Assembly: GCA_902604795.1 (NCBI GenBank)
Contig: CACKZV010000003.1
Location: forward strand, 1-64,000
Reading direction: 5' to 3'
DNA length: 64,000 bases
DNA from: an uncultured Pelagibacteraceae bacterium
GTDB lineage: Bacteria; Pseudomonadota; Alphaproteobacteria; Pelagibacterales; Pelagibacteraceae
Shown piece by piece: positions 1 through 64,000 of this stretch. The notes beneath the pieces were generated by a model, which was not told the DNA's origin, searched no databases, and saw only the letters and a program-made list of their open reading frames with translations. The position numbers and the translations under genes are program-made. The stretch's first letter is position 1; every line of letters starts with the position of its first letter.

Positions 1-957
1 CCTGATGCTGGAGTATTTTGGAGAATAATTTCAGAGTATAAAATTAAATCTTTATTCACTGCTCCAACGGCATTTAGAGCTATTAAAAAAGAAGACCCAG
101 ATGGAAAGTTTTTTTCAAAGTATGATTTAAGTTCTTTTGAATCTTTATTCCTAGCTGGTGAAAGAGCAGATCCAGATACAATTAAGTGGGCTGAAAATCT
201 TTTAAATATTCCTGTTATAGATCATTGGTGGCAAACGGAAACTAGTTGGGCAATTAGTTCAAATTGTACTGGGATAGAAATGCAAAAAACTAAGTATGGC
301 TCAGCATGTAAAGCAGTTCCAGGTTATGATGTAAAAGTAATTAAACCAGATCAATCAATAGCAAAAACAAATGAAATGGGAGATATAGTTGTTAAATTAC
401 CTTTACCTCCAGGAACTTTTCCTACGCTTTGGAATGCAGACAAGAGATACGAAGAAAATTATATGACTAATTATAAAGGCTACTATCAAACTTATGATGC
501 AGGACACATTGATGAAGATGGATATATATGGATAATGTCACGAACAGATGACATAATTAATGTTGCTGGTCACAGATTATCAACTGGTGCAATTGAAGAG
601 GTGTTATCTGAACATCAATCAGTTGCTGAGTGTGCTGTTCTTGGAATTGCAGATAAATTAAAAGGACAATTACCTATTGGTTTGGTGGTTTTAAAGTCTG
701 GTGTTGAAAAAGATAATAAAGCTATTTCTAAAGAATGTATTCAAATGGTTAGAAATAAAATTGGACCAGTGGCTGCATTCAAAGTTGTTATAATTATAAA
801 AAGATTGCCTAAAACAAGATCAGGAAAAATATTAAGAGGAACTATTAGAAAAATTGCTGATAAGGAAGATTATAAAATGCCAGCAACAATTGATGATCCT
901 GCAATTTTAGATGAGATTAAACAAAGTTTAATAGATAATAATATTCTTGCCAAATAG
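1..957 (+). CDS. prpE: Propionyl-CoA synthetase, C-terminal part (5' truncated by window edge)
   Basis: The frame is open from base 1, so the gene begins before the window; 318 codons are visible. The protein is the C-terminal part of an AMP-forming acyl-CoA synthetase. Visible are the DHWWQTETSW block (visible residues 74-83), the SRTDDIINVAGHRLS hinge near 180-195, and a KTRSGKILRG tail whose Lys (about 276) is the usual adenylation lysine. The WWQTETSW and VAECAVLGIADKLKGQ wording fits the propionyl-CoA synthetase branch (propionate + ATP + CoA to propionyl-CoA) better than acetyl-CoA synthetase, but close family members cannot be excluded. It faces the dihydroorotase-like gene tail to tail with six bases between stops. 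Confidence 0.85.
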   Translation, partial: PDAGVFWRIISEYKIKSLFTAPTAFRAIKKEDPDGKFFSKYDLSSFESLFLAGERADPDTIKWAENLLNIPVIDHWWQTETSWAISSNCTGIEMQKTKYGSACKAVPGYDVKVIKPDQSIAKTNEMGDIVVKLPLPPGTFPTLWNADKRYEENYMTNYKGYYQTYDAGHIDEDGYIWIMSRTDDIINVAGHRLSTGAIEEVLSEHQSVAECAVLGIADKLKGQLPIGLVVLKSGVEKDNKAISKECIQMVRNKIGPVAAFKVVIIIKRLPKTRSGKILRGTIRKIADKEDYKMPATIDDPAILDEIKQSLIDNNILAK

Positions 958-963
958 ATTAGA

Positions 964-2274
964 TTAGTTATCAAATTTGATGGGCTTACCTGATGCTTCT
1001 CCAAGGATTTTTCCATCTTTCATTTTAATCTCTCCATTAATGATTGTATAAACCGGGGTTCCCTTAAACTTATGTCCATCAAAAGGAGACCATCCACACT
1101 TACTTTCTATTTTTTCATTTTTGATTTCGATAATTTTATTCATATCCACAATTGTAAAGTCTGCATCATAGTCTTTCTTTATATACCCCTTACCTATAAT
1201 ACCAAAAATTTTCGCTGGATTTTCACAGATGAGATTCATAAGCTGAATTAAAGTTAGTTTTCCATCATTTACATGGTTTAGCATCACAGGTAATAAGGTC
1301 TGAACCCCTGGCATTCCTGAGGGGGTATCTGGATATTCTTTGTCTTTATTTACCTTTAGATGAGGAGCGTGATCCGAACCGATAGTATCATTATAATTAT
1401 TTCTTACAGCATACCACAGTCTGTCGTAATGACTTTTTTCTCTAATAGGCGGATTCATCTGAGCATAAGTGCCTAGTTTGTCGTAACAATCTGGTGCAAA
1501 CATTGTTAAATGTTGTGGGGTTATTTCAAAAGTTATGTCTCCCTTATTCTGAGATAAAAAATCAATCTCCTGCTTTGTTGTAATATGTAAGATATGAGCC
1601 TTTTTACCTAATCTTTTTGCAATTTTTACAATCTTTCTAGTAGATGAAATCGCACATTCTTCATCTCTCCAAATTGGATGAGAATGAACATTGCCTTTCT
1701 CTCTTAATTTCTTTCTTAAATTTAAAATATCTTCATCTTCTGAGTGAACTGCAACAATTTTAGATGTACTTTCAAATACTTTTTCAATGTCTTCTTCCTT
1801 ATGAACTAATAATGTTCCCGTAGAAGAGCCTGCAAATAATTTTACCCCACAACATCCGTCTAAACCTTTAAGATCAGCTAATTCGCTTTGATTAGTTGGA
1901 GTTGCTCCAAAATAGAATGCATGATTACAATACATTCTATTTTTTGCTAAATCTATTTTTCTTTGAAATTCTGCTTTGTTTGTAGTTGCAGGATTAGTAT
2001 TTGGCATTTCAAATACTGAGGTTATACCTCCAACAATTGCTGCTCTACTTCCAGAGGCTAAATCCTCAGTGTCTGTTGAACCTGGTTCTCTAAAATGCGT
2101 CTGAGTGTCAATACAACCAGGAAGAACAGTTAGTCCAGTTGCATCAATTGACTGGCTTGAATCTTCATGTAACTTTCCAATTTTTACAATTTTGCTGTTT
2201 TGAATACCTATATCAACGTCTTTGAGACTTTTATCAATATAACACTTTCCATTTTTGATTATTAGGTCTAACAT
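964..2274 (-). CDS. pyrC: Dihydroorotase-family amidohydrolase
   Basis: 436 aa, about the usual length of a class I dihydroorotase (carbamoyl-aspartate to dihydroorotate, third step of pyrimidine synthesis). Metal-site elements are visible: carboxylated-lysine segment GVKLFAGSSTG (Lys145), VAVHSED (His177), HILHITT (His230) and GSDHAPH (Asp301). The first site reads DTQTHFREPG (residues 56-65), so the first histidine of the usual D-x-H-x-H is Gln58. I recall the same Gln variant (DDQVHFREPG) in dihydroorotases of other phyla, so this looks like a subfamily trait and not decay. Another cyclic amidohydrolase role (allantoinase or hydantoinase) is less likely given FREPG. It diverges from ygfZ across 42 bases. 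Confidence 0.8.
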   Translation of the reverse strand: MLDLIIKNGKCYIDKSLKDVDIGIQNSKIVKIGKLHEDSSQSIDATGLTVLPGCIDTQTHFREPGSTDTEDLASGSRAAIVGGITSVFEMPNTNPATTNKAEFQRKIDLAKNRMYCNHAFYFGATPTNQSELADLKGLDGCCGVKLFAGSSTGTLLVHKEEDIEKVFESTSKIVAVHSEDEDILNLRKKLREKGNVHSHPIWRDEECAISSTRKIVKIAKRLGKKAHILHITTKQEIDFLSQNKGDITFEITPQHLTMFAPDCYDKLGTYAQMNPPIREKSHYDRLWYAVRNNYNDTIGSDHAPHLKVNKDKEYPDTPSGMPGVQTLLPVMLNHVNDGKLTLIQLMNLICENPAKIFGIIGKGYIKKDYDADFTIVDMNKIIEIKNEKIESKCGWSPFDGHKFKGTPVYTIINGEIKMKDGKILGEASGKPIKFDN

Positions 2275-2316
2275 TTATAAAAAAACTACTTATATCATTC
2301 GTTATAGTATTACAAT

Positions 2317-3198
2317 ATGAATAGAAATAATATTTACATCCTTGAGGATAGGGGTCTTCTTTATATTAATGGAGATGATGCTAAAGAATTTTTACAAAAT
2401 ATAATTACAAATAACATTGAAAATGTATCAGATGATAAAAGTTGTTTCTCAGCTCTCTTAACCCCACAAGGCAAATATCTTTACGATTTTATAATTATTA
2501 AACATAAATCAGGCTATTTTTTGGATTGTGAAAAGAAAATTATCGATAATTTATATAAACAGTTAAATTTATACAAGCTTAGATCTAAAGTAGAAATTTT
2601 AAATCTAAGTAATGAATTCGTTGTTGCAAATTTAACAAAGGAAAAATTTCTGGAATTAGAAAATTCTAAAGATGAGATGGGTTTTACTATAAAATTCAGA
2701 GAAGATCCTATTCTTTTAGATCCAAGGTCTGATAAATTAGGAGCTAGATTGGTAATTAATTTGGAAAAATTGTATCTTTCTATAAAAAAATTGGGATTAA
2801 AAGTTTCTGATGTAAATGAATATTATAATTACAGTCATGAATTGGGAATTGCTCAAATTGATACAAATAATCTGCAATATAAAATTTTTGGAATTGAATG
2901 TAACTTTGAAGAACTAAATGGAATTGACTTTAAAAAAGGATGTTATGTAGGACAAGAAAATACAGCTAGAATAAAACTTAAAGATAAACTTAATAAAAGA
3001 CTATTTGCAATTAAAGTTTTAGACGGAGAGATCAATAGTGACGAAATTACTTCTAAAAATAAAAATTTAGGAAAGTTATTAATCAATAATAAAAATCCAT
3101 TTGCTTTACTAAAATTAGAAGATAAAAGCTTTAATTTTGATAAAGATCTAGAGTGTGGTGATGCAAAAATAAAAGTGTTAAAACCAAATTGGGTATAA
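2317..3198 (+). CDS. ygfZ: Folate-binding tRNA-modifying/iron-sulfur repair protein YgfZ
   Basis: 293 aa, GcvT-like fold family. The diagnostic signature KGCYVGQE is at residues 207-214, with the conserved cysteine at 209. YgfZ proteins bind tetrahydrofolate and help assemble or repair Fe-S enzymes such as the tRNA methylthiotransferase MiaB; they are distinguished from glycine-cleavage T-protein by this motif and shorter length. The gene begins at an ATG in a 42-base divergent gap with the dihydroorotase gene and ends two bases before the stop of the converging pyrophosphohydrolase gene. Confidence 0.85.
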   Translation: MNRNNIYILEDRGLLYINGDDAKEFLQNIITNNIENVSDDKSCFSALLTPQGKYLYDFIIIKHKSGYFLDCEKKIIDNLYKQLNLYKLRSKVEILNLSNEFVVANLTKEKFLELENSKDEMGFTIKFREDPILLDPRSDKLGARLVINLEKLYLSIKKLGLKVSDVNEYYNYSHELGIAQIDTNNLQYKIFGIECNFEELNGIDFKKGCYVGQENTARIKLKDKLNKRLFAIKVLDGEINSDEITSKNKNLGKLLINNKNPFALLKLEDKSFNFDKDLECGDAKIKVLKPNWV

Positions 3199-3199
3199 A

Positions 3200-3571
3200 T
3201 TATTTAATAAATTTTGATAAATCTGGTTTGAAATAGTCTGGTCCTTTCATAACTTTTCCAAACTCATTATATATTGGTTTTCCATCTTTTCCCAATTTAC
3301 TCATATTAGATTTTTGAACTTCTTCAAAACATTTATCTAAATTAATACCAAAAGCATGACCTGCACCATAAGTAACATACAAAATATCTGTTAATGCGTC
3401 TGCAACTTCAGTCAAATTTTTTTCTGATATTGCCTGTTTAAGTTCCTCTAACTCTTCATTAATCAATGAAATTCTTAACGAATTAATTTTATCTGTGCTT
3501 AAACTTGACGAATCTTTTACATCTTGATTAAAAGTTTTCATAAACACACCAACTTTTTCAAAATTTGTCAT
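3200..3571 (-). CDS. MazG/HisE-like all-alpha nucleotide pyrophosphohydrolase
   Basis: 123 aa, predicted all-helical. The metal-binding pattern of the all-alpha NTP pyrophosphatase superfamily is present: EELEE at residues 39-43 followed by EVAD at 55-58, then a helix (ITDILYVTYGAGHAFG-like) and a basic C-terminal stretch with GKDGKP. The family hydrolyses non-canonical or surplus nucleoside triphosphates (house-cleaning, dUTP) or phosphoribosyl-ATP (HisE). The sequence resembles the MazG-like/dUTPase type more than HisE, and no histidine genes are nearby; the substrate cannot be settled from sequence. Convergent with ygfZ and divergent from fumC. Confidence 0.7.
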   Translation of the reverse strand: MTNFEKVGVFMKTFNQDVKDSSSLSTDKINSLRISLINEELEELKQAISEKNLTEVADALTDILYVTYGAGHAFGINLDKCFEEVQKSNMSKLGKDGKPIYNEFGKVMKGPDYFKPDLSKFIK

Positions 3572-3638
3572 TTTACTCCTATATAATTTTATTATTATTT
3601 AATGTATAAGTGTATAAATATACTCTCAAAACTAAAAT

Positions 3639-5027
3639 ATGAAATTTAGAAAAGAATATGATAGCATTGGTTCTATAAATGTACCTGTGGATAAGTATTG
3701 GGGAGCTTCCACACAAAGATCAAAAAAATACTTTAATATAGGAGATGTATTAGTAGGATCAAAATTAATTAAATCAATAGCTATTATAAAAAAAGCAGCT
3801 GCTATTACAAATTATAAAAGCAAAGATATTAGTTCAAAAATTTATAAATCAATTATACGAGCTTCTAATGAAGTTATTGCAGGAAAATTAGATAATCATT
3901 TCCCTCTTAAAGTTTGGCAAACTGGTTCTGGCACTCAAACAAATATGAATGTGAATGAAGTTATTTCTAATAGAGCAATTGAAATACTAAAAGGAAAAAA
4001 GGGTACAAAAAAACCAGTGCATCCTAACGATCATGTTAATAAATCTCAGTCTACTAATGATGTATTTCCAACTGCAATGCATATTGCAATAGCAATGGAA
4101 ACTAGAGAGAAACTATTACCAAGTTTAGTATTATTAAATAAAGAATTAAAAAAAAAGGTAAGTGTATTTAATAAAATAGTCAAAATAGGTAGAACACACC
4201 TTCAGGATGCTACTCCTTTATCATTGGGTCAAGAATTTTCTGGCTACCAATCTCAACTAGAAGAATGCATTAAAAGAATAAAAGTTTCACTGAATGAAAT
4301 TTATTATTTAGCACAAGGTGGGACGGCGGTAGGTACAGGTATTAATACCAAAAAAAATTTTGATAAGAAAATAGTAAATGAAATAAAAAAAATCACAAAG
4401 TTACCTTTTAAGCCAGCTAAAAATAAGTTTGCTGCACTTGCTGCTCATGATGCAATAGTAAATTATTCAGGTACATTAAACACAACTGCAGTATGTTTAA
4501 TGAAAATAGCAAATGATATTAGATTTTTAGGTTCAGGGCCAAGAGCTGGTTATGGAGAGTTGATATTGCCAGAAAATGAACCTGGATCATCAATTATGCC
4601 TGGTAAAGTAAATCCAACTCAATGTGAGGCTGTAACAATGGTATGTGTGAAAGTAATTGGAAATCACAATGGTATTACAATGGCTGGTTCACACGGTCAT
4701 TTTGAACTTAATGTTTTTAAACCTTTAATAATTCATAATGTTCTTCAATCAATCCAAATTCTTTCAGATAGCACAAAAAGTTTTGCAAGGTATTGTATAT
4801 CTGGACTAAAAGCTGACAAAATCAGAATTAAACACTTATTAGATAACTCTCTAATGCTGGTAACTGCCTTATCTCCAAAGATTGGCTACGATAATGCAGC
4901 AAAGATTGCTAAGAATGCGTTAAAAAATAATACTACTCTAAAAGCTGAAGCGCTGAAATCAGGGTTAATAAATGAGAGAGAATACAATAAAATTGTTGAT
5001 CCTAATAAAATGATAAAACCAGATTAA
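3639..5027 (+). CDS. fumC: Fumarate hydratase, class II
   Basis: 462 aa, full length for the oxygen-stable, iron-free fumarase (fumarate + water to malate, TCA cycle, cytosol). Signature blocks are present: [12 protein letters not shown] at 97-108, [14 protein letters not shown] at 128-141, [10 protein letters not shown] near 184-193, and the fumarase/aspartase signature [11 protein letters not shown] at 316-326 holding the catalytic-loop serine. The Gly-Ser-Gly-Thr-Gln and N-rich substrate loops argue for fumarase over aspartase or argininosuccinate lyase. Its last four bases overlap the stop of the converging AsmA-like gene, leaving no room for a conventional terminator. Confidence 0.95.
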
Positions 5028-6397
5028 CTATTTATAATACTTTTAACTAAAGATTTTAGCTCTTGAGAATTTCTAATGTTATATCTAGTCATATTACTTT
5101 TTTTATCTTTATATGCGGTTTGATTAATTTTTATATCAAATACTGATATTATTCCGGTATTTATATTTTTATCAATTTTAAAATACATCACATTTATATC
5201 TTTCACTCTGTCTAACTTTACTTGAAATTTTTTAGCAAACTCTTTTTTATTTTTTATTTGTAAAGAATTTGATGAATAAAATATTATATCACCACTTTCT
5301 TCTTTATATTTTATTTCAGATTTAATTTGGCCAATTTCGCCAATATTGAATAAAACTTCACTTAAATTGATAGTTTTTTGGCTTATATTTAAACTTATGT
5401 TTCCGCTTCTTATAAGTTCGTGCTCTATATTATTTAAAATTAATTTGATATCTCCATTTACATTACCCAATAAATCAGGTTTTAAGTTTAATATAGAAAA
5501 CATTAATTCATCTACCAAAAAATTTAGATTTTGCTTATTTAAAGTAATATTCGAATTGAGATAAAAAGGTGATAACTCAATTTTTGAATTAATTTTTATA
5601 TCATTATTATTTTGTGGAGATTTTAAAGAAATAATATTATTTTTTAATTGGTATCCTATTTCAATATTCTGGTTTAGGAAATTAAGTGAAGTTGCACCTT
5701 CAAAACTAGAATTATTATCATAATTTAATTCATTTTTTATCAAAATATTTGGTTCTTTAAAATCTATTTTTATTTGTGAATTTATTTGAGAATTGTATTT
5801 TTTTTTCCAAAATGATTGAAAATTTAAATCAAATAAATTTCCTTTAATATTTAATTTTTTAAAATCATCTTGTTTTGATGTAATAAAAGTAATTTTTTCA
5901 ATAGGAGATATAATTAAGGTTTCATCTTTCTCATCGACTGCAAATATTTTACTTTTTTTAATATCAAATGGCTTACTTTCACTATTATGAAAATAATTTC
6001 TTAAGACGTTATATTCTTTTTTTTTAATTAAAAAATTGGTATTTTTTATTTCAAACTTTTCAAAGTTTATTTTAGATTTTGGATATAAACTATTAGAGCT
6101 CATAAAAACTTTTAAGTTTTTTATATCAAATGAAATACTTTCATTATTGTTTTCATCTATTGATAATGATGAATCGCTTATTAATAAATGAGGCTTTGGA
6201 AGTAATTGATACTTTATGTCACCATTTATATTTAAGTTAATATTAAAATCAGAAGAAAACTTACTTTCAATGATGTTTTCTATACTTTTATAATTAAATA
6301 AAACTGGTATTGATAAATAAATGCCAAATAAAAAACACGATGCAACTAATAAAAAAATAAATTTAGCAAATATCGTTACTTTCAATTTTTTTATCAT
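5024..6397 (-). CDS. AsmA-family-like membrane-anchored envelope protein
   Basis: 457 aa with a basic N-terminus and one transmembrane segment at about residues 10-32, then a long beta-rich, Asn/Lys/Ser-rich periplasmic region. The block right after the membrane anchor ([20 protein letters not shown], about 56-76) matches the start of AsmA proteins, which belong to the bridge-like lipid-transfer group with TamB and YhdP. AsmA members affect outer-membrane lipid balance and assembly. It is shorter than the classical AsmA protein (about 600 aa) and I see no recognisable C-terminal AsmA_2 block, so the family is clear but the specific role is not. Divergent from uvrD (36-base gap), convergent with fumC. 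Confidence 0.7.
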
Positions 6398-6433
6398 TAA
6401 TCCAATATCGCTTAAAATGAAAAAAAATAAACG

Positions 6434-8461
6434 ATGAATTTGGATTATTTAAAAAATCTTAATGAAAGACAGGAGGAAGCAGTTCTGCATTTAAACGGAC
6501 CTCTTTTGATTGTCGCAGGAGCAGGCTCAGGAAAAACCAGAGTTCTTACTGCTAGAATTGCCCATATTGTCAAACAACATAAGGCATTTCCCAATCAGGT
6601 CTTAGCAGTAACATTTACAAACAAAGCTGCAAAAGAAATGCAATTAAGAGTTTCTAAATTCTTAAGAAAGGAGGCAACTGGCCTTTCATGGTTGGGGACA
6701 TTTCACTCGATTAGTGCAAAAATATTGAGAAAACATGCAAAAGCAGTTGGATTAAAATCCAATTTTTCCATAATTGATCAAGATGACCAAGTAAGATTAA
6801 TAAAAAATATTTGTAAATCTGAAAATATAGATACAAAGAAAATATCCCCAAAATATATTTTAGCAGTCATTGATAAATGGAAAAATAAAGGCTTTTATCC
6901 TGAAGAAGTTGTGCTCAAACGTAAAGACATATTAGAAAAAAGTTTTCTTGGAATTTATAAAATTTATCAACAAAAATTAATAGATTTAAATGCTGCTGAT
7001 TTCAGTGACTTAATACTTCATACTGTTAAAATATTTGAAAAATATAGTGATATATCGAAAATGTATTCAAAAAAGTTTAAATATATTTTAGTTGATGAAT
7101 ATCAGGATACTAACTTTATTCAAAGCGAATGGCTTAAATATCTAGCAAAACATAATCAAAATATTTGCTGTGTGGGAGATGATGATCAGTCAATATATAG
7201 TTGGAGAGGAGCAGAAATTAAAAATTTTCTTCAATTTGAAAATGTTTACGAAAATACAAAAATAATAAGATTAGAAAAAAATTATAGATCAACTCAAAAT
7301 ATTTTAAATGTGGCATCAAATATTATTGAAAATAATCAAAATAGAGTTGGAAAAAAACTTTTTACAGATCAAGAAGATGGTGAACTTGTGACTTTAAACT
7401 GTTTTAGAAACGTAAAAGACGAAGCAACTGAAATTGGTTCTAATATTGAAGATTTTAAAAATAAATTTTCATTAAATGAAGTTGCAATTCTAGTAAGAGC
7501 TATTTTTCAAACTAGAGAATTTGAAGAAAGGTTTTTAAAAATTGGTGTTCCATATAGAATTATTGGTGGTATTAAATTTTATGAGAGAGCTGAAGTAAAA
7601 GATTGTGTTGCATACTTAAAAACAGTTTTTCAACCTCAGGATGACTTAGCATTCGAGAGAATTTTAAATGTTCCAAAAAGATCTATTGGCGATACTACTT
7701 TAAAAGCTATTAATAATTTTGCAAAATTGAATAAATGCTCATTAGAAGTTGCTTCAAGACATTTAATTGAACAAAACAAAATTAAACCCAAAACAAAATT
7801 AGGTTTAAATTCACTGCTAAATCTTTTAGCTAAATGGAGAAATGATTTAAGGAGTAAAATAAATCATAATAAGCTATTACAAACAATTCTAGATGAGTCT
7901 GGATATAGTGAAATGCTTAAAAATAAGAAAGATTTAGAAAATGAAAATAGATTAGAAAATATAAAAGAATTATTAAATGCAATGAAAGAATTTGATAATT
8001 TAGAGAGTTTTTTAGAACATGTTGCTCTTGCAACCTCCCTAGACCAAGATTGGCAGAGTGAAAAGGTCAATTTGATGACAATACATGCATCTAAGGGGTT
8101 AGAATTTGATGTCGTATTCTTACCTGGTTGGGAAGAAGGTTTATTTCCACATCAAAAAAGTATTGAGGAAAAAGGTGAAAGTGGTTTAGAGGAGGAGAGA
8201 AGATTGGCTTATGTTGCGATTACTAGGGCAAAAAAGCTTGCTAAAATATCATTTTCTATGAATAGGTTTTATCAAGGAGATTGGATAGACAGTATGGCAT
8301 CAAGGTTTGTAGATGAGTTACCAGATGAATATATTAAAAAAAATAATAATTTTGTAGATGAAAAAGAAGAAGATTTCGAATTTAACCAAGATATAGATTT
8401 CGATAGTGATAATGAAATTAGGAGTCCTGGTTGGATACGATATCAAAAAAAGTTAAAATGA
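6434..8461 (+). CDS. uvrD: UvrD/PcrA-type DNA helicase II
   Basis: 675 aa superfamily 1A 3'-5' helicase. Motif I GAGSGKTR starts at residue 29, motif Ia TFTNKAAKEM is near 61-70, motif II VDEYQDT is at 221-227, motif III GDDDQSIYSWRGA is near 249-261, motif IV LEKNYRS follows, motif V MTIHASKGLEFD is near 540, and motif VI EERRLAYVAITRA is near 590. It acts in nucleotide-excision and mismatch repair, unwinding after UvrC or MutH incision; uvrB and uvrC lie further along this window. The C-terminal acidic tail is short. Its stop overlaps the ATG of pepP (ATGA), so the two are probably co-translated. Confidence 0.93.
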   Translation: MNLDYLKNLNERQEEAVLHLNGPLLIVAGAGSGKTRVLTARIAHIVKQHKAFPNQVLAVTFTNKAAKEMQLRVSKFLRKEATGLSWLGTFHSISAKILRKHAKAVGLKSNFSIIDQDDQVRLIKNICKSENIDTKKISPKYILAVIDKWKNKGFYPEEVVLKRKDILEKSFLGIYKIYQQKLIDLNAADFSDLILHTVKIFEKYSDISKMYSKKFKYILVDEYQDTNFIQSEWLKYLAKHNQNICCVGDDDQSIYSWRGAEIKNFLQFENVYENTKIIRLEKNYRSTQNILNVASNIIENNQNRVGKKLFTDQEDGELVTLNCFRNVKDEATEIGSNIEDFKNKFSLNEVAILVRAIFQTREFEERFLKIGVPYRIIGGIKFYERAEVKDCVAYLKTVFQPQDDLAFERILNVPKRSIGDTTLKAINNFAKLNKCSLEVASRHLIEQNKIKPKTKLGLNSLLNLLAKWRNDLRSKINHNKLLQTILDESGYSEMLKNKKDLENENRLENIKELLNAMKEFDNLESFLEHVALATSLDQDWQSEKVNLMTIHASKGLEFDVVFLPGWEEGLFPHQKSIEEKGESGLEEERRLAYVAITRAKKLAKISFSMNRFYQGDWIDSMASRFVDELPDEYIKKNNNFVDEKEEDFEFNQDIDFDSDNEIRSPGWIRYQKKLK

Positions 8462-10137
8462 GTGCTGAAATAAATAATATTATTTTTTCAAATAATTTAG
8501 ATGGGTATATTTTACCAAAAAATGATAATTATTTTACTGAATATTCTAAATTGAATAATCTAAAATCGATTACAAAATTCTCAGGTTCTGCAGGCTTTGC
8601 AATTTTTTTGAAAAATAAAAAATATTTATTTGTTGATGGTAGATATACTATTCAAGCAGAAAAAGAATCAGGTAAAAAATTTAAAATTTGTGAAATTCCA
8701 TATGTATGGCCTAAAGATATTTTAAAAAAGCAAATTAAAATTGGATATGATCCTGATCTTTTTACTTGGTCAACTCTAAACAAATATTTTGGAGAAAATT
8801 ACAACTTAGTTCCTTTAAATATTAAATTTGAAAATAAAAATAAGACTCAAAGTGATTATCCATTTTTTAGCTTAGATTCTTTTGTAGCTGGAGAAAATGT
8901 AAATAAAAAAATTAATCGATTAATTCAAATTATGAAAAAAAAGAAAATTGATTATACATTTATTAGTTCAGGTGAAAATATTTGTTGGCTTCTAAATATC
9001 AGAGGTAGAGATCTTCCAAATTCTCCTGTTGCTAATTGTAAAATGATCATAACAAAAGAAAAAAAAATCTATTTTTTTTCAAATCAAAACAAAATTAAAA
9101 AAATAAAATTAAGTCTCCAAAAATTGAAAATATATTTTTTTGAAGAAAATAAAATTTTAAATTGTTTAGTCATATTAAAAAAGGGGAATTTTTGCATTGA
9201 CGGAAAAACTTGTTCAATTTTTGAAGAAAGCTTAATAAGCTATAAATTTAAGATAATTAACCGAGAAGACCCTATTTATAATTTAAAATCTTTAAAAAAT
9301 AAAATTGAGATTAATAATATGATTAATGCACACATTGAAGATGGTGTAGCTTTAACAAAATTCTTATACTGGATTAAAAATATTAAAATAAATAATCTTA
9401 CAGAAAAAATAATTGAGAGGAAATTAGAGAGTTTTAGAAAAAGAAGAAAAAACTATTTGTACCCAAGCTTTGATACAATTGCTGGATCTGGACCAAATGG
9501 AGCAATTGTACATTATAGATCCGATAAATTTTCAAACAGAAAGTTAAGCAAGGATGATTTACTGTTACTTGATTCTGGTGGTCAATATAAGTGGGGAACA
9601 ACAGATGTAACAAGGACAGTATGTTTTGCGAACGTCTCAAATAAAGTTAAGAATATATTTACTAGGGTTTTAAAAGGTCATATTGCTGTTGCTTTAACAA
9701 ATATAAATAAAGAGAGAAACGGTCATAATATTGATAAAATTGCAAGAAAGAGCCTCAATTCTATTGGTCTTGATTATAGTCATGGAACTGGTCATGGAGT
9801 TGGAGCATTTCTTAATGTTCATGAAGGACCACAAGGAATATCAAAAAATAATTACGTACAACTAAAAGAAGGAATGGTTTTAAGTAATGAACCTGGTTTT
9901 TATAAAAAAAATGAATTTGGAATAAGAATTGAAAATTTAGTTTTTATAAAAAAAATCAAATCTAAGCTTTTATTTGAAAATTTAACAATGGCACCTATAG
10001 ATACTGACCTTATTAACTTTAAAATGCTTAATAAAACGGAGAAGAATTATTTATTTAAATATCACTTTAATGTTTACAATAATATTTCTCCATTTTTAAA
10101 TAAAAATGAGAAAAAATGGTTAGCTAAACTAATTTAG
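8458..10137 (+). CDS. pepP: Xaa-Pro aminopeptidase (M24B)
   Basis: 559 aa from the ATG at 8458, which overlaps the uvrD stop as ATGA. The same frame also has a TTG at 8431 preceded by AGGAG, so a nine-residue longer product is possible. Three regions are visible: creatinase-like N-terminal domain, a second similar domain, and a pita-bread metallopeptidase domain with all five metal ligands: Asp372 (LLDSGG), Asp383 (TTDVTRTV), His446 (HGTGHGVG), Glu478 (NEPGFY) and Glu492 (GIRIENL). The enzyme removes N-terminal residues preceding proline from peptides and fits a peptide-recycling lifestyle. It ends with a nine-base overlap of the convergent ligA. Confidence 0.92.
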   Translation: MSAEINNIIFSNNLDGYILPKNDNYFTEYSKLNNLKSITKFSGSAGFAIFLKNKKYLFVDGRYTIQAEKESGKKFKICEIPYVWPKDILKKQIKIGYDPDLFTWSTLNKYFGENYNLVPLNIKFENKNKTQSDYPFFSLDSFVAGENVNKKINRLIQIMKKKKIDYTFISSGENICWLLNIRGRDLPNSPVANCKMIITKEKKIYFFSNQNKIKKIKLSLQKLKIYFFEENKILNCLVILKKGNFCIDGKTCSIFEESLISYKFKIINREDPIYNLKSLKNKIEINNMINAHIEDGVALTKFLYWIKNIKINNLTEKIIERKLESFRKRRKNYLYPSFDTIAGSGPNGAIVHYRSDKFSNRKLSKDDLLLLDSGGQYKWGTTDVTRTVCFANVSNKVKNIFTRVLKGHIAVALTNINKERNGHNIDKIARKSLNSIGLDYSHGTGHGVGAFLNVHEGPQGISKNNYVQLKEGMVLSNEPGFYKKNEFGIRIENLVFIKKIKSKLLFENLTMAPIDTDLINFKMLNKTEKNYLFKYHFNVYNNISPFLNKNEKKWLAKLI

Positions 10138-12138
10138 CAAATTAAGCCATTCTTTTTGAGATAATATTTTTATTCCAAATTCTTTAGCTTGTTGAACTTT
10201 TCGTGTTGTTGGCTTATCACCAACAATTAAGTATTTTAATTTTTTATTTATTGAGCTCACAACAGATCCAGAATTTTCTTCAATTAAAGATTTTGCCTCA
10301 GCTCTACTCATATCTACTAATTTTCCAGTAATCATAAATGTAACATTCAATAGCTTACCATCTTTATTTTTTTTTATATCAGAAATATCTAATAGCGAAG
10401 ACAATTTTTCTATTATGTTATAATTTGATTTATTTTCAAAAAATATTTTTAAAGAATTAATTTGAGTTTCTCCAATTCCATCAATGTTTAAAAATTCATT
10501 AAAATTTTTATTTTTTATAAAATTTAAAAAATTTACCATCGACTTCGTATATTCTGCCAAAAGTTTAGCATTTTCAATCCCAATATGTCTAACACCTATA
10601 GAATAAATAAATCTATCCAAAGAAACCTTTTTAGATTGATCTATTGAATATTTTAAATTTGAGACTGAAAGATCACCCCAACCCTCTAATTTAGAAATTT
10701 TAGCATAATCTAGATAAAAAATATCTTGTGGATACCGTATTAGATTTAGGTCCCAAAATTTTTCTACAACTTTTTTTCCTAATCCATCAATATTTAAAGC
10801 CTCTTTTGAAATGAAATGTTTGATTTTTTCTACTGCTATTTTTTCACACTCAAATCCTCTATCTGGACATCTTCTTACTGCATCGTATTTTTTTGTTATT
10901 TTATTAAATTCTTTTATTGTATCAAAGCCACAAGGACATTTTTTAGGAAAAACAAATTTTTTTGAACTTTTCTTTCTTTTTTTAAGATCAACTAAAACAA
11001 CATGAGGAATAACATCACCTGCTCTCTCTACTTTTACAGTATCGCCAAGTCTTATATCTTTTCTAATTATTTCATCTTCATTATGAAGTGTTGCATTTGA
11101 AACTACTACACCTCCAATATTTACTGGTTTTATTCTTGCTACTGGAGTTAATGCGCCAGTTCTACCTACCTGAATATTTATGTCCGTAATTTCAGAAAAT
11201 GCACTATCTGCCGAAAATTTATGAGCTATAGCCCACCTTGGTGAATTTGCTGTGAATCCTAATCTGTTTTGAAGATCAAGACTATTGATTTTATATACTA
11301 AACCGTCAACATCATACCTTAAATCAAACCTATCATTCTCAAATTTTTTGTGAAAACTTTCTAAATCTCTAATAGTTTTTAAAACTTTATTATGTTCATT
11401 TGTTTTAAAGCCCCATTTTTTCAACGAACTTAAAAAATCAGACTGTTTCTTTATTTTATCACTTTGAAAATACCCGTAAGTATAAGCTACAAAATTAAGT
11501 GGAATTTTTTTTGTTTCTAATGGATTTTTTTGTCTTAGAGAGCCTGATGCTGCATTTCTAGGGTTAGCGAAATCATTCTTTAATTTATTAAAATCATCCT
11601 TTTCTATAAAAACCTCACCTCTAATATCTATATCTTTTGGGAAATCTTTATTAGTTATTTTCTGAGGTATATCTTTAATGGTTTTTAAATTTTCAGTAAT
11701 TACCTCACCTGTAGTACCATCTCCCCTTGAGGTACCCATAACTAATAATCCATTTTTGTAAGTTAATGAAGCTGAAATTCCATCAATTTTTGGCTCAACG
11801 CTATACTCTATTTCAATTTTCTTATTTATATAATTAAATATTTTTTTTTCAAAATTTTCTAAGTCTTCAATGTCAAAAGCATTCGATAACGACAGCATTT
11901 TTACTCTGTGTTTATATTTGACAAAATTTTTTGATGGAGTGTATCCTAATGTATTAGAGGGAGATTTGATATTTTTTAAAAAAGAATATTTTTTTTCTAA
12001 TTCTAGAATTTCTTTTTTAATTTTATCGTATTCTTTATCAGATATTTTTGGTGAACTTTTATCAAAATAATATTTATTGTGACTTTTAATATCATTTATT
12101 TTTTTCTTATAATATTTTTTTATTTCACTTTCTTTCAT
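10129..12138 (-). CDS. ligA: NAD-dependent DNA ligase
   Basis: 669 aa, normal for LigA. Order: Ia domain, adenylation domain with nucleophile Lys117 in the KIDG motif, OB-fold (TLHNEDEI, GDTVKVERAGDVIP), zinc finger, helix-hairpin-helix repeats (about 440-560) and a C-terminal BRCT domain (about 590-669). It seals nicks in replication and repair. The zinc finger is unusual: the first pair is C-P-C-G instead of C-P-x-C-G, and the second pair is C-P-D-R-G-F-E-C, so ligand spacing is altered. Last gene of the 18-gene division cluster, seven bases after bamD; recN, often found between bamD and ligA in relatives, is absent here. Confidence 0.95.
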   Translation of the reverse strand: MKESEIKKYYKKKINDIKSHNKYYFDKSSPKISDKEYDKIKKEILELEKKYSFLKNIKSPSNTLGYTPSKNFVKYKHRVKMLSLSNAFDIEDLENFEKKIFNYINKKIEIEYSVEPKIDGISASLTYKNGLLVMGTSRGDGTTGEVITENLKTIKDIPQKITNKDFPKDIDIRGEVFIEKDDFNKLKNDFANPRNAASGSLRQKNPLETKKIPLNFVAYTYGYFQSDKIKKQSDFLSSLKKWGFKTNEHNKVLKTIRDLESFHKKFENDRFDLRYDVDGLVYKINSLDLQNRLGFTANSPRWAIAHKFSADSAFSEITDINIQVGRTGALTPVARIKPVNIGGVVVSNATLHNEDEIIRKDIRLGDTVKVERAGDVIPHVVLVDLKKRKKSSKKFVFPKKCPCGFDTIKEFNKITKKYDAVRRCPDRGFECEKIAVEKIKHFISKEALNIDGLGKKVVEKFWDLNLIRYPQDIFYLDYAKISKLEGWGDLSVSNLKYSIDQSKKVSLDRFIYSIGVRHIGIENAKLLAEYTKSMVNFLNFIKNKNFNEFLNIDGIGETQINSLKIFFENKSNYNIIEKLSSLLDISDIKKNKDGKLLNVTFMITGKLVDMSRAEAKSLIEENSGSVVSSINKKLKYLIVGDKPTTRKVQQAKEFGIKILSQKEWLNLLN

Positions 12139-12145
12139 CTAATTT

Positions 12146-12985
12146 TTACTTAAATAGATCTTTAAATTTTTTTAGTAAGGTTTTTTGTTTCTTCAGATCC
12201 CTATTAATATTAGGTTTTTTATAATTTGAATTTAATATTTTATATGATCTTTCGTACCATTCACTAGATTGATAGTTATATCCAAGTACAGCTGTATATT
12301 TTTGAGCTTCATCAACAAGACCTAATTTATAGTTTAGCTCAACCAATCTATACAAAGCTTCTTCGATAAAAATAGTAGTATCGTATTCGTTAACTATTTT
12401 TTTATATCTATTCATTGCAGGTATCCATTTTTCTCTGTCTAAATAATAATTTGCTAAATACAGCTCTTTTGAGGCGAGTATTTCCTCTATTAGTTCAATT
12501 TTAAAACGTGAGTCTTCCGCAAAATCAGTATTAGGATAATCTTTTATTATTAGATTAAAATATGATCTTGCTTTAATTATTTCTCCTAAATCTTTTTTTT
12601 CATCCACTATCTGGTTATAATGACAAACCGCTAATAAATAATAAGCATAATCTGTATTTGGGTGATTCTTATATTTTTCTAAAAATCTCTCTAATTCAAT
12701 AATTGCATCATCAAAATATAGTTTTGAATAATATCCATAAGCAGCCATTAAAGTTGATCTGGGCGCCCAAATAGATTGAGGATACAAAAGTTCAACTTCA
12801 TTAAATTTTTTTGCAGCAAAAATTACATCACCGTTATTGAATTCTTGAAGTCCTTCATTGTAAGCCTCGATCATTTGCATTTCTAAATTTTCTTCATTTA
12901 TAAGAGATATTTTTTCCTTTTTTTCAGAACAAGAAATTAAGCAAAAAAATATTAATATGCTAATTAAAAAATTACGAATTATCAT
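12146..12985 (-). CDS. bamD: Outer membrane assembly lipoprotein BamD
   Basis: 279 aa. The N-terminus is a lipoprotein signal: short basic start, hydrophobic stretch, lipobox L-I-S-C with lipidated Cys19. The mature part contains tandem TPR helices (AYNEGLQEFNNGDVIFAAKKF, ALYRLVELNYKLGLVDEA, HPNTDYAYYLLAVCHYN blocks). BamD is the essential partner of BamA in inserting beta-barrel proteins into the outer membrane and sits on its periplasmic face. The lpxC-bamD order is standard for Alphaproteobacteria. Lgt, needed to lipidate it, is encoded at 60781 in this window. Confidence 0.9.
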   Translation of the reverse strand: MIIRNFLISILIFFCLISCSEKKEKISLINEENLEMQMIEAYNEGLQEFNNGDVIFAAKKFNEVELLYPQSIWAPRSTLMAAYGYYSKLYFDDAIIELERFLEKYKNHPNTDYAYYLLAVCHYNQIVDEKKDLGEIIKARSYFNLIIKDYPNTDFAEDSRFKIELIEEILASKELYLANYYLDREKWIPAMNRYKKIVNEYDTTIFIEEALYRLVELNYKLGLVDEAQKYTAVLGYNYQSSEWYERSYKILNSNYKKPNINRDLKKQKTLLKKFKDLFK

Positions 12986-13024
12986 CAGAGAATTTTAGCA
13001 GAATAAAGTTTAAAATTCTAATTT

Positions 13025-13948
13025 TTAAGCAATAGATTTTAGATTGTGACGGTTGTTAATTAATGAATGAGGTAAATTTTTTCCTTTAATTTCTATTAAA
13101 GAGTAATTTCTATTGTCACTGAACACTTTTCTTAGTAGTTTATTTGTTAAACTATGACCTCCATGGTTACATTTAAGAGATCCAATTAATCTGTAGCCAA
13201 CTAAATATAGATCTCCCATACAATCAAGAATTTTGTGATTTACAAACTCATTGTTATTTCTTAAACCACTCTCATTAAGGATACTGTTACCTTTAACAAC
13301 AATCGCATTTTGAAGTGAACCGCCTTTACCTAGGCCAATTTTTTTAAGCTTCTCAATATCTTCGTAAAGACAAAAAGTTCTTGAATTGAAAATATCATCT
13401 AGATCATCTTCAAATACATTGATTTTATTTTTCTGACTATTTATAAATTGGTTTTTATAATTTATCTCAAATTCTATTTCTAAGGTTGTATTTGATTTAT
13501 CTAAAGAGATATATTTATTTCCTTCCTTTAATTCGATAAAATTATTAATTTTTATTAATTTTATTGGAACATCGCTGTTTTTTAATCCACCCTCTTTTAA
13601 AATTCTTACAAAATCTTTTGCTGAGCCATCAAGAATTGGAACCTCTTGTGAATCTAGCTCTACTAGCGCGTTGTCAACCCCAACCCCTAAGAAAGCTGCC
13701 ATTAAATGTTCAATTGTTGATACTTTTACGCCAAACTGATTTGACACAGTTGTGCAAAGCGTAGCTTCACTAACATTTTCAAAATTTGGTATTACAATAT
13801 TATTTTTATTTAAATCAATTCTTTTAAAAACTATCCCAGAATTTGGCGGTGAAGGTAAAATATTCATTTTCACCTGTTCGCCAGTATGAATTCCAACTCC
13901 AGAAAAGGAAACTTTTTTTGCTAGAGTTGATTGCGTAAGAATTGACAT
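13025..13948 (-). CDS. lpxC: UDP-3-O-acyl-N-acetylglucosamine deacetylase
   Basis: 307 aa starting at the ATG at 13948 (MSILTQSTLAKKVSFSGVGIH). The open frame extends 13 codons further upstream, but that addition is hydrophobic and matches no LpxC N-terminus. The zinc ligands are all visible: His81 (TIEHLMAAF), His238 and Asp242 (NHKILDCMGD), with the general acid His265 (CNHGGHS). It catalyses the committed step of lipid A synthesis in the cytoplasm. In most relatives ftsZ sits just before lpxC; here ftsA is the upstream neighbour with a 61-base gap, so ftsZ has left this position. Confidence 0.95.
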   Translation of the reverse strand: MSILTQSTLAKKVSFSGVGIHTGEQVKMNILPSPPNSGIVFKRIDLNKNNIVIPNFENVSEATLCTTVSNQFGVKVSTIEHLMAAFLGVGVDNALVELDSQEVPILDGSAKDFVRILKEGGLKNSDVPIKLIKINNFIELKEGNKYISLDKSNTTLEIEFEINYKNQFINSQKNKINVFEDDLDDIFNSRTFCLYEDIEKLKKIGLGKGGSLQNAIVVKGNSILNESGLRNNNEFVNHKILDCMGDLYLVGYRLIGSLKCNHGGHSLTNKLLRKVFSDNRNYSLIEIKGKNLPHSLINNRHNLKSIA

Positions 13949-14009
13949 ATAATAAATATATAAAATGATTGAAGATTTTATATTCAAGTAATGTTACAAG
14001 AAAATACAA

Positions 14010-15161
14010 TTATCTTGAAAAAAGGTTGAAAAAGTACTCAAAAAAGCCATATTTCTTTGTCTTTTTTTTTATTTTTACATGACTACTCTCAATACTTTTA
14101 TGGTAATCACTGCCTGCCTCACATGCAAAAGAGTCATTTTCATTAAAAGCGATTAACTTAGATAAAGATTTACTTATACTTAAATTATAATTGCTAGATA
14201 ATAACTCAGATCCACCGCCGATAACGATCAGTTTTGGCTTTATAATATTATCTGAATTTTTAATTAATTTATTTCTAAAAAAAACTAATTCAATTATTTC
14301 ATCAATTCTTGCTACAATTATTTGTTTCAAGATATCAACGGATATATTCTTACCTAATATTTCGCTATATGGGTTTATTTTGTAAGTTCTACTTGTATTC
14401 AAATCAGTATTATTTTCAATTTTATTAAATTTTATTTTTAATTCTTCTGAATAATCAAGGTCAAGTTTTAAAACTTTAGATATATCTTTTGTAATATTTC
14501 TTCCACCTAAGGGTATTGAATTAAAAAATTTGAATTTACCATTATTAAAAATCAAACCACTGGTTCTATCAAAACCAATGTCAAGATAGATAAGTAATTC
14601 ATTCACATCTAGTTTTTTCTGATGATAAATACTTTTTACATAACTTGAACAATATAAACTTACTATTTTTAAATTATATTTTTTGAATTTATTATTCAAG
14701 TCGTTTATTAAAATTTTACTTAAACAAATAAATTTAATTTCCAATATAAGTGAATTTATTTTAATATCGTCGATAATATTTTCTAACTTTTTATTATTAT
14801 CTACAATAATATTACTTACTACCAAATGTATTATCTGATCCTTGAAGTTATTTTGAGAGATTAAATAATGAGCTTCATCAATTAAACTATTATAAGTTTT
14901 CTTTAAAGAAGTATCTTGATCAAATACTTTTTTAATAGATATATCTAAAGAGTAAAAATTAGATGTATCGTATAAAACAATAATGTTATCTATATGTGTT
15001 GATAAATATCTTTCTGCCTTTCTTATCAAAATATCTAACGATTTTTCAGATGTATCTGTAATTTGTTGTTTTGAAGAATAGACAGTTTTATTATTTTTAT
15101 CAAAAATACATAATCTTAAATTTTGAGATCCAAAATCAATTATTGCTTCAAAATTATTCAT
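14010..15161 (-). CDS. ftsA: Cell division protein FtsA
   Basis: 383 aa actin-like ATPase that tethers FtsZ to the membrane. N-terminal phosphate-1 region (IDFGSQNLRLCIF, residues 9-21), central YLDIGFDRTSGLIFNNG phosphate-2 region, SIPLGGRNITKDISKVL, and the VIGGGSELL adenosine motif are visible. The extreme C-terminus (YGFFEYFFNLFSR) is an amphipathic aromatic helix suited to membrane binding. It is somewhat shorter than typical (about 410-440 aa). Starts eight bases inside ftsQ. Its usual downstream partner ftsZ is not adjacent but 14 genes upstream. Confidence 0.9.
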   Translation of the reverse strand: MNNFEAIIDFGSQNLRLCIFDKNNKTVYSSKQQITDTSEKSLDILIRKAERYLSTHIDNIIVLYDTSNFYSLDISIKKVFDQDTSLKKTYNSLIDEAHYLISQNNFKDQIIHLVVSNIIVDNNKKLENIIDDIKINSLILEIKFICLSKILINDLNNKFKKYNLKIVSLYCSSYVKSIYHQKKLDVNELLIYLDIGFDRTSGLIFNNGKFKFFNSIPLGGRNITKDISKVLKLDLDYSEELKIKFNKIENNTDLNTSRTYKINPYSEILGKNISVDILKQIIVARIDEIIELVFFRNKLIKNSDNIIKPKLIVIGGGSELLSSNYNLSISKSLSKLIAFNENDSFACEAGSDYHKSIESSHVKIKKKTKKYGFFEYFFNLFSR

Positions 15162-15849
15162 TAAAATCTGTTAAAATTATTTGATTGAGAACCCTAAGAT
15201 CAACAATTTTAATATTTATCAAATTATCATCATTTAATAATTTTTTGTAAATTTTTATTGATTTCTCTACATTTTTAGAAGGTAGCATCAAAGTAAGATC
15301 ATTTGAAAATAATAAATCCCATCTTTTATTTTTATAAAAAAAATACTTTTTTATTTTTGCTATATCTACCTGATGGTCAGTTAAAATATTTTGCAAATTT
15401 TTATATTCCTCTATTTTAAAATCACCAAATACTAAAGGTATATCATTATTTTCAATAAATTGGTTAGAGTTTATAAACTTTCCATTCTTTCCGATAAAAA
15501 AAATCTCACCATTTATCAATGTTTTTCCAATAATAGCTGTTTTTGTTAATTTAATATTTATTGTTGAAGGTAAAATCTTATTAATATAAATTTTTTCTAA
15601 AAAATCGAAACTCTCTAAGGTTTTTAAAACTGCATCCTCTCTTAAGGTGAAAATATTTGATTTTTTAAAATCATTAAGTTTATTTTCGACAATTTTTTTT
15701 TCATTATGAGATAATCCGTTAATATCAATCTTATTTATACTAAACTTGAAATTACAATACTCTAAAAATTTAAAATTAAATATCGAAGTCAAAAAAATAA
15801 AAAAAAATAAATAAATGTAAAATTTATATTTATTTATTTGTGGAGGCAT
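15154..15849 (-). CDS. ftsQ: Cell division protein FtsQ
   Basis: 231 aa single-pass membrane protein. A hydrophobic segment at about residues 10-30 follows a short cytoplasmic N-terminus; the next part (FSINKIDINGLSHNEKKIVENKL, about 35-57) is a POTRA-like domain, followed by the beta-rich FtsQ domain (LTKTAIIGKTLINGEIFFIGKNG). FtsQ links early and late divisome proteins, binding FtsL/FtsB. Identification rests on the POTRA start and the ddl-ftsQ-ftsA position. Starts 20 bases inside ddl and overlaps ftsA by eight bases. Confidence 0.88.
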   Translation of the reverse strand: MPPQINKYKFYIYLFFFIFLTSIFNFKFLEYCNFKFSINKIDINGLSHNEKKIVENKLNDFKKSNIFTLREDAVLKTLESFDFLEKIYINKILPSTINIKLTKTAIIGKTLINGEIFFIGKNGKFINSNQFIENNDIPLVFGDFKIEEYKNLQNILTDHQVDIAKIKKYFFYKNKRWDLLFSNDLTLMLPSKNVEKSIKIYKKLLNDDNLINIKIVDLRVLNQIILTDFNE

Positions 15850-16750
15850 CTTTCATTATTTCTTCTATAAGTTGCATAAAGCTAATATTGTTATAACTTG
15901 CAATTTCTGGAACGAGAGACAGCGAAGTCATGCCTGGCTGAGTATTTAGTTCCAATAAATAAAATTTATTTTTATAAAATCTGAAATCCGATCTTGACAC
16001 ACCTCTACACTTTAAAAGATTATGTGCTTTCATAGCTATTGAATTTATTTTATTATAATTTTTATAAGTTATATCAACTGGAATTATGTGCTCAGTTTTA
16101 GCGGTTGCATTATACTTTGCCTTATAATCATAAAATTTTCTTCTAGGTTTTAACTCTATTACACCCAGTTTTTTTTTTCCTAAGACAGCAGCTTGAATTT
16201 CTCTGCCAGGTATATATTTCTCAATTAATATTTCTTGAAATTTTTCTAGTTTCATTAAATTATAAATGAAATTTTTTTTGTTAGTTATATATACTCCTAC
16301 ACTAGAGCCTTCGTTGACAGGCTTCAAAACCACTGGGAATTTTAATTTTTTTTCAATTTTTCTTATTATATTTTTATAATTAATATTTTTTTTAAAAACA
16401 AATTTGAAATATGTTGGAGTAAGAATTTTATTCTTAATAAATATTTTTTTCGATATTTCTTTATCAATTGCTAGAGATGAGGATAAAACCCCAGAATGGG
16501 TATATTTTACTTTTTCAGACTCAAGAACAGACTGGATATAACCATCTTCACCATATCTACCATGTAAAAGATTTAAAACCAATTTTGGCTTAAATTTTCT
16601 TAATTTTTTAATAAAATGCCCGTTTGGTTCAATTGTTAAAAGCTTATATTTCTTATTCTTTTTTAACTCTCTGGTAACACTTTTAGCTGTTATTAAACTG
16701 ATTTCTCTTTCGTTTGAATATCCTCCAGCTATTATTAAAATTTTATCCAC
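15830..16750 (-). CDS. ddl: D-alanine--D-alanine ligase
   Basis: 306 aa ATP-grasp enzyme. Start is GTG at 16750, sharing its G with the TAG stop of murB. Visible: N-terminal GGYSNEREISL (residues 9-19), LLHGRYGEDGYIQ, ATP-binding KPVNEGSSVGV, and the C-terminal LELNTQPGMTSLS that binds magnesium and substrate. It makes the D-Ala-D-Ala dipeptide that MurF, encoded in the fused gene of this cluster, adds to the peptidoglycan precursor. Confidence 0.95.
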   Translation of the reverse strand: MDKILIIAGGYSNEREISLITAKSVTRELKKNKKYKLLTIEPNGHFIKKLRKFKPKLVLNLLHGRYGEDGYIQSVLESEKVKYTHSGVLSSSLAIDKEISKKIFIKNKILTPTYFKFVFKKNINYKNIIRKIEKKLKFPVVLKPVNEGSSVGVYITNKKNFIYNLMKLEKFQEILIEKYIPGREIQAAVLGKKKLGVIELKPRRKFYDYKAKYNATAKTEHIIPVDITYKNYNKINSIAMKAHNLLKCRGVSRSDFRFYKNKFYLLELNTQPGMTSLSLVPEIASYNNISFMQLIEEIMKDASTNK

Positions 16751-17658
16751 TATTCAACCAACACAATTTCTAGTTCTAATTTAATACCAGTCTTATCTTT
16801 AACTTTTTTTTTAACAAAATTTATTAGCAACTTCATGTCTACAGATTTTGCATTTTTTTTATTCACGAAAAAATTAGCATGTTTTTCAGAGATTACTGCA
16901 TCCCCAAAATGTGTTTCATTAGGCACGCTTGATCTAATTAACTCCCAAACTTTTTTATCTGTTTGGTTGATTGGATTTTTAAAAGTACTCCCACTTGTTT
17001 TAATTTTAGTTGGTTGGGCCATATTTTTGATTAAATTAAGCTCATTCATATAATCATAAATTTCTTCACTATTTTTTTCTTTACCTTTTAAAGTAGCACT
17101 TAAGAAAATCAAATCTTTGGGTAATTCGATTGATCTATAATTAAAATTAATTTTATTTGCAGGTATACTTCTTACAACACCTTTGAAATCTACCATCTGG
17201 ATAGATATAAGAACATCTTTAAATTCTTTTTTAAAACATCCAGAATTCATTCTAATACCACCACCTATAGATCCTGGAATACATGACATGAATTCTAATC
17301 CAGAAATATTATAATCTTTTGCAAATTCTGAAACTTTTTTTTGTGATGCAGCTGCTCCAGCTATAATTGTTTCTTTATTAAGCAAAGTAATATTTGAGAA
17401 ACTTTTTCCTAGCTTAATTGTAGTGCCTTTGTATATATGATCATCGAATAATACATTCGAACCATTGCCTAAAATAAATATCTTACCTCGTAAGGCGTAT
17501 AATTTTAAATACTCGATTAAACTTTTGAGAGAGTTCGGTTTAAAAAAAATCTTAGTTTTTCCTCCAATATTAAACCAATTAAGTTTTTTTATACTCTGAT
17601 CGAAAAAAATATCTCCGTCTATTGATAATGCTAATTTTTTTATATCTTCTATTTCCAT
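16750..17658 (-). CDS. murB: UDP-N-acetylenolpyruvoylglucosamine reductase
   Basis: 302 aa from the ATG at 17658, which shares its A with the TAA stop of murC (TAATG). A longer frame using TTG at 17688 exists inside murC but adds nothing conserved. FAD-binding N-domain (NWFNIGGKTKIFFKP, LGNGSNVLFDD), PGSIGGGIRMNSGCF, YRSIELP, and the proton-donor serine motif SGSTFKNP are present, with EKHANFFVN near the C-terminus. Type I/IIb-like MurB reducing enolpyruvyl-UDP-GlcNAc to UDP-MurNAc. Confidence 0.95.
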   Translation of the reverse strand: MEIEDIKKLALSIDGDIFFDQSIKKLNWFNIGGKTKIFFKPNSLKSLIEYLKLYALRGKIFILGNGSNVLFDDHIYKGTTIKLGKSFSNITLLNKETIIAGAAASQKKVSEFAKDYNISGLEFMSCIPGSIGGGIRMNSGCFKKEFKDVLISIQMVDFKGVVRSIPANKINFNYRSIELPKDLIFLSATLKGKEKNSEEIYDYMNELNLIKNMAQPTKIKTSGSTFKNPINQTDKKVWELIRSSVPNETHFGDAVISEKHANFFVNKKNAKSVDMKLLINFVKKKVKDKTGIKLELEIVLVE

Positions 17659-19049
17659 TAAAAAATATTTTTCAAGTTCCTCATCCAATTTGATATAGAT
17701 CCTGCACCCATGCCTATATAAATTTTTTCACCAAACACATTTCGTTTTACGAACTTTTGTAATTGAGATTCATCTTCAACTTGTATTAACCTAACATTAG
17801 AGTTTTTTATTATTAATTTTGCAAAAGAATGATATGTGAAATTAAGCTTAAGTTTTTCATTAGCTGTATAAATGGGACACAATAAAACTGTATCTGCTTT
17901 TTTAAAACTTTTTGAAAATTCTTTTTTCAAACTTATTACTCTTGAAATTCTATGTGGTTGAAAAACACATACAATTTCCTTATTTTTGTAAACTTTTTCA
18001 ACACCACTTAAAACTGAACTTATTTCTGTTGGATGATGAGCATAATCATCATAAAAACTTACCTTATCATAGTCAAAAATATGAGAGAACCTTCGTTGAA
18101 CTCCTTTAAAATTGCTAAGTCCAAGCTTAATATATTTTTCAGGTATTCCGATTGTAAATGATAATGCAACTGCAGCTGTTGCATTCTGAATATTATGAGT
18201 TCCAATCATTGGAAGCTTAATATTTTTAATTATTTTTTTTTTACTTGGTATATTTATTTTAATATCAAAATTAGAAAAATTAGTATTTTGTTTTATATTT
18301 GTGATTTGAAAATTTGAATTTTTATTTTTACCATATGTATAAAAATTTTTATTTTTAGATTTTATTAAGACATTTTTTAAATTCTTATCATCATTACATA
18401 TAAAGCCTTTACCAACTGATGGTATTTTTTCAATAAATTTTAAAAAACTTTTTTTAAGATTATTTATGTTTTTGTAAAAATCTAAATGCTCATAATCTAA
18501 ATTGGTTGCGATAGAATATGTAAATGGAATTTTTAAAAAACTTCCATCAGACTCATCTGACTCAGTAACACACCAGTTACTTTTACCTAATTTTGCAGAA
18601 TTACCGAACGAATTTAATACACCACCATTAATTATAGTCGGATCTAAATTTCCTGCTGTAAAAATACTTGAAACCAATGATGTTGTTGTAGTTTTTCCAT
18701 GTGAACCAGTCACAACTACATTTCTCATGAAAGATACTATATGACCCAACATATCTCCTCTTGTATAAATTGGTAAATTTTTTTTAATCGCCTCAGCTAC
18801 TTCAGGATTATTTTTTTTAATTGCTGAAGATATCACTAGAACAGTGGTTTTTTTTATATTTTGTTTTTTATGGTCTATAAATACCCTTATTTTTTTCTCT
18901 TCTAACCTTTCAATATTCCGATTATCAGCTATATCACTACCCTGAACTTTGTAACCTAACTCATTCATAATCAACGCTAGACCACTCATACCTATTCCAC
19001 CAATACCAACAAAATGAATAAGTTCATTTTTTCCTAAATCAATTTTCAT
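17658..19049 (-). CDS. murC: UDP-N-acetylmuramate--L-alanine ligase
   Basis: 463 aa Mur ligase. HFVGIGGIGMSGLA (residues 12-25) is the UDP-sugar domain signature of MurC, GSHGKTTTT begins at about 115 and is the ATP P-loop, and DDYAHHPTEISSVL is the C-terminal substrate/ATP motif. It adds the first amino acid to UDP-MurNAc. Lies between murG, whose stop it overlaps by 11 bases at its start, and murB, to which it is coupled by TAATG. Confidence 0.95.
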   Translation of the reverse strand: MKIDLGKNELIHFVGIGGIGMSGLALIMNELGYKVQGSDIADNRNIERLEEKKIRVFIDHKKQNIKKTTVLVISSAIKKNNPEVAEAIKKNLPIYTRGDMLGHIVSFMRNVVVTGSHGKTTTTSLVSSIFTAGNLDPTIINGGVLNSFGNSAKLGKSNWCVTESDESDGSFLKIPFTYSIATNLDYEHLDFYKNINNLKKSFLKFIEKIPSVGKGFICNDDKNLKNVLIKSKNKNFYTYGKNKNSNFQITNIKQNTNFSNFDIKINIPSKKKIIKNIKLPMIGTHNIQNATAAVALSFTIGIPEKYIKLGLSNFKGVQRRFSHIFDYDKVSFYDDYAHHPTEISSVLSGVEKVYKNKEIVCVFQPHRISRVISLKKEFSKSFKKADTVLLCPIYTANEKLKLNFTYHSFAKLIIKNSNVRLIQVEDESQLQKFVKRNVFGEKIYIGMGAGSISNWMRNLKNIF

Positions 19050-20115
19050 TTATAAGTTCGATTATTTTAGATTTATTTTTTTCCCATGTATTATCTTTAG
19101 TAAGTTCAATCAATTTTTTTTTTTTAGAAAAATATTCATTTTGATTTTCAAATATTTTAGTCATTAAGTCTATGAGGTTATTTTTATCAATATCTTTTTG
19201 CATAATTAACCAACAACATTTGTTTTTTTCATAAAATTCTGCATTGTAATATTGATGATTATCTTTAGCATACGGAAATGGAATTGCCACAAATGGAATA
19301 TTTAAATAAGCTAATTCTGAAATTGTAGATGCACCAGAACGTGTTATAGCTAGATCGTAATTTACCGCTTTTATTAATAATTTATCATCAAAGTCAAATA
19401 ATTCATGTTCTATAGAATTTTTTTGATACAAATCTTCTATAATTTCTTTTGATGTTTGATCAATTACTTGCTGTAAAACACTTATATTCTGAGTTTTTGA
19501 GAGTTTTATAATTGTTTTGGAAATGAATTCATCAAAAAATTTTGCTCCCTGACTTCCACCAATTATTAGTATTTTTTTTTGTTTATCTAAAATTGTTTTT
19601 TCATTTCTTGGATATTTATAGATTTCTTTTCTAATTAATGGATCGATTGGATAAATCTTATTTAAAAATTTTTTAGATATGCCTTTTAAATTTTTATTAT
19701 AGCAAATGATTTTTTTTGCAAAACTTAATGATAATTTATTTACTCTTCCTATAACAGAATTTGGTTCAAATATATAAATTTTAATATTCAATAAACTTGA
19801 AGCCAAACACAAAGGTAATGACATATACCCTCCAGTACTAATTAAAATATTAAAATTATTTAATTTTAAATATTTGTAAGATTTTAGTATTGAAATACAA
19901 AATTTTATTAAATTAAATGGAAGCAATAATAAATTTGAAAATAAATTTGGTACATCTATTAATGAAAAATTATAACAATTATTATTTATATACTTTGATC
20001 CTCTTAAATCTGTTACAATTTGAACTTGAAAATTATTTTTTAAAATTTCATATATTCCTAACGATGGAATTACATGACCGCCAGATCCACCAGTTACAAT
20101 AAGTATTTTTTTCAT
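19039..20115 (-). CDS. murG: UDP-GlcNAc--lipid I N-acetylglucosaminyltransferase
   Basis: 358 aa using ATG at 20115, four bases after the ftsW stop; a TTG four codons upstream (20127) is a weaker alternative that would overlap ftsW. GT-B fold glycosyltransferase with the N-terminal G-loop GGSGGHVIP (residues 9-17), the second loop IIGGSQGAKFF, and the UDP-GlcNAc region ITRSGASTISELAYLNIPFVAIPFP. It acts on the inner face of the cytoplasmic membrane to form lipid II. Confidence 0.95.
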   Translation of the reverse strand: MKKILIVTGGSGGHVIPSLGIYEILKNNFQVQIVTDLRGSKYINNNCYNFSLIDVPNLFSNLLLLPFNLIKFCISILKSYKYLKLNNFNILISTGGYMSLPLCLASSLLNIKIYIFEPNSVIGRVNKLSLSFAKKIICYNKNLKGISKKFLNKIYPIDPLIRKEIYKYPRNEKTILDKQKKILIIGGSQGAKFFDEFISKTIIKLSKTQNISVLQQVIDQTSKEIIEDLYQKNSIEHELFDFDDKLLIKAVNYDLAITRSGASTISELAYLNIPFVAIPFPYAKDNHQYYNAEFYEKNKCCWLIMQKDIDKNNLIDLMTKIFENQNEYFSKKKKLIELTKDNTWEKNKSKIIELINEN

Positions 20116-20119
20116 AGAT

Positions 20120-21229
20120 TTAGTCAATTTTTCTTTTTGTTAAATTCAGAATTATTCCTGACACTATTGCAGTACTAACTATTGAAGAGCCACCATAACT
20201 CAAAAACGGTAATGTCATACCTGTAGTCGGAAGCAGTCTAATGTTAACTCCCACATGTATAAAGGTTTGTAATAGAATCATAGAAACGCATCCAATCAAA
20301 ATTAGTTTTAATGTGTCCTCATTTAAAACTTTAATTTTTTGAATTATTTTATATGAAAAAATAAGGTACAAAAGTAATATTCCAATAACTATTATTGCAC
20401 CAAATTCTTCAGCTATAACTGAAACTATGTAATCAGTATGAGCCTCAGGAACTCTTGAATTCAGTGTTCCTTCTCCAATCCCCTTTCCAAAAAAACCACC
20501 ATTAATAATAGCATCACTAGCCTTTTCAGCTTGATAATTATTACCAGAGCTTGAGTCTAAAAAAGCCAAAAGTCTAATTTTTATGTATTCAAATTTTGAA
20601 ACAAAGATAACTAAATATGTTAAAACTGACCCAACTAAAAAAAAGAATATAAAAAAAACAAATATGTTGATGCCAGAAACAAAAATTATAGCTAACCATA
20701 CCATTGATGTCAAAAGTGTTTGTCCAATATCTGGTTGATAAACAAGTAACAATAATATGGGTAAAATTAATAAGGTGCTTAAGAAATATTTAAAATACAG
20801 TTTTCTACTTTGAATAGTTAATATTAAGGATAATGTTACTATAAAAAAAGGCTTAATTATCTCAACCGGCTGAAATCTTGGTAAAAAGATTAAATCTAGC
20901 CATCTTTTTGACCCTTTTACCTCAACACCGAGAAAAGGAACTAACAGTAAACTTAAGAATGCAATCAAGAATAAAATCAACGAAAATTTTGTTAAAATTT
21001 TTTGATTTAAAAAAGAAAACATAATTAAGATTGCAATTGCTAAAATAATATAAGCAGAATGTTTGAAAAAAAAATAATAGGATTTTGTATCTAATTTATC
21101 GGAAGCTATTAAAGATGTTGAAACTAATGAAAAAAAAAGGCCTAATAAAAATAAACTTAAAATTAAGAATAGTAAAATTTTATCTATATTTTTCCACCAA
21201 TCATAAAAACTATCATAATATTTATGCAT
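20120..21229 (-). CDS. ftsW: Division-specific SEDS glycosyltransferase FtsW
   Basis: 369 aa, about ten hydrophobic segments. SEDS-family blocks are visible: KGSKRWLDLIFLPRFQPVEIIKPFFI, YQPDIGQTLLT, the loop GKGIGEGTLNSRVPEAHTDYIVSVIAEEFG and the C-terminal TTGMTLPFLSYGGSSI. FtsW polymerises lipid II at the septum together with FtsI. It could be named RodA by sequence alone; its place between murD and murG in the division cluster supports FtsW. Confidence 0.93.
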   Translation of the reverse strand: MHKYYDSFYDWWKNIDKILLFLILSLFLLGLFFSLVSTSLIASDKLDTKSYYFFFKHSAYIILAIAILIMFSFLNQKILTKFSLILFLIAFLSLLLVPFLGVEVKGSKRWLDLIFLPRFQPVEIIKPFFIVTLSLILTIQSRKLYFKYFLSTLLILPILLLLVYQPDIGQTLLTSMVWLAIIFVSGINIFVFFIFFFLVGSVLTYLVIFVSKFEYIKIRLLAFLDSSSGNNYQAEKASDAIINGGFFGKGIGEGTLNSRVPEAHTDYIVSVIAEEFGAIIVIGILLLYLIFSYKIIQKIKVLNEDTLKLILIGCVSMILLQTFIHVGVNIRLLPTTGMTLPFLSYGGSSIVSTAIVSGIILNLTKRKID

Positions 21230-21232
21230 AAT

Positions 21233-22531
21233 TTAATTTTGTTTAAATATTTGTTTAATACTTTTATTAAAGAATTTTCCTCTTTCCTCAAAATTGTTAA
21301 ATTGATCAAATGAAGCTGCACAAGGACTAAAAAGAATTACCTTCTTTCTTTTATCATTATAAATATTTTTTTTTAAATTATTAATAGCTTTTTTAAGTGT
21401 TAATGAACTTTTATAAAAAATTTTACTTGGTAATGAATTAATTAAAAAATTTCTATCCTTACCATAAACATACGCTTTAATATTTGAACAAAATCTACTT
21501 TTTAATTTGAACCTATCTCCTTTTTTAGCCAGTCCTCCCAATATCCAATAAATATTTTCATAGCTTTCGAGTAATGGAACTGTTGATGAAAAACTTGTTG
21601 ATTTCGAGTCATTTATAATTAATAATTTTTTTGATTTATGGATTATTTGTTGTCTATAATTTAATCCTTTAAAATTATTTGCAGTATTTATTACTGTTTT
21701 AAAATTTATATTTAATACCTTAGCAATTGCTAAAACAAAACTAAGATTTTTTTTGTTGCTAGAATTATTAAAGTAAATGTTATCTATTTGTCTAAAATAT
21801 TTTATATATTTTAAATAATTTACTTTTATAACTTTTGATTTTAACTGATTATTTTTAATTAATCGACTTAGAAATTTATTTTCCTTATCTAGAAAAGCAT
21901 AATCGTTTTTATTTTGTGATTTAACAATTTTAAATTTTGCCTTTGCATAATTTTTATAAGTTCCATGCCTTTCTAAATGATCAGGATTCAAATTAAGTAT
22001 GACTGAATACTTAGATCTATAATATTTGCTATAATCAAGTTGATAAGAAGATGCTTCAATTACAAAAATTGTGTTTTTTTTGATTTTTTTCTCCATTAAT
22101 ATTGGATATCCGATATTACCGGTTAGCCTTACATCTATTTTATTATTTTTTAGAACCTCATATAACAGTTTGGAGGTGGTCGATTTACCGTTTGTTCCAG
22201 TAATGGTAATTTTATTTATTTTGGGATAACTAACTTCAAATATATCAAGTTCAGTAATAATTTTTGACTTATTTTTGAGTAAATAATTTGAAATTTTACA
22301 TTTTTTGATATCAATACCTGGACTTAGGACAATATAATCAAAGTTGATAATTGGGAATTGACTTATTTTTATTAATTCTTTTCTTATTTTAAACGGGATA
22401 TTTTTTTTATTATCATCAAATATTTTACAGTTATTTTTTTTCTTTAAAAAATTAAAACAAGATATTCCAGATTTACCAAAACCATAAATTAAAATTTTCT
22501 TATTTTTAAAATAAACTTTTCTATCATTCAT
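21233..22531 (-). CDS. murD: UDP-N-acetylmuramoylalanine--D-glutamate ligase
   Basis: 432 aa from the ATG at 22531, which shares a base with the mraY stop (TAATG). A longer frame reaches 22588 inside mraY but begins with unconserved residues. Visible: KILIYGFGKSGIS N-terminal UDP-binding loop, TGTNGKSTTSKLL ATP loop, NLNPDHLERHGTYKNYAKAK, LNYRQQ, and the C-terminal LFSPCAASFDQFNNFEERGKFF motif characteristic of MurD. Very rich in Lys, Asn and Ile, as expected of the base composition. Confidence 0.94.
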   Translation of the reverse strand: MNDRKVYFKNKKILIYGFGKSGISCFNFLKKKNNCKIFDDNKKNIPFKIRKELIKISQFPIINFDYIVLSPGIDIKKCKISNYLLKNKSKIITELDIFEVSYPKINKITITGTNGKSTTSKLLYEVLKNNKIDVRLTGNIGYPILMEKKIKKNTIFVIEASSYQLDYSKYYRSKYSVILNLNPDHLERHGTYKNYAKAKFKIVKSQNKNDYAFLDKENKFLSRLIKNNQLKSKVIKVNYLKYIKYFRQIDNIYFNNSSNKKNLSFVLAIAKVLNINFKTVINTANNFKGLNYRQQIIHKSKKLLIINDSKSTSFSSTVPLLESYENIYWILGGLAKKGDRFKLKSRFCSNIKAYVYGKDRNFLINSLPSKIFYKSSLTLKKAINNLKKNIYNDKRKKVILFSPCAASFDQFNNFEERGKFFNKSIKQIFKQN

Positions 22532-23616
22532 TATCTTAGTTTTAATGTTGCTAAACCTATCATTGCTAAAATGATTGATATGATCCAAAATCTTATAACC
22601 ACTGTCGACTCAGGCCATCCTTTCTTTTCAAAATGATGATGTATTGGAGCCATTTTAAAAATTCTTTTGCCGGTAAATTTGAATGATATGACTTGTGCAA
22701 TTACAGAAATAGCTTCTAAAACAAACAGTCCACCTGTAATTGCTAAAACAATTTCATGTTTGGTAATAATACCAACGGCTCCTAGTGATCCTCCTAAAGC
22801 TAAGGATCCTGTATCACCCATAAATATCTTGGCTGGTGGAGCATTAAACCACAAGAAACCCAGACATGATCCTATAATTGCTCCACAGAAAATCGATGCT
22901 TCTCCAACTCCCTCAATATATGTAATTTGTAAATATCCTGAAAAAACTATATTTCCAGTTACATAACTAATAAAAGCAAAACAAGCTGCAACCAATATTA
23001 CAGGTACAGTAGCTAAACCATCTAAACCATCAGTCAGGTTTACTGCATTAGATGATCCTACAATAACAAATAGATAAAATGGAATAAAAAACCACCCTAA
23101 ATTAATTATTAAATTTTTAAAAAAAGGAAAATATAAATTTTCAATTTCATTGGATCCACTATAAAAATAGAGAATAAAAATTCCACCTAAAGCTAATATT
23201 ATTTGAATTATGATCTTTAATTTTGAACTTATGCCATTTGAATTATTTTTTTTTATCTTTTGAAAATCATCATAACCTCCAAGTATTCCAAAAGATCCTG
23301 CTATATAAAGTAAGAACCAATTATAAGGATTCGAAAGATCACCCCATAAAAGAACACCTGAGAAAATACCCAGTAAAATCATTAGACCTCCCATTGTAGG
23401 AGTTCCTATTTTTTTTACTATATGTTCACTTGGTCCATCTTCTCTAATTGGGTCATGAATTTGATGTGAAGAAAAATAATTAATAAGTGGGCCTCCAATT
23501 AAAAAAACCACTATCATTGATGTAAACATTGATAGACCAGTTCTTACGGTCAAATATTTAAAAACATTTAAAAAACTAAAGATCTCAACTAAATTAGAAA
23601 ATAGACTAAAAAGCAT
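22531..23616 (-). CDS. mraY: Phospho-N-acetylmuramoyl-pentapeptide transferase
   Basis: 361 aa polytopic membrane protein (about ten segments). MraY hallmarks: GTPTMGGLMILLG near 72-84, NAVNLTDGLDGLA near 188-200 with the catalytic-region aspartates, FMGDTGSLALGG near 265-276, and the APIHHHFEKKGWPE histidine motif near the C-terminus. It transfers phospho-MurNAc-pentapeptide to undecaprenyl phosphate, giving lipid I. Begins 11 bases inside the end of the murE-murF fusion. Confidence 0.96.
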   Translation of the reverse strand: MLFSLFSNLVEIFSFLNVFKYLTVRTGLSMFTSMIVVFLIGGPLINYFSSHQIHDPIREDGPSEHIVKKIGTPTMGGLMILLGIFSGVLLWGDLSNPYNWFLLYIAGSFGILGGYDDFQKIKKNNSNGISSKLKIIIQIILALGGIFILYFYSGSNEIENLYFPFFKNLIINLGWFFIPFYLFVIVGSSNAVNLTDGLDGLATVPVILVAACFAFISYVTGNIVFSGYLQITYIEGVGEASIFCGAIIGSCLGFLWFNAPPAKIFMGDTGSLALGGSLGAVGIITKHEIVLAITGGLFVLEAISVIAQVISFKFTGKRIFKMAPIHHHFEKKGWPESTVVIRFWIISIILAMIGLATLKLR

Positions 23617-26452
23617 TCAATTTGCCTATTTTCAAGCTTTGGCTTATTTTATTTAATCCAGTTGAGTTTGAACCTTTAATCATTAGATATTCACCATCCT
23701 TAATATCATTTCTTATAAAATTTAAGATATCTTTTTTTTGATTTAATATTTTTCCTCTTTTTTGTGGTCTAATTTTGTTAAATGTTTCAATAACATCTTT
23801 GCCATAAACATATACTTTATCAATTTTAGTATCATTAATATATTGAGCAGCGTCTGAGTGAAGTTTTTTGGAATATTTACCAAGTTCTAGCATGTCCCCT
23901 AATAGAATTAATTTTCTTTTAGATTTTGTATTTAAATTATTTAATTTATTTAAAGCAAATCTTAAAGATAAAGGGTTAGAATTATAACTTTCGTCAATTA
24001 AGTTAATTTTTTTTTTTTTTAATTTTACTAATTTAAAATCTCCTCTACCTTCTGGAAATTGATAATCGTTAAAGAAAAATTTATCTAATTTTTCCAAATC
24101 AAAATATACAGATATTACTGCTAAAGTTGACAAAATATTATAAATATAATTTTCTAATTTTTTTTTAAGAATAAATTTCAATTTTTTTTTATTATAATTA
24201 ATAAAAATAACTGAAAAAGATTTCTCTTTTTTTATTTTAATAAGACTTACATCTGATTTTTTTTTAATCCCAAATGTAATTATTTTTAATTTTTTTTTTA
24301 TGGATTTAGATTTAAAAAAACCAAAAAAATTATCATCAGCATTTAAAATAATATATCCATTCTCAACAATGTTGTTAATTATCTCTGCTTTGGCTTGAGC
24401 TACACCTCTTAAATTTTTAAAATTTTTAATATGTGCATAAGAAATATTTGTAATTACACCAATATTAGGCATTATTATTTTGGTTAAAAAATCAATTTCT
24501 CCTTTCTTGTCCATCCCTACTTCAAAAATTCCAATTTTATCTTCTTTACTTATATTGAATAAAGAAATTGGCACGCCATATTTATTGTTAAAAGATTTTT
24601 TTGAATAAGATGTTTGATATAATTTACCTATCATTTGACCCAACAACTCTTTTAAAGATGTCTTGCCCGCAGATCCTGTAATTGCAATAGAAGAAATATT
24701 AGAGGATATTCTTATCAGTCTTGCACTTTCAGAAAATGTTTTTAAGGAATTTTTTACATAGATTTTATTTTTAACTAGATTAGTTGATTTATTTTGATTA
24801 ATTGCAATAGAGGCTCCATTATTTAAAGCCTGATTAATAAATTTATTTCCATCAAAGTTCTTTCCTTTTATGCCAAAGAAGATATTATTTTTTTTTGTTT
24901 TTCTTGAATCAATTGAAGCCTCATTAATATTAATTTTTTTTTCAATTTTCTTTTTAGTTATCTCTGAAACAATATTTGTTTTCCAGTTTCTGTTTAAAGA
25001 TTTATTTTTAATTCTGATAAATTTTTCAATACATCTTTTATCTGAAAAGAATTTTTTAGAGACATATTCTTGAAAGACTTCATGTCCTTTACCAGCAATA
25101 ATAACTACTTCGTTTGACTTAATATTCATAATTGCAGATTTTATTGCACTTTCTCTTGATGGTATTTCTAATACTTTATTCTTTGAAATATTAGACTTAA
25201 TATCTCTTCGTATTTTAATCGGATCTTCATTTCTTGGATTGTCATCTGTTAAATATATTTTATCACAATATCTATCAGCAATATTTCCCATTATTTTTCT
25301 TTTGTACTTGTCTCTCTCACCACCACATCCAAATACTAAGTTAATTTTTCTCAATTTAAATTGTTCCTTAACATTTTTAATACAGGTTTTTAAAGCATCT
25401 GGTGTATGAGCATAATCAAGAATAACAATTCCCTGATTATAAAGATTTCCTACCTTCTCTAATCTTCCATTTACTGACTTTATTCTTGGTATAATTTTTA
25501 CAATTTTTTCTAACGAAATTTTACTTTTCATTGCTGCCATAATCGCCATTAGTAAATTTTTAATTTGAACTCTTCCAATTAATTTAGTTGAAAAAGAATA
25601 ATTCTTTTTATCAAATCTGAATGTTATTTTCTGTTCATCTTTCAAAAATTGATGATCTATTATTGAAAAACTTGATTTGGTATTTCCTAATGTAAGTTTT
25701 TTGATTTTATTTAACTTAGTAATTTTATTTAAATTAGATGAAATATCTAATTGATTATCATAAATAGCATAAGACCTTTTTTTTAATAATTTTTTAAATA
25801 ATATTAACTTTGAATTTAAATAATTTTTGTAAGTTTTGTGGTAATCTAAATGATCTCTTGTGAAGTTAGTAAATATACCAATATTAAATTCTAATCCATC
25901 TAATCTATTTTGATTTAATCCATGACTCGAAGCCTCCAAAATAACATTTTCAATTTTCCTTTCTTTTAACTTTTTTAGAGTTTTATTTATTTGAATAGTA
26001 TCAAGAGTAGTATTTGAAAAACTTTTTTTAACTTTGAAACCAGTAACCCCTAGTGTTCCTATTGAGGCCGCTTTAACTCTATTAAGAGTAAGAATTTGAA
26101 AATAAAAATTTGCAATAGATGATTTTCCATTTGTACCAGTAACAGCTATTAGGTTGTCTGGTTTTTTATTAAATATTTTAGAGCTAAATTTAGCTAGTAA
26201 ATTTCTAGGATTATTATCGTTTAAGAATAAAATATTATTTTTCCAACCATTTATTTTAAATTTATCAGTGATTATTATTTTTGATCCATTTTTAATTGCA
26301 TTTTTTATAAAGAAATTTCCATCTGTGTTATATCCTTTAAAGGCAAAAAAAATATATCCCTCTCTAACTTCTTTAGAATTAAAAGCTATCCCTTTAAAAC
26401 TTACTTCATTATATTTTTTATCTAAATTTGGAAAGTAGTCTTTGAGTAACAT
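23606..26452 (-). CDS. murE-murF: MurE-MurF fusion: bifunctional UDP-MurNAc-tripeptide synthetase / D-Ala-D-Ala adding enzyme
   Basis: 948 aa in one uninterrupted frame containing two complete Mur ligases. Residues 1 to about 485 are MurE: ATP loop TGTNGKSS at 105-112, EASSHGLNQNRL near 174, YAHTPDAL near 347, and DNPR at 404-407, the motif that selects meso-diaminopimelate over lysine. Residues about 488-948 are MurF: DSRKTKKNNIFFGIKG, ATP loop TGSAGKTS at 592-599, FEVGMDKKGEID, and DESYNSNP near 810. The junction is a lysine-rich linker around 480-510. Both halves keep their catalytic motifs, so sequential mDAP and D-Ala-D-Ala addition by one polypeptide is expected. Ends 11 bases inside mraY. 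Confidence 0.95.
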   Translation of the reverse strand: MLLKDYFPNLDKKYNEVSFKGIAFNSKEVREGYIFFAFKGYNTDGNFFIKNAIKNGSKIIITDKFKINGWKNNILFLNDNNPRNLLAKFSSKIFNKKPDNLIAVTGTNGKSSIANFYFQILTLNRVKAASIGTLGVTGFKVKKSFSNTTLDTIQINKTLKKLKERKIENVILEASSHGLNQNRLDGLEFNIGIFTNFTRDHLDYHKTYKNYLNSKLILFKKLLKKRSYAIYDNQLDISSNLNKITKLNKIKKLTLGNTKSSFSIIDHQFLKDEQKITFRFDKKNYSFSTKLIGRVQIKNLLMAIMAAMKSKISLEKIVKIIPRIKSVNGRLEKVGNLYNQGIVILDYAHTPDALKTCIKNVKEQFKLRKINLVFGCGGERDKYKRKIMGNIADRYCDKIYLTDDNPRNEDPIKIRRDIKSNISKNKVLEIPSRESAIKSAIMNIKSNEVVIIAGKGHEVFQEYVSKKFFSDKRCIEKFIRIKNKSLNRNWKTNIVSEITKKKIEKKININEASIDSRKTKKNNIFFGIKGKNFDGNKFINQALNNGASIAINQNKSTNLVKNKIYVKNSLKTFSESARLIRISSNISSIAITGSAGKTSLKELLGQMIGKLYQTSYSKKSFNNKYGVPISLFNISKEDKIGIFEVGMDKKGEIDFLTKIIMPNIGVITNISYAHIKNFKNLRGVAQAKAEIINNIVENGYIILNADDNFFGFFKSKSIKKKLKIITFGIKKKSDVSLIKIKKEKSFSVIFINYNKKKLKFILKKKLENYIYNILSTLAVISVYFDLEKLDKFFFNDYQFPEGRGDFKLVKLKKKKINLIDESYNSNPLSLRFALNKLNNLNTKSKRKLILLGDMLELGKYSKKLHSDAAQYINDTKIDKVYVYGKDVIETFNKIRPQKRGKILNQKKDILNFIRNDIKDGEYLMIKGSNSTGLNKISQSLKIGKLNAF

Positions 26453-26463
26453 GATTTACGCTC

Positions 26464-28116
26464 TTAATATTTTGTGGCTAAAATTGGCCCGATTTTATCA
26501 ATTATCTGACCTGTTACCCAGACTGTGGTCCAACCCGCTGTATTTCTCCAATTCCCCTTATAAGGATATCTATCATCTCTATAATGATAGACAAACTCTC
26601 TATTTGCTTTAGGTTCATCCAACATTACTGCTAACACAAATTTTGGATCCGAGGTTGGAAAAACTGAAGCAAAGCTGTTAATTTTTTTTTTAGAATAGCC
26701 ACCCTTTGAAGGTTGGTCGGCAGTACCTGTTTTACCACCAATTTCATAACCTTTTACATTAGCAAAACCTGCCGTTCCTTCCTTTGTTGATACAATTTTT
26801 CTAAGAATAGGATTTATTGTTTCTGATAAGTTTTCATTAAGTATTCTTTCTCCTTGTAATTTTTCCCTCTTTAATAATGTTGGTGTGATTTCATATCCTC
26901 CATTACTTATAATTGAATAGCCTTTTGAGAGTTGTAATAAAGTTGTGGCTATCCCATGACCAAATGCAATTGTAGCAAGTTTACATTTACCCCATCTGCC
27001 TAATTGAGTTGTGCCTACTTCCTGTATGTCGAATTCTAAATTTGATATAATTCCAATATTTTGAAGAAACTCATTATAATTTTCAATACCAACTTTTTCA
27101 GCTATTCTAACAGAACCAATATTTCCTGATCTAATAAGAATTTCTTCTGCCGTTAAATCTGATGGTATTTTGTCATCATATTCAGATATAGAGTTTCCAG
27201 CACATGTAATTCTTTTTTTAAGGTCTTTAAATTCTGTTTCTGGTTCAACAACACCGTATTGTAAACCTGCAGCCAAAGTAAACGTTTTAAAAACCGATCC
27301 AAATTCATAAACACCTTTTGTTGCTCTATTAATATATTTTACATCGTTTATTTTTTCTCTTTTATTAAGATCAAAGTCTGGAAGAGATACCATTGATAAG
27401 ATGTTACCATCATTAATATCCATTAAAATTGCAGCACTCCCTATATTTTGAAATATATCTTTAGATTTTGATAACTCTTCTTTAATTAAATATTGAAGAT
27501 CTTTATCGAGGGTTAATTTTAAAGGTTCTTTTGTGGTTGTAAGCTCATAATCAAAAGTTTTTTCGATTCCTGATATGCCATTATTATCATTATCGATTTG
27601 ACCAATTACATGACTAAATAAATTTCCATTAGGATAAACTCTTGCTATACTATCTTCTTGAATAAAGGATTTATCTCCCAAAAGAAGAACTTGCTCAAGT
27701 TTTTCAGGACTTATTTTTTTTTTAACATAAAAAAATTTTTTTCCATACATTTCCTTATCAAAACTTTTATTAGGAAATATCAATTTAAGAGAAATTAATA
27801 ATTTTTCTTTATTAATTACTAAATTAGGATTAATTCCTAAATTTACTATAGGAACGCTTTTAGCCAAAATGTTTCCCTTATTATCTAAAATACTTGATCT
27901 GAAATTTTCCTTTTTGACTATTTTCTGAATTTCAGGAATTTTTTTTATACTCAATAATATTAATTTAGATGAAAAAATTATTGCTAAAATAAAAAATACA
28001 AAAAAAATAAATGCTATTCTCTCAAAAGATATTTTTAGATATGACTTATTTTCTTTAAATGAAAAATTGTCATTATATTTATCAGAACTTTGAGAGTGAT
28101 TATCTATTTCACTCAT
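26464..28116 (-). CDS. ftsI: Septal peptidoglycan transpeptidase FtsI (PBP3)
   Basis: 550 aa from the ATG at 28116 (a TTG one codon earlier also exists). One transmembrane segment at about residues 33-55, a class B dimerisation domain (IARVYPNGNLFSHVIGQ), then the transpeptidase domain with active-site Ser274 in SVFK, SGN at 330-332 and KTG at 462-464. Crosslinks septal peptidoglycan with FtsW. Starts eight bases inside ftsL and ends 11 bases before murE-murF. Confidence 0.95.
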   Translation of the reverse strand: MSEIDNHSQSSDKYNDNFSFKENKSYLKISFERIAFIFFVFFILAIIFSSKLILLSIKKIPEIQKIVKKENFRSSILDNKGNILAKSVPIVNLGINPNLVINKEKLLISLKLIFPNKSFDKEMYGKKFFYVKKKISPEKLEQVLLLGDKSFIQEDSIARVYPNGNLFSHVIGQIDNDNNGISGIEKTFDYELTTTKEPLKLTLDKDLQYLIKEELSKSKDIFQNIGSAAILMDINDGNILSMVSLPDFDLNKREKINDVKYINRATKGVYEFGSVFKTFTLAAGLQYGVVEPETEFKDLKKRITCAGNSISEYDDKIPSDLTAEEILIRSGNIGSVRIAEKVGIENYNEFLQNIGIISNLEFDIQEVGTTQLGRWGKCKLATIAFGHGIATTLLQLSKGYSIISNGGYEITPTLLKREKLQGERILNENLSETINPILRKIVSTKEGTAGFANVKGYEIGGKTGTADQPSKGGYSKKKINSFASVFPTSDPKFVLAVMLDEPKANREFVYHYRDDRYPYKGNWRNTAGWTTVWVTGQIIDKIGPILATKY

Positions 28117-28414
28117 CAATTTTGACCATTTTGTTAATTTTTAATTTGTCACCTAAAAATTCAATTTTACTCAGATTTTCTATTTTCTTTTGAACAAATT
28201 TATCCTCAAAGTAAATTTGTTGATACTCCATTAGTTTTTTTGGTGAAGTCAAAATACTATAATCAAGTAAAGTTAGTTCATAACGATCTTCTAATATTCT
28301 AATATTTTCTTTTAATTGAAAAATTTCTTTATCAAGTTTTTTTGTTGAGTTTTTAGTTACAGTTGTTGCAAATATTAAAAAAATTATAGGTACAAAAAAA
28401 AATAATTTTTTCAT
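28109..28414 (-). CDS. ftsL: Cell division protein FtsL
   Basis: 101 aa. N-terminal hydrophobic segment at about residues 3-19, then a charged helical region (KLDKEIFQLKENIRILEDRY, about 27-46) that looks like a coiled coil, and a PKKLMEYQQIYF block resembling the end of FtsL proteins. Sequence similarity in this family is low; the call rests mainly on topology, length and position between rsmH and ftsI. FtsL forms the FtsQLB complex that activates FtsWI. Confidence 0.8.
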   Translation of the reverse strand: MKKLFFFVPIIFLIFATTVTKNSTKKLDKEIFQLKENIRILEDRYELTLLDYSILTSPKKLMEYQQIYFEDKFVQKKIENLSKIEFLGDKLKINKMVKIDE

Positions 28415-28418
28415 TGAA

Positions 28419-29414
28419 TTATCTTAGACCCTCAACATTTATTAAATTATTAAATTTTTCTCTAAATTCACTAAAATCGCATTTATCATTAGTTTTAATT
28501 CCATACCTTAGTTTAGCTGATCTTGAAGGTGGGTTTTGTCTTATCTCACTCAAACTTGGTAAAATAGGTTTTTTATCTATTAATTTAAAGCATCTTTCTG
28601 GAACGTCTATTTCAGGTAAATATCTTGAGAAATTTCTTTGCTTAGAATAATGTTTAAAAAAAAATTTTACAATTTTGTCCTCTATAGAGTGAAAACTAAC
28701 TACAGCTATTATGCCACCTGTAGGAATTAAATTAAATGATTTAATCAGGCCATTTATTAATTCACTAATTTCTTTATTCACTAAAATTCTTAAAGCCTGA
28801 AAAACTTTAGTGGAATTATGTATTTTTGTTTTTTGATATTTTTTAACATTATCTATAATTTGAACTAAATCTTCTGTTTTTATAGTTTTGTCTTTTCTAT
28901 TTTCTACAATTTGTTTAGCTATTTTTTTTGAATATTTTTCATCACCGAATACTTTAAATACTTTAGCAAGGTTATTTTCATCCATATTAGTTATAATCTC
29001 ATTTGCTGAAAAATCATTTATACCCATTCTCATATTAAGCTTTCCTTTATCATAAAATGATAAACCTTTTTGGGAATTTTTAATTTGGTTGAGAGAATAT
29101 CCTAAATCAAAAATTATTCCTTTTATATTATGATTTTTTAATTTGATTTGATCTAATTGGGAAAATTTAAGATTATAAAATTTAAATCTTTCGTTATATT
29201 TTTTTTGGAATTTTGATATGCTGGTTAAGACTTCTTTGTCTCTATCTAATGCAATAATATTGTTTTGTTTACTCTCAAGAATTTTTTCTGAATATCCCCC
29301 TTGACCGAAAGTACAGTCTATAAATGTGCCACCATAAAGAGGGGAAATAATGCTAATTAATTCATTTAGCAGAACTGGAAAATGTTTGTTTTCCAGATTT
29401 ATGGTGGCATTCAT
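28419..29414 (-). CDS. rsmH: 16S rRNA (cytosine1402-N4)-methyltransferase
   Basis: 331 aa. N-terminal HFPVLLNELI, SAM-binding FIDCTFGQGGYS (about 31-42), ALDRD, FDLGYSLNQI, and C-terminal VVSFHSIEDKIVKFFF and NPPSRSAKLR are typical RsmH/MraW blocks. It methylates C1402 in the ribosomal P site. It normally directly follows mraZ; here ftsZ is inserted between them. Four bases separate its stop from ftsL. Confidence 0.96.
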   Translation of the reverse strand: MNATINLENKHFPVLLNELISIISPLYGGTFIDCTFGQGGYSEKILESKQNNIIALDRDKEVLTSISKFQKKYNERFKFYNLKFSQLDQIKLKNHNIKGIIFDLGYSLNQIKNSQKGLSFYDKGKLNMRMGINDFSANEIITNMDENNLAKVFKVFGDEKYSKKIAKQIVENRKDKTIKTEDLVQIIDNVKKYQKTKIHNSTKVFQALRILVNKEISELINGLIKSFNLIPTGGIIAVVSFHSIEDKIVKFFFKHYSKQRNFSRYLPEIDVPERCFKLIDKKPILPSLSEIRQNPPSRSAKLRYGIKTNDKCDFSEFREKFNNLINVEGLR

Positions 29415-29432
29415 TTATTTTTTTGAAGACCA

Positions 29433-30896
29433 TTAATTTTTTTGTCTTCTCAAAAATGCTGGAATTTCTAAATCGTCTTCTTCCTCTCTTATTGTGCTTG
29501 TTTCTGTTGTTAATGAAGTTTCTTCTTCAGTTTCACTAATTGATCCATCAGAATTAAATAGCTCAGGTGTTTCTTCATCAAAATCAAAATTCTCTAATCC
29601 ATTTGATAAAGAAGAGTTGTTCTCATCTGTTTCAAAAGACTGCTCTGAAGCTGTAGATAATTCTTTCTCGACAGTATTTGTTTCCTCTTCAACATTTGTT
29701 GAATTTATTGATTCTTCTGAATGATTAATTTCAGATGTTGAGTGACTTTCAGTTTCTGCCTTAACTTCTTCCTCAATTTTAAGCGCATTTGCTCCATTTG
29801 TTATAATTGAACTGTTTTGGTTAGAGAATGTAAACGCTTGAGAAGACCCTGTATTTGAAAAATCAGAGTATCCAGGATTTCTATTCTGTATTCTATGAAC
29901 CATATTAATTACTGATTTCGGCTCTGGTTGTTGTCCATCTAGAGAAGTCGCTACGATTGAAACTCTCATTAAACCATCAAGTTTCTCATCTGTAATTGCT
30001 CCAATTATTAGTTCTGCTTCTGGATCTACTTCAGCTCTAACTTTGTTAACAGCTTCATCTACTTCAAAAAGTTTAAGATCCTTTCCGCCAGTGATATTGA
30101 CTAGTAAGCCTTTAGCTCCTTTTAATGTGTAATCATCTATTAGAGGATTACTTATAGCCATCTCCGCAGCTTTGACTGCTCTACCTTCCCCTTCAGCCTG
30201 ACCAGTACCCATCATTGCCTTACCCATCGAACTCATAACTGTTTCAACATCAGCAAAATCTAGATTAATTAAACCGGGTCTTACCATGAGATCTGTGATG
30301 CTTTGAACTCCATGCTTTAATACATCATTAGATAACAAAAACGATTCTTCAAATGTAGTTTGTTCACTTGCAATTTTAAATAAATTTTGATTTGGAACTA
30401 CAATTATGGTGTCAACATGTTTTCTTAACTCTTCTAGCCCCTGGTTTGCTTTTCTCATTCTTGAAGGTCCTTCATATAAAAAAGGTAGAGTAACAACTCC
30501 AATCGTAAGAATATTTAATTCTTTAGCAGCACGAGCAATAACATGTGCAGCACCAGTTCCGGTTCCACCACCCATTCCAGCAGTTATGAAAACCATATTA
30601 GATCCTTGAAGAACATTGACAATTTCATTTAAGGATTCATCAGCAGCAGCTTCACCTATATCTAATTTTGCTCCCGCTCCTAATCCTTTAGTCAAATTTA
30701 ATCCCATTTGAATTTTAGTTTGTGCATGGCTTAGTCTTAAATCTTGAGCATCAGTATTTACAGCTATAAACTCTACTCCTTGCAAACCTGCTTCTATCAT
30801 TCCGTTAATGGCGTTTCCTCCAGCTCCTCCAATTCCTAAAACTAGTATTCTAGGTTTCAACTCTTTAATATCTGGTGTTTTAAAATTAATTGTCAT
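29433..30896 (-). CDS. ftsZ: Cell division GTPase FtsZ
   Basis: 487 aa tubulin-like GTPase forming the Z ring. The tubulin signature GGGTGTG is at 109-115; [13 protein letters not shown] at 21-33 is the first nucleotide loop, and the T7 synergy loop [11 protein letters not shown] lies near 210. Residues about 335-472 are an acidic, Ser/Thr/Glu-rich disordered linker, ending in the conserved C-terminal peptide IPAFLRRQ, the docking site for FtsA and other partners. The location is odd: directly behind mraZ (11-base gap) and in front of rsmH, whereas ftsA is 14 genes further on. Likely transcribed first from the mraZ promoter. Confidence 0.97.
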
Positions 30897-30907
30897 TTAT
30901 CCCCCGT

Positions 30908-31363
30908 TTAGTTATTAAATTTTTGCTCCCATTTAAGGTTAGCCCTATTAATGTTAGATTTTTTTCTAGCAGTGACCCTAAATTTTTCAAAATTTGTTGG
31001 TTCCCATATTTGGAAGGTTTTTCCCTGACCTACAAACAACATGCTGTTTTTTATTTTTGCATGTCTTAATAATTTTTCTGTAATGAGAATTCTTCCCTCG
31101 CCATCAAATTGTAAATTAATACTTTCTGATAGTATTGAGGTTGCAAAGTAATCCTTCTTATCCTCAAATGGATTTAAAGAATCTATTGCATTTGAAATTT
31201 TTTCAATTCTGTCTTGAGGCCAAGCCTCAATTGATTGATTATTAAATGATGGAAAACATACAATTCCATTATATCCCATATTTGACAGATAGCTTCTGAA
31301 ACTAGCAGGCACAGACACCCTTCCTTTTTTGTCTAATTTGTTTTCGTAAGTAGATAAAAACAT
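30908..31363 (-). CDS. mraZ: Division cluster transcriptional regulator MraZ
   Basis: 151 aa, two AbrB-like/MraZ repeats: N-terminal LDKKGRVSVPASFRSYL (about 10-27) and C-terminal FDGEGRILITEKLLRHA (about 85-101). MraZ binds direct TGGGN repeats upstream of its own operon and represses it in E. coli. The three matching boxes upstream of this gene (31383-31407) make autoregulation likely. First gene of the cluster. Confidence 0.95.
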   Translation of the reverse strand: MFLSTYENKLDKKGRVSVPASFRSYLSNMGYNGIVCFPSFNNQSIEAWPQDRIEKISNAIDSLNPFEDKKDYFATSILSESINLQFDGEGRILITEKLLRHAKIKNSMLFVGQGKTFQIWEPTNFEKFRVTARKKSNINRANLKWEQKFNN

Positions 31364-31382
31364 AATCCATAAATTCCATATT

Positions 31383-31407
31383 TGGGATATTATGGGATAT
31401 TATGGGT
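31383..31407 (+). promoter_or_regulatory. MraZ operator: three TGGG boxes at 10-bp period
   Basis: The plus strand reads TGGGA (31383), TGGGA (31393) and TGGGT (31403), each separated by the same five-base spacer TATTA. MraZ in E. coli is known to bind TGGGN direct repeats with five-base spacers. The boxes bracket the -10 hexamer of the mraZ promoter, so occupancy would block RNA polymerase. The match in sequence, spacing and position is good; binding itself is inference. Confidence 0.8.
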
Positions 31408-31425
31408 TTTAAATGTGATCGTCAA
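31397..31425 (-). promoter_or_regulatory. Sigma-70 promoter of the mraZ-ftsZ division cluster
   Basis: On the minus strand, TTGACG (31425-31420) and TAATAT (31402-31397) are separated by exactly 17 bases. This is the strongest sigma-70-like site I noticed in the window. A second TAATAT lies 10 bases downstream (31392-31387). The expected start is near 31390, giving a leader of about 27 bases before the mraZ ATG. No other comparable promoter is obvious inside the 21 kb cluster. Confidence 0.75.
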
Positions 31426-31532
31426 CACTTAAAATCATGCTCATGTATTCTTGATTTGTTCTAAATTTCCAAATGTATAAATTTAAATAATGATTTAGAT
31501 TAGTGTTGGTTTAGTGTAAAAATTATATTTTT

Positions 31533-31894
31533 TTTGCCAGATAAAATATAAGCCGGGTTCTGTCATTTAAACTTATCATTTCTCTAGACCTTAAATCACT
31601 TTAAGGTTCAAGCAACTAACCCAGATGACTAGCCAAAGACTGCTTTTTGTTATTTCTAACTGTGTCATCTCTACTCAGTCTTGCTCCCAGTGGGGTTTTC
31701 CATGCGCTAGCTGTTACCAACTTAGCCGGTGTGCTCTTACCACACCTTTTCACCCTTGCCTTGATAAGGCGGTTTATTTTCTGTGGCACTATCCCTAGGG
31801 TCGCCCCTGCCAGTCATTAACTGGCACTGTGTCTTTGTAGAGCCCGGACTTTCCTCTTTAAAAAATTAAAGCGATAAGTCTTTTATCTGGCAAA
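31533..31894 (-). ncRNA. rnpB: RNase P RNA, bacterial type A
   Basis: The minus strand carries the canonical 5' core GAGGAAAGTCCGGGCTC (around 31857-31841), the internal GGGTGAAAAGGTG..GGTAAGAGCACACCG region (about 31760-31727), and the 3' core GACAGAACCCGGCTTA (about 31564-31549). The termini form a 14-bp perfect P1 helix (31881-31894 with 31533-31546), which sets the ends to within a few bases. A -10-like TATATT (31904-31899) precedes the 5' end. It matures tRNA 5' ends. This RNA and the mraZ promoter account for the non-coding stretch 31364-31932; bases 31426-31532 show nothing I can name. Confidence 0.95.
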
Positions 31895-31932
31895 TGAACA
31901 ATATAAAATTTTTTAAAAAATTCAATTATTTA

Positions 31933-32667
31933 TTATTTAAGATTATAAAGGGATTTTGCTATCATATAACATTCTGCATCTAATTTTCCATCAATCAATT
32001 CAGGTCTAAATCTCATTTGAAAAACTTTAATTATTTTTTTTAAATCATTTAAATTAGAATATCTTATAGAATAACCTATATTTTTTAAATAAATAATAAA
32101 TTTATTCAAATTTGTTTCTGATTTTATCCCTCTTAAAGATTTAAGTATTTTTGAATTAATATTGTGCCATATTCCAATTTTTTTTTTACTTAAAAATTTC
32201 CAAGGAAATTTCTCTCCTGGATCTATTTTTCTTAATGGCGCAATATCTGAGTGACCTAAAATATTTTTTTTATCAATTTTATATTTTTTTATACAAATTT
32301 TTGTGATGCTAATTAACGATTTAATTTGTTTATTGTTAAATTTCTTGTATCCATGTTTATGACCAGGATTTGAAATTTCAATCCCTATAGATTTATAATT
32401 CAAAGACTTTTCATTAACCCATTTAGACCTTCCAGCATGCCAAGCAACATATAAATCTGGAACCATTTGAATAATTTTCCCAGATGCAGTTATGTAATAA
32501 TGACAACTTACATTAGAATTAAAACTAGTTAATTTTTTAATTGCTAATTTATCATTTTTCATTCCTGTATAATGGTAAACTAAATACTTTATTTTTCTTT
32601 TATTTCTTTTTTTCAGATCAAAATTAGGTGAGTAATTAATGGTCATTTTTTCAACAATTTTCTGCAT
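31933..32667 (-). CDS. AmpD-like N-acetylmuramoyl-L-alanine amidase
   Basis: 244 aa from ATG at 32667; ATG at 32646 (MTINYSPNFD) is an equally possible start and a TTG at 32679 a weaker one. Amidase_2 domain: VYHYTGM with the first zinc histidine, CHYYITASGKIIQMVPD, AWHAGRSKW with the second, GIEISNPGHKHGYKKF, and ILGHSDIAPLRKIDPGEKFPW with the third ligand and conserved Asp/Lys. The C-terminal third (about 180-244) resembles a peptidoglycan-binding-1 helical domain (FQMRFRPELIDGKLD). No signal peptide, so cytosolic recycling of anhydro-muropeptides, as for AmpD, is likely. Confidence 0.85.
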   Translation of the reverse strand: MQKIVEKMTINYSPNFDLKKRNKRKIKYLVYHYTGMKNDKLAIKKLTSFNSNVSCHYYITASGKIIQMVPDLYVAWHAGRSKWVNEKSLNYKSIGIEISNPGHKHGYKKFNNKQIKSLISITKICIKKYKIDKKNILGHSDIAPLRKIDPGEKFPWKFLSKKKIGIWHNINSKILKSLRGIKSETNLNKFIIYLKNIGYSIRYSNLNDLKKIIKVFQMRFRPELIDGKLDAECYMIAKSLYNLK

Positions 32668-32703
32668 TATTTCAAACAATTAAATCTTTAAATAAGTAGA
32701 AGA

Positions 32704-32709
32704 TATAAT
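32704..32709 (+). promoter_or_regulatory. Candidate -10 element of mlaA
   Basis: A perfect TATAAT ends 13 bases before the mlaA ATG, in the 55-base gap between the divergent amidase and mlaA genes. No convincing -35 hexamer is found at 16-18 bases, so the call is weak; in such A/T-rich DNA chance matches are common. The transcript leader would be about seven bases. Confidence 0.35.
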
Positions 32710-32722
32710 ATAAACTATTTAA

Positions 32723-33526
32723 ATGAAAAAGATTTTAAAAGTATTAATAATTGTTATGATTCCTCAATTGTTTATTTTAAGTTCATATGCAGGATCGGAC
32801 GGTACTGTAGAAATAAATAGCGAAGTTGAAGAACAAAATTATGAAGTAAAAGATTGTTTTGAAACAGTGAATAGAGGTATTTTTGCATTTAATCAGGGTT
32901 TAGATAAAATTTTCTTTAAGCCAATAGCTAAAGGTTACAGATATTTGCCTAAACCAATCAGATCAGGAACAAGTAATGCTCTTAGCAATTTATCCAATGT
33001 TGTTACTATACCAAACAATATTTTACAGGGTCAGCTCAAACAGGCTGGAATAAACACTTTAAGATTTTCAATAAATACCACTCTTGGTATTGCGGGAATC
33101 TTTGATGTGGCATCATATTATGGGCTAGACAAACTAGATAAAGAGGATTACGGACAAACACTTGGGACTTGGGGTGTTAAAGAGGGTTGTTATTTTGTAT
33201 TACCTGTGCTCGGTCCGACGACAGTAAGAGATACTCTAGGTTCGATAGCTAATTTCGCAGGTGGTGATGCTTGGTATAATGTCACTGTAGCCAATAACAC
33301 TAAATACTTTGAAAATTCAGATTATTATTATTCTAGACTTACAGCTGGCATAGATTTTAGAGCAAAAAACCTAGAAGCTTTTAACAGTCTAGAAAATAAT
33401 TCCATGGATTTGTATGCATCTGTCAGAAGTTTATATCTACAAGATAGAAAAAGAAAAATTCAAAACTCTAAAGAAACTACAGAAACTATGAATGATGATG
33501 ATTGGGAAGAAATAGATACCCAATAA
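32723..33526 (+). CDS. mlaA: MlaA/VacJ-family outer membrane phospholipid transport protein
   Basis: 267 aa. MlaA family blocks: CFETVNRGIFAFNQGLDKIFFKPIAKGY (about 48-75), GTSNALSNLSNVVTIPNNILQG, RFSINTTLGIAGIFDVA, DYGQTLGTWGVKEGCYFVLPVLGPTTVRD. It removes misplaced phospholipids from the outer leaflet of the outer membrane and hands them to MlaC. The N-terminus is a signal peptide (residues 1 to about 23) ending in SSYAG without a lipobox cysteine, although E. coli MlaA is a lipoprotein. mlaC follows after six bases. Confidence 0.9.
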   Translation: MKKILKVLIIVMIPQLFILSSYAGSDGTVEINSEVEEQNYEVKDCFETVNRGIFAFNQGLDKIFFKPIAKGYRYLPKPIRSGTSNALSNLSNVVTIPNNILQGQLKQAGINTLRFSINTTLGIAGIFDVASYYGLDKLDKEDYGQTLGTWGVKEGCYFVLPVLGPTTVRDTLGSIANFAGGDAWYNVTVANNTKYFENSDYYYSRLTAGIDFRAKNLEAFNSLENNSMDLYASVRSLYLQDRKRKIQNSKETTETMNDDDWEEIDTQ

Positions 33527-33532
33527 TTATTA

Positions 33533-34123
33533 ATGAAAAAGATTAAAATAATTTATATTTTTTTTTTATTAATTTTAAATATATTTCCTGTAAATGCTAA
33601 AGAACCAAGTATTTTAATTACAGAAATAGTTAATGAAGCATCTACAATTTTATCAAGTTCAGATCCTGTTGAATCAAAGATAATTAAATTAAATAACATC
33701 GCGGAAAAGAATGTGGATATTGATGGAATTGGAATGTATACTTTGGGGAAATATCGTAAAAACCTTAATGAGGATCAAAAACTCACATATAAAAAATTAT
33801 TTAAAAGTTATTTCTTAAAAAGTTTTTCAAGCAGATTAGTGGATTATTCTGATCCAAAAATAAGTGTTGTATCTGAAAAGAAAATAAATGAAAAATATAC
33901 TATTGTAAGTACTACTTTAGAAGAAACTTCTAAAAATCCAGAAATAAAAATAGATTGGAGAATTTATACAAAAAATCCAGATAGACCTTTAATTAGAGAT
34001 TTAATTGTGGAGGGATTGAGTTTAGCAAGAACCCAAAAAGAAGAATTTAAATCAATTATTCAAAATAATGAGGGGGATATAAATTATCTTTTTAGATCTC
34101 TTGAAGAATTTATTATAAAGTAA
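33533..34123 (+). CDS. mlaC: MlaC-type periplasmic phospholipid carrier (Ttg2D family)
   Basis: 196 aa with a signal peptide (hydrophobic 5-18, NVNA cleavage near 23). The MlaC/Ttg2 block is present: GMYTLGKYRKNLNEDQKLTYKKLFKSYFLKSFSSRLVDYSD, followed by beta strands ending with DLIVEGLSLARTQKEEFKSII (the ISL-type segment common in the family). It ferries phospholipids between MlaA and the inner-membrane MlaFEDB transporter, which is not encoded in this window. Follows mlaA directly, so the pair is likely one operon; the tRNA genes begin five bases after it on the other strand. Confidence 0.88.
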   Translation: MKKIKIIYIFFLLILNIFPVNAKEPSILITEIVNEASTILSSSDPVESKIIKLNNIAEKNVDIDGIGMYTLGKYRKNLNEDQKLTYKKLFKSYFLKSFSSRLVDYSDPKISVVSEKKINEKYTIVSTTLEETSKNPEIKIDWRIYTKNPDRPLIRDLIVEGLSLARTQKEEFKSIIQNNEGDINYLFRSLEEFIIK

Positions 34124-34128
34124 TGTGA

Positions 34129-34205
34129 TGGTGGGCCCGCCAGGACTCGAACCTGGGACCAATACATTATGAGTGTACTGCTCTAACCAACTGAGCTACA
34201 GGCCC
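34129..34205 (-). tRNA. tRNA with CAU anticodon: tRNA-Ile2 (lysidine) or elongator tRNA-Met
   Basis: 77 nt including encoded CCA. A full cloverleaf can be drawn: acceptor GGGCCTG/CGGGCCC, D stem GCTC/GAGC with GG-containing loop, anticodon stem GTACA/TGTAT with loop CTCATAA, T arm CCAGG-TTCGAGT-CCTGG. The anticodon is CAU. The acceptor has C4-G69 and C5-G68, known determinants for lysidine synthase TilS on tRNA-Ile(CAU), while the elongator Met tRNA of E. coli differs there. I therefore lean to Ile2, but methionine cannot be excluded by eye. It is not an initiator (no run of three G-C pairs in the anticodon stem). Confidence 0.92.
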
Positions 34206-34265
34206 TAAAAATAAACTTAATTATAACATTTTCTGCTAGTTATCAATTATAGATTATTATTTAAG

Positions 34266-34340
34266 TGGTGGGCCGTGTTGGTTACGCTCCAACTACCCCT
34301 GCAATGTCAATGCAGTACTCTACTATTGAGCTAACGGCCC
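34266..34340 (-). tRNA. tRNA-Val(GAC) with atypical D and T loops
   Basis: 75 nt including encoded CCA. Acceptor GGGCCGT/ACGGCCC (7 perfect pairs), anticodon stem CTGCA/TGCAG with loop TTGACAT (anticodon GAC), T stem GTTGG/CCAAC. The T loop reads AGCGTAA where TTCRANY is nearly universal, so T54, T55 and A58 are replaced by A, G and T while C56 and G57 are kept. The D loop (AATAGTA) is short and has A in the place of G18. Stems are intact and discriminator A73 plus A35-C36 fit valine identity, so it is probably functional but should lack the usual m5U54 and pseudouridine 55. It lies three bases beyond the rpoD stop. Confidence 0.9.
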
Positions 34341-34342
34341 TA

Positions 34343-36181
34343 CTAACTTTCTAAGAAACTCTTTAGTTGTTTTGATCTGCTTGGGTGTTTTAATTTTCTA
34401 AGTGCTTTTGCCTCAATTTGCCGAATCCTTTCACGTGTAACAGAAAATTGTAATCCCACCTCTTCTAAAGTATGATCAGTATTCATTCCAACTCCAAACC
34501 TCATCCTTAAGACTCTTTCCTCTCTTGGAGTTAGAGTTGAAAGAATTTTTGTAGTTGCTTCACTTAAATTCGATTTAATTGCTTGTTCGAGGGGTGCTAG
34601 TGCTTTAGTGTCTTCTATAAAATCTCCAAGACTACTATCTTCTTCATCACCAACTGGTTTTTCTAGTGATACAGGTTCTTTTGATATTTTTAAAACTTTT
34701 CTTACTTTTTCAAGTGGCATTCTAAGTTTTTTTGCAAGCTCTTCTGGCGTAGCCTCTCTTCCAAATTCACTCAAGATTAATCTTTGCGTTCTCACAATTT
34801 TATTTATTGTCTCAATCATGTGAACAGGAATCCTAATAGTTCTAGCTTGGTCAGCAATTGACCTTGTTATTGCCTGTCTTATCCACCAAGTTGCATAAGT
34901 TGAAAATTTATAACCTCTTCGATATTCAAATTTATCTACGGCTTTCATTAAACCAATATTTCCCTCTTGTATCAAATCCAAAAACTGTAATCCTCTATTA
35001 GTATATTTTTTAGCTATTGATATTACCAACCTTAGGTTTGCCTCAACCATCTCCTTTTTTGCTATTCTGGACTCTTTTTCACCTTTCTGGATTCTGCTTA
35101 CCATTGACTTATAATCTGTGACTGAAATGCCAAGCTTTTTACTTATATCAATTAGTCTGTCTCTTATATTTTTGAATTCAACTTTATATTTTTGAAAGAA
35201 TTTCTTCCAAACATCATTTGTATCTAAAAAAAGTTTAAGGTTTGGATTAATTTCATTGCCTATATAAAATTTTATAAATTCATCTCTTGAGACTTTTTCA
35301 TTCATTGCAAGTCTCAATAAATTACCCTCTAATGATATTATTTTACGATTTTCAATGTAATGTTTTTGAACTAATTCCTCTAAAACTGAGGGAGACAATT
35401 GTAGGGTTTTTATATTCATTAAAATATCATCAACTATTTTTTTATAGTTTTTTTCCTTCGAAGTTGAAAACTGTTTAGAATTTAGCACACAATCTAACTT
35501 TTCATTTTGATACTTAATAAGCTTATTGTATTCTTTTGTTAAATTATTTATTGTTTGCAAAACTTTAGGTTTAATTTCAGTCTCCATTGCTGCAAGAGTT
35601 GGGTTGAATTCATCATCATCCGAATTGTTTCCTGATTCTTGAACATTTTGATTTTCTTCACTATCGTTTGATTTTTTTTGTTTTGCGCTCTGACCAGTAT
35701 CCTCATCCTCCATATAGTTAGTATCAATATCAATAATTTCTCTCACTAAAATTTCATCATTTTGAAGTTTTATATTCCATTCAAAAAATTGTTGAGCAGT
35801 TATTGGGCTTTGGGAAAGTGCATTTAACATAACATCTTTTCCTGCTTCAATTCTTTTAGCAATTGCAATTTCACCTTCTCTTGATAAAAGTTCGACACCT
35901 CCCATTTCTCTTAGGTACATTCTTATAGGGTCATCACTTTTTTCAATAGACTTTCCCTCTTCTTTTGAACCATTGTCTTTTTTTCGAAGAACTTTAAAGT
36001 CAGCTTTTTTTTCGACTAATATAATTTTTTCATCCAGTATATGTATAAAAGCTTGTTCTAGATTTTCATTTGACAAGTTTCTTTTTCCTAATGATTTATT
36101 TAATTCTTCATAGGTAATAAAACCTCTGTGGACACCACGTCCCATAAGTCTCGCAAATGATTTTGTAATTATACGTTCCAC
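34343..36181 (-). CDS. rpoD: RNA polymerase primary sigma factor RpoD
   Basis: 612 aa from GTG at 36181; an ATG 12 codons in is possible. A short region 1.1 ([16 protein letters not shown], 16-31), region 1.2 ([29 protein letters not shown]), an acidic variable insert (about 150-200), regions 2.1-2.4 ([57 protein letters not shown] in part), region 3, and region 4.2 ([30 protein letters not shown]) are all present. Recognises -35/-10 promoters of housekeeping genes. Downstream of dnaG as in many Alphaproteobacteria, with a 65-base gap; rpsU is not present. Confidence 0.96.
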
Positions 36182-36246
36182 AATAAAAAAGTTCAGAATG
36201 TATATAATGCTAAAATTAAAAAAATCTATGGGATTTTGATTTTTAT

Positions 36247-38022
36247 TTAATTGGTTTTTTGCTGTTTTTTAAGCTCTTTTAACTCATTAAATGTTATTTC
36301 ACTTAAATCTTTTGAAAATTTTGATTCTAATTCTTCAATTCTAACTTCTAGCTCATAATTTTTTAAGTCTCTTATTAATTCAGATAAGATTTCAAGAATT
36401 TTTTGATCATCATTTAGGTTTTTAACTAATATGTGCTTAATAGATGCATACTTTAAAACCCTTTCTATCAAACCCTGGTCAATCTTTAGACTCTCTAAAT
36501 TAGTATTTTCAAAATTGTTTGTTTGATTAATAATTTCTTCAAGGAGTAATTTATTTTCACTGCTAAATAGTTTTACATTTTCTATTAAATTAAAATTCAT
36601 TTTTATAAGATCAGGTTTTTTTAATAAAATATATAGAAATGAAAATTCTTTAATATCAATAGCCGACAAAGACTTTGTTTCATTGTAATAATTCTGAGTT
36701 GATTTGAGTGATTTTGTAAATTTGGAATAATTTTTATTATATATAAAATTCGTATTCGGCGTTAATTCAGATATTTTTTCTAAGAAGAATTCAAGTACAT
36801 ATTTTCTAATGAATTCATCTTTTATTGTTGATGAAATTGCTCTTAATTTTTTTTCAAAAATAGCTCTCGATGAAGGGTTATCATTCATTTGTTTCGAATA
36901 ATGATTAAATATAAATTTATGAATAGGGACAGAATTACTTTTTGAAAAATCTTCAAAAAAATCCTTTCCCTTTTCATTTACAAAACTATCTGGATCGTGT
37001 TTGTCAGGTAAAAACAAAAATGATATTTCTTTTTCAGGCTTTAATTCAATAATAGAATTTTCTGCTGCTCTCAAAGCTGCTTTATATCCACTTTCGTCAC
37101 CATCAAAACAAACAATGATATGTTGAAAAAACTGATTAAGGGTTAATATTTGTCTTGTAGTTAAAGAAGTACCCAAATTTGCAACTACATTTTCCACTTT
37201 ATTTTTACTAAGACCAACTACATCCATATAACCTTCAACGAGAAATATGTTATTAATATTGTTTGACAGTTTTCTTGTAAAATCTAGATTATAAAGATTA
37301 GATCCTTTTTTGAAAAATGGAGTCTCTGGTGAATTAATATATTTAGCAAGGTATTTATTATCTTTTAATATTCTACCTCCAAGAGCTATTGGGTAACCTG
37401 AAATATTATTTATTGGAAAAATTACTCTATCTCTAAACCTGTCTACATATTTTTTTTTATTTTCATCAAAATAAAATAACCCCGTTTCTTTGATTTCACT
37501 TTCAGTAAATTCTTTAAAAATATGTTCTATAAAGTTTTCATCATTTGAAACATACCCAATTTTAAATTTCTTTACTTCCTCAATAGTTAAATTTCTATTT
37601 TTTAAATAATCCTTTGCATCTTTTGCTAAGGGGTTTTTAAAAAGATCTTTATGATAAAATTCAACATACTTTGCATATATTAATTTATACTTGTTCCACT
37701 TTTCTTCTCTGATCTCATCCTGTTTTGAAAATGTATAAGGTCTCATCCCTGCTAAATTTGCTAAATATTTGACTGACTGACCAAATTTAAGATTTTGCGT
37801 TTTCATTACAAAATCAAAAATATTTCCATGCTCTGCAGTACTAAAGCAATGATAAAATTCCTTTTCATCATTTACTGTAAATGATGGTGTTTTTTCAGTC
37901 TTAAATGGTGAAAGGCCAACATATTCCTTTCCTCTCTTTTTTAAACTAACTGTTTTTGAAACTACAGTTGAAATTTTTAATCTAGTTTTTATTTCTTGTA
38001 AGTACTCTTTTGGGTATTTCAT
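36247..38022 (-). CDS. dnaG: DNA primase
   Basis: 591 aa. N-terminal zinc-type domain, toprim core ([25 protein letters not shown] with acidic metal ligands, [10 protein letters not shown]) and a divergent C-terminal helicase-interaction region. Makes RNA primers for replication. The zinc site is degenerate: the usual C-P-F-H is S-P-F-K (38-41) and C-F-G-C is C-F-S-T (59-62), so only Cys59 of four ligands remains. I recall similar SPFN...HCFSS sequences in other alphaproteobacterial primases, so this is probably lineage-wide. Coupled to yqeY by a four-base ATGA overlap. Confidence 0.95.
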
Positions 38023-38483
38023 TTTTGATTTAATAATTCTTTTATAATTGCTCCTGCTTTAGAAAAATCAATACTGTCAGCATTATTTTTCTTTAGTTCA
38101 CCCATAACTTTTCCCATGTCTTTTAATGATTTTGCACCTGTTGATTTAATTACTTCTTCACAAATTTTCTTAGTATCCTCTTCGCTAATTTGTTTAGGTA
38201 AATATTGACTAATTACATTAACTTCTTGTTCTTCTATATCCTGGAGATCCTTACGATTATTTTTTTTATACAATTCAATTGATTCGGATCGTTGTTTAAT
38301 CATTTTTTTTAATAGTTTCTTGATATCCTCATCATCTGTTTCCTTTTTTTCTACCCCAGATCTGTTGTTAATATCTAAATCTTTAATACCGGATAAAATT
38401 AACCTGTAAGTTGATATTTTATTTTTATCTTTAGATTTTAAAGCTGTTTTATAGTCTAACTCTATACTTTCTCTTAATGACAT
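38019..38483 (-). CDS. yqeY: GatB/YqeY-domain protein
   Basis: 154 aa from the ATG at 38483 (MSLRESIELDYKTALKSKDK); the frame continues 27 codons upstream into hydrophobic residues not seen in the family. Helical N-terminal part with the YRLILSGIKDLDI block, basic middle (KKMIKQRSESIELYKKNNR), then EEQEVNVISQYLPKQISEED and GKVMGELKKNNADSIDFSKAGAIIKELL, the tRNA-binding tail shared with GatB. Precise function is unknown in the family; association with tRNA amidation is suggested. Lies before dnaG and diverges from carA. Confidence 0.88.
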   Translation of the reverse strand: MSLRESIELDYKTALKSKDKNKISTYRLILSGIKDLDINNRSGVEKKETDDEDIKKLLKKMIKQRSESIELYKKNNRKDLQDIEEQEVNVISQYLPKQISEEDTKKICEEVIKSTGAKSLKDMGKVMGELKKNNADSIDFSKAGAIIKELLNQK

Positions 38484-38556
38484 ATTTAATCTTAGCGTAT
38501 TAAAAATATTCTTCAAAAAGAAAAATATTTTTTTTACAAAATATACATTAGATGTG

Positions 38557-38585
38557 TTGCGCAAAAAAAGGTTTTATTGTATAGA
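38557..38585 (+). promoter_or_regulatory. Candidate sigma-70 promoter of carAB
   Basis: TTGCGC (38557-38562) and TATAGA (38580-38585) are 17 bases apart in the 123-base divergent gap between yqeY and carA. Expected start is near 38592, giving a leader of about 15 bases before the TTG start of carA. Hexamers match consensus only partly, so this is tentative. I see no attenuator or pyrimidine-responsive leader. Confidence 0.4.
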
Positions 38586-38606
38586 CCTTTAACTCATGAG
38601 TTGTAA

Positions 38607-39800
38607 TTGATCAAAAAACAAAAAAAAAAAATTGCAATTAATCATCCATTTCCTACAGGTATCTTAGTTCTAGATAACAAGCTAGTTTTTAAAGGTTATG
38701 GGCTTGGATATGAGGGAACTTCAACTGGAGAGGTTTGTTTTAACACATCTTTAACAGGATATCAGGAAATTATATCAGATCCATCTTATGCTGGACAAAT
38801 TATAAACTTTACATTTCCTCACATTGGAAACGTTGGAACCAATAATGAGGATTTAGAATCTGATAGAATTTGGACGAAAGGTGTAATATTTAATTCCGAA
38901 ATTACTTCTCCATCAAATTACAGAGCATTACAGACATTGGATAAATGGCTTAAAAAAAATCAAATTGTTGGGTTAACTGGATTAGACACTAGAAGCTTAA
39001 CAAACTTTATTAGAGATAAGGGTGCTCCAAAAGGTACTATTACAAATAATAAAAAAGGTAAATTTAATATTAAAAAACTTACCAATATGTCAGTTAAATG
39101 GCCTGGTTTAAATGGATTAGATCTTGCTGAAGAAGTATCAACAAAAAAAACTTATATATGGAAAGGGTTTAAAACGTGGAAAAAGAATGTCGGATATAAA
39201 AAGAATTCAATAAAAAAATTTAAAATTATTGCAGTTGATTATGGGATTAAGAAAAATATTTTAAGATATTTCTCAGATTATAACTGTGAGGTAAAGGTAG
39301 TTTCTTGTAAATTATCTGCTGATGAAATTGTGAAATTAAAACCTGATGGTATTTTTTTATCAAATGGGCCTGGAGATCCAGCGGCCACCGGAAAATATGC
39401 AATTGATACGGTTCAAAAATTAATTAAATTAAATTATCCTATATTTGGAATTTGCCTCGGTCATCAAATTTTAGCTTTGGCTTTAAATGCAAAAACAAAA
39501 AAAATGAAATTAGGTCATAGAGGTGCCAATCATCCAGTCAAAAATTTTATGAATAATTCAGTTGAGATTACAAGTCAAAATCATGGATTTGTTGTTGTAG
39601 AAAAAAGCTTATCTAAAAATATTCAAATTACTCATAAGTCACTCTTTGACGATACTATTGAGGGAATTAAATTAAAAAACAAACCTGTCTTTTCTGTTCA
39701 GTACCATCCAGAAGCAAATCCTGGACCTCAAGATAGTCAATACTTATTCAAAAACTTTATTGAAGATATAAAAAAACATGCCAAAAAGAAAAGATATTAA
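38607..39800 (+). CDS. carA: Carbamoyl-phosphate synthase small subunit
   Basis: 397 aa class I glutamine amidotransferase. N-terminal CarA domain ([35 protein letters not shown]) then GATase with nucleophile Cys283 (FGICLGHQ) and His367/Glu369 (YHPEA). Start is TTG at 38607: it is preceded in frame by a TAA stop at 38604 and no ATG occurs before conserved sequence, so a non-ATG start is required. Supplies ammonia to CarB for pyrimidine and arginine synthesis. Overlaps carB by 23 bases. Confidence 0.95.
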
Positions 39801-42800
39801 AAAAATATTAGTTATTGGAGCAGGCCCAATAATAATTGGACAAGCATGTGAATTTGATTATTCGGGTACACAAGCTTGTAAGGCTCTTAAAGATGAGGGT
39901 TTTGAGGTAGTTTTAATAAATTCAAATCCTGCAACTATTATGACTGATCCTGGAGTTGCTGATAAAACCTATATTGAACCCATCACAATTCCTGTTTTAG
40001 AAGAAGTCATTAAAAAAGAAAAACCTAACGCAATTTTACCAACAATGGGGGGACAGACCGCATTAAATTTAGCAATAAGTGCTGAAAAAAAAGGACTGCT
40101 TAAAAAATACAAAATCGAATTGATAGGCGCAAAGTCCAAAGCAATTGAAAATGCTGAAGATCGTAAAAAATTTAGAAAAAATATGTCTGACATTGGTTTA
40201 GATCTGCCAAAATCAAGAATTATAAATCACTTTAAGGATGCAGCCAAATGTTTGAAGGAGATAGGATTGCCAGCAATAATTAGACCATCTTTTACCTTAG
40301 GTGGTTTGGGAGGAGGTATTGCTAAAAACAAAAAAGATTTCTTTAAACTTGTCAAAACTGGGATGAATGAGTCCCCTCAAAATCAGGTTTTAATCGAAGA
40401 GTCATTAGAAGGCTGGAAAGAATTTGAAATGGAGGTTGTAAGAGACAAAAAAGATAACTGTATAATTATTTGTTCAATAGAGAATGTGGACCCAATGGGA
40501 ATCCATACTGGGGATTCTATCACGGTTGCTCCAGCATTAACTTTAACTGATAAAGAATACCAGATAATGAGAAATGCATCTATTGATTGCTTAAGAAAAA
40601 TTGGAGTTGAAACGGGTGGATCAAATGTTCAATTTGCAATAAATCCTAGAAATGGAAGAATGGTTATAATAGAAATGAATCCAAGAGTATCAAGATCATC
40701 TGCTCTTGCGTCAAAAGCAACAGGTTTCCCAATTGCTAAAGTAGCAGCCAAACTCGCGGTGGGTTATACTTTAGATGAATTAAAAAATGAAATTACAAAA
40801 GTAACTCCAGCTTCATTTGAACCAACAATTGATTATGTAGTTACAAAAATACCAAGATTTACATTTGAAAAATTTTCAGACACTAAAGCGGTACTTGGAA
40901 CTTCAATGAGATCTGTTGGTGAAGCAATGGCCATTGGAAGAAACTTCAAAGAATCTTTTCAAAAAGCCTTGGTATCCCTAGAAACCGGATTTTCTGGATT
41001 GGATAATATTTTTAATTATTCAAAAAAAGATATTTTAAAAAACTTAAAGATTAATATTCCAAATAGATTAATATTAATTGCTGAAGCTTTTAGAAAAAAT
41101 ATTTCTTTAGATAAAATATATAAATTATCAAAGGTTGATCCTTGGTTCTTAAATCAAATTAAAGACCTTATCAATGAAGAAAAAAATATAAAGAAGAGAG
41201 GTATTCCTAAAACATATAATGAATTTAACAGAATAAAATCTATTGGTTTTTCAGATAAAAAATTATCAGACATTACTGGGATAAAAGAAAAAATTATAAG
41301 ATCTAAAAGGGTAGCACTTAAAGTTTTTCCAGTATTTAAAAAAGTGGACACTTGTGCTGCAGAATTTAAATCCTTTACTCCATATATGTACTCTACATAC
41401 CAAAGAAACTTTTCATTAAATACAGAGTGTGAGTCAAATCCTAGTAATAAGAAAAAAATAATAATACTAGGAGGGGGTCCAAATAGAATTGGACAAGGTA
41501 TAGAGTTTGATTATTGTTGTTGTCAGGCAAGCTTTTCTTTAAGGGAAGCTGGATTTGAAACTATTATGGTTAATTGTAATCCTGAAACAGTTTCAACAGA
41601 CTATGACACAAGTGACAGACTTTATTTTGAGCCATTGGTTGAAGAATATGTTCAAAATATTATTCTAAAAGAAAAATCAAAAGGAAACCTTATTGGGATT
41701 ATTGCTCAATTTGGAGGCCAAACTCCAATTAAATTAGCAAAATTCTTACATGAAAATAAATTACCAATACTTGGTACTCAATATACTTCCATTGATCTTG
41801 CAGAGGACAGGGATAGATTTAGAGATCTATTGATTAAATTAAATTTAAAACAAGCAGAAAGTGGAATAGCTAACAAATTTGATCAAGCGATTAAAATAAG
41901 TGAAAAAATTGGGCTACCTGTTGTTGTTAGACCTTCATATGTTTTAGGTGGAAGAGCAATGGAAATTGTTCATGATAAAAGCCAACTTAAAAAGTTTATT
42001 AATGAAGCTTTTAAAGCTTCAGAACAAAATCCTGTTTTAATCGATAAATTTATAGATCACGCAATGGAAGTTGATGTGGATGCTATCTCTGATGGTAAAG
42101 ATGTTTATGTTGCTGGTATTATGCAACATATTGAAGAAGCGGGAGTGCATTCTGGGGACTCTGCTTGTTGTCTACCTCCAGTTTCTATCAAAGATAATCT
42201 TTTAAAAGAAATTAAAATTCAAACGAGAAAATTAGCTTTAGCATTAAAAGTTAAAGGACTTTTAAATATTCAATTTGCGATTAAAAAAGATGAAATATTT
42301 GTTATAGAAGTAAATCCAAGAGCTAGTAGAACCGTTCCATTTGTATCAAAAGCTAATGGAATACCATTAGCCAAAATTGCATCAAGAATAATGGCAGGTG
42401 AAAAACTTTCAAAATATAAATTAAAATATAAAACGAATAAAAAATTTGCTGTAAAAGAGGCTGTATTTCCATTTAATAAATTCCCAGACAGCGATTTATT
42501 GCTTGGACCAGAGATGAAATCAACAGGTGAAGTGATGGGGTTTGATGATGATTTTGGAATGGCAATTGCTAAAAGTCAAATTGCAGCAGCAAACTCATTG
42601 CCTACCAAAGGTTTGGCTTTTTTGTCAGTTAAAGATTCACACAAACAAGAGATTATTGGTGTTGCTCAAAGATTAATAAAACTTGGATTTACTTTATCAG
42701 CCACAAGAGGAACTGCAGAAATATTAATAAAAAATGGAATGAACTGTAGAAAAATTAATAAGGTAAGCAGTGGAAAACCCCACATAGTAGATATCCTAAA

Positions 42801-43002
42801 TTCTAAAAAAATATCCCTAGTGATTAATACAGGTGGTGGAAATAGTGAAAATAGAATTAGCGATGCAATAGCACTAAGGAGAGGGACTTTAGCTAATAAA
42901 ATTCCTTATTGTACAAATATGTCTACTGCATATTCATTTTTAGAAGCAATAAATGCTCTAAAAACCAAAAAACTTAAAGTTAAAGCTCTTCAAGAAAACT
43001 AA
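39778..43002 (+). CDS. carB: Carbamoyl-phosphate synthase large subunit
   Basis: 1074 aa, complete. Two homologous ATP-grasp halves: first with [23 protein letters not shown] and [12 protein letters not shown] (carboxyphosphate), second beginning about residue 557 with [17 protein letters not shown] and [14 protein letters not shown] (carbamate phosphorylation), oligomerisation domain between, and C-terminal MGS-like allosteric domain ([14 protein letters not shown]). Its last four bases overlap the stop of the converging ATP-grasp gene. Confidence 0.97.
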
Positions 43003-44444
43003 GCATCCACAACCATTGTATCTTTAGAACCACCTCCTTGTGAACTATTTACTATGGTACTTCCTTTTCTTAAGGCAACTCTAGTAAGTCCTCCCATAGT
43101 CACATAAGTAGACTTACCATTTAATATAAACGGTCTTAAATCTAAATGCCTAGGCTCTATTCCATTTTCAGAGATTGTTGGAATTGTTGATAATATCTCC
43201 AAAGGTTGAGCTACAAATTCTCGTGGATTTTGTTTTATTTTTTTTATCATTTCCTCTCTCTCTTTTTTTGGAGCTTTAGGACCTATCATTATCCCATAAC
43301 CTCCAGAGGCATTTGCAGGTTTAACAACCAATTTAGATATATTTTCAATAACGTGCTGTCTGTGAACTTTATTTTCACATAAAAATGTTTCTACTTGGTT
43401 TAATTTTGGCTGTTCCCCTAAATAGTAAACAATCATTTTGTTTACATAAGCGTAAACTGCTTTATCATCTGCTACACCTGTTCCAATTGCATTAATTATT
43501 GCAACATTTCCCTTTTTCCAACATTTGAATAATCCAGGTACTCCAATGAGAGAACTTTTGTTAAATACTTTAGGATCAAGAAACGTATCGTCTAATCTTC
43601 GATATATACAGTCAACTTTTAATTTACCTTTAACAGTTTTCATATAGACATAATCATTTTCAACAAATAAGTCTTTGCCCTCAACCAAGGCTATTCCCAT
43701 TTGTTCTGCTAAGAATGAATGTTCAAAATAGGCAGAATTATAAATACCCGGTGTCAATACGACCATATGAGGATTGTCTGTTTTTTTTGGAATACACTCA
43801 ACCATACTTTGGTAAAGTTTGTTGGAATATTGATGGACTGATGAAACTTTGTATCTTGTGAATAATTCTGGAAATACATCCCTCATAACCATTCTATTTT
43901 CTAGCATGTACGAAACACCAGAAGGAACGCGTAGATTATCTTCAAGGACTAAATACTCTCCATTATAATTTCTTATTAAATCTATACCTGAAATGTTTGC
44001 CCAAGCTTTGTACTTTGGTGAAAAACCCTCACATTCTTTCAAATAGTATGGTGAATTAAATATCAAATCTCTAGGTATAACTTTATCCTTAAAAATTTTT
44101 TTCTTGTTATAAACATCGTCAATAAATAAGTTTAATGCTTTAACCCTTTGGGTTAATCCTCTTGATATTTTATTCCATTGAGACTTGGGTATGATTCTCG
44201 GGATAATATCTAAGGGCCACTTTTTTTCCTCTGCTCTATTATTTGCGGCATAAACTCTAAAATTTATACCTCTAGCACTTATTGTGCTTTGACAATTTTT
44301 TTCAATTTCCTGTAATTTTTTTTTTCCATGCCTTTCTAGAATACCTGACATTATTCTAGCATGCTTTCTAAGCTTGTTATCTTCTGTCAAATATCCATCA
44401 TATGCGGACTTAGCATCATAATTTTTCCAAAACGAAGTAACCAT
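42999..44444 (-). CDS. Circularly permuted ATP-grasp type 2 protein (Anbu-cluster type)
   Basis: 481 aa. Family blocks visible: [52 protein letters not shown]-equivalent [98 protein letters not shown] (ATP-binding) and [11 protein letters not shown]. Members of this family are predicted peptide or amide ligases and are usually in an operon with the proteasome-like protease Anbu, an alpha-E (DUF403) protein and a transglutaminase-like protease. Here it diverges from the Anbu gene (107-base gap) and its expected alpha-E neighbour is replaced by carB. Substrate unknown. Confidence 0.85.
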
Positions 44445-44551
44445 ATCTAAGATTTTTTATTAAATAAATTTGCAAAACAAATGCTAAAATTAAATATCAG
44501 CTATGACATAAAAGGTTTGAAAAATATGGCTTTTTTAAATAAGAATTAGTC

Positions 44552-45277
44552 ATGACATATTGTATAGGAATTAAAACAAACGAAGGACTAGTATTTGCAT
44601 CAGACTCCAGAACCAACGCTGGTTTGGATAACGTAAATATATATTCTAAAATGTTTACACATGATGTTGGGGATAGAACAATAGTAATTGTTACATCAGG
44701 GAATTTAGGAACATCACAGGCAGTCTATAAATCAATTGAAAAAGATTTAGGTAGCTCATCTGGAATAATGAATTTAAATACTTGCAAAGATTTTGAACAA
44801 ATCGCTTCGTATGTTGGATCTTTAAATATTGAGCACTCTTCACCTCAGGGAATTAATACTGATAATGTACTTTTAGGTTCAACTTTTATTATTGGTGGGC
44901 AAATAAAAGGACAAAAAACAGAACTGTACCTTATTTATCCTCAGGGAAATTATATAAGACCAGCAGATAGTAAACCCTATCTTGTTATTGGTGAAGTTAA
45001 ATATGGAAAACCAATACTAGATAGAGTTATTAAACCAAATGTATCAATTGGAGATGCATCTAGATGTGCTTTAATATCCATGGACTCAACTTTAAAAAGT
45101 GATTTAACTGTAGGACCACCAATAGACTTTGCAATTTATAAAAAAGATGAAAATAAATTAGCTTCTTTAAAATGTTTAAGTTTAAATGATGAGGATTATT
45201 CGAAAGTTTGTAATACTTGGTCTGAGGGAATTTTTAAAGTTTTTGACACTTTTCCTAGATTCGATTGGGAAGATTAA
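44552..45277 (+). CDS. Anbu-type proteasome-like Ntn peptidase
   Basis: 241 aa, Ntn-hydrolase fold like HslV and the proteasome beta subunit. The start MTYCIGIKTNEGLVFASDSRTNAG puts Thr2 as the nucleophile after Met removal, with Asp18 and Lys33 at the positions of the proteasome Asp17/Lys33 catalytic set. No long propeptide, as is usual for Anbu. LLGSTFIIGGQIKG and YGKPILDRVIKPNVSIGDASRCALISMDSTLKSDLTVGPPI match the family. Anbu assembles into rings; its substrates are not established. Next to the permuted ATP-grasp gene, its standard partner. Confidence 0.88.
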   Translation: MTYCIGIKTNEGLVFASDSRTNAGLDNVNIYSKMFTHDVGDRTIVIVTSGNLGTSQAVYKSIEKDLGSSSGIMNLNTCKDFEQIASYVGSLNIEHSSPQGINTDNVLLGSTFIIGGQIKGQKTELYLIYPQGNYIRPADSKPYLVIGEVKYGKPILDRVIKPNVSIGDASRCALISMDSTLKSDLTVGPPIDFAIYKKDENKLASLKCLSLNDEDYSKVCNTWSEGIFKVFDTFPRFDWED

Positions 45278-45939
45278 TCTTCTACCTTCCAATCAGTTTT
45301 AAAAGTAACATAATTTACTTGTAAGCATCTTCTCTCTTTTATTATTTCTTTTTTTTCCATCCCATGCCAAGTGTCAGGACCACTTGAAAAAAAATATCCA
45401 TAATTATCTTTATAGGGCAATGTTTTTATGAGCTTTAAATCATTATCATAAAAATCTGTTCCTAAATCCTCACTTTCATTATGTTTATTAACGAATAAGA
45501 GGCATGACATAAGTTTCTCTTTGATATCGCAATGTGGCTTTAACCAGAAGCCTTCTCGATCACAAATTACTTCAACTCTTATATAGGAATTTGATAAGTC
45601 CTTGTTAATTAATTCAGATATTTTTTGATATGTTTTTTTATTTTGAAGTTCTTTAATTAGATTAGTAAGTCCTGGGAATTCATTACTATTTTCCCTGGTG
45701 ACAAAACATCTAAATTTTAAGGCTTTCCCACCATCTGAAATACCTTCCCTAAATTTTCCTTCTCCTCCATCTATAGCTCTAGTACCGTCATAATTGAGAT
45801 TATGTTTTGCTGGATCGGTAATATCAGCTGAAACTATTTCATTTATTTGTTCATCTGTAAGAGGCTTGTTTAATTCCCAATGTACGAAAGGACTGTCAAA
45901 TTTTTTTGAGTCATTAAGAATTGAATTTAAATATGACAT
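45274..45939 (-). CDS. 2-oxoglutarate/Fe(II)-dependent oxygenase-like protein
   Basis: 221 aa. Double-stranded beta-helix oxygenase pattern: iron ligands H136-x-D138 (KPHCDIKEK) and H192 (DTWHGME), with Arg203/Arg204 11-12 residues later as the likely 2-oxoglutarate salt bridge (ERRCLQVNYV). EDLGTDFYDND and YFFSSGPDTWHG agree with the 2OG-FeII_Oxy_3/prolyl-hydroxylase-like group. No signal peptide. Substrate unknown; proteins of this kind hydroxylate amino acids, proteins or sugar chains. Coupled by TAATG to the upstream ELM1-like gene and overlapping the end of the Anbu gene by four bases. Confidence 0.7.
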   Translation of the reverse strand: MSYLNSILNDSKKFDSPFVHWELNKPLTDEQINEIVSADITDPAKHNLNYDGTRAIDGGEGKFREGISDGGKALKFRCFVTRENSNEFPGLTNLIKELQNKKTYQKISELINKDLSNSYIRVEVICDREGFWLKPHCDIKEKLMSCLLFVNKHNESEDLGTDFYDNDLKLIKTLPYKDNYGYFFSSGPDTWHGMEKKEIIKERRCLQVNYVTFKTDWKVED

Positions 45940-46883
45940 TAGCTATTTAATCTCTCTTTTATGATTTTTGCTACTCTATTTGCTTCATCAAGTTTTTGAT
46001 AGGTCCATTTTTCCATATCTTCTCCAAGGTTTCTTGTGATATTTAATTCTCTGAATAAGTTTCTAAATCTTTGGAATCTTATATCATTTTTTCTAGGCAT
46101 AATATTTGCAATATAAACTGGTTTTCCAGTTAAGGCAGCTTCTGAAATCATTGAGCTAGAGTCACATGTAACAACAATATTTTCAGAAATAGCTAGAGCT
46201 GATAAGTAAGCTTTTTTGTCAACGTTCATTACAACGGTGTGATTTTCGCCAAAAAATTCTTTAGCATAGTGAATAGTATTAAGTGGAGTTCTCATTGATG
46301 GTATCACAACAAGTTGAAATTCATGTTTTTTCAAAAGTTTGTAAAATATTGAAAAAATGTGTTTCATATTTTTTGTTGAATAATCGTAGTATTTTGTGGG
46401 CCCACCCATTATTAAGCACCAGATTTTTCTGTCATCTTTTTTTATAAAAGAGTTTAAATAACTCTTATGCTCGACTATTTCACTTTCTGTAAGATAATGT
46501 AGAGCACCTTTAGTAGTAATGACATTTGACCCGTTAATTCCATCATGTTCTGGGGCTACTATAAAATCAAAGTAATTTAAGTTTATTTTTGGATCTTGAA
46601 TATGGATATTTAAAACTTTTTTGTTTGAAATATTTTTTAAATGGATAGATGGAATTATACTTTTTCGGCCACAAGATATTATTAAATCATAATCGGAGTG
46701 ATTTATTTTTTTATAAACACTTTGAGAAATCGGTGTAAATTTTGATGGAATTAACTTCCACAAATTTTTTAGTTCAACCTTATGGTGAGTAAATTCTATA
46801 TCTAAAGCTTTAGCTAAGCCTTCAACCTGGCTCAGCATTCCGTGCATACCCTCGGTCAATAAAATACCTTTTAATTTGCTCAT
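45939..46883 (-). CDS. ELM1/GtrOC1-like (mitochondrial fission ELM1 family) putative glycosyltransferase
   Basis: 314 aa. Pattern of the ELM1 family: N-terminal LLTEGMHGMLSQVEGLAKAL, IISCGRKSIIPSIHLK, VLNIHIQDPKINLNYFDFIVAPEHDGINGSNVITTKGALH, LIMGGPTKYYDYS, and C-terminal VTCDSSSMISEAALTGKPVYIA, which resembles the donor site of GT-B glycosyltransferases. Bacterial members often lie near envelope sugar genes; function is not established, and plant ELM1 acts in mitochondrial fission. It is coupled to the downstream oxygenase gene by a one-base overlap, suggesting a two-gene unit. Confidence 0.75.
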   Translation of the reverse strand: MSKLKGILLTEGMHGMLSQVEGLAKALDIEFTHHKVELKNLWKLIPSKFTPISQSVYKKINHSDYDLIISCGRKSIIPSIHLKNISNKKVLNIHIQDPKINLNYFDFIVAPEHDGINGSNVITTKGALHYLTESEIVEHKSYLNSFIKKDDRKIWCLIMGGPTKYYDYSTKNMKHIFSIFYKLLKKHEFQLVVIPSMRTPLNTIHYAKEFFGENHTVVMNVDKKAYLSALAISENIVVTCDSSSMISEAALTGKPVYIANIMPRKNDIRFQRFRNLFRELNITRNLGEDMEKWTYQKLDEANRVAKIIKERLNS

Positions 46884-46903
46884 TATTAACTATATAGACC
46901 TCT

Positions 46904-47851
46904 ATGAGTGAAAAACCAACTAAACATACAAAAGTGTTAATAATTGGATCTGGTCCAGCTGGCTACACTGCTGCTGTTTATGCAGCAAGAGCTATGCTAA
47001 AACCAATGTTAGTTGCAGGTATGCAGCCAGGTGGTCAACTAACAATTACGACTGATGTTGAAAACTATCCAGGCTTTGCTGATGTTATACAAGGACCATG
47101 GTTAATGGAACAAATGAGAGAGCAAGCAAGAGCAGTAGGAACAGATTTAATTGAAGATCACATTCAATCAGTAAATTTAAAATCTAAACCTTTTGAAGCA
47201 ATCGGCGATGGTGGACAAAAATATACCGCAGACTCAATTATAATTTCAACAGGTGCTCAAGCAAGATGGTTGAATATTGAATCTGAAGAAAAATTTAAAG
47301 GATTTGGAGTTTCAGCATGTGCAACATGTGATGGTTTCTTTTTTAAAGATAAAACAGTAGCTGTAGTTGGAGGTGGAAATGCAGCAGTTGAAGAGGCAAT
47401 GTTTCTTACAAAATTTGCATCAAAAGTACAGTTAATTCACAGAAGAAATGAACTAAGAGCAGAAAAACTTTTACAAAAAAAATTAATGGAAAACAAAAAA
47501 ATTGAAATTATCTGGGACTCTGTTGTTGAAGAAGTAATTGGGGATGAAGAACCAAAAAATGTAAAAGGCTTGAAAATTAAAAATATTAAAACTAATGAAA
47601 TATCAGAGTTAAGAATTGATGGTTTATTTATAGCTATTGGTCATGACCCTGCTACTTCGCTATTTAAAGATCAATTAGAAATGGATGATACAGGTTATCT
47701 AATTACAAAAAGTGATTCTACAGAAACAAATGTTCCGGGTGTTTATGCTGCTGGAGATGTTAAAGACAAAATTTTTAGACAAGCAGTAACAGCAGCAGGA
47801 ATGGGCTGTATGGCTGCCCTAGAAGCAGAAAAATATTTAGCTTCAAATTAA
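46904..47851 (+). CDS. trxB: Thioredoxin-disulfide reductase
   Basis: 315 aa, full length. FAD loop VLIIGSGPAGYTAAVYAARA (11-30), redox-active C139-A-T-C142 followed by Asp, NADPH loop VVGGGNAAVEEA near 154-165 and HRRNELRA, and C-terminal FAD motif GVYAAGDVKDK. It reduces thioredoxin with NADPH. Only 20 bases separate it from the divergent ELM1-like gene, so their promoters must overlap coding sequence. Confidence 0.96.
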   Translation: MSEKPTKHTKVLIIGSGPAGYTAAVYAARAMLKPMLVAGMQPGGQLTITTDVENYPGFADVIQGPWLMEQMREQARAVGTDLIEDHIQSVNLKSKPFEAIGDGGQKYTADSIIISTGAQARWLNIESEEKFKGFGVSACATCDGFFFKDKTVAVVGGGNAAVEEAMFLTKFASKVQLIHRRNELRAEKLLQKKLMENKKIEIIWDSVVEEVIGDEEPKNVKGLKIKNIKTNEISELRIDGLFIAIGHDPATSLFKDQLEMDDTGYLITKSDSTETNVPGVYAAGDVKDKIFRQAVTAAGMGCMAALEAEKYLASN

Positions 47852-47875
47852 TTTAAGATCATTTATAAGTTATCC

Positions 47876-48259
47876 ATGGAAAATATAGTTAAACAAATCC
47901 AATTAATAGCTTTAGTAATTATACTTGCTGCTACAGTTATAGCATTTGGTATCGAAATATATCAAATGATACTTGTTCAAAAAGTTACTTTGGCTGATTT
48001 GCTTTTGCTTTTCCTATACTTAGAAGTTTTAGCAATGGTAAGAGTATTTTGGGAAAGTCAGTCAATTCAAATAACTCTCCCGTTATTTATTGCAATTACT
48101 GCCCTTTCTAGATTTATAATTTTACAAGGAAAATCAATTAATCCAGAAGTATTATTATATGAAGCAGGCGCCATTGTTTTAATCGCTATAGCAATTCTTG
48201 TTTTAAGATTTAGAAACTCTCCATTATTTGGTTTAGAGAAAAAGAAAAAAACTAAATAA
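47876..48259 (+). CDS. PsiE-family membrane protein
   Basis: 127 aa, four predicted transmembrane segments (about 7-31, 38-56, 63-84, 90-110) and a basic C-terminal tail (LEKKKKTK). The central LADLLLLFLYLEVLAMVRVFWESQSIQITLPLFIAITALSRFII stretch is typical of the phosphate-starvation-inducible PsiE family, whose molecular role is unknown. Lies 24 bases after trxB and 11 before an SDR gene in the same direction; probably co-transcribed with trxB. Confidence 0.75.
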   Translation: MENIVKQIQLIALVIILAATVIAFGIEIYQMILVQKVTLADLLLLFLYLEVLAMVRVFWESQSIQITLPLFIAITALSRFIILQGKSINPEVLLYEAGAIVLIAIAILVLRFRNSPLFGLEKKKKTK

Positions 48260-48270
48260 TTTTCAAAGAA

Positions 48271-52661
<4,391 letters not shown>

Positions 52662-52683
<22 letters not shown>

Positions 52684-53417
52684 TTACTGGTGGAGCCACT
52701 AGAATTGGTGCTGCTATAGCTAGAAAACTTTCAGGCAAGGGAGTAGAAATTGTAATTCATTATAACAAATCAAAAGTAAAGGCTGAAAAACTTAAAAAAG
52801 AATTATCTATAAATGGTACAAAAGTTTATTTGATTAAAGGAGATCTAAGTGTTGAAAGTGATGTAAATAAGATTGTTAAATTTGCAAAATCCAAATTAAA
52901 ATATTTTGATTGTTTGATAAATAATGCTTCTCTGTTTGAAAATGATAAATTAGAAAACTTTAACACAGATAGTTGGGGACAACATTTAAGAACAAATCTA
53001 AGAACACCTGCGCTTTTGTCAAAAGAATTTGCTAAAAATATTAAGAGTAAAAATAATAATATTATAAATATAATTGATCAAAGAGTTTTTAAACTTACTC
53101 CCTATTTTTTTTCATATACCATAAGTAAAACTGGACTTTATACCCTTACAAAAACTAGTGCCATGAGTTTGGCGCCAAAAATAAGAGTTAATGGAATTGC
53201 CCCTGGTCCTACAATTAAAAACAAGAGACAAAGTGAAAAACATTTTAAAAAACAATACATGGCAACACCTCTCAAAAGACAAGTAGATGTTCAACAAATA
53301 TGCAACGCGGTAAACTTTTTTATTAAAAATATATCTATTACTGGACAAGTATTGGCAATAGATAGTGGTCAAAACTTAAATTGGCAAACTCCAGACATAA
53401 TGGGTGGAAAAGAATGA
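52662..53417 (+). CDS. FolM/PTR1-like short-chain dehydrogenase (pteridine reductase)
   Basis: 251 aa SDR. Cofactor loop TGGATRIG at residues 9-16 and NNAS at 87-90. The catalytic set is Asp139, Tyr152, Lys156: Asp replaces the usual SDR serine 13 residues before Tyr, exactly as known for pteridine reductase PTR1 (Asp-Tyr-Lys). HYNKSK favours NADPH. The surrounding wording ([34 protein letters not shown]) also fits FolM/PTR1. With folB two genes on, a role as dihydromonapterin or dihydrofolate reductase is the best inference. Coupled by ATGA to the hydrolase gene. Confidence 0.8.
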
Positions 53418-54334
53418 AAAATGTATACTTATTTTTATCAATATTTATTCTGACAATAGCAACATCTTTTGCTGATGGTCACAATATTAAGAAAGATGGA
53501 TTTTTATCAAAGAAATTTAAAGTAACTAAATTATCAACAATTGAAGATCCGAATAATAAAATAATTTTAATCAATAACCATGGTCAAAGTAATTTTGATG
53601 GAAAACAAAATTTTTGTACATCTATAGACCAAATTAGAAACCGTGTTTCATTAATAGATGAAGAAATAAATGGAAAAAAAATTATGCTCTATAATTTATG
53701 TGCACATAAAATAGTAGGTGATATGGGAAAAAAATGGTGGTTTTCAAAAAAACCATACGAAGGCAAATCAAAATTAGATAAAAGAGTAGAACAAAATTTA
53801 GAATTAGTAGAAAAACTCGTTTCTCTAGGCGTTCCTAGAAAACAGATATTTGTCACTGGACATTCTTGTGGTGGATTAACAACTCTACTATTCTTTTCAA
53901 GACATCCTGACAAAGCTGGGGGAGGAATAGCTTATATGCAAGCGTGCTTTGATAGACTAAGCAAGAAGTATAAGGTATCAAAATTAGGATTAGAAGAAGG
54001 TTTAGCTAAATTTAAAGAAAAAAAACCTGCACAATACGATTTAAGATCACAATATAATGATGAAATATTAAAAAATCTTAAAGTTCCACTATTGGCTTTT
54101 ACTCATCCAAAAGATCCTTTTGAAGGTTTGACTTCTGATTGGTTGGATCAAATTGATGGAATGAAAAGAGTTGTTATATCTAAAGATTATACAATTGATG
54201 GAAAAAAATGTTTTAAATTAGGGAAAAAAAAATCAGATAAATTTAAAGTTAAAGATGGACACAGTATGGATCAAGCAACCTGTTTTCAATATTACAATCC
54301 TGTTATATTAGAATATATAGGATCTAGAATATGA
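53414..54334 (+). CDS. Secreted alpha/beta hydrolase-like protein
   Basis: 306 aa from ATG at 53414, overlapping the SDR stop as ATGA. A signal peptide (residues 1 to about 20, cleavage near SFA-DG) is clear. The mature part is alpha/beta-hydrolase-like: nucleophile Ser151 in GHSCGG, likely acid in THPKDPFEG (Asp near 247) and His in KDGHSMDQ near 286. Three or more cysteines (C68, C96, C152) could form periplasmic disulfides. I do not recognise the family beyond this; substrate unknown. Its placement between two folate genes in a DNA-repair operon is unexplained. Confidence 0.7.
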   Translation: MKNVYLFLSIFILTIATSFADGHNIKKDGFLSKKFKVTKLSTIEDPNNKIILINNHGQSNFDGKQNFCTSIDQIRNRVSLIDEEINGKKIMLYNLCAHKIVGDMGKKWWFSKKPYEGKSKLDKRVEQNLELVEKLVSLGVPRKQIFVTGHSCGGLTTLLFFSRHPDKAGGGIAYMQACFDRLSKKYKVSKLGLEEGLAKFKEKKPAQYDLRSQYNDEILKNLKVPLLAFTHPKDPFEGLTSDWLDQIDGMKRVVISKDYTIDGKKCFKLGKKKSDKFKVKDGHSMDQATCFQYYNPVILEYIGSRI

Positions 54335-54756
54335 AAAGAAATAGTTTAAAAATTGTTAACATCGATAAGAATAAAAGTCTTTTCAATTATGAAAAAAAGG
54401 TACTTATTAAAGAGCTTATTCTTGACTTAAAACTTGGATATTTTGATTTTGAAAAAAAAGCTCCACAGAAAGTAAAATTTAATTTAGAGGTAAATTATGA
54501 AGACAAAAAACCCTCTAACGATAAAGATATTAAATCAATCGTAAATTATGCAAAAATTGTAAAATTGATAAAAAAACTGATCAAAAATAAACATTATAAT
54601 TTTCTTGAAACATTAGCGGAAGATGTATTCGACGAATTATTCAAAGATAAAAGAATTGATAAAATAAGTCTTCAAATTGAGAAATTAGAAATCATGAAAG
54701 ATTGTTCATCCGTTGGTATTCAAATTTCAAAAAAAAGAAGTCATGATAAGCTCTGA
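54331..54756 (+). CDS. folB: Dihydroneopterin aldolase-like FolB
   Basis: 141 aa. Core from residue 24: [31 protein letters not shown] (the usual GVFEHEK position reads GYFDFEKK), [36 protein letters not shown] with the catalytic-site Glu, and [13 protein letters not shown] with the conserved Lys. It cleaves dihydroneopterin in folate synthesis (or epimerises it). N-terminal 20 residues are an extra stretch. Joined by ATGA to the hydrolase gene and overlapping uvrC by 14 bases. Confidence 0.85.
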
Positions 54757-56578
54757 TATAGGCAAAGAAGCAATTAAAAAAGAGTTACCACTTATACCCA
54801 AACTTCCTGGTGTATACAGAATGTTAAATGAAAAAAATGTAATACTTTATGTTGGTAAAGCAAAAAATTTACCTAACAGATTAAAGAGTTATGTTTCAGA
54901 GAAAAATCATATTATCAGAACTGAGAGGATGCTATCTCAAACAAGGAAAATTGAAATCACAAGTACTTCAAATGAGAGTGAAGCACTTCTCCTAGAGGCA
55001 AACTTAATAAAAAAATATAAACCAAAATTCAATATACTTTTACGAGACGATAAATCGTTTCCATTCATTTTTATTGGTAATGAAGATAAATGGCCTCAGA
55101 TTAGACGTCATAGAGGAAAAAAAACTAGAGAAGGCTTTTATTTTGGACCTTTCGCCTCTGCTGGTTCTGCAAACTGGACAATCAAAATGATCCAGAAAAT
55201 TTTTCAACTAAGAGTTTGTGACGATACAGTATTTAAAAAAAGAGAAAGGCCTTGCATACTTTATCAAATTAAGAGATGTTCTGGGCCATGTGTTGGATAT
55301 ATAGAAAAGAATGAATATAAACTATCTGTAGACAACGCTATTGAATTTGTATCAGGCAAATCTAGGAAAATTCAAAAAAATTTATCAAACCAAATGGAAA
55401 AAGCTAGTGAAGATTTGGATTTTGAAAAAGCTGCGATATTAAGAGATAGAATAAAGTCTTTAAATATTATTCAGTCATCACAAAGAATTAATGAAGCGAA
55501 TTTAGTAGAAGCAGATGTTATAGCTGGCTACAAAGAATCTGGAAAAACTTGTATACAGGTTTTTTTCTACAGATCAAAACAAAACTGGGGTAATCAAGCC
55601 TTTTTCCCAAAACATGATCCAGATGATAACATAAAAGAAATTCTTAATTCTTTCGTATCACAATTCTATGAAAACAAAAGTGTACCAAGTTCAATAATTT
55701 TAAGTGAAGATATTAAAGAAAAAGTTTTAATTGAAAAAACACTTTCACAAAAGGAGAATAAAGAAATAAATATTTCAGTAGCAAAAAAAGGGTCCAAACT
55801 AAAAGTTATAAATCAAGCACTCAAAAATGCAAAAGATAGTTTAAATAGAAAAATTTATGAGAGCCAAAATAATAAAGAACTTTTTGATAATGTTTCTAAA
55901 AAATTTGATTTAGAAAATAATATTAATTTAGTTGAAGTTTATGACAATAGTCATATTCAGGGAACTAATAGTGTAGGTGCATTAATTACATTTGGTGAGG
56001 AAGGTTTTATAAAAAAAAGATATAGAAAATTTAATATTAAGATTAAAAAGAATGAACAAGACGATTATGGAATGATGCGTGAGGTTTTAAACAGAAGATT
56101 TAAAAGGGCTGTTCAAGAGAAAGACAATTATTTATCTATGCCAGACTTAGTACTAATCGATGGAGGAAAAGGACAATACTCTGTAGCAAGAGAAACACTT
56201 AATGAATTAGGCCTGTATGATATTCCTATGATAGCAATTGCAAAAGGTAAATATAGAAATAGTGGAAATGAAATTTTTTTTCATAATGGTAAAGAGTTTA
56301 AATTTGAAAAGAATGACCCTACTCTCTTTTTCTTACAAAGACTGAGAGATGAGTCCCATAGATTTGCAATAAGCGCTCATAGAGCTAAGAGAAAAAAGGG
56401 TATTAGTAAGTCTTTACTTGATCAAATTGATGGAATTGGATCTATAAGAAAAAGAGCTCTTTTAAATCACTTTGGATCAGCAAGAGCTGTTGAATCAGCT
56501 AGCTTGGATGAGATCAAAACAGTTGAAGGAGTTGAAGAAAAAGTTGCCAAAAAGATATATAATTTCTTTCACGAATGA
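54743..56578 (+). CDS. uvrC: Excinuclease ABC subunit C
   Basis: 611 aa from the ATG at 54743, inside folB; a TTG at 54713 would add ten residues not seen in the family. GIY-YIG domain (LPGVYRM...[16 protein letters not shown]), cysteine-rich [20 protein letters not shown] motif ([14 protein letters not shown]), RNase H-like domain ([43 protein letters not shown]) and C-terminal helix-hairpin-helix. Performs both incisions. Overlaps pgsA by ATGA. Confidence 0.97.
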
Positions 56579-57159
56579 AAATCAAAATCCCAAATTATCT
56601 CACAATTGGTAGAATAATAATTGTTCCCATATTTGTATTTACATTTTTTTTACCGGGATTTTATGGAGATGTAATTCCGTTTGCTTTATTTGTGATTGCT
56701 TCATTTACAGACTTCTTGGATGGATTATTGGCAAGGATGTTCAAAGAAGAATCTAAACTTGGTGAATTATTAGATCCAATTGCTGATAAAATTATAGTAG
56801 CAACCGCATTGATATTGCTCGTAATGGATGGAACAATTAAAAACTTTGAAGTAATTGCTGCAATCATAATACTTACCAGAGAAATATTGATTTCTGGTTT
56901 AAGAGAATTTTTAGCAAAAGGAAGAGTTAAACTTCCTGTCTCAAGTTTAGCAAAAGTTAAAACATTTCTACAAATGTTTTCAATTTCTATTTTACTAACT
57001 GGTGAAACAGGAAATAAAATTATTAATTTTCAAGACTATAATGCTCAAACAATTGGCATAATTTTATTGTGGCTTTCTGCATTTCTTACCTTGTATACTG
57101 GGTACGAATATTTAAGAAAAGGTATTGACCATGCAATATCTGAAGATAATAAAAATTAA
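56575..57159 (+). CDS. pgsA: CDP-diacylglycerol--glycerol-3-phosphate 3-phosphatidyltransferase
   Basis: 194 aa membrane enzyme, about six segments. The CDP-alcohol phosphotransferase motif is complete: Asp46, Asp49-Gly50, Ala53-Arg54, Gly63, Asp67 and Asp71. N-terminal [15 protein letters not shown] is the PgsA type. First committed step of phosphatidylglycerol synthesis. The uvrC-pgsA pair is a common alphaproteobacterial and enterobacterial arrangement. Its last four bases overlap the converging ilvE. Confidence 0.94.
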
Positions 57160-58040
57160 GCAGCAGCTCTTTTTTTTCTTACTAGTTTTCCATAGCTAGA
57201 CAATAAATCTAAAATAACATCACAAACTTTGTAATTATTTTCTGCAATTTGCGATATTGGTGTAATTTCGGCGGCTGTACCAGTTAAAAAACAACCTTCA
57301 AAGTTTGTTAATTCATCAGGTTTAATTTTTCTTTCATGAACTTTAATATTTTTTGATTTAGCTAATTCAATTACAGTTTGTCTTGTAATTCCATTTAAAA
57401 AAGAATCAGGAATTGGAGTATGAAGCTCTCCATTTTTATCTTTGAAAAATATATTTGCACTTGTTGACTCAGCTACATTATCCTCATGATCTAACATTAA
57501 AGACTCGCTAAATCCTTGTCTCTCAGCTTCATGCTTAGATAGTGTACAAATCATGTATAAACCTGCTGCTTTACTATCCCATGGAATAGTATTTGGCGCT
57601 GGTCTTCGCCAATTAGAAATATTTAGTTTAATTCCTTCAGTTTTCAGCTTTGGGTCGAAATAGTCACCCCACTCCCAGGTAGCGATTGCAACATTAATTT
57701 TTGTTTTTTGAGCTGAGACTCCCATCATCTCACTTCCTCTCCAAGCAAAAGGTCTCACGTAACCATTCTGAACATTTTGTATTTTAATTATTTGATTACA
57801 TGCTTTGTTAATTTCATCTTTTGTGTAAGGAATTGTTATGTCCATTCTTTTAGCTGAGTGATAAAGTCTATCTGTGTGATCTTCTAATTTAAAAATCTCA
57901 TTATCATAAACTCTTAGCCCCTCAAAAACTAAGCTAGCATAATGTAGACCGTGGCTTATGACATGTAGTTTTGCGTCTTGCCATTCAACAAGATCACCAT
58001 TGTACCAGATTTTTCCTTCTCTTTTATCGAACGGTATCAT
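57156..58040 (-). CDS. ilvE: Branched-chain amino acid aminotransferase
   Basis: 294 aa, PLP fold type IV. HGLHYASLVFEGLRVY, RPFAWRG, PLP-binding Lys157 (WDSKAAGLY), NVAESTSANIFF, GITRQTVIELA and EGCFLTGTAAEITPI are all typical of IlvE rather than D-amino-acid aminotransferase. Interconverts Leu, Ile, Val with their oxo acids. Divergent from the MarR gene (62-base gap). Confidence 0.94.
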   Translation of the reverse strand: MIPFDKREGKIWYNGDLVEWQDAKLHVISHGLHYASLVFEGLRVYDNEIFKLEDHTDRLYHSAKRMDITIPYTKDEINKACNQIIKIQNVQNGYVRPFAWRGSEMMGVSAQKTKINVAIATWEWGDYFDPKLKTEGIKLNISNWRRPAPNTIPWDSKAAGLYMICTLSKHEAERQGFSESLMLDHEDNVAESTSANIFFKDKNGELHTPIPDSFLNGITRQTVIELAKSKNIKVHERKIKPDELTNFEGCFLTGTAAEITPISQIAENNYKVCDVILDLLSSYGKLVRKKRAAA

Positions 58041-58051
58041 TTGATTTATTT

Positions 58052-58081
58052 TTTAGAAAAAAATATCTTTGTATATATAAT
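58052..58081 (+). promoter_or_regulatory. Candidate promoter of the MarR-regulator-kinase operon
   Basis: Perfect -10 TATAAT at 58076-58081 with a partial -35 (TTTAGA, 58052-58057) 18 bases upstream. Expected start about 58088, leader about 15 bases to the ATG at 58103. An A/T-rich half-dyad (TATATATA) overlaps the -10 and could be an operator for the MarR protein, but this is speculative. Confidence 0.45.
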
Positions 58082-58102
58082 ATGTCAATATAACTTACCA
58101 TT

Positions 58103-58546
58103 ATGAAAAAACTTTTATATCTAAAAGATCATCAATTAAAAGAATATATCGAAAAAATATTCAATGGATATAGAGAAACTGTCGCTGATGCAAAAAAAGT
58201 TTTAGATAAACATGCACTAGGAATTGCTCATAATAAAGTAATTCACCTTATATCTTTATATGAAGGTATAACTATTTCAAGTTTATTACGAAAACTCAAA
58301 GTCACAAAGCAAAGTTTAAATAGAGTCCTAAATGACTTAGTAGAAATTAAAGCAATTGAATTTAAAAGAGATGAAGTGGATACAAGAGTCAAACATGTAT
58401 ATTTATCAGAGGAAGGTAAAAAAATATTTGATGAGATTTTTTCTGTTCAAAAGAAAAGAATTTATGATGCATTTTTAAGTTCAGAATCTAATGACGTTTT
58501 AAGTTTCGATAAAGTTCTTAAAAAAATTATTAATGAAAAACTTTAA
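58103..58546 (+). CDS. MarR-family transcriptional regulator (PetP-like)
   Basis: 147 aa. Winged helix-turn-helix at about residues 50-110: ISSLLRKLKVTKQSLNRVLNDLVEIKAIEFKRDEVDTRVKHVYLSEEG. Helical ends would form the dimer. Overlaps the following response-regulator gene by 14 bases. A MarR gene immediately before an OmpR-like regulator beside ilvE recalls the petP-petR pair of Rhodobacter; this assignment is from gene order, not from a diagnostic motif. Ligand unknown. Confidence 0.82.
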   Translation: MKKLLYLKDHQLKEYIEKIFNGYRETVADAKKVLDKHALGIAHNKVIHLISLYEGITISSLLRKLKVTKQSLNRVLNDLVEIKAIEFKRDEVDTRVKHVYLSEEGKKIFDEIFSVQKKRIYDAFLSSESNDVLSFDKVLKKIINEKL

Positions 58547-59210
58547 AGCACATATATTAATCGTAGATGATGATGATAGAATAAGAGATTTAGTAAAAGA
58601 GTATTTAAATCAAAATAATTATCTTGTTTCGACCGCAAAAGACTCAAATGATGCTTTTGAAAAAACTAAAGTCATTAAATTTGATTTAATTGTATTAGAT
58701 ATAATGATGCCAGGTAAAACTGGATTAGAATTCACTCAAGAATATAAAAATAAAATTAATACACCAATTTTGTTATTAACAGCAAAAGGAGAGCCTTCTG
58801 AAAGAGTTAAGGGGTTAGAAGTTGGTGCAGATGATTACTTAACAAAACCATTTGAGCCAAAAGAATTAATTTTAAGAATAAATAATATTTTAAGTAAAAC
58901 TAAAACTTTAGAAATCAAAAGAGAAATTGAATTCGGTAATATAAAAATAGATTTAAAAAAATTGTTTATTTATAAGAATGATGAAAGATTAAAAATCAAT
59001 AATACAGAAAAGCTTATTTTAGAAAAAATGATAAACTCTCCTGGTAAAATTTTTAAAAGACAAGAAATTTCAAATTTAATAGATTTAAATAAAGAAAGAT
59101 CAATTGATGTAATTGTCACTAGATTGAGAAAAAAAATTGAAGAAAGTCCAAAAACTCCAAAGTATCTTCAAACTATTAGAGGAGAAGGATATGTCCTTTG
59201 GATTGAGTAA
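58533..59210 (+). CDS. OmpR/PhoB-family response regulator (PetR-like)
   Basis: 225 aa. Receiver domain: acidic pocket VDDDD (11-15), phosphoacceptor Asp56 (LIVLDIMMPG), Thr83 (LLLTAKG) and Lys105 (LTKPFEP). C-terminal winged-helix DNA-binding domain about 125-225 (NTEKLILEKMINSPGKIFKRQEI, RSIDVIVTRLRKKIEE, IRGEGYVL). Overlaps MarR by 14 and the kinase gene by 20 bases. Targets unknown; OmpR-like role in envelope or respiration is plausible. Confidence 0.92.
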   Translation: MKNFKAHILIVDDDDRIRDLVKEYLNQNNYLVSTAKDSNDAFEKTKVIKFDLIVLDIMMPGKTGLEFTQEYKNKINTPILLLTAKGEPSERVKGLEVGADDYLTKPFEPKELILRINNILSKTKTLEIKREIEFGNIKIDLKKLFIYKNDERLKINNTEKLILEKMINSPGKIFKRQEISNLIDLNKERSIDVIVTRLRKKIEESPKTPKYLQTIRGEGYVLWIE

Positions 59211-60507
59211 ATTTTTTAAAAATATCCTTCCAAAAAGATTATTTTATAGAGGATTACTAATTGTAGCTGTCCCCATAGTGATATTACAAATAACAATATC
59301 TTTAGTTTTTTTTGATAGTTTATGGATTAAAACAAATAAAGGATTAACTAAAGCCTTGGTAAGTGAAATAGTTACAATTATTGATATTTATAACAATGAA
59401 AGTGAATACAATAAAAAAATAGTCACGGATCTTTATAATAAGAATTTTAGCTTTTCTGTTAGATTTTTGGATAACGAAAAACTGCCTGATATTAAAGTTG
59501 AAAGATGGTTTAGTCCGATGGATAGAACCTTAAGAAGAGAACTTAAGCCTAAAATTGGTGAACATTGGTTTAATACTATTTCTTATAAAGAAGTTGTTGA
59601 TCTTAGAATAAAGTTTAGAGATGGGGTTTTACAAATATTTTTTCCTAAGGATAGAATTCAAGCATCCTCAATAAGAATTTTTGCATTTTGGATAACAATC
59701 CCAGCAATTTTAATGATAGCTGTAGCTATGATTTTTTTAAAAAACCAAACAAGGCCAATAACTAAATTAGCGCAGGCTTCAGAAAGATTTGGTAGAGGTG
59801 AAAATATTAAAGAATTTAGACCTTCAGGGGCTTTAGAAATAAGAAAAGCAGGTTTTGAATTTGAAAAAATGCGAAAAAGAATATTGAGACATTTAAATCA
59901 AAGATCTGAAATGCTATCTGGTATTAGCCATGATTTAAGAACACCACTTACAAGAATAAAGCTACAGTTAGCTGTCATTAAAGATAAAGATTTAGCAAAA
60001 AAAATCTCAAAAGACGTTGATGAAATGGAAAAAATGCTTAATGAATATCTTCAATTTACAAGCACTGGAGCCACAGACAAAACTGAGACATTTGATATCT
60101 CAGAACTCATGAGTGAAATAATTAACAAATATAAAAATGATAATATTAATTTGAAATCCTCAAAAAAGATTTATTTCAATGGAAGAAGAACTTTAATCAC
60201 AAGATGTATTAATAATTTATTGGATAATTCTATAAAATATGCAGAAAAAATATTTGTTAATATAGAAAAAAAAAATTCAAGTATTTTTTTATCAATTGAT
60301 GACAATGGACCTGGAGTAGATAAATCAGAATTTCATAACATTACAAAACCATTTTATAAAATTGACAAGAGTAGATCTGAATCTAAATCAAGTGTTGGAT
60401 TAGGATTATCTATATCATCAGATATTATAAAGTCTCATGGTGGAGATATAAAATTTAATAAATCCAAGTTAGGAGGATTGAAAGTAACTATTTCTTTACC
60501 TTACTAG
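59191..60507 (+). CDS. EnvZ-like sensor histidine kinase
   Basis: 438 aa from ATG at 59191, preceded by GGAGAAGG, one of the few clear ribosome-binding sites in the window; a longer frame starts at 59137 inside the regulator gene. Transmembrane segments at about 20-41 and 164-183 flank a periplasmic domain of about 120 residues. HAMP (NQTRPITKLAQASERFGRGE) follows, then dimerisation/phosphoacceptor His247 (GISHDLRTPLTRI), N box (NNLLDNSIKYA), G1 (DDNGPGVD) and G2 (GLGLSI). Partner of the preceding regulator by overlap. Confidence 0.92.
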   Translation: MSFGLSKFFKNILPKRLFYRGLLIVAVPIVILQITISLVFFDSLWIKTNKGLTKALVSEIVTIIDIYNNESEYNKKIVTDLYNKNFSFSVRFLDNEKLPDIKVERWFSPMDRTLRRELKPKIGEHWFNTISYKEVVDLRIKFRDGVLQIFFPKDRIQASSIRIFAFWITIPAILMIAVAMIFLKNQTRPITKLAQASERFGRGENIKEFRPSGALEIRKAGFEFEKMRKRILRHLNQRSEMLSGISHDLRTPLTRIKLQLAVIKDKDLAKKISKDVDEMEKMLNEYLQFTSTGATDKTETFDISELMSEIINKYKNDNINLKSSKKIYFNGRRTLITRCINNLLDNSIKYAEKIFVNIEKKNSSIFLSIDDNGPGVDKSEFHNITKPFYKIDKSRSESKSSVGLGLSISSDIIKSHGGDIKFNKSKLGGLKVTISLPY

Positions 60508-60730
60508 TTTTTTTTCTCTTTGATTTCTCTTGTAATTTTTTTTCAAGATTGCTTATTCTCTTGTTTAAAACTTCAACTTCTTCTTTGCTTGCTAATTTCA
60601 TTTTAAATACAATTTCGTCTCTTTTAGATTTCAAGATTGACATTACTTCATCTGAGACATCTTTATAATTAATCAGTCCTTGTTCAATTAATTTTGCAAA
60701 TTTATCTAATACGAATCTTGATTTTGACAT
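60488..60730 (-). CDS. ubiK: UbiK/BMFP-family ubiquinone biosynthesis accessory factor
   Basis: 80 aa, helical. N-terminal SRFVLDKFAKLIEQGLI amphipathic helix, then a coiled coil with EEVEVLNKRISNLEKKLQEK and a very basic tail (KSKRKKTSKVKK). The length, trimeric coiled-coil look and the LASKEEVEVLNKRI block match the BMFP domain family (YqiC/UbiK), which aids aerobic ubiquinone synthesis. The last 20 bases overlap the 3' end of the converging kinase gene. Confidence 0.8.
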   Translation of the reverse strand: MSKSRFVLDKFAKLIEQGLINYKDVSDEVMSILKSKRDEIVFKMKLASKEEVEVLNKRISNLEKKLQEKSKRKKTSKVKK

Positions 60731-60763
60731 AATAATTATTTACTTAAATTATATTTAATAAAC

Positions 60764-60769
60764 TATAAT
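60764..60769 (+). promoter_or_regulatory. Candidate -10 element of lgt
   Basis: A perfect TATAAT ends 11 bases before the lgt ATG, so the transcript would have almost no leader. No clear -35. A second TATAAT on the minus strand (60753-60748) faces ubiK, so the 50-base gap may hold two divergent starts. Weak because TATAAT is frequent in this base composition. Confidence 0.35.
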
Positions 60770-60780
60770 AAATTTTACAA

Positions 60781-61566
60781 ATGTTTACTAATAATTTTGA
60801 CCCAGTGGCTTTCGAGATATTCTCCTTAAGCATCAGGTGGTATTCACTAGCATACATTTTTGGGATTATTTTCGGTTGGGTATATTGTAAAAGAATACTT
60901 ATTAAAGATGTAATGATTCTAAAATTATTTGAAGATTATATCTCATATTTGATTATAGGAATTATTGTTGGTGGAAGGTTAGGATATGTGATTTTTTACA
61001 ATTTCTTTTATTTTCTGAACAATCCAATTGAAATTTTTATGATTTGGAATGGTGGAATGTCATTCCATGGTGGCCTAATTGGTGTAATAATTTCTAGCAT
61101 TTTATTTTCTAAAAAAAAAAAGAAAAATGTTTTCATTTTTTTGGATTTAGTATCAATCACAGCGCCCATAGGAATTTTATTTGGAAGGATTTCAAACTTC
61201 ATAAATGGAGAATTAGTCGGAAAAGTTACAAATTCTAGTTGGGGAGTTTTTTTTCCAAACTTTGATGACAAATTAAGACATCCTTCACAATTATATGAAG
61301 CATTTTTAGAAGGTATTGTATTATTTATTCTAATGAATTTAATTTTTTTTAATAAAAACTATAAAGTTGGAACTTGCTCTATCATGTTTTTAATACTTTA
61401 TGGAATTTTTAGAATTGCCGCTGAATTTTTTAGAGAGCCAGATATTCAAATTGGATATTTAATTGGAAATGTATCTATGGGAATACTTTTAAGTGTGATA
61501 ATGGTTTTAATTGGGTTTTTAATTTATTTTAAAAGAAATAATGAAACTAAATCTCAAAAAATTTAA
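60781..61566 (+). CDS. lgt: Prolipoprotein diacylglyceryl transferase
   Basis: 261 aa polytopic membrane protein (about seven segments). IRWYSLAYIFGII, GGRLGYVIFYN, GGMSFHGGLIGVI with the catalytic-region His, and GRISNFINGELVGKVT are the Lgt signature; HPSQLYEAFLEG and RIAAEFFREPD follow. Attaches diacylglycerol to the lipobox cysteine of lipoproteins such as BamD. A 14-bp overlap-rich operon with midA-like and pgeF follows (26-base overlap with the next gene). Confidence 0.95.
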   Translation: MFTNNFDPVAFEIFSLSIRWYSLAYIFGIIFGWVYCKRILIKDVMILKLFEDYISYLIIGIIVGGRLGYVIFYNFFYFLNNPIEIFMIWNGGMSFHGGLIGVIISSILFSKKKKKNVFIFLDLVSITAPIGILFGRISNFINGELVGKVTNSSWGVFFPNFDDKLRHPSQLYEAFLEGIVLFILMNLIFFNKNYKVGTCSIMFLILYGIFRIAAEFFREPDIQIGYLIGNVSMGILLSVIMVLIGFLIYFKRNNETKSQKI

Positions 61567-62620
61567 AATTAGCATAGAAAGACCTATACCTGTTGACGAT
61601 TTTATTGAAAAAATTCTTTATGAACCAAATGTAGGATATTACTCTAGTAAAGATCCATTTGGTAAAAATGGAGATTTTATAACCTCACCAACAATATCAA
61701 ACCTATTCTCAGAAATTATAGCTATATGGTTGATTTCCACATGGGAGAAAATGGGCAAACCTAAAATATTTAATTTTGTAGAACTTGGACCTGGAGATGG
61801 TAGCTTAACTAAAGTTATAATTAATACTCTTAAAAAATTTCCTGAGTTAAATGAATCTATAAATATTTACTTGTATGAAAAAAGTGCATATTTAAAAAAA
61901 TTGCAAAAGAAAAATATAAATAAAGAAAATATAAAATGGATTAAAAACTATAATTCAATTAAAAAGGGACCAGTTATTTTTTTTGGAAACGAATTTTTTG
62001 ATGCAATTCCAATTAAACAGTTTTCTAGTATAAACAATGAGTTGTATGAAAAATGCTACTCAATTAAAAATAAGGTTGGTATTGTTGAAAAGCTTGCAAA
62101 AAGTAACAAAAAAGACATTGCTCAGATAAATTCATTTGAGACGTTAAAAAAACTTAAATTTATTGAATACCCTAAAAGAGGATTTTTGGAGTTAAATCCG
62201 ATTATTAAAAAAATTTCTAAACTCTCTGGGGGTATTTTACTTATAGATTACGGCTATTTTAATGGTAATAACTCAAGTACCATCCAGGCTGTAATGCAAA
62301 ATAAAAAAATTTCGGCTAAAAAAATGTTAAGAAATCTTGGTAAAGCAGATATAACCTCACTTGTAAATTTTAATTTATTAAAAGAGTATTTCTTTAAAAA
62401 TAATCTAAAAGTTAAAAAAGTAGTTACTCAAAAGTTTTTTTTAGAAAGAATGGGTATAAATAATAGAGCACAAATTTTAGAAAAAAAAATGACTAATAAA
62501 CAAAAAAAATATATGTCTTACACTTTAAATCGGCTTCTTGATGAAGAACAAATGGGTAGTCTTTTTAAAGTGATTTTTGGATATAAAAATATAAATAATA
62601 ACTTATTTGGTTTTGATTAA
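61541..62620 (+). CDS. MidA/NDUFAF7-family SAM-dependent methyltransferase
   Basis: 359 aa. Family start YEPNVGYYSSKDPFGKNGDFITSPTISNLFSEIIAIWL, SAM loop NFVELGPGDGSLTKVI near 82-97, NEFFDAIPIKQF, LLIDYGYFN and C-terminal LDEEQMGSLFKVI. The mitochondrial member NDUFAF7 methylates an arginine of complex I subunit NDUFS2; bacterial role is presumed similar. ATG lies inside lgt; stop shares a base with pgeF (TAATG). lgt-midA-pgeF is a common alphaproteobacterial order. Confidence 0.88.
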   Translation: MKLNLKKFKISIERPIPVDDFIEKILYEPNVGYYSSKDPFGKNGDFITSPTISNLFSEIIAIWLISTWEKMGKPKIFNFVELGPGDGSLTKVIINTLKKFPELNESINIYLYEKSAYLKKLQKKNINKENIKWIKNYNSIKKGPVIFFGNEFFDAIPIKQFSSINNELYEKCYSIKNKVGIVEKLAKSNKKDIAQINSFETLKKLKFIEYPKRGFLELNPIIKKISKLSGGILLIDYGYFNGNNSSTIQAVMQNKKISAKKMLRNLGKADITSLVNFNLLKEYFFKNNLKVKKVVTQKFFLERMGINNRAQILEKKMTNKQKKYMSYTLNRLLDEEQMGSLFKVIFGYKNINNNLFGFD

Positions 62621-63372
62621 TGTTAAAGTCAAAAGAACTTGTAAAATTTAAGAATATTAAACATGGTTTTTTTGATCGGCAGGGTGGTGTTTCAAAAGGA
62701 AATTATAAAAGTTTAAATTGTGGACCTGGATCTAAAGACAGGATTAAAGATGTAAGAAAAAATATAGAAAAAGTTTGTAAAAAAATTGGTTGTAATAAAA
62801 ATAACCTCATATTATTAGATCAAATTCATAGTAATATTGTTCATATTGTAAATAAAACACCGACCAAAAAACTCAAAGGAGACTCATTAATCACAAGTAA
62901 AAAAGGTATTGCCTTAGGAATTCTAACAGCTGATTGTGCACCTGTTTTTGTATATGATCCTGTTAATCATTTAATTAGTGCAATTCATGCTGGATGGAAA
63001 GGAGCATATAAAAAAATAATAACCAATACTTTAAAAAAACTTGCATCAGAAGGTAGTAATTTTAATGACTTAATTGCTATAATTGGTCCCTGTATAGATA
63101 TAAAAAACTATGAAGTAAAAAATGATTTTTTTAATAAATTTATTAAACAAAAGAAGTATAACAAAAAGTTTTTTAACGCAAAAAATAACAAATTATATTT
63201 TAGTTTAAACAACTACATAAGAGATGAGTTTTTAAAATTGGGTGTTAAAAACATTGAAATTATCAAAAAAGATACCTATTTATTTAGCAACAACCTTTTC
63301 AGTGCAAGACGATCAATAAAAAATAAATTACAAGATTATGGTAGAAATATTTCAGTAATTATGATTAAATAG
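62620..63372 (+). CDS. pgeF: Peptidoglycan editing factor PgeF (multicopper-type YfiH family)
   Basis: 250 aa. N-terminal KHGFFDRQGGVSKGNYKSLNCG, DQIHSNIV with His70, TADCAPVF with Cys106, and HAGWKG with His123 give the zinc site and catalytic residues of the DUF152/YfiH/PgeF family (laccase-domain name is historical). PgeF removes wrongly built L-Ser from UDP-MurNAc in E. coli, which matches the strong peptidoglycan content of this window. Starts by TAATG overlap; 15 bases before prs. Confidence 0.92.
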   Translation: MLKSKELVKFKNIKHGFFDRQGGVSKGNYKSLNCGPGSKDRIKDVRKNIEKVCKKIGCNKNNLILLDQIHSNIVHIVNKTPTKKLKGDSLITSKKGIALGILTADCAPVFVYDPVNHLISAIHAGWKGAYKKIITNTLKKLASEGSNFNDLIAIIGPCIDIKNYEVKNDFFNKFIKQKKYNKKFFNAKNNKLYFSLNNYIRDEFLKLGVKNIEIIKKDTYLFSNNLFSARRSIKNKLQDYGRNISVIMIK

Positions 63373-63387
63373 GAATATCCTCATAAA

Positions 63388-64000
63388 ATGAAAATTCTTA
63401 CAGGAAATAGCAACAAGCAGCTTAGTAATAAAATATCAAAAAATCTTAAGAATAAATTAGTTAATACTAGTATAAGGAAATTTGCAGATGGTGAAATTTA
63501 TATTGAGATTAATGAAAATATAAGAGGAAATAGTATTTTTATAATTCAATCTATATCCTCACCGGCTAATGACAACTTAATGGAATTACTTCTTTGTATA
63601 GATGCGCTTAAGAGATCTTCTGCAAAAAATATTACAACAGTAATACCTTATTTTGGGTATGCAAGACAGGATCGTAAAGTTGTACCAAGAACATCTATAT
63701 CTGCAAAATTAGTTTCAAATCTAATAACAAACGCTGGAGCTGACAGAGTAGTAACAGTAGATTTGCATGCTGGTCAAATTCAAGGTTTTTTTGATATTCC
63801 AGTAGACAACTTATTTGCCACTCCAATTTTCACAAAACATATTAAAAGAAAGGTTAAAAGCAGAAATATTATATGTGTTGCGCCTGATGTTGGGGGAGTT
63901 GAAAGAGCAAGAGCCTTAGGAAAAAAATTAGATGTTGGATTGGCAATAGTTGATAAAAGGAGACCTAGCCCTGGCAAATCGCAAGTAATGAATGTTATTG
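63388..64000 (+). CDS. prs: Ribose-phosphate pyrophosphokinase, N-terminal part (cut by window end)
   Basis: ATG at 63388, frame open to the window end (204 codons). [16 protein letters not shown] start, [29 protein letters not shown] (residues 87-97) of the ATP loop, [19 protein letters not shown] (124-142) and the [15 protein letters not shown] block of the ribose-5-phosphate/PRPP region. Makes PRPP for nucleotides, histidine and tryptophan. The 3' part lies outside the window. Confidence 0.94.

Follow-up and report, generated by a model that had tools for sequence, protein, structure and literature searches.

The valine tRNA gene with anticodon GAC in this SAR11 genome, tRNA-Val(GAC), most likely encodes a working elongator with an alternative elbow, a reading to which we assign a probability of roughly 0.8 and in which geometry, expression, decoding and modification are inferred. 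What is directly observed in its letters is that two canonical contacts of the D and T loops have been replaced on both sides, U54-A58 by A54-U58 and G18-U55 by A18-G55, while G19-C56 is unchanged, a mapping that the sequence-only reading of this DNA had proposed and that is right. The window, by which we mean the whole stretch of 64,000 nucleotides analysed here, is the start of a contig (positions 1-64000) from a genome of 1.07 Mb in 29 contigs that is 80% complete. The positions of the gene, its loops and its neighbours are listed in Table 1.

Table 1. Features of tRNA-Val(GAC) and its surroundings, in window coordinates.
Feature	Position	Strand	Details	Basis
tRNA-Val(GAC)	34266..34340	(-)	75 nt, CCA encoded	ARAGORN, RF00005 53.6 bits, fold z -3.3
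D loop AATAGTA	34321..34327	(-)	A15 34326, A18 34324, G19 34323	sequence
T loop AGCGTAA	34282..34288	(-)	A54 34288, G55 34287, C56 34286, G57 34285, U58 34284, A59 34283, A60 34282	sequence
Variable loop GGGTA	34294..34298	(-)	nt 48 = A	sequence
Anticodon GAC	34306..34308	(-)	reads GUC + GUU	ARAGORN
rpoD (sigma-70)	34343..36268	(-)		Pfam Sigma70 regions 1.1 to 4
dnaG	36250-38058		upstream of rpoD	Pfam DnaG domains
tRNA-Met(CAT)	34129..34205	(-)	normal loops	ARAGORN; RF00005 72.7 bits

That all stems are intact, as had been claimed from the letters alone, is borne out by ARAGORN, by the Rfam model RF00005 and by the minimum-energy fold, which is a perfect cloverleaf (z -3.3). The acceptor stem has 7 bp, the D stem 4 bp (one of them G-U), and the anticodon and T stems 5 bp each. 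Valine tRNAs carry their identity elements in the anticodon and in A73; both are present and, together with the whole anticodon loop, are invariant in the eight distinct variant sequences described below. The rpoD stop codon is encoded 2 bases before the start of the tRNA on the same strand, from which we infer that co-transcription with rpoD is likely, and tRNA-Met(CAT) lies 60 nt downstream, again on the same strand. RNase P would need to cut the rpoD message at its very end (window 34340-34345).

In the usual tRNA numbering, the D loop reads A14 A15 U16 A18 G19 U20 A21 and the T loop A54 G55 C56 G57 U58 A59 A60. With A18 and G19, the D loop fails the rule of G18 plus G19, and the T loop AGCGTAA fails the TTCRANY consensus at U54, U55 and A58 and keeps C56 and G57; both departures had been reported before and are exact. 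The canonical elbow contains U54-A58 as a trans Watson-Crick/Hoogsteen pair. tRNA-Val(GAC) shares with that elbow the 7-base T loop, the G53-C61 closure, G19-C56, purine 57 and a purine at 18. It differs, beyond the two pairs replaced on both sides, in two respects on which the sequence-only reading was silent, having A at nucleotide 60, normally a pyrimidine, and A-A at 15-48 in place of the purine-pyrimidine Levitt pair. In published work, G18-Psi55, G19-C56 and U54-A58 are called invariant, with tRNA-Pyl named as lacking interloop pairs (PMC6337575); A54 of eukaryotic initiators is a special case (PMC7912444); the elbow is missing in some mitochondrial tRNAs (PMC4810234); and A58, G18, R57, G19 and C56 form one stack, the G19-C56 face being read by many partners (PMC7912444, PMC4810234). 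Since G19, C56, R57 and a purine at 18 are kept, we infer that the stack and its outer face can persist in tRNA-Val(GAC).

A purine-purine 15-48 contact was considered as a further part of the switch and rejected. It is enriched together with A54-U58 in the background phage tRNAs defined below (15/42 versus 52/1192), and A15-A48 is found in all eight SAR11 valine variant sequences; it is also found in the normal-looped relative G064, which is why we do not count it as part of the swap.

The same loops, for which the sequence-only reading had wanted relatives to be searched, are directly observed across the genus. BLAST recovered tRNA-Val(GAC) or a relative of it in 82 of 101 same-genus genomes, including all 16 that are at least 90% complete, and the 75-mer is identical over its full length in 69 of the 101, our own genome included. 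Among the loci examined, the identical 75-mer occurs at 62 loci from 59 genomes, in 45 of which rpoD is 80-83% identical to that of the window (only genomes with more than 600 nt of alignable rpoD entered this comparison, and our own was excluded). Eighteen same-genus places, mostly divergent BLAST matches, were fetched by hand. ARAGORN found a GAC gene in 17 of them, of which 15 have variant loops (14 exactly AATAGTA/AGCGTAA, one AATAGAA/AGCGTAA) and two are normal; G027 offered only a partial match, in which ARAGORN found no tRNA. A pattern scan for A18/A54/G55/U58 was positive in 166 of 297 genomes of the order. By hand count, these positives lie in the own genus (163/198), in genus g4 (2/4) and in genus g5 (1/29), and the pattern is absent from g2, g3, g6 and g7 (0/13) and from family f2 (0/53). 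None of the 297 genomes shows two copies of it. The pattern is missing from 35 own-genus genomes, 14 of which are at least 90% complete; the two of these 14 that were inspected turned out to be a one-base variant (G021) and a normal-looped gene (G036).

Because the loops are conserved in relatives, chance or error can be excluded. Across the eight distinct variant sequences, the D loop is AATAGTA in six, AATAGAA in one and AAAAGTA in one, with A18 and G19 in all eight, and the T loop is AGCGTAA in seven and AGCGTTA in one. Relatives whose acceptor, anticodon and T stems differ keep the loops, the changes amounting to one base in G021 and one per loop in G251. All 168 stem cells of the eight sequences are standard pairs, and 12 of the 21 stem pairs have changed on both sides, a number that none of 500 shuffles reached (the test covered eight of nine distinct variant sequences; L128 was left out). 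A pseudogene or an assembly error would fit the low covariance score, 53.6 bits against 72.7 for the neighbouring tRNA-Met; the score, which had been proposed as a check, nevertheless exceeds the RF00005 cut-off of 29. The identical 75-mers come from separately assembled genomes, the stems are compensated, and the uncompensated changes by which a pseudogene would be recognised are not seen. We consider this explanation refuted, with next to no chance left to it.

Two same-genus relatives have normal loops, which indicates that the swap, or the reverse change, occurred in situ. In G064 (loops AATGGTA/TTCGATC) the gene stands directly beside rpoD, and in G036 (loops ATCGGTTA/TTCGATT) rpoD is 255 nt away. 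An rpoD tree, which took in the 55 of 79 loci with enough rpoD, nests both normal-loop rows in weak branches, and 500 of 500 shuffles do likewise, so that it lends no weight to either direction of change. The gene is not always adjacent to rpoD, as 20 of the 79 own-genus and g4 loci have no rpoD within the examined stretch. Among own-genus loci, L032, L035-L039 and L134 have a variant gene and no rpoD in the examined stretch, several of them lying close to tRNA-Leu(UAA); in these genomes the variant gene has probably been relocated. The tRNA-Val of the g4 genome G193 (L115 388-462) is identical to that at the own-genus loci L040 and L041 and adjoins an initiator-like tRNA-Met, not rpoD, and transfer between genera is possible.

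A second, normal GAC gene, which had been named as a potential objection, was not found in the complete relative G011, whose 32 tRNA matches include one GAC gene, with variant loops, and a separate tRNA-Val(UAC) with normal loops. Our own 80%-complete genome, with 23 tRNA matches, yielded no other GAC gene and no UAC gene. In 44 long open stretches of the window, GUU and GUC make up 551 of 941 valine codons, and GUU is the commonest (486/941). These counts bear on the idea of a specialised tRNA that acts outside translation, like the staphylococcal peptidoglycan tRNA-Gly, whose elbow nucleotides are altered. An altered nucleotide 18 and T loop would suit such a role, and the normal tRNA-Val(UAC) of G011 could in principle read all valine codons. 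We nonetheless hold it very unlikely. The gene is the sole GAC tRNA of a complete genome and therefore not the redundant same-anticodon copy expected of the peptidoglycan type, its anticodon would read GUU, the commonest valine codon, and its anticodon loop and A73 are invariant; unlike the staphylococcal tRNA-Gly, it belongs to the decoding set. Such loops also recur on His, Phe, Ile and CAU tRNAs, and are thus tied to no one amino acid. The earlier suggestion that the coordinated change marks a functional elbow variant gains support from the relatives, from the single copy and from the covariation reported below, with expression remaining an inference.

Recurrence of the swaps on other tRNAs is likewise a direct observation. 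The exact combination of D arm and T loop is present on seven viral contigs, on six of which ARAGORN reports a tRNA (none on L108): Val-UAC on L107, L111, L112 and L113, and CAU on L109 and L110. L109 is Acinetobacter phage Ac42 (HM032710.1, 80657-80731, annotated as tRNA-Met). Its D and T loops, AATAGTA/AGCGTAA, are identical to those of tRNA-Val(GAC), whereas its anticodon is CAU, its stems are different and its variable loop is AGGAT. Outside SAR11, a scan with one D-stem form over contigs of 84,980 species returned 11 stretches with the double swap: in seven CPR-named genomes it sits on a His tRNA, in three more on a Phe tRNA, and in an Obscuribacterales genome on a tRNA-Val(GAC).

The phage tRNA-Val(UAC) shares both loops and the variable loop GGGTA with the window gene, as would be expected if the latter were the horizontal gift of a phage. 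In its simple form this proposal is refuted by a comparison of the bodies outside the loops, and we find it scarcely credible. Of 57 positions, the CPR and phage Val-UAC bodies share 24-35 with the window gene and the phage Val-UAC bodies alone 32-35, near the mean of 29.8/57 for normal-loop tRNAs of the same architecture (n=131), whereas G064 reaches 51/57; in addition, blastn found no match to the window gene among 50,697 phage records. Since the CPR and phage bodies are roughly as close as those of normal-loop tRNAs, the loops probably arose repeatedly. The Obscuribacterales valine gene matches at 44/57, which is as expected of a GAC isoacceptor. The comparison was confined to tRNAs of 71-column architecture and hence did not include the phage CAU genes.

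All four combinations of the two pairs exist in nature: the standard U54-A58/G18-U55, U54-A58/A18-G55 (SAR11 Phe and Thr, CPR Gly), A54-U58/G18-U55 (phage Ile and others), and both swapped, as in the tRNA-Val(GAC) of the window. For SAR11 tRNA-Phe, 48 of 59 genomes were matched, and 30 of the 48 matches were read. Of these 30 loci, 23, on three stem backgrounds, combine A18-G55 with a normal U54-A58, and the other seven, our own genome among them, have normal loops; the ratio is biased because the query was a variant gene. tRNA-Thr(GGU) carries A18-G55 in all five matching genomes out of 59. The T loops of these tRNA-Phe (L093 1498-1572(-), L556-L578) and tRNA-Thr(GGU) genes (L103 182-256, L586-L590) are TGCGAAT and TGCAAGT, and both tRNAs are normal-looped in our own genome. 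The combination of G18 and G55 with U54-A58 was found in none of 148 genomes of the order, scanned with one D-stem form.

Phage tRNAs provided the numbers for a covariation analysis. Of 2,815 distinct sequences, 2,729 were kept, the conditions being a 7-base T loop, C56, a purine at 57 and a D loop of at least 6 bases. The background consisted of the 2,198 tRNAs on scanned viral contigs with any other D arm, those with a D arm fitting the scanned patterns being excluded against selection bias. For 18-55, this background holds 29 A18G55, 4 A18U55, 0 G18G55 and 1054 G18U55 (1,087 rows used; nucleotide 18 could not be assigned by rule in 1,096, and 15 had other letters), and for 54-58 it holds 81 A54U58, 30 A54A58, 1 U54U58 and 2064 U54A58 (2,176 rows used, 22 with other letters). 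Judged by eye, AG is present in most D loops of the 41 G55 rows with nucleotide 18 unassigned, and GG in few. In this background, 16 tRNA types include cases of A18-G55, and at least 25 include cases of A54-U58. The p-values of the two tables, 5e-53 and 1e-120, overstate the number of events, as the rows are related to each other. U60 accompanies A54 in 0 of 111 cases and U54 in 1789 of 2065, and we infer that A54 avoids U60 because an A54-U60 pair would extend the T stem. Judged by these co-occurrences in sequence, both swaps are true covarying pairs.

Scans of viral contigs point to the limits of both pairing rules. With one D-stem form, they gave at least 67 ARAGORN-confirmed distinct tRNAs with A18 and G55 and 18 with A18 and U55, and in the 20 stretches matched for G18 and G55, ARAGORN confirmed no more than 2 distinct tRNAs. 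Over 408 viral loci, there were at least 119 confirmed distinct tRNAs with A54 and U58 and at least 72 with A54 and A58, and the scan for U54 and U58 gave 8 stretches with 3 ARAGORN tRNAs. Neither rule is strict, since the A18-U55 and A54-A58 tRNAs exist; the latter are another 54-58 solution and count against a two-state rule. The A54-U58 T loops ATCGTTC, ATCGTTA and ATCGTGA are frequent in phage tRNAs (e.g. L317-L395), and among the matches listed, Ile(GAU) accounts for 41/119 and Asn(GUU) for 24/119 of the A54-U58 tRNAs. A54-A58 with a purine at 60 is frequent in phage tRNA-Asn, with 42/72 among the matches listed.

That the same loops occur in phage tRNA clusters, including that of an isolate, Ac42, could also mean that they let a tRNA be missed by a phage or host nuclease or modifier recognising G18, T54 or Psi55. 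We regard such an escape as unlikely, given that most tRNAs of the same viral contigs are normal (2064/2198 with U54-A58), that none of the 31 tRNAs found by ARAGORN in the T5 and T4 stretches has an A54 or G55 T loop, and that the nuclease itself is hypothetical.

Zagryadskaya, Doyon and Steinberg reportedly selected suppressor tRNAs from randomised D and T loops in 2003 and found U54-G58 and G54-A58 to be functional; A54-U58 is said not to have been among the selected replacements. Those suppressors resemble tRNA-Val(GAC) in that pairs other than U54-A58 work, and the pair in tRNA-Val(GAC) differs from theirs in being natural and conserved.

In the working elongator that we favour, the single-copy tRNA-Val for GUU and GUC would probably be transcribed with rpoD and then cut from that transcript. 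A54-U58 would take the place of U54-A58 inside the T loop, and A18-G55 that of G18-Psi55 between the loops, with G19-C56 staying on top, so that the outer face presented to the L1 stalk of the ribosome and to RNase P would be unchanged. The A at nucleotide 60 would avoid an A54-U60 Watson-Crick pair, which would shrink the T loop. In SAR11 and CPR, the swaps were probably eased by the loss of the Psi55 synthase TruB, as Psi55 would otherwise pin position 55; a causal role of this loss is inferred.

The absence of an m5U54 or pseudouridine-55 target from tRNA-Val(GAC), claimed earlier, holds, neither U54 nor U55 being encoded. The minimal TruB substrate is 53-GUUYRANYC-61 (PMC7912444), and tRNA-Val(GAC), with 53-GAGCGUAAC-61, does not meet its letters U54, U55 and A58. 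The distribution of TruB itself was observed directly. With TIGR00431, it was found in none of seven own-genus genomes, of which five are single-contig, and in 14 of 14 controls, 10 of which were over the cut-off; with PF01509, it was found in 19 of 148 genomes of the order and again in 14 of 14 controls. Split by genus, a count made by hand on the assumption that the 148 genomes are the sample of the G18 and G55 scan, PF01509 did not find TruB in the own genus (0/113), g5 (0/13) or g6 (0/2) and found it in 8/8 genomes of g2-g4 and in 11/12 of family f2. The incompleteness of our own genome bears on its missing TruB. In sister genera the gene order is infB-rbfA-truB-rpsO-pnp, as read from ORF sizes; an empty truB site was not located, as infB, rbfA, rpsO and pnp were not found in the own-genus DNA examined. 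The loss was perhaps a single event inside the SAR11 family, for which no tree was made. As TruB was found nowhere in the genus, tRNA-Val(GAC) is probably not alone in lacking Psi55.

Among carriers of the double swap elsewhere, TruB was found in 0 of 10 CPR genomes, compared with 125 of 192 in the CPR sample (Fisher p 4e-5), and it is present in the Obscuribacterales genome. The CPR carriers may represent only about two lineages, so that Fisher values overstate their independence, and they are drafts of 0.3-1.4 Mb of unknown completeness, in which a missing TruB may partly be missing sequence. Loss of TruB is not necessary for the variant, since the g4 genomes G193 and G251 and the Obscuribacterales genome carry both, and it is not sufficient, since g5 lacks a detectable TruB and yet has the variant in a single genome. 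It is at most permissive for the swap. TruB has also been lost in M. genitalium, M. pneumoniae and hemoplasmas (PMC4014445); these mollicutes are similar in having reduced genomes without TruB, and a changed 18-55 pair is not mentioned in the part of that source available to us.

These observations also leave room for neutral compensatory drift, in which, with TruB gone, 18-55 wandered through nearly neutral intermediates to an equivalent alternative without functional effect. We give this account a little less than an even chance. It is consistent with the absence of a detected TruB from the genus and the CPR carriers, with the 18 distinct A18-U55 phage tRNAs as possible intermediates, and with the 18-55 swap having also been made on SAR11 Phe and Thr. 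It sits poorly with the way in which the variant was held once made, as seen in the many identical 75-mers and in the mere two normal genes among the 17 fetched by hand, and with the three TruB-bearing genomes that carry the variant. For the alternative elbow as a whole, a broader formulation, which we consider an even bet, is that it is a second general elbow solution, made of two exchangeable modules, a G19-C56 cap and no U60 beside A54, which arose on many occasions in phages, CPR and SAR11 and was opened in cells by TruB loss. If this is true, a 'universal' tRNA contact is evolvable after loss of its modification enzyme.

We found no literature on A18-G55, on SAR11 or phage T-loop variants or on G18 covariation, and none relevant by title on truB in Pelagibacter or on SAR11 tRNA modification, as far as the searchable portions of these sources extend; the main text of a paper on SAR11 tRNA signatures (PMC3937112) does not mention the D-loop, T-loop, G18, tRNA-Val or elbow. 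An earlier notice of A18-G55 or A54-U58 is not excluded, since subscription literature lay mostly outside the search. Programs that find tRNAs, designed tRNAs and models of the elbow all incorporate G18-Psi55 and U54-A58. A natural, conserved and recurrent replacement, in a probably very abundant ocean group, shows what the elbow really requires, which would be G19-C56, the 53-61 pair, a purine at 18 and no Watson-Crick 54-60 pair. G064 and the window gene form a ready natural pair for testing the role of Psi55, the partial link to TruB lets comparative genomics test the reasons for the wide distribution of Psi55, and the presence of the same variants in phage tRNA clusters has a bearing on phage translation. 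A further departure at position 55 was seen in CPR, where L146 and L147, for which TruB was not found, have the C55 T loops TCCGAAT and TCCGATT together with G18.
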